A stretch of DNA of 10,282 nucleotides, taken from contig PLRZ01000176.1 in the NCBI GenBank assembly GCA_003164075.1, positions 1-10,282 on the forward strand, written 5' to 3'. Both the position numbers and the translations under genes were made by a program. The notes beneath the pieces were generated by a model. The model did not search any database and had not been told where the DNA came from. It worked only from the letters and a program-made list of their open reading frames with translations. Origin of the DNA: Bryobacterales bacterium (GTDB lineage: Bacteria; Acidobacteriota; Terriglobia; Bryobacterales; Bryobacteraceae). Positions 1 through 10,282 of this stretch are shown here, piece after piece (positions within the stretch are counted from its first letter, which is position 1; every line of letters starts with the position of its first letter).

Positions 1-72
1 CTCGCCGCGGATCGCCTCGATCACCACCCGTGCTTTGAACTGCGGACTGTGCTGTTTTCTCGTCGTCGTCAT
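1..72 (-). CDS. IS3-family transposase OrfA, N-terminal 24 residues (cut by window start)
   Basis: The 24 visible codons give MTTTRKQHSPQFKARVVIEA followed by IRGE. This is the usual opening of IS3-family OrfA proteins, a basic leader then the (Y/F)K-x-x-V-V-x-E-x-x-x-G-E pattern that starts the DNA-binding helix-turn-helix. OrfA binds the element's terminal repeats and is normally fused to the OrfB DDE integrase by programmed -1 frameshifting. A good Shine-Dalgarno, AAGGAG (79-84 on the complement), lies 6 nt before the ATG, so the start is well supported. The rest of OrfA and all of OrfB lie left of the window. Family assignment is recognised from the sequence; the subgroup cannot be named. 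Confidence 0.8.
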   Translation of the reverse strand, partial: MTTTRKQHSPQFKARVVIEAIRGE

Positions 73-139
73 CGACCTCTCCTTGTCAACGACTCCGTCG
101 AAATCTTAGCTTATTGCCTGGTCTGAAATCCTGGGACCA
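1..139 (-). mobile_element. End of an IS3-family insertion sequence (partial)
   Basis: The window begins inside an insertion sequence whose transposase is read on the minus strand. The 67 bases between the transposase start and the neighbouring helicase gene carry no other gene and fit an IS terminal region. Read outward, the element would begin TGGTCCCAGGATTTCAGACC, and the TG start suits IS3-family ends. The exact edge is uncertain (about 138-142), because the other inverted repeat and the target duplication lie outside the window. The element abuts the helicase gene exactly where that gene stops, so it is the likely cause of the truncation. Confidence 0.7.
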
Positions 140-1555
140 CTATAGATCATCGTCCGGATTGAACATTGCTGATAGACAGACGATGCGCCGGTTAGCCGCA
201 TCCTGGCGCCGCAATAAACGCTGAATCAGGACCTCATACCGTATTTCCCGACTGCCAAGGCCGATCATATGCCCTTCATCGAACACGACGAGTGCTACAT
301 CGTTGAGCACGTTTGGGTCTTGACGCAGGGCAAAATCGAGTTTTTCCGGGGTAGCGACGACAATATCGGCGCTGACCAGCGTCTGCACATCAATCAACGT
401 TGCTCCGCTTGCGCCGTAGAGTGACGTCACAGCGGCGCCGAGGGGTACGAAGGTTCGAGCGAGAACGCGCTCGATCTGGGCGGACAGGGCGCGAAGCGGG
501 GTGACGTAAACAGTTCTCTTCCCGTCAGCTAGCGCACGAAGAATGCACAACTCGGCTATCCGCGTCTTCCCGGCACTGGTCGGCAAAGCAATAACAAGAT
601 CGTCAATTGGGTCTATGGCACGCCGGGCTGCAGCGATCTGTGACGGCCACAATTCAATATGGGGAGGCTGGCGCGTTGCCAGTAGGGCTATGAAGTCACG
701 CCTCAGATCGTTCCATCGTTCCGGGGCATTGATATTTGGTCCCGACGGAAGCACTACATGTAAACTCTGATCCCAAAGATCTCGTAGGATGTGCAGAGTC
801 ATCGTGGCTATCCACCAAGTCGGGATATTGCCGATCTGACCCGCCGAGGCCACCACTGACTCAAGCGTTCGAATTGCCGTGTCGAAGATTTCCCGATCAC
901 CCAAGAGAAGACCGGTATCGGCAAGACCCAGTCCGCCATGATAGGAAGTCGTAAGTGCAAAAATCGCCGCATCCTCTGCGTCAAAGGTATCGGTCTCGTC
1001 AACGAGGCGAGCAACAACGGCGTCATCGGTGTGGGTGGGATCGGAATGCCACTGGATGATTTGGGAACGCAAGATGGGAAGATCGCGGCGAAGGAGATAT
1101 CCCGGACATCTCTCGTGCGATGCAAGGTTCCTCTCCAGCGCCGGAAGCGGAAGAAGCGAGAATGACCGCGCTGCGTACCCTGCTAGGTGAAACGCGGCCG
1201 AACTCATGACAAGATGGCGCCCCTGGTCACCGTGAGTTGGATCACCTCTCCGTACGGCGGATTCAATCGCTTCGGCTGCAACCCGAAGTGCCTCGCTGGT
1301 GGCAAATTGTTCACCTGCCGGGCGATCCCTGTTGGCGTCTCGCAATTCAAGAGCAAGAGCCAGCACTCCATATCCGAAGTCGAGAAGATCCGGTGTCAGA
1401 GTCGGCGAATTCAAGCGTTCAGGCGTCCCTTCGGGCACCACCCCGTCGCGCCAAATCATACCTCGGGCCAAACCCAAAGCCAGCAGACGACCGCGCGCCT
1501 CCGGTTGGACGAGGTCCGCTAGCACACGGTTGATAGTCTCGGGATCACGCGCCAT
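140..1555 (-). pseudogene. hamB: Hachiman HamB-like (AbpB-like) SF2 helicase, truncated by an IS
   Basis: This 471-residue product is the N-terminal half of a superfamily 2 helicase. Seen in the sequence: an all-helical N-terminal region of about 300 residues, a Q-motif-like LWPSQ near 302-306, Walker A LPTSAGKT at 324-331, motif Ia TPLRALSAQ near 352-360, ATPEKLD near 401-407, DEGH (motif II) at 426-429 and LSAM (motif III) at 461-464. It then stops seven residues after SAM, where IS sequence begins. Motifs IV-VI and the second RecA domain are missing, so the fragment should not work as a helicase. Its ATG lies inside the end of the upstream DUF1837-like gene (11-bp overlap) with no clear Shine-Dalgarno, suggesting translational coupling. 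In Hachiman systems HamB is the DNA-translocating sensor that controls the HamA nuclease. The helicase call is firm; HamB rests on the partner. Confidence 0.75.
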
Positions 1556-2345
1556 GCGTTTTATATACCGCTGTTATGAAGGCCCCATGATCGCCAATTA
1601 GGATTGCGGCGTTCTCACGTTTAATGCCACTGTGCTTCGATTTAGAGGCCTGCACCAGGTGTTTCGCGGGATCGTTCCCAGAGAGTGCAAAAATCATATG
1701 CGTTACGTTCTTTGCTGAAATGGCCCCAGCGCATTGCAAGTCTTGAAACACTTTTGCTTCATCATCGCGCTTTTCCTCGTAAAGGCGCTTGGTGATGAAC
1801 GCCAAGGTGGATGGATTTGGGCGACCATCGTGCTTATCGAGGTTTTCGACGGCTTCTTCGGCTACAGCGCTACTAAACGCCCCCCGACTCTTGCACTCGC
1901 CCTTGAGCACACGCACGGGCTTGACGGTTGTATCGACGCCAATGATATCGTTGCCGCGCATCGCCATTTGCCGATCGCTCTTCCATCGAAGTTTCTTAAT
2001 GGGCACCACGAATGTAGTTTCTGCGTTCACGTACTCCGTAGCAAGCAGCTCACCCAGGTCCCCCGATTGTGTTTTCTTACTGCTCGGAAGGCTGTTGGCG
2101 ATAATCGCCGCAGCCTTCTTGTAGCCCCCTGCTTGCATAATCGTTGATTCTCCTACAAAATGATCGCCCAACAGCCCCTTGAGTGCCTGAAGTCCCACAG
2201 ACCGCGCACCAGGGCGCTCACCATAGAGCGTGACGCCTTGGTGCGGTGTCGATAAAGGTTTGAGCCACTTCTTGAATAGATCGTTGGGCACTATTGCCAC
2301 TCCGCCAGAACGTTCCCGTACGATGCGTTTGTACCACCATTGCAT
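1545..2345 (-). CDS. hamA: Hachiman HamA-like (AbpA/DUF1837-like) PD-(D/E)xK nuclease
   Basis: A 266-residue cytoplasmic protein. It has the landmarks of the DUF1837/HamA C-terminal domain: GDLGELL with Glu99, MRGNDIIGV with Asp133, and GECKSR with Glu150 and Lys152. Together these give the E...D...ExK arrangement of a PD-(D/E)xK nuclease. AVAEEAVENLDKH (about 160-172) follows as the usual helix after the core. In known Hachiman systems HamA is the DNA-degrading effector held in check by HamB. Its stop overlaps the start of the downstream helicase by 11 bp, the expected hamAB order. The ATG at 2345 is the only good start after an in-frame TAG 18 bp upstream, but it lacks a clear Shine-Dalgarno, so the N-terminus is uncertain. 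With the helicase truncated, this nuclease may be idle or unregulated. A stand-alone DUF1837 protein is the main alternative. Confidence 0.72.
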   Translation of the reverse strand: MQWWYKRIVRERSGGVAIVPNDLFKKWLKPLSTPHQGVTLYGERPGARSVGLQALKGLLGDHFVGESTIMQAGGYKKAAAIIANSLPSSKKTQSGDLGELLATEYVNAETTFVVPIKKLRWKSDRQMAMRGNDIIGVDTTVKPVRVLKGECKSRGAFSSAVAEEAVENLDKHDGRPNPSTLAFITKRLYEEKRDDEAKVFQDLQCAGAISAKNVTHMIFALSGNDPAKHLVQASKSKHSGIKRENAAILIGDHGAFITAVYKTHGA

Positions 2346-2402
2346 TGTCGTGGTCGAGCACTAGCAGAGGCCCCAGACATGATCCCCGCAAGTTACCAGT
2401 CA

Positions 2403-2431
2403 TTTATAAAGACCTACCGCCCGACGCGCAA
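2403..2431 (-). promoter_or_regulatory. Candidate promoter of the hamAB-like operon
   Basis: On the minus strand TTGCGC (2431-2426) and TATAAA (2408-2403) are separated by exactly 17 bp. The -10 matches the consensus at five of six bases and the -35 at three. It lies about 58 bp before the hamA-like ATG, which would leave a leader of about 50 nt. The -35 sits in the loop of the GC-rich stem described separately. This is a match by eye only. Confidence 0.35.
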
Positions 2432-2442
2432 TCCGGGCGGCA
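2415..2442 (-). terminator. GC-rich stem-loop between the AbiE toxin gene and hamA
   Basis: Arms 2415-2423 and 2434-2442 pair over 9 bp (one G-U) around a 10-nt loop, with the core CCGCCCG/CGGGCGG perfect. It lies 24 bp beyond the toxin gene's stop, where a terminator would be expected. The downstream tract is GGTCTTTATAA, T-containing but not a true U-run, so it could be a weak terminator or a structure over the hamA promoter. Confidence 0.35.
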
Positions 2443-2465
2443 CCGCTATAGTAGAGTTGTTGGGA

Positions 2466-3485
2466 TCACGTTTTGCCGTTGATCTCCTTTTCGAGCTCAG
2501 CCAGCGTTTTCATAAGTTCGTCGAATTTCGGCGGCTGACCGAATATCATGACGCCCATATTCCGGTAGTCCCGCTCCAGTGCCGCCATGCGGGTCTCCGT
2601 CGGCATGAGACAGAGATTTCCGGGTTGCGCCAGATCGTAACGAGCCCAAGCGGCAGGATAGAACGTTTCTTTATGCCTCACGACCTGGGCGAGAAGCGGC
2701 ATGTCCGCAAGAGCCTCAGCCCGGATCGTGCTTTCCGCCAACATGGCAACGTCGTAGTAGTGACGGGAGTATCTCTCCGGTAGCGGCTTGTCCGCCGGGC
2801 GGTGAAATTCCGCGTGAAGGATCGTCGCTTTCTCCCAGAAGGTGCGCTTGCCCAGCAGCGCAACAACCTCAACATCGCCGCCTGGAATGAGCGCCGGAAA
2901 TTCTTCGGCAACAAAGGAGCGGATCGTGAAGCGATCCCGCGGCACAAATTCGGCGTGGGTGCCGAGTTCAAGGACGACTTGCGGAATAACGTAGGCCAAG
3001 CTTTTTGGAGTGGCGGTAGGGTAACGAAAGCGAACGACGTTCGGGTCCTGCGCACTGACGTCGAGGCTCCATGCCCCGCCTGTTCCGAGCACTTCCTCGC
3101 ACCGGCCTTTCAATGCATCCAGAAATTCGCTCCCGATGTAGCGCTGACATTCGATCATCATCTCGGCGAGGATATCGATGCGCTTGGATTTTGAGATTTG
3201 CTCGCGCCTGGGATCTCGCTCTCCGGTGAAACCGAGCGCCGCATAATCCACGGCAAGGTCGATATCTTCGGAGAACCGGTTTATGGCGTGGAAGATTTTC
3301 GAGAGCGAGGTCCCGCCCTTGAAGAGAAGGCGGCCGGAAAGAACCTTGATCGAGAAAAGTTGCCCAAGGACCCAGCAAACCCAGAAGTCTTTTTCGATAA
3401 TGGCGTCAGGCAAACCTTTGCGTTCCGCAGCCTCCGCAAAAACGCCGGCACGTTCCCTTGCGGGCATCTGAGCAATGCGATTCAA
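2466..3485 (-). CDS. abiEii: AbiEii/AbiGii-family nucleotidyltransferase toxin (type IV TA)
   Basis: A 339-residue toxin of the AbiEii (MenT-like) nucleotidyltransferase family. Numbered from the TTG start, visible motifs are IEKDFWVCWVL near 30-40, the nucleotide-binding FKGGTSLSK near 55-63, the metal-binding SEDIDL with Asp74 and Asp76, and RHYYDVAML in the C-terminal half, a conserved family signature. Family members transfer nucleotides, in MenT toxins to tRNA 3' ends, and cause growth arrest during phage infection. I chose TTG at 3485 because its T-T-G shares bases with the antitoxin's TGA stop (TTGA overlap) and a GGAG lies 8 nt upstream. An ATG at 3467 is the alternative; the frame stays open upstream to 3527, but that lies inside the antitoxin gene. 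It is the second gene of the AbiE operon. Reading frame and key residues look intact. Confidence 0.88.
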   Translation of the reverse strand: MNRIAQMPARERAGVFAEAAERKGLPDAIIEKDFWVCWVLGQLFSIKVLSGRLLFKGGTSLSKIFHAINRFSEDIDLAVDYAALGFTGERDPRREQISKSKRIDILAEMMIECQRYIGSEFLDALKGRCEEVLGTGGAWSLDVSAQDPNVVRFRYPTATPKSLAYVIPQVVLELGTHAEFVPRDRFTIRSFVAEEFPALIPGGDVEVVALLGKRTFWEKATILHAEFHRPADKPLPERYSRHYYDVAMLAESTIRAEALADMPLLAQVVRHKETFYPAAWARYDLAQPGNLCLMPTETRMAALERDYRNMGVMIFGQPPKFDELMKTLAELEKEINGKT

Positions 3486-4090
3486 ACCGTGTTCTCCGCG
3501 ATCGTTTTCGCCACCTCGTAAATCCAATCTACGCCGAACCGCGCATCTTTCACGAGCTTCTGTTTTTCCGCCGGAGATAGCGCTGCCCGCAGCGTCTTAA
3601 TCTCGCGAGGGCCGACCCCTTCCTTACCCAGATACCGAAGAGCCTGAACCACCAGTGCGAATTTGCCGTCAAGTCCGGCCATTGCTTTCGGACGCGCGTG
3701 CTTGAAATGAATACTTCGGCGCCCGATCGGCACATCGTTATTCGGGCCATCGGTAAGGTAGATGATTTTGGCCGGCACTTGAGTAGACAGGCCAAGCAGG
3801 TTCGCCGCCCATGCGCCTTCCGGCACGATCTTCCACCGTTGACGGCGCGCAATGGCGCGCGCCGCCTCATCGATGTCCGGACTCAATTTCCCACCTAGCG
3901 CTGGATTCATCTTTGGCCGGTCGTAAAGACCACGCCGGATGCGGCGGATATTTCCATCGCGCGTGAGGCTCGCAAGGGTAACGTCAATGGTCGTTCGACT
4001 GGCAACATCGAGAAAATCCTTCGCGGAGAAGGCTTTTCCCTCGCCGAGGCGCTCGATCCTTGCAACTATCTGATCGCGCATGGTTTGCAT
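3482..4090 (-). CDS. abiEi: AbiEi-like antitoxin/repressor (DUF6088-like) of the AbiE pair
   Basis: A 202-residue cognate antitoxin placed directly upstream of the toxin. Residues 1 to about 75 (MRDQIVARIERLGEGKAFSA, then VASRTTIDVTLASLTRDG and the basic IRRIRRGLYDRP) read as a winged helix-turn-helix. The C-terminal part, with TDGPNNDVPIGRRSIHFKHA, resembles DUF6088/AbiEi antitoxin domains. In characterised AbiE systems AbiEi neutralises the toxin and represses its own promoter by binding inverted repeats, and such a repeat lies immediately upstream here. The ATG at 4090 has AAGG 10 nt upstream. The frame continues to an ATG at 4147, but that overlaps the -35 box and would remove the promoter. 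An ATG at 4081 is the other possibility. Its TGA is shared with the toxin's TTG. Confidence 0.85.
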   Translation of the reverse strand: MQTMRDQIVARIERLGEGKAFSAKDFLDVASRTTIDVTLASLTRDGNIRRIRRGLYDRPKMNPALGGKLSPDIDEAARAIARRQRWKIVPEGAWAANLLGLSTQVPAKIIYLTDGPNNDVPIGRRSIHFKHARPKAMAGLDGKFALVVQALRYLGKEGVGPREIKTLRAALSPAEKQKLVKDARFGVDWIYEVAKTIAENTV

Positions 4091-4109
4091 GAATGTCCCG
4101 CCTTGTCGA

Positions 4110-4147
4110 TTAAGAAAAACTGTACTACTTTTTCTTAACGCTTGCAA
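4110..4147 (-). promoter_or_regulatory. AbiE promoter with overlapping perfect inverted repeat (operator)
   Basis: A perfect 10-bp inverted repeat, TTAAGAAAAA and TTTTTCTTAA (4110-4119 and 4129-4138, 9-bp spacer), lies 20 bp before the antitoxin ATG. On the minus strand TTGCAA (4147-4142) and TACAGT (4124-4119) are spaced by exactly 17 bp and form a plausible sigma-70 promoter. One arm lies between the boxes and the spacer carries most of the -10. Protein bound to the repeat would block RNA polymerase, as expected for AbiEi autorepression. Confidence 0.65.
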
Positions 4148-4170
4148 GCACCACGGTCTGAGGCGACGGT

Positions 4171-4587
4171 CTATCTCTCGACGACCAGCTCCACTTTGCC
4201 GTCACGGAGCCGCCGCGAGAAACGGCCGGTCACCCGCACCACCGGATTCACCGGCACCTGGGTTGAACGGCCTTCGTTATAGGCCCGTTCAGCTTCGGTC
4301 GGCTCCCAGCTCACACCGAGCTTGGTGAGCGCTTGCCGTGCGGCGCCGAGAAATCCATTCGGGCTGTAGAGAAGAGGCTCTCCCGTGAGGCGCGAAACGA
4401 CGGCGCGGCCATAGACGCCGTAGCCGAGGCGTACCAGGCGCTTTTCGCGGACCATGCCGCGCAACACCCGCAGCACCTGATCCTCGCCGCCGAGATCGCG
4501 GAATTCACGGGGAAGGAATACGTCGTCGCGCCGCTTCCGTGCGATCCGCTCCTCGATCCTTTCGCGCAATGTCCTCTGTTGACGCAT
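4171..4587 (-). CDS. Solitary DUF6088/AbiEi-like winged-HTH protein
   Basis: A 138-residue basic protein. It has the same opening architecture as the neighbouring antitoxin: TLRERIEERIARKRRDDVFL, then LPREFRDLGGEDQVLRVLRG, then MVREKRLVRLGYGVYGRA. That is a winged helix-turn-helix ending in the basic RLGYGVYGR wing. The C-terminal part (about 60-138) contains LLYSPNGFLGAARQALTKLG and RSTQVPVNPVVRVTGRFSRR, a pattern of DUF6088-type proteins. GAGG lies 8 nt before the ATG at 4587. Upstream in-frame ATGs (4593 and beyond) have poorer spacing. No toxin gene is paired with it: the next gene in transcription is the AbiE antitoxin, 80 bp away with its own promoter. It could be a stand-alone regulator, an orphan antitoxin or a second regulator of the AbiE operon. 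Domain recognised; function inferred. Confidence 0.72.
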   Translation of the reverse strand: MRQQRTLRERIEERIARKRRDDVFLPREFRDLGGEDQVLRVLRGMVREKRLVRLGYGVYGRAVVSRLTGEPLLYSPNGFLGAARQALTKLGVSWEPTEAERAYNEGRSTQVPVNPVVRVTGRFSRRLRDGKVELVVER

Positions 4588-4605
4588 GGCCATGCCCTCG
4601 CATTG

Positions 4606-4650
4606 AACCCGACATCCATAGCATACAAAAACCCGACACATTGCAAGCAC
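4606..4650 (-). promoter_or_regulatory. Putative control region of the solitary AbiEi-like gene
   Basis: Two direct copies of a 9-mer (AACCCGACA on the plus strand, 4606-4614 and 4630-4638) lie 24 bp apart just before this gene. A TTGCAA that could act as a -35 (4646-4641) lies beyond them. It belongs to the 10-mer TTGCAAGCAC (4641-4650), which also occurs at 4142-4151 over the -35 of the AbiE operon. The -10 is unclear (TGCTAT at 17 bp, or TATGCT at 15 bp). A repressor binding the repeats is plausible, but this is inference. Confidence 0.35.
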
Positions 4651-4705
4651 AAAAAATGTGGTTCGAACGACTTAAAGCCGCTTGGAATGTATATGATTTC
4701 AGGGC

Positions 4706-4725
4706 AGGATAACTGCGTTTATCCT
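4706..4725. repeat. 7-bp perfect inverted repeat in a short intergenic gap
   Basis: AGGATAA (4706-4712) and TTATCCT (4719-4725) flank a 6-bp centre. The gap 4588-4745 holds no other gene. The repeat lies 20 bp downstream of the stop of the MerR-like gene. There is no T-run on either side, so it is not a standard terminator. It could be a protein-binding site or an mRNA 3' hairpin. Confidence 0.3.
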
Positions 4726-4745
4726 ATGCCACTACAGAGCAGGGG

Positions 4746-5003
4746 TCAACCCACAGTTTTTCCCTTCGGTTGATCTCCAACACCCTCTTTCAGGAACGGT
4801 GGCGACGGGCTGAGCTCGGATGGGGTGAAACCCAGCTTGAGCCAGAACGTCGAGAGATCCTCATACCGATAACGCGGGTGTCCCAGTTTGGTCGCTTTGG
4901 CAGGCGGCGGCAGAAACGATGTTAAGTCCCGAAGAACCGGGCGGCTCACCTCCAGCAACTCGGCAGCCTTCGAGATGCTGACCAACTTTAGAGCGGTGTT
5001 CAT
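4746..5003 (-). CDS. Small MerR/excisionase-like helix-turn-helix protein
   Basis: An 85-residue protein. Its N-terminal part, LVSISKAAELLEVSRPVLRD (about residues 6-25), is a typical helix-turn-helix of the MerR/excisionase superfamily: I-S-x-A-A-E-L-L-x-V-S-R then a recognition helix. A basic segment follows (PPPAKATKLGHPRYRYEDLS) that resembles the wing and the R-Y-x-x-x-D-L ending of such proteins. The C-terminus is proline-rich and probably disordered. The ATG at 5003 is chosen because it directly precedes the domain; GGGGAG lies 13 nt upstream, rather far. The frame is open upstream from a TTG at 5039, without conserved-looking sequence. Excisionase-like proteins direct recombination or act as local regulators on mobile elements, but no integrase is visible here. 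Confidence 0.62.
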   Translation of the reverse strand: MNTALKLVSISKAAELLEVSRPVLRDLTSFLPPPAKATKLGHPRYRYEDLSTFWLKLGFTPSELSPSPPFLKEGVGDQPKGKTVG

Positions 5004-5013
5004 GGGGTGTTTT

Positions 5014-5121
5014 CTACTCCCCCTCTGGACATTCTTCAAGTCGGTTTAGCGTTTTTGGTTCCTGAGGTAAATCGGAAAGCGAGGTGCTGTCCGTTTGCTC
5101 CAGCACGGTGTCCAGATTCAT
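5014..5121 (-). CDS. Possible 35-residue ORF before the MerR-like gene
   Basis: An ATG at 5121 opens 35 codons (MNLDTVLEQTDSTSLSDLPQ and on to PEGE), acidic and polar, ending in TAG 11 bp before the MerR-like ATG. The frame is open back to 5205, overlapping the end of the upstream secreted-protein gene. I see no domain and no clear Shine-Dalgarno. A GC-rich hairpin (5128-5142) lies just before it. It could be a small protein, a remnant of a longer gene or chance. Confidence 0.2.
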   Translation of the reverse strand: MNLDTVLEQTDSTSLSDLPQEPKTLNRLEECPEGE

Positions 5122-5158
5122 GTCGGAGCGCCGGCCCGGCGCGAAGTTCTCGTATGGC

Positions 5159-5773
5159 TCACTTCGGAATCGCGGCGCACGAGAGTTTCTTCGGGAGGCT
5201 GTCAACGGTCCCGTGTTCGCGGTCCCCGTAATAGAACATCGCTGGACCTGCTGATTTCTCTATGTACACAACAAACCAGCCTGTTATATCACCGTTCAAG
5301 AGACGGCCCGGACTCAGCGTCCCATCTACCGCACCTGAGAGATTTGTGAAGCTGCGCCATATACCGCTTTTGAGGTTTAAGGGAGTTCCATCGCCCCAAT
5401 CGCTCCAGCGTGGACGGTCTGTGTGGTGGAAATCCCGAATGAGCGCCGCCGTCATGATGCCCCAGCCCTTCCACTGGACTCGGCTGAGCTTTTCGGCAGA
5501 CAGGGTTTCCGGGAGGACGTGGAAAGAGGCGTCCCTCCACTGAACTATGCTGTACTCACCGTTGTCGTAGTAATCCCCACCGCACTTTGCAAGAAGACTG
5601 TCCCAAAAAAGATTGGCGGCCTCCTGCAAAGTGGCAGGCTCACGCGAACTTCTAGAGGCGGGTCCCTTCTCGGCGGTTTCCGCTTTCGGGTTTTGCGCAG
5701 CAGTGGGCATGGTCAATAGGGCCGCCGTCGCGCCGACGGCGAGAACGGCTCTTGTGTAGTTCGCGATGCACAT
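5159..5773 (-). CDS. Secreted two-cysteine protein, paralogue D of a four-gene array
   Basis: A 204-residue exported protein of a family I do not recognise. The N-terminus (MCIANYTRAVLAVGATAALL, then TMPTAAQ) is a Sec signal peptide with likely cleavage after TAA or TAAQ. The mature part has a polar linker, then the family signature LFWDSLLAKCGGDYY with Cys64, VQWKGWG, the W-x-x-W-x-D-like RWSDWGDGTP, YIEKSAGPAMFYYG and a C-terminal LSCAAIP with Cys199. Cys64 and Cys199 are the only cysteines after the signal peptide, so one disulfide joining the two ends is likely. It is the last gene of the array. It lies 96 bp after paralogue C and has its own leader, resembling that of paralogue A, so it may also be transcribed separately. 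No catalytic motif is evident. Confidence 0.7.
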   Translation of the reverse strand: MCIANYTRAVLAVGATAALLTMPTAAQNPKAETAEKGPASRSSREPATLQEAANLFWDSLLAKCGGDYYDNGEYSIVQWRDASFHVLPETLSAEKLSRVQWKGWGIMTAALIRDFHHTDRPRWSDWGDGTPLNLKSGIWRSFTNLSGAVDGTLSPGRLLNGDITGWFVVYIEKSAGPAMFYYGDREHGTVDSLPKKLSCAAIPK

Positions 5774-5787
5774 GTTTTTGGAGGCTA

Positions 5788-5834
5788 CTCACGGCGGAAA
5801 AGACCGGAGCGCCCTCTCCAAACGACTCTACCAT
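5788..5834 (-). promoter_or_regulatory. Leader of paralogue D, shared with the leader of paralogue A
   Basis: Read on the minus strand, this block runs ATGGTAGAGTCGT, a TT pair absent from the other copy, GGAGAGGGCGCTCC, a spacer and CCGTGAG, then the ATG 15 bp on. The sequence before paralogue A (7925-7963) matches it closely in the same order. The two leaders are therefore homologous, and conservation outside the coding sequence suggests a shared regulatory or translational signal. TAGAGT could be a weak -10 but no good -35 is present. Confidence 0.45.
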
Positions 5835-5869
5835 GCGGCATTAAAGACCCAGTCCGGCCCGCCGCCCCG

Positions 5870-6562
5870 TTACTGCTTTTGCGTTACCTGCGTTTCGTAC
5901 TCCGCCGTTCCAGGGATCTGCACGCAGGTCGGTTTCTCAAATGGCACTGGACCGGACTGAGAACCCCGCCTCAAGACGGTCAGGGGGCTGAGATCGACAG
6001 AGGGAACACCGTTGTTCACACCCAACCGAAAATCGTACACGTCAAAAGACCAATGCCCATCCCAGTTCTTCATTTCCATTTTCAAGAACGAGTATTCTTT
6101 CCCGGCTCCGGGTGGAGTACTGGCAGCATTCACAGGTCGGTCCGTGTATGCGTCAATCCACTCGCCCCAGCCCTTCTCCTTGCTGTAAGACTTGTAGGTT
6201 TTGCCGGTAAGGTTGGTATAGCCGCGCCACCGAAAATGGCCGCCAGTTGCTTCCAATCCCTTTATTGGATCACCCAGCTGCACCGGGTGAAACGATGGCT
6301 GCTTGTAACGGCGGATGCCATCGTACAGAACCCCTTCGTAATAGGAGTCACCACACTGCGTCAGAATGCTACCCCAAAACTGCTTAGCTGCCTGCTCTGG
6401 AGTCAACGACGAAGGCGAGGATGTTGGGGTAGCGTTTTTCTGTCCCCTCATTTCGGATGTCAGGACCGAGCCGCTTATCACGACGCCGGCGATCACTGCC
6501 GTGCAGGTAAGAGCTCGTTTCGCTTTTCTGAATGTATTAGTCAAAACCGTTATCGGGCTCAT
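5870..6562 (-). CDS. Secreted two-cysteine protein, paralogue C of a four-gene array
   Basis: A 230-residue exported protein, closely related to paralogue B. A signal peptide spans residues 1 to about 41 (basic FRKAKR, hydrophobic CTAVIAGVVISGSVL, then EMRGQ). The mature part starts with a Ser/Pro-rich linker, then AAKQFWGSILTQCGDSYYEG with Cys70, GIRRYKQPSFHP, FRWRGYTNLTGKTYKSY, GWGEWIDA, FLKMEMKNWDGHWSFD and a final PTCVQIPGTAEY with Cys213. Only these two cysteines remain after processing, which suggests one disulfide. AGGA 5 nt before the ATG at 6562 supports the start. The gene begins 7 bp after paralogue B ends, so they are co-transcribed. It shares an 18-bp identical DNA stretch (6304-6321) with paralogue B (7004-7021), consistent with a fairly recent duplication. 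Function unknown; the LTC in the signal region is not placed as a lipobox. Confidence 0.72.
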   Translation of the reverse strand: MSPITVLTNTFRKAKRALTCTAVIAGVVISGSVLTSEMRGQKNATPTSSPSSLTPEQAAKQFWGSILTQCGDSYYEGVLYDGIRRYKQPSFHPVQLGDPIKGLEATGGHFRWRGYTNLTGKTYKSYSKEKGWGEWIDAYTDRPVNAASTPPGAGKEYSFLKMEMKNWDGHWSFDVYDFRLGVNNGVPSVDLSPLTVLRRGSQSGPVPFEKPTCVQIPGTAEYETQVTQKQ

Positions 6563-6569
6563 GTTTGTC

Positions 6570-7265
6570 CTACCGTGAATTGGCTGGATGTTGTGTCACG
6601 TACTCCGGTGTACCTGGTATCTCAGCACAGCTCGCCTTTTTGATGGGCGTTAGCCCATCCGACTCCCCCATAAACCCAACGACCATAGTCCGAGGATCGA
6701 ATCTTAAAGTCGGATTGTGCAAAAGAATCTGGACCGAGCTGAATTCGGAAAAGGACCATTTCCCATTCAGATTCGACATTTCCATTTTGAGGAACACGTT
6801 CTTTCTCATAGTGGCTTGAGTGCCAAGAGCATCAATGGGTAACTCCTCCACCCCAGAGTCAATCCACCTACTCCAGCCCTCATCCTTTGTATAAGTTTTA
6901 TACACACCACCCGTAAGATATGCCCATCCGTGCCACAGGAACCCATTCTCCCGATCGGCGTTTGTAACACGTCCCGGCACCACTGGAGGAAACGAGGGCT
7001 GTTTGTAACGGCGGATGCCATGGCCCAAGACATCTTCATAATACGAGTCACCACACTGGATCAGGATGGCTCTCCAGAATTGCTTAGCCACCTGGTCAGC
7101 ATTCAGCGATGAAGGGACCGATGCCAGAGCATCTTTTTTCTGCGCTCTCATTTCGGATGTCAGGATCGAGCCGCTTATTGCAACGCCAGCGATTACTGCC
7201 GTGCAGGTGAGGGCTCTTTTCGTTGTTCTGAACGTATTGACTAAAGCTGCTGTCAACGTAGTCAT
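6570..7265 (-). CDS. Secreted two-cysteine protein, paralogue B of a four-gene array
   Basis: A 231-residue exported protein, the nearest relative of paralogue C. Its signal peptide is almost the same (RALTCTAVIAGVAISGSILT then SEMRAQ). The mature part has VAKQFWRAILIQCGDSYYED with Cys71, GIRRYKQPSFPP, FLWHGWAYLTGGVYKTY, GWSRWIDS, FLKMEMSNLNGKWSFSE and KASCAEIPGTPEY with Cys213. These are its only two cysteines after processing. Compared with C it diverges mostly in the linker and around residues 165-200, suggesting the core is kept while surface segments vary. The ATG at 7265 has no strong Shine-Dalgarno; it follows paralogue A by 22 bp and precedes paralogue C by 7 bp, as in an operon. Function unknown. 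Confidence 0.72.
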   Translation of the reverse strand: MTTLTAALVNTFRTTKRALTCTAVIAGVAISGSILTSEMRAQKKDALASVPSSLNADQVAKQFWRAILIQCGDSYYEDVLGHGIRRYKQPSFPPVVPGRVTNADRENGFLWHGWAYLTGGVYKTYTKDEGWSRWIDSGVEELPIDALGTQATMRKNVFLKMEMSNLNGKWSFSEFSSVQILLHNPTLRFDPRTMVVGFMGESDGLTPIKKASCAEIPGTPEYVTQHPANSR

Positions 7266-7287
7266 AAATGTTTCGCCAAATTAGCTA

Positions 7288-7908
7288 CTATGGGAGCAAA
7301 GCACTGCACGAGGGCTTGGCTCTGGGCATGAGTTCGGCGGCTGGCACATTGCTGAACAGCCACTTACCACTAACCTTCTCGATGATGACGGTGCCTTCCT
7401 CGCTAAAACCGCGAAATGGTTGATTAGGGTAGGTGGAATCTTTCCATTCGCTCCATTTTCCGTCCTGGTCTCGGTCCCGCCACGCGGTAGCCCTAATCGT
7501 ACCTTGGCCTATCCACGTAACGCCGTTCAACGCGTCGGCTGGAGAAATGCTTGTCGGCAAGAGTTTGAACGTTACTCCCTTGTACTCCCACAACAACTGT
7601 GGGGGCTGTTCACCACGCAGTTTCCAAATTCTACTGCTGAGAATGTCTTCAGCCGAACCATTGGTCAGATGGAGCTTCGATCCCCCGTAAACCCAAGAGT
7701 CCCCACACTTCGTGAGAATCGTGTCCCAAAGGTATTGAGCCGCCTTCTGGCCGTCGGCGTTTGCTGGTAGCGCCGTATTCCCAGAATGCGCACCGCTGGG
7801 CCTTCCATTAGAGGCCGTGGCAGGCGCTCGCCCGGTCTGTCCGTATGCGGCACAGGCTGAGGCAAAGATCACGGTGAGAACGACGTTGGCGTAGGTGTCG
7901 GTTCGCAT
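7288..7908 (-). CDS. Secreted two-cysteine protein, paralogue A (first of the array)
   Basis: A 206-residue exported protein. The signal peptide is MRTDTYANVVLTVIFASACA then AYGQ, with likely cleavage after AYG. After a Ser/Gly/Ala-rich linker come AAQYLWDTILTKCGDSWVYG with Cys68, LLWEYKGVTFKLLP, VTWIGQGTIRATAWRDRD, KWSEWKDS, IIEKVSGKWLFSN and a terminal KPSCSALLP with Cys201. It has the family's two mature cysteines. I chose the ATG at 7908 because it aligns with paralogue D's ATG when their upstream regions are matched and has GGGATGG 8 nt upstream. GTG 7929 and ATG 7920 are alternatives. A lacks the RRYKQPSF segment of B and C and is closer to D in the middle region (LLPTSISPADAL versus VLPETLSAEKL). 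It lies divergently next to an XRE regulator that may control it. Confidence 0.7.
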   Translation of the reverse strand: MRTDTYANVVLTVIFASACAAYGQTGRAPATASNGRPSGAHSGNTALPANADGQKAAQYLWDTILTKCGDSWVYGGSKLHLTNGSAEDILSSRIWKLRGEQPPQLLWEYKGVTFKLLPTSISPADALNGVTWIGQGTIRATAWRDRDQDGKWSEWKDSTYPNQPFRGFSEEGTVIIEKVSGKWLFSNVPAAELMPRAKPSCSALLP

Positions 7909-7924
7909 GGTGGAAACCATCCCG

Positions 7925-7963
7925 CTCACGGGCAGCGGGGCGCCTTCTCCACGACTCTACCAT
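7925..7963 (-). promoter_or_regulatory. Leader of paralogue A, shared with the leader of paralogue D
   Basis: On the minus strand the block reads ATGGTAGAGTCGT, GGAGAAGGCGCCCC, a short spacer and CCCGTGAG, ending 17 bp before the chosen ATG. It corresponds element by element to 5788-5834 ahead of paralogue D, with small gaps. It lies between paralogue A and the divergent XRE gene, where an operator would be expected. A defined promoter is not obvious to me. Confidence 0.45.
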
Positions 7964-8011
7964 TTCAATACGCACTTGTGCACGTGGTGTTTTTGATCGT
8001 GCTGAACCAGC

Positions 8012-8305
8012 TTGGAAGATGTGGGGGCAAGCAGAGAACTTCCGGCACATTACGCGCGCTTTTTCCGGGCGCTCGGTCACGAAATCCGGGCTTGCAGGAC
8101 CGCGCGCAAATTGAGCCAGGAAGATATGATCTCTTACGGCTTCAGCGTCCGCCACTGGCAAATGATGGAAGCCGGGCGCCCCATCACTGTTTTCACACTG
8201 CTACGAGTCTGCGAGACGTTTGAGGTTCCGGTCGAGCAGCTCGTGGGGTCCGTGGCCCATCATCTTCGCAAGCGCAAGAAGCCCCGCTCGGAAGGTTCCC
8301 TATAG
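8012..8305 (+). CDS. XRE-family helix-turn-helix transcriptional regulator
   Basis: A 97-residue DNA-binding protein. FRALGHEIRACRTARKLSQE (about 18-37), DMISYGFSVRHWQMMEAGRP (38-57) and ITVFTLLRVCETFEVPVEQL (58-77) give the five-helix Cro/C1-type fold: L-S-Q-E-D-x before the turn, the recognition helix SVRHWQMMEAGR, then the closing helices. A basic tail (HHLRKRKKPR) follows. Only non-ATG starts exist: the frame opens after a TGA at 8003-8005 and offers TTG 8012 or GTG 8021, neither with a good Shine-Dalgarno, so the N-terminus is uncertain by a few residues. It is divergent from the secreted-protein array, about 100 bp from its first ATG, and could regulate that array and itself. This role is inferred from position only. 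Confidence 0.7.
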   Translation: MEDVGASRELPAHYARFFRALGHEIRACRTARKLSQEDMISYGFSVRHWQMMEAGRPITVFTLLRVCETFEVPVEQLVGSVAHHLRKRKKPRSEGSL

Positions 8306-8375
8306 CAGCGCGCTGGCGGCGGGAGGGCTGCGCTTTCAGCGCCGGGAGAGTCCAAAGCGTGAGGGCCACCGCCAG

Positions 8376-8396
8376 GTCCGGGCGTCGCCCCCGGAC
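8376..8396 (+). repeat. Hairpin 1 of the intergenic series
   Basis: GTCCGGG (8376-8382) pairs perfectly with CCCGGAC (8390-8396) around a 7-nt loop. A further CGTCCGG follows directly and could form a competing pairing. Confidence 0.5.
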
Positions 8397-8528
8397 AACG
8401 TCCGGAGGCCGCGCTCTCATGCGTCGCACGGAGCCAGGCCCCATCCGCCAAGGCTCCAGGCACCCGTCTCCGCTCTTCGGGGTTTCGAACGCTGACGCAC
8501 TGTTGAGGCGCTAACGCGCCGGTTGCTA

Positions 8529-8543
8529 AGGGGCTCCGCCCCT
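8529..8543 (+). repeat. Hairpin 2 of the intergenic series
   Basis: AGGGGC and GCCCCT form a perfect 6-bp stem around the 3-nt loop TCC. Confidence 0.5.
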
Positions 8544-8552
8544 CGCGCCGAC

Positions 8553-8567
8553 AAGGGCGCCGCCCTT
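8553..8567 (+). repeat. Hairpin 3 of the intergenic series
   Basis: AAGGGC and GCCCTT form a perfect 6-bp stem around GCC. It has the same size and design as hairpin 2, 9 bp away, followed by CGGATTTTGG, so a weak terminator-like signal is possible. Confidence 0.45.
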
Positions 8568-8613
8568 CGGATTTTGGTTCCCCCGCCGCGCTTCGCTTGC
8601 GGTCCCCCCAAAA

Positions 8614-8630
8614 AAGTTGCGGCGCAACTT
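8614..8630 (+). repeat. Hairpin 4 of the intergenic series
   Basis: AAGTTGC and GCAACTT form a perfect 7-bp stem around GGC, directly after a run of six C and six A. On the minus strand the stem would be followed by TTTTT then GGGGGG, so it could act as a terminator for minus-strand transcription. Confidence 0.45.
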
Positions 8631-8673
8631 CGCAACCCTTGTCCTTGCTACCCCCGGTCTCGGCGACGGCCAA

Positions 8674-8702
8674 GGGTGCAGCAGCAGTAGTGCTGTGCAC
8701 CC
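8674..8702 (+). promoter_or_regulatory. Long hairpin just before the HTPGPW-type gene
   Basis: GGGTGCA (8674-8680) pairs with TGCACCC (8696-8702), and CAGCA (8682-8686) with TGCTG (8691-8695). This gives a 12-bp stem with a single bulged G and a 4-nt loop. It ends 28 bp before the downstream ATG and close to its Shine-Dalgarno, so it may affect translation or mRNA stability. Confidence 0.45.
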
Positions 8703-8730
8703 GAAAAACCAACAGGAAAGGTAGCAGCCC

Positions 8731-9030
8731 ATGACAACAGCCACACACACGCCGGGACCGTGGAGAGTATTCGACGCCTTCGTTGATCCTGAAATCGTTA
8801 CCGACCAGCCAACCGCCCACGAGACGGAAAGCCTTGTGCAGTTCAAGGGGCAGCGGAACGCTAAGGCCAACGCCCGGCTCATGGCCTCCGCGCCGGAGAT
8901 GCTGGATGCCTTGCAGCTCTGCGAAGACGTACTTGCCGACCTCGCCCGGCTCGATGACGGGACGCCATCCATTAGCGCGCTCAGCATGGCCCGCGCCGTC
9001 ATTGCCAAGGCTACGGGAGGCAGGCGATGA
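8731..9030 (+). CDS. Small phage/plasmid-type protein with an HTPGPW motif
   Basis: A 99-residue protein. It has the hallmarks of a widespread, uncharacterised family on phages and plasmids: an N-terminal THTPGPW (6-12), a central ANARLMASAPEMLDALQ (about 46-62) and a C-terminal acidic then Ala-rich helix. No enzymatic role is known to me. AAAGG lies 9 nt before the ATG. Its TGA overlaps the ATG of the SprT-like gene (ATGA), so the two are translated together. A long hairpin stands just upstream of its ribosome-binding site. The gene marks this part as mobile-element DNA; the function is not inferable from sequence. Confidence 0.75.
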   Translation: MTTATHTPGPWRVFDAFVDPEIVTDQPTAHETESLVQFKGQRNAKANARLMASAPEMLDALQLCEDVLADLARLDDGTPSISALSMARAVIAKATGGRR

Positions 9031-9791
9031 AGCGTCTTCCCCAAAAGCGGATTCTATCGTACGACAGAAACATGAAAGCCGAACCCATCACCCCCGCCGA
9101 GTACCGCGCCTTCCAGAAGGCGTACGACTTCTTCAACGCGGAGTTGTTCGGCAATTCCCTGCCGCATGTGCTGGTGACCTTGCAGCGCCACGCCAACGCG
9201 CGAGGGTATTTTTCGCCCGAGCGTTTTACCGGCCGCATCGAGCATGCGGCCGTCCACGAACTCGCCATGAACCCGGACACGTTCACCGGCCGCACCGACG
9301 AGGAAATCCTCTCCACGCTCGCTCATGAAATGGCGCATGTTTGGCAGCAGACCCACGGCAAGCCGCCGACCCGCTGCTACCATGACCGGCAATGGGCCGC
9401 GAAGATGAAGGAGATCGGCTTGCAGCCATCCACCACCGGCGAACACGGGGGCAAGGAAACCGGCCAGAGCGTCACGCATTACATCATCCCCGGCGGCCCT
9501 TACGCCGTGGCCTACGCGAAGCTCGAGGCGAGCGGCTTTCAACTGCATTGGGAATCGGCCCCGCAAAGCCCGCAGGCCAAGCTGAAGAAGGCCAGCAAGA
9601 CGAAATTCACGTGCCCGGAGTGCGAACAGAACGCATGGGCCAAGCCTGATGCCCTGCTCATCTGTGGGCACTGCTACGAGGACGGCGAAGGTGATGTTCA
9701 CCTCATGCTGGCCGAGCCGGAAGCCGCCGGCGATGCCCGCCCGGTTCCTGCCCGGCGCCGGCCGGCAGCACGACACCCGCAGCCGGTTTGA
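9027..9791 (+). CDS. SprT-like zinc metalloprotease with C-terminal zinc ribbon
   Basis: A 254-residue protein of the SprT-like family. FQKAYDFFNAELFGNSLPHV (about 29-48) is the usual N-terminal segment. The catalytic zinc site is LAHEMAHVW with His100, Glu101 and His104, and His119 in CYHDRQWAAKM is the likely third ligand. A zinc ribbon follows with Cys196, Cys199, Cys213 and Cys216 (CPEC, CGHC). The tail is a Pro/Arg-rich, disordered extension. SprT-like proteins such as SPRTN cleave DNA-bound proteins; bacterial plasmid versions are mostly uncharacterised. I chose the ATG at 9027 because GGAGG lies 6 nt upstream and it overlaps the previous stop (ATGA). ATG 9072 (giving MKAEPITP) is an alternative without a Shine-Dalgarno. 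All zinc ligands appear intact, so it is probably active. Confidence 0.85.
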   Translation: MKRLPQKRILSYDRNMKAEPITPAEYRAFQKAYDFFNAELFGNSLPHVLVTLQRHANARGYFSPERFTGRIEHAAVHELAMNPDTFTGRTDEEILSTLAHEMAHVWQQTHGKPPTRCYHDRQWAAKMKEIGLQPSTTGEHGGKETGQSVTHYIIPGGPYAVAYAKLEASGFQLHWESAPQSPQAKLKKASKTKFTCPECEQNAWAKPDALLICGHCYEDGEGDVHLMLAEPEAAGDARPVPARRRPAARHPQPV

Positions 9792-9808
9792 GGCACCCCA
9801 CGAAGCGT

Positions 9809-9837
9809 TTGACAACTGATAACATCCAGTTTACGGT
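9809..9837 (+). promoter_or_regulatory. Candidate higBA promoter with a small inverted repeat
   Basis: TTGACA (9809-9814) is a perfect -35 box, with TACGGT (9832-9837, three of six) 17 bp further on. Between them AACTG and CAGTT (9814-9818, 9827-9831) form an inverted repeat that could bind HigA, as higBA operons are usually autorepressed. It ends 9 bp before the HigB ATG, so the leader would be very short. Confidence 0.5.
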
Positions 9838-9845
9838 GTACGCTA

Positions 9846-10124
9846 ATGATTAGGAGCTTCAAGCACCGGGGCCTGAAGCGGCTCTATGAACGCGGCGACC
9901 GGAGCGGGATACGCCCGGACCTGTTGGAGACGGTCGACCGAATCCTCACGGTTCTCGACAACGCCGCCACGCCGCAAGCGCTGAATATTCCCCGGTATCG
10001 CCTGCACCAACTCAAAGGCGAGTTGAAAGGGTTGTGGTCGGTGACGGTACGCGCCAATTGGCGCATTGTTTTCCGTTTTGAAGGAACGGACGCTTTCGAC
10101 GTTGAATTGATCGATTACCACTAG
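9846..10124 (+). CDS. higB: HigB-type (RelE/ParE superfamily) toxin
   Basis: A 92-residue toxin of the HigB branch. Its signatures are MIRSFKHRGLKRLYERGDRS (1-20), the central LNIPRYRLHQLKGELKGLWS (about 46-65), VTVRANWRIVFRFEG and the terminal DVELIDYH. HigB toxins cleave mRNA on the ribosome and are blocked by HigA. Length and motifs match full family members, with no visible damage. The start has no strong Shine-Dalgarno, consistent with the short leader predicted from the promoter. The stop TAG merges into the AGGAG of the antitoxin gene, so expression is coupled in the toxin-first order typical of higBA. HigBA pairs commonly stabilise mobile elements. Confidence 0.88.
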   Translation: MIRSFKHRGLKRLYERGDRSGIRPDLLETVDRILTVLDNAATPQALNIPRYRLHQLKGELKGLWSVTVRANWRIVFRFEGTDAFDVELIDYH

Positions 10125-10134
10125 GAGAAACGAC

Positions 10135-10282
10135 ATGCCCATGAAAAACCCCGTCCACCCCGGTCAAATCGTAAGGCACGATTGTCTTGAGCCGTTGGGC
10201 CTAACGGTCACCGCCGGTGCTGAGGTTCTCGGCGTCACCCGCCAGACGCTCAACAAAATCGTTAACGGCAAGTCCGGCATCA
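10135..10282 (+). CDS. higA: HigA-type XRE antitoxin, first 49 residues (cut by window end)
   Basis: The visible product, MPMKNPVHPGQIVRHDCLEP then LGLTVTAGAEVLGVTRQTLN and KIVNGKSGI, is the usual HigA opening. HPGQI-x-x-x-x-LEPLGLT leads into the XRE helix-turn-helix AEVLGVTRQTLNKIVNGKSG. AGGAG lies 7 nt before the ATG. The gene begins 10 bp after the HigB stop. HigA neutralises HigB and normally represses the operon from the upstream promoter. The C-terminal part lies beyond the window, so integrity cannot be judged. Confidence 0.88.
   Translation, partial: MPMKNPVHPGQIVRHDCLEPLGLTVTAGAEVLGVTRQTLNKIVNGKSGI

What the first reader, a model, noticed from the sequence alone, without database searches (positions are those of the whole stretch)
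5159..7963. Tandem array of four paralogous secreted proteins with two invariant cysteines: candidate new family
Four consecutive same-strand genes encode exported proteins sharing a signature: FW or LW, an (I/L)L-x-x-CG motif, a W-x-G-like motif, a W-x-x-W-x-D-like motif and a terminal Cys before I-P or L-L-P. Each mature protein has exactly two cysteines, at matching ends. I recognise no known domain. Tandem duplication with a kept core and varied middle suggests selection for several versions of one function, such as binding, inhibition or immunity outside the cytoplasm. They sit in an accessory region full of defence and TA genes, next to a divergent XRE regulator.
Basis: partly seen in the sequence, partly recalled or inferred. 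Interest (0 to 1): 0.72.

Follow-up and report, generated by a model that had tools for sequence, protein, structure and literature searches.

The report
Tandem exported proteins, new family
Four neighbouring bacterial genes make related small proteins that are probably sent out of the cell's interior and belong to a very rare, unassigned family; the relationship is solid, but what they bind or protect against is still a guess.

Summary
Profiles built from one half of the family find the other half far above shuffled controls. Pfam, NCBIfam, PHROGs and PADLOC give no convincing match. The protein searches, over 5.8 billion sequences, gave ten clusters, seven of them outside the window. No relative was confirmed in plasmids, phages, viral contigs or GTDB genome contigs, within those searches' limited reach.

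Best reading: disulfide-pinned envelope binding proteins, diversified as an array, working like a homogeneous polyimmunity locus. The family is well supported; the function is inferred (0.35).

The parts
7288..7929 (-). Gene D; start probably ATG at 7908; leader MRTDTYAN..., core type 2
6570..7265 (-). Gene C; core type 1, tandem duplicate of B
5870..6562 (-). Gene B; core type 1
5159..5773 (-). Gene A; core 24 to 35% identical to the nine others compared
7936..7963 (-). 28-nt upstream block of D shared with A (26 of 28 aligned bases identical, one 2-nt gap)
5805..5834 (-). 30-nt upstream block of A shared with D
8012..8305 (+). Divergent XRE-type HTH gene; possible regulator (inferred)
   Evidence: HTH_31 E 3.9e-5, below cut-off

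Best explanation
A-D are a new, rare family of small exported proteins of the periplasm or cell surface. Each has a leader, then a core of one helix packed on an antiparallel sheet, perhaps a diverged NTF2/cystatin-like fold, with the N-terminal part pinned to the C-terminus by a Cys-Cys bond. The core carries no recognisable catalytic set, and the stretches between the fixed residues differ strongly in length, so each copy most likely binds a different partner. The array D-C-B(-A) grew by duplication and by replacement of leader or core pieces on an accessory element. I think it works like a homogeneous polyimmunity locus: a stock of exported binders that block harmful molecules arriving at the envelope. 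Shown: homology, rarity in the collections searched, leader/core discordance, shared upstream block, protein-level constraint between B and C. Predicted: topology. Inferred: export, disulfide, binding, blocking role, regulation by the XRE gene.
For: Homology with controls. No convincing known family. Invariant in 9 of 9 cores aligned in A3 (P0009 and P0010 not in it): A15, W19, C26, G27, F72, W90, G139, C159 in D numbering. Spacers vary: C26-F72 17 to 60 residues, W90-G139 37 to 56, G139-C159 19 to 55. P0004 and P0009 each have two extra cysteines five residues apart, as an oxidising compartment would allow. P0007 joins the core to TonB_C, E 1.3e-14, a periplasmic domain by established knowledge. 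Models: pLDDT 79.0 and 76.1, pTM 0.74 and 0.72; secondary structure agrees at 110 of 134 aligned residues, best of 133 rotations 91. For D the leading VIA-align rows are mostly cystatin-like or NTF2-like (several fold names recalled). Leader/core discordance. Defence neighbours. Precedents for tandem same-type immunity arrays and for NTF2-fold immunity proteins: PMC3482391 (passages).
Confidence: 0.35

Rival explanations
1. Periplasmic carriers or sensors: each copy binds a different small ligand in an NTF2-like pocket and hands it to an uptake system; the TonB_C fusion is the coupling device.
For: P0007 joins TonB_C to the core. Proteins with ligand pockets are among D's weak structural rows. 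Variable spacers could tune a pocket.
Against: None of the ten window genes scanned with Pfam is a transporter or receptor. TonB_C occurs in 1 of 11 members. Fold similarity is weak.
Confidence: 0.25
2. Surface decoys or structural envelope proteins whose variable parts are diversified to escape phages or predators, without neutralising a toxin.
For: Exchange of leader and core pieces and a B-C contrast between a conserved start (64 of 90 residues) and a diverged rest (51 of 137).
Against: No sorting or anchoring signal was recognised beyond leaders; a lipobox in D-type leaders is doubtful and untested.
Confidence: 0.15
3. Secreted NTF2-like enzymes (isomerase or dehydratase type) acting on different substrates.
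Against: No His, Glu, Asp or Lys is invariant in 9 of 9 aligned cores; no enzyme family matches.
Confidence: 0.1
4. Chance or decaying ORFs without function.
For: Few relatives in the collections searched.
Against: Four intact frames, profile recovery above shuffles, dN below dS for B-C.
Confidence: 0.03

Closest known systems
Homogeneous polyimmunity loci (PMC3482391, passages seen)
   Same: Tandem paralogues of one family; the paper says such operons usually lack toxin genes; conserved tryptophans occur in some immunity families.
   Different: No match to an immunity family; these proteins look exported; no cognate toxin known; leader/core exchange does not appear in the passages that I saw.
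Imm-NTF2 and Imm-NTF2-2 immunity families
   Same: Possible NTF2-like alpha+beta fold; conserved W residues (table row in PMC3482391).
   Different: No Pfam match for the four (E up to 1) or for 11 members (E up to 10); here there are leaders and two invariant cysteines.
Arrays of orphan immunity genes on mobile elements in Bacteroidales (PMC10470768, passages seen)
   Same: Immunity-type genes in arrays on mobile elements without the effector.
   Different: Those arrays hold diverse immunity genes; here all four are one family of unknown function.
TonB_C (PF03544)
   Same: Relative P0007 carries TonB_C before this core.
   Different: None of the four window proteins matches TonB_C.

Membership tests
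NTF2-like / cystatin-like superfamily | Clear structural match to the fold | tested here: inconclusive
NTF2-like / cystatin-like superfamily | Match to an NTF2-like Pfam profile | tested here: not met
   None for A-D at E up to 1; none among the nine families listed for 11 members at E up to 10
Imm-NTF2 (PF15655) | Profile match | tested here: not met
   A profile-profile test failed for want of members: 0 of 199 genomes and no control genome gave one
Homogeneous polyimmunity locus | Tandem paralogues of one family | tested here: met
Homogeneous polyimmunity locus | The family neutralises toxins or sits beside toxin genes elsewhere | not testable with these tools
   No neighbourhood of a relative could be fetched
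Exported protein with one disulfide | Signal sequence and two invariant cysteines | tested here: inconclusive
   Leaders read by eye; both cysteines in 9 of 9 aligned cores; no signal-peptide program and no coordinates

The most novel reading that the evidence does not exclude
A cassette-like, leader-swapping array of exported binders forms an envelope-side defence layer that complements the intracellular Hachiman and AbiE systems on the same accessory element, with copies selected for different incoming toxins or phages.
Probability: 0.15. Interest if true: 0.75.

Novelty: new variant of a known kind. Interest (0 to 1): 0.42.

Why it matters
It defines a protein family that the four family libraries searched do not hold and that is nearly absent from a very large protein collection, with a clear core, a testable disulfide and an exchanged leader. 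If the array is an exported immunity stock, it would carry the polyimmunity idea to the envelope and offer four diverged binders that are easy to test.

Tried and rejected
Without result: tblastn of D in plasmids and phages, of C and of P0007 in plasmids; viral contigs with A1 (69 stretches, none confirmed), with D (no stretch), with C (4 stretches, none confirmed) and with the upstream block; GTDB genome contigs with A5 (31 stretches, none confirmed) and with P0007 (25 stretches, one confirmed, a TonB_C match in Sporomusa malonica). The contig scans use few short peptide patterns, so absence is not proven. Rfam: nothing at gathering scores. BFVD with the D model: nothing at E up to 1e-3. Inverted repeats of 7 nt or more before D: none; before A: one pair. 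Promoter and terminator scans: 2 and 2 found against 1.8 and 3.6 in shuffles. Literature: the listings (no paper) showed none on this family; these are narrow searches of an open-licence library. PMC3482391 and PMC10470768: passages only. A profile comparison with DUF4019 (a lead from memory) was dropped: 2 of 101 genomes matched, none over the cut-off. Host: not settled. Acidobacteriota, suggested by the style of P0007's TonB_C, is recalled and untested; the window's second DUF6088 gene is 80% identical in DNA to an alphaproteobacterial plasmid.

Full report
What is there. The window carries four minus-strand genes in the order D (7288-7908, or from GTG 7929), C (6570-7265), B (5870-6562), A (5159-5773). 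D and C are 22 nt apart and C and B 7 nt, so D-C-B looks like one operon; A follows after 96 nt. Profiles built from one half of the family recover the window's members of the other half at 18.6 to 50.0 bits, with no shuffled control of those above 7.7 (of 300 shuffles per protein the program scored 233 to 266). Among the relatives tested the same way the lowest score is 17.0 (P0010) and the highest shuffle 10.2 (P0003, itself at 37.9). The four are homologous.

What is known of it. Pfam, NCBIfam, PHROGs and PADLOC give no convincing match for A-D; two short single hits of C, a PHROG at E 0.036 and an NCBIfam permease at 0.051, I take as chance. Among 11 family members only TonB_C of P0007 matches Pfam well; eight other families match one member each, best E 0.02. 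Three searches of 5.8 billion proteins gave ten clusters in all. Two are the window's own C and D (P0001, P0005), one is B at 99.6% (P0002). Of the seven others, four are called hypothetical protein by a source, one protein TonB, two have no name. A itself has no cluster in these answers. The search needs shared 5-residue words, so distant relatives can be missed. No relative was confirmed in plasmids, phages, viral contigs or GTDB genome contigs.

Anatomy. In nine aligned cores eight columns never vary: A15, W19, C26, G27, F72, W90, G139 and C159 in D numbering. When P0009 and P0010 are added the set shrinks to W19, C26, G27, F72, W90, C159. None is a typical catalytic residue. The spacers vary: C26-F72 17 to 60, W90-G139 37 to 56, G139-C159 19 to 55. 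AlphaFold models of D and C reach pLDDT 79.0 and 76.1 and pTM 0.74 and 0.72. Their secondary structures agree at 110 of 134 aligned residues; the best of 133 rotations gives 91, though both models drew on alignments of the same relatives. The common order is helix, short hairpin with the first cysteine, strand, short helix, long hairpin from W-x-G, the W-x-x-W-x-D turn, a last hairpin, and a short helix at the terminal cysteine.

Leader and core have different histories. D, P0003, P0004, P0006 and P0009 share one leader type (pairwise identity 45 to 71%), B and C another (69%; 18 to 28% to the first type), and P0007 has TonB_C in its place. The cores group otherwise: B, C, P0003, P0004, P0009 (43 to 64%) against D, P0006, P0008, P0010 (31 to 56%) and, by alignment, P0007 (52% to D); A stands apart (24 to 35%). 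Thus P0004 has the leader of D (32/51) with the core of C (77/159), while its leader is unlike C's (11/44) and its core unlike D's (42/125). Of ten pairs that I picked, eight differ between leader and core at p below 0.05; D-P0003 and D-P0009 do not. A caution: in pairs of the same leader and core type the leader is also the more alike part (B-C 37/54 against 78/173; D-P0006 37/52 against 63/148), so the argument rests on the crossing groups, above all on C or B against P0004 and P0009. At least one leader replacement and one TonB_C gain or loss seem needed (inference). B and C also change along their length: 64 of 90 residues identical at the start, 51 of 137 after; fourfold sites 18/30 against 6/22, p 0.03, compatible with partial gene conversion but no proof.

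Regulation. A and D share an upstream block (A 5805-5834, D 7936-7963, 26 of 28 aligned bases, one 2-nt gap), 28 to 61 nt before their starts. Its alignment score is 39; the best of 5000 base shuffles is 26, and the other 27 of 28 pairs of eight upstream regions score 20 or less. This supports a common origin of the two upstream regions and perhaps separate transcription of A. Whether the divergent HTH gene binds it is unknown; no inverted repeat marks it.

Setting. On the left lie Hachiman HamA and a shortened HamB, an AbiE pair and a second AbiEi-like gene; on the right a PHROG 1273 gene, a SprT-like gene common on plasmids and a RelE-type toxin. This is accessory DNA, probably plasmid-derived (inference). 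The host is not identified.

How it most likely works. The proteins leave the cytoplasm, fold with a disulfide, and present variable stretches on a fixed core. The lack of conserved catalytic residues favours binding over catalysis. A tandem, exchange-prone array on defence-rich DNA resembles the homogeneous polyimmunity loci of PMC3482391 (passages), which also lists NTF2-fold immunity families, and the orphan-immunity arrays of PMC10470768 (passages). I put 0.35 on an exported immunity-like role, 0.25 on ligand carriers, 0.15 on surface decoys, 0.1 on enzymes, 0.03 on no function. Membership in Imm-NTF2 is not claimed: its profile does not match.

Verdict. A real, unassigned family with exported-type leaders and interesting modular evolution; function open. 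Interest 0.42.

Noticed in passing
window 1-1555, minus strand: HamB matches positions 1-472 of a 1163-position model and its frame stops at 140; an open frame at 1-105 reads like an IS3-type transposase start (recalled), so the Hachiman helicase seems interrupted by an insertion sequence.
   Followed up: partly
window 2466-4650, minus strand: AbiEii/AbiEi pair preceded by a second DUF6088/AbiEi-like gene, the latter 80% identical over 434 bp to a Defluviicoccus vanus plasmid.
   Followed up: partly
window 8731-10124, plus strand: PHROG 1273 gene, SprT-like metallopeptidase with matches on 2615 plasmid records, and a RelE/StbE-type toxin.
   Followed up: partly
window 4746-5039, minus strand: Small MerR/excisionase-like HTH gene just downstream of A, weak Pfam match E 0.0031.
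   Followed up: no
P0004 and P0009: Both have an extra cysteine pair (CxxxxC) at the W-x-x-W turn, where the first W is replaced by C: a possible second disulfide.
   Followed up: no
P0006 and P0007: Both list the same longest contig length, 21,699, which may mean a second array on one contig.
   Followed up: no
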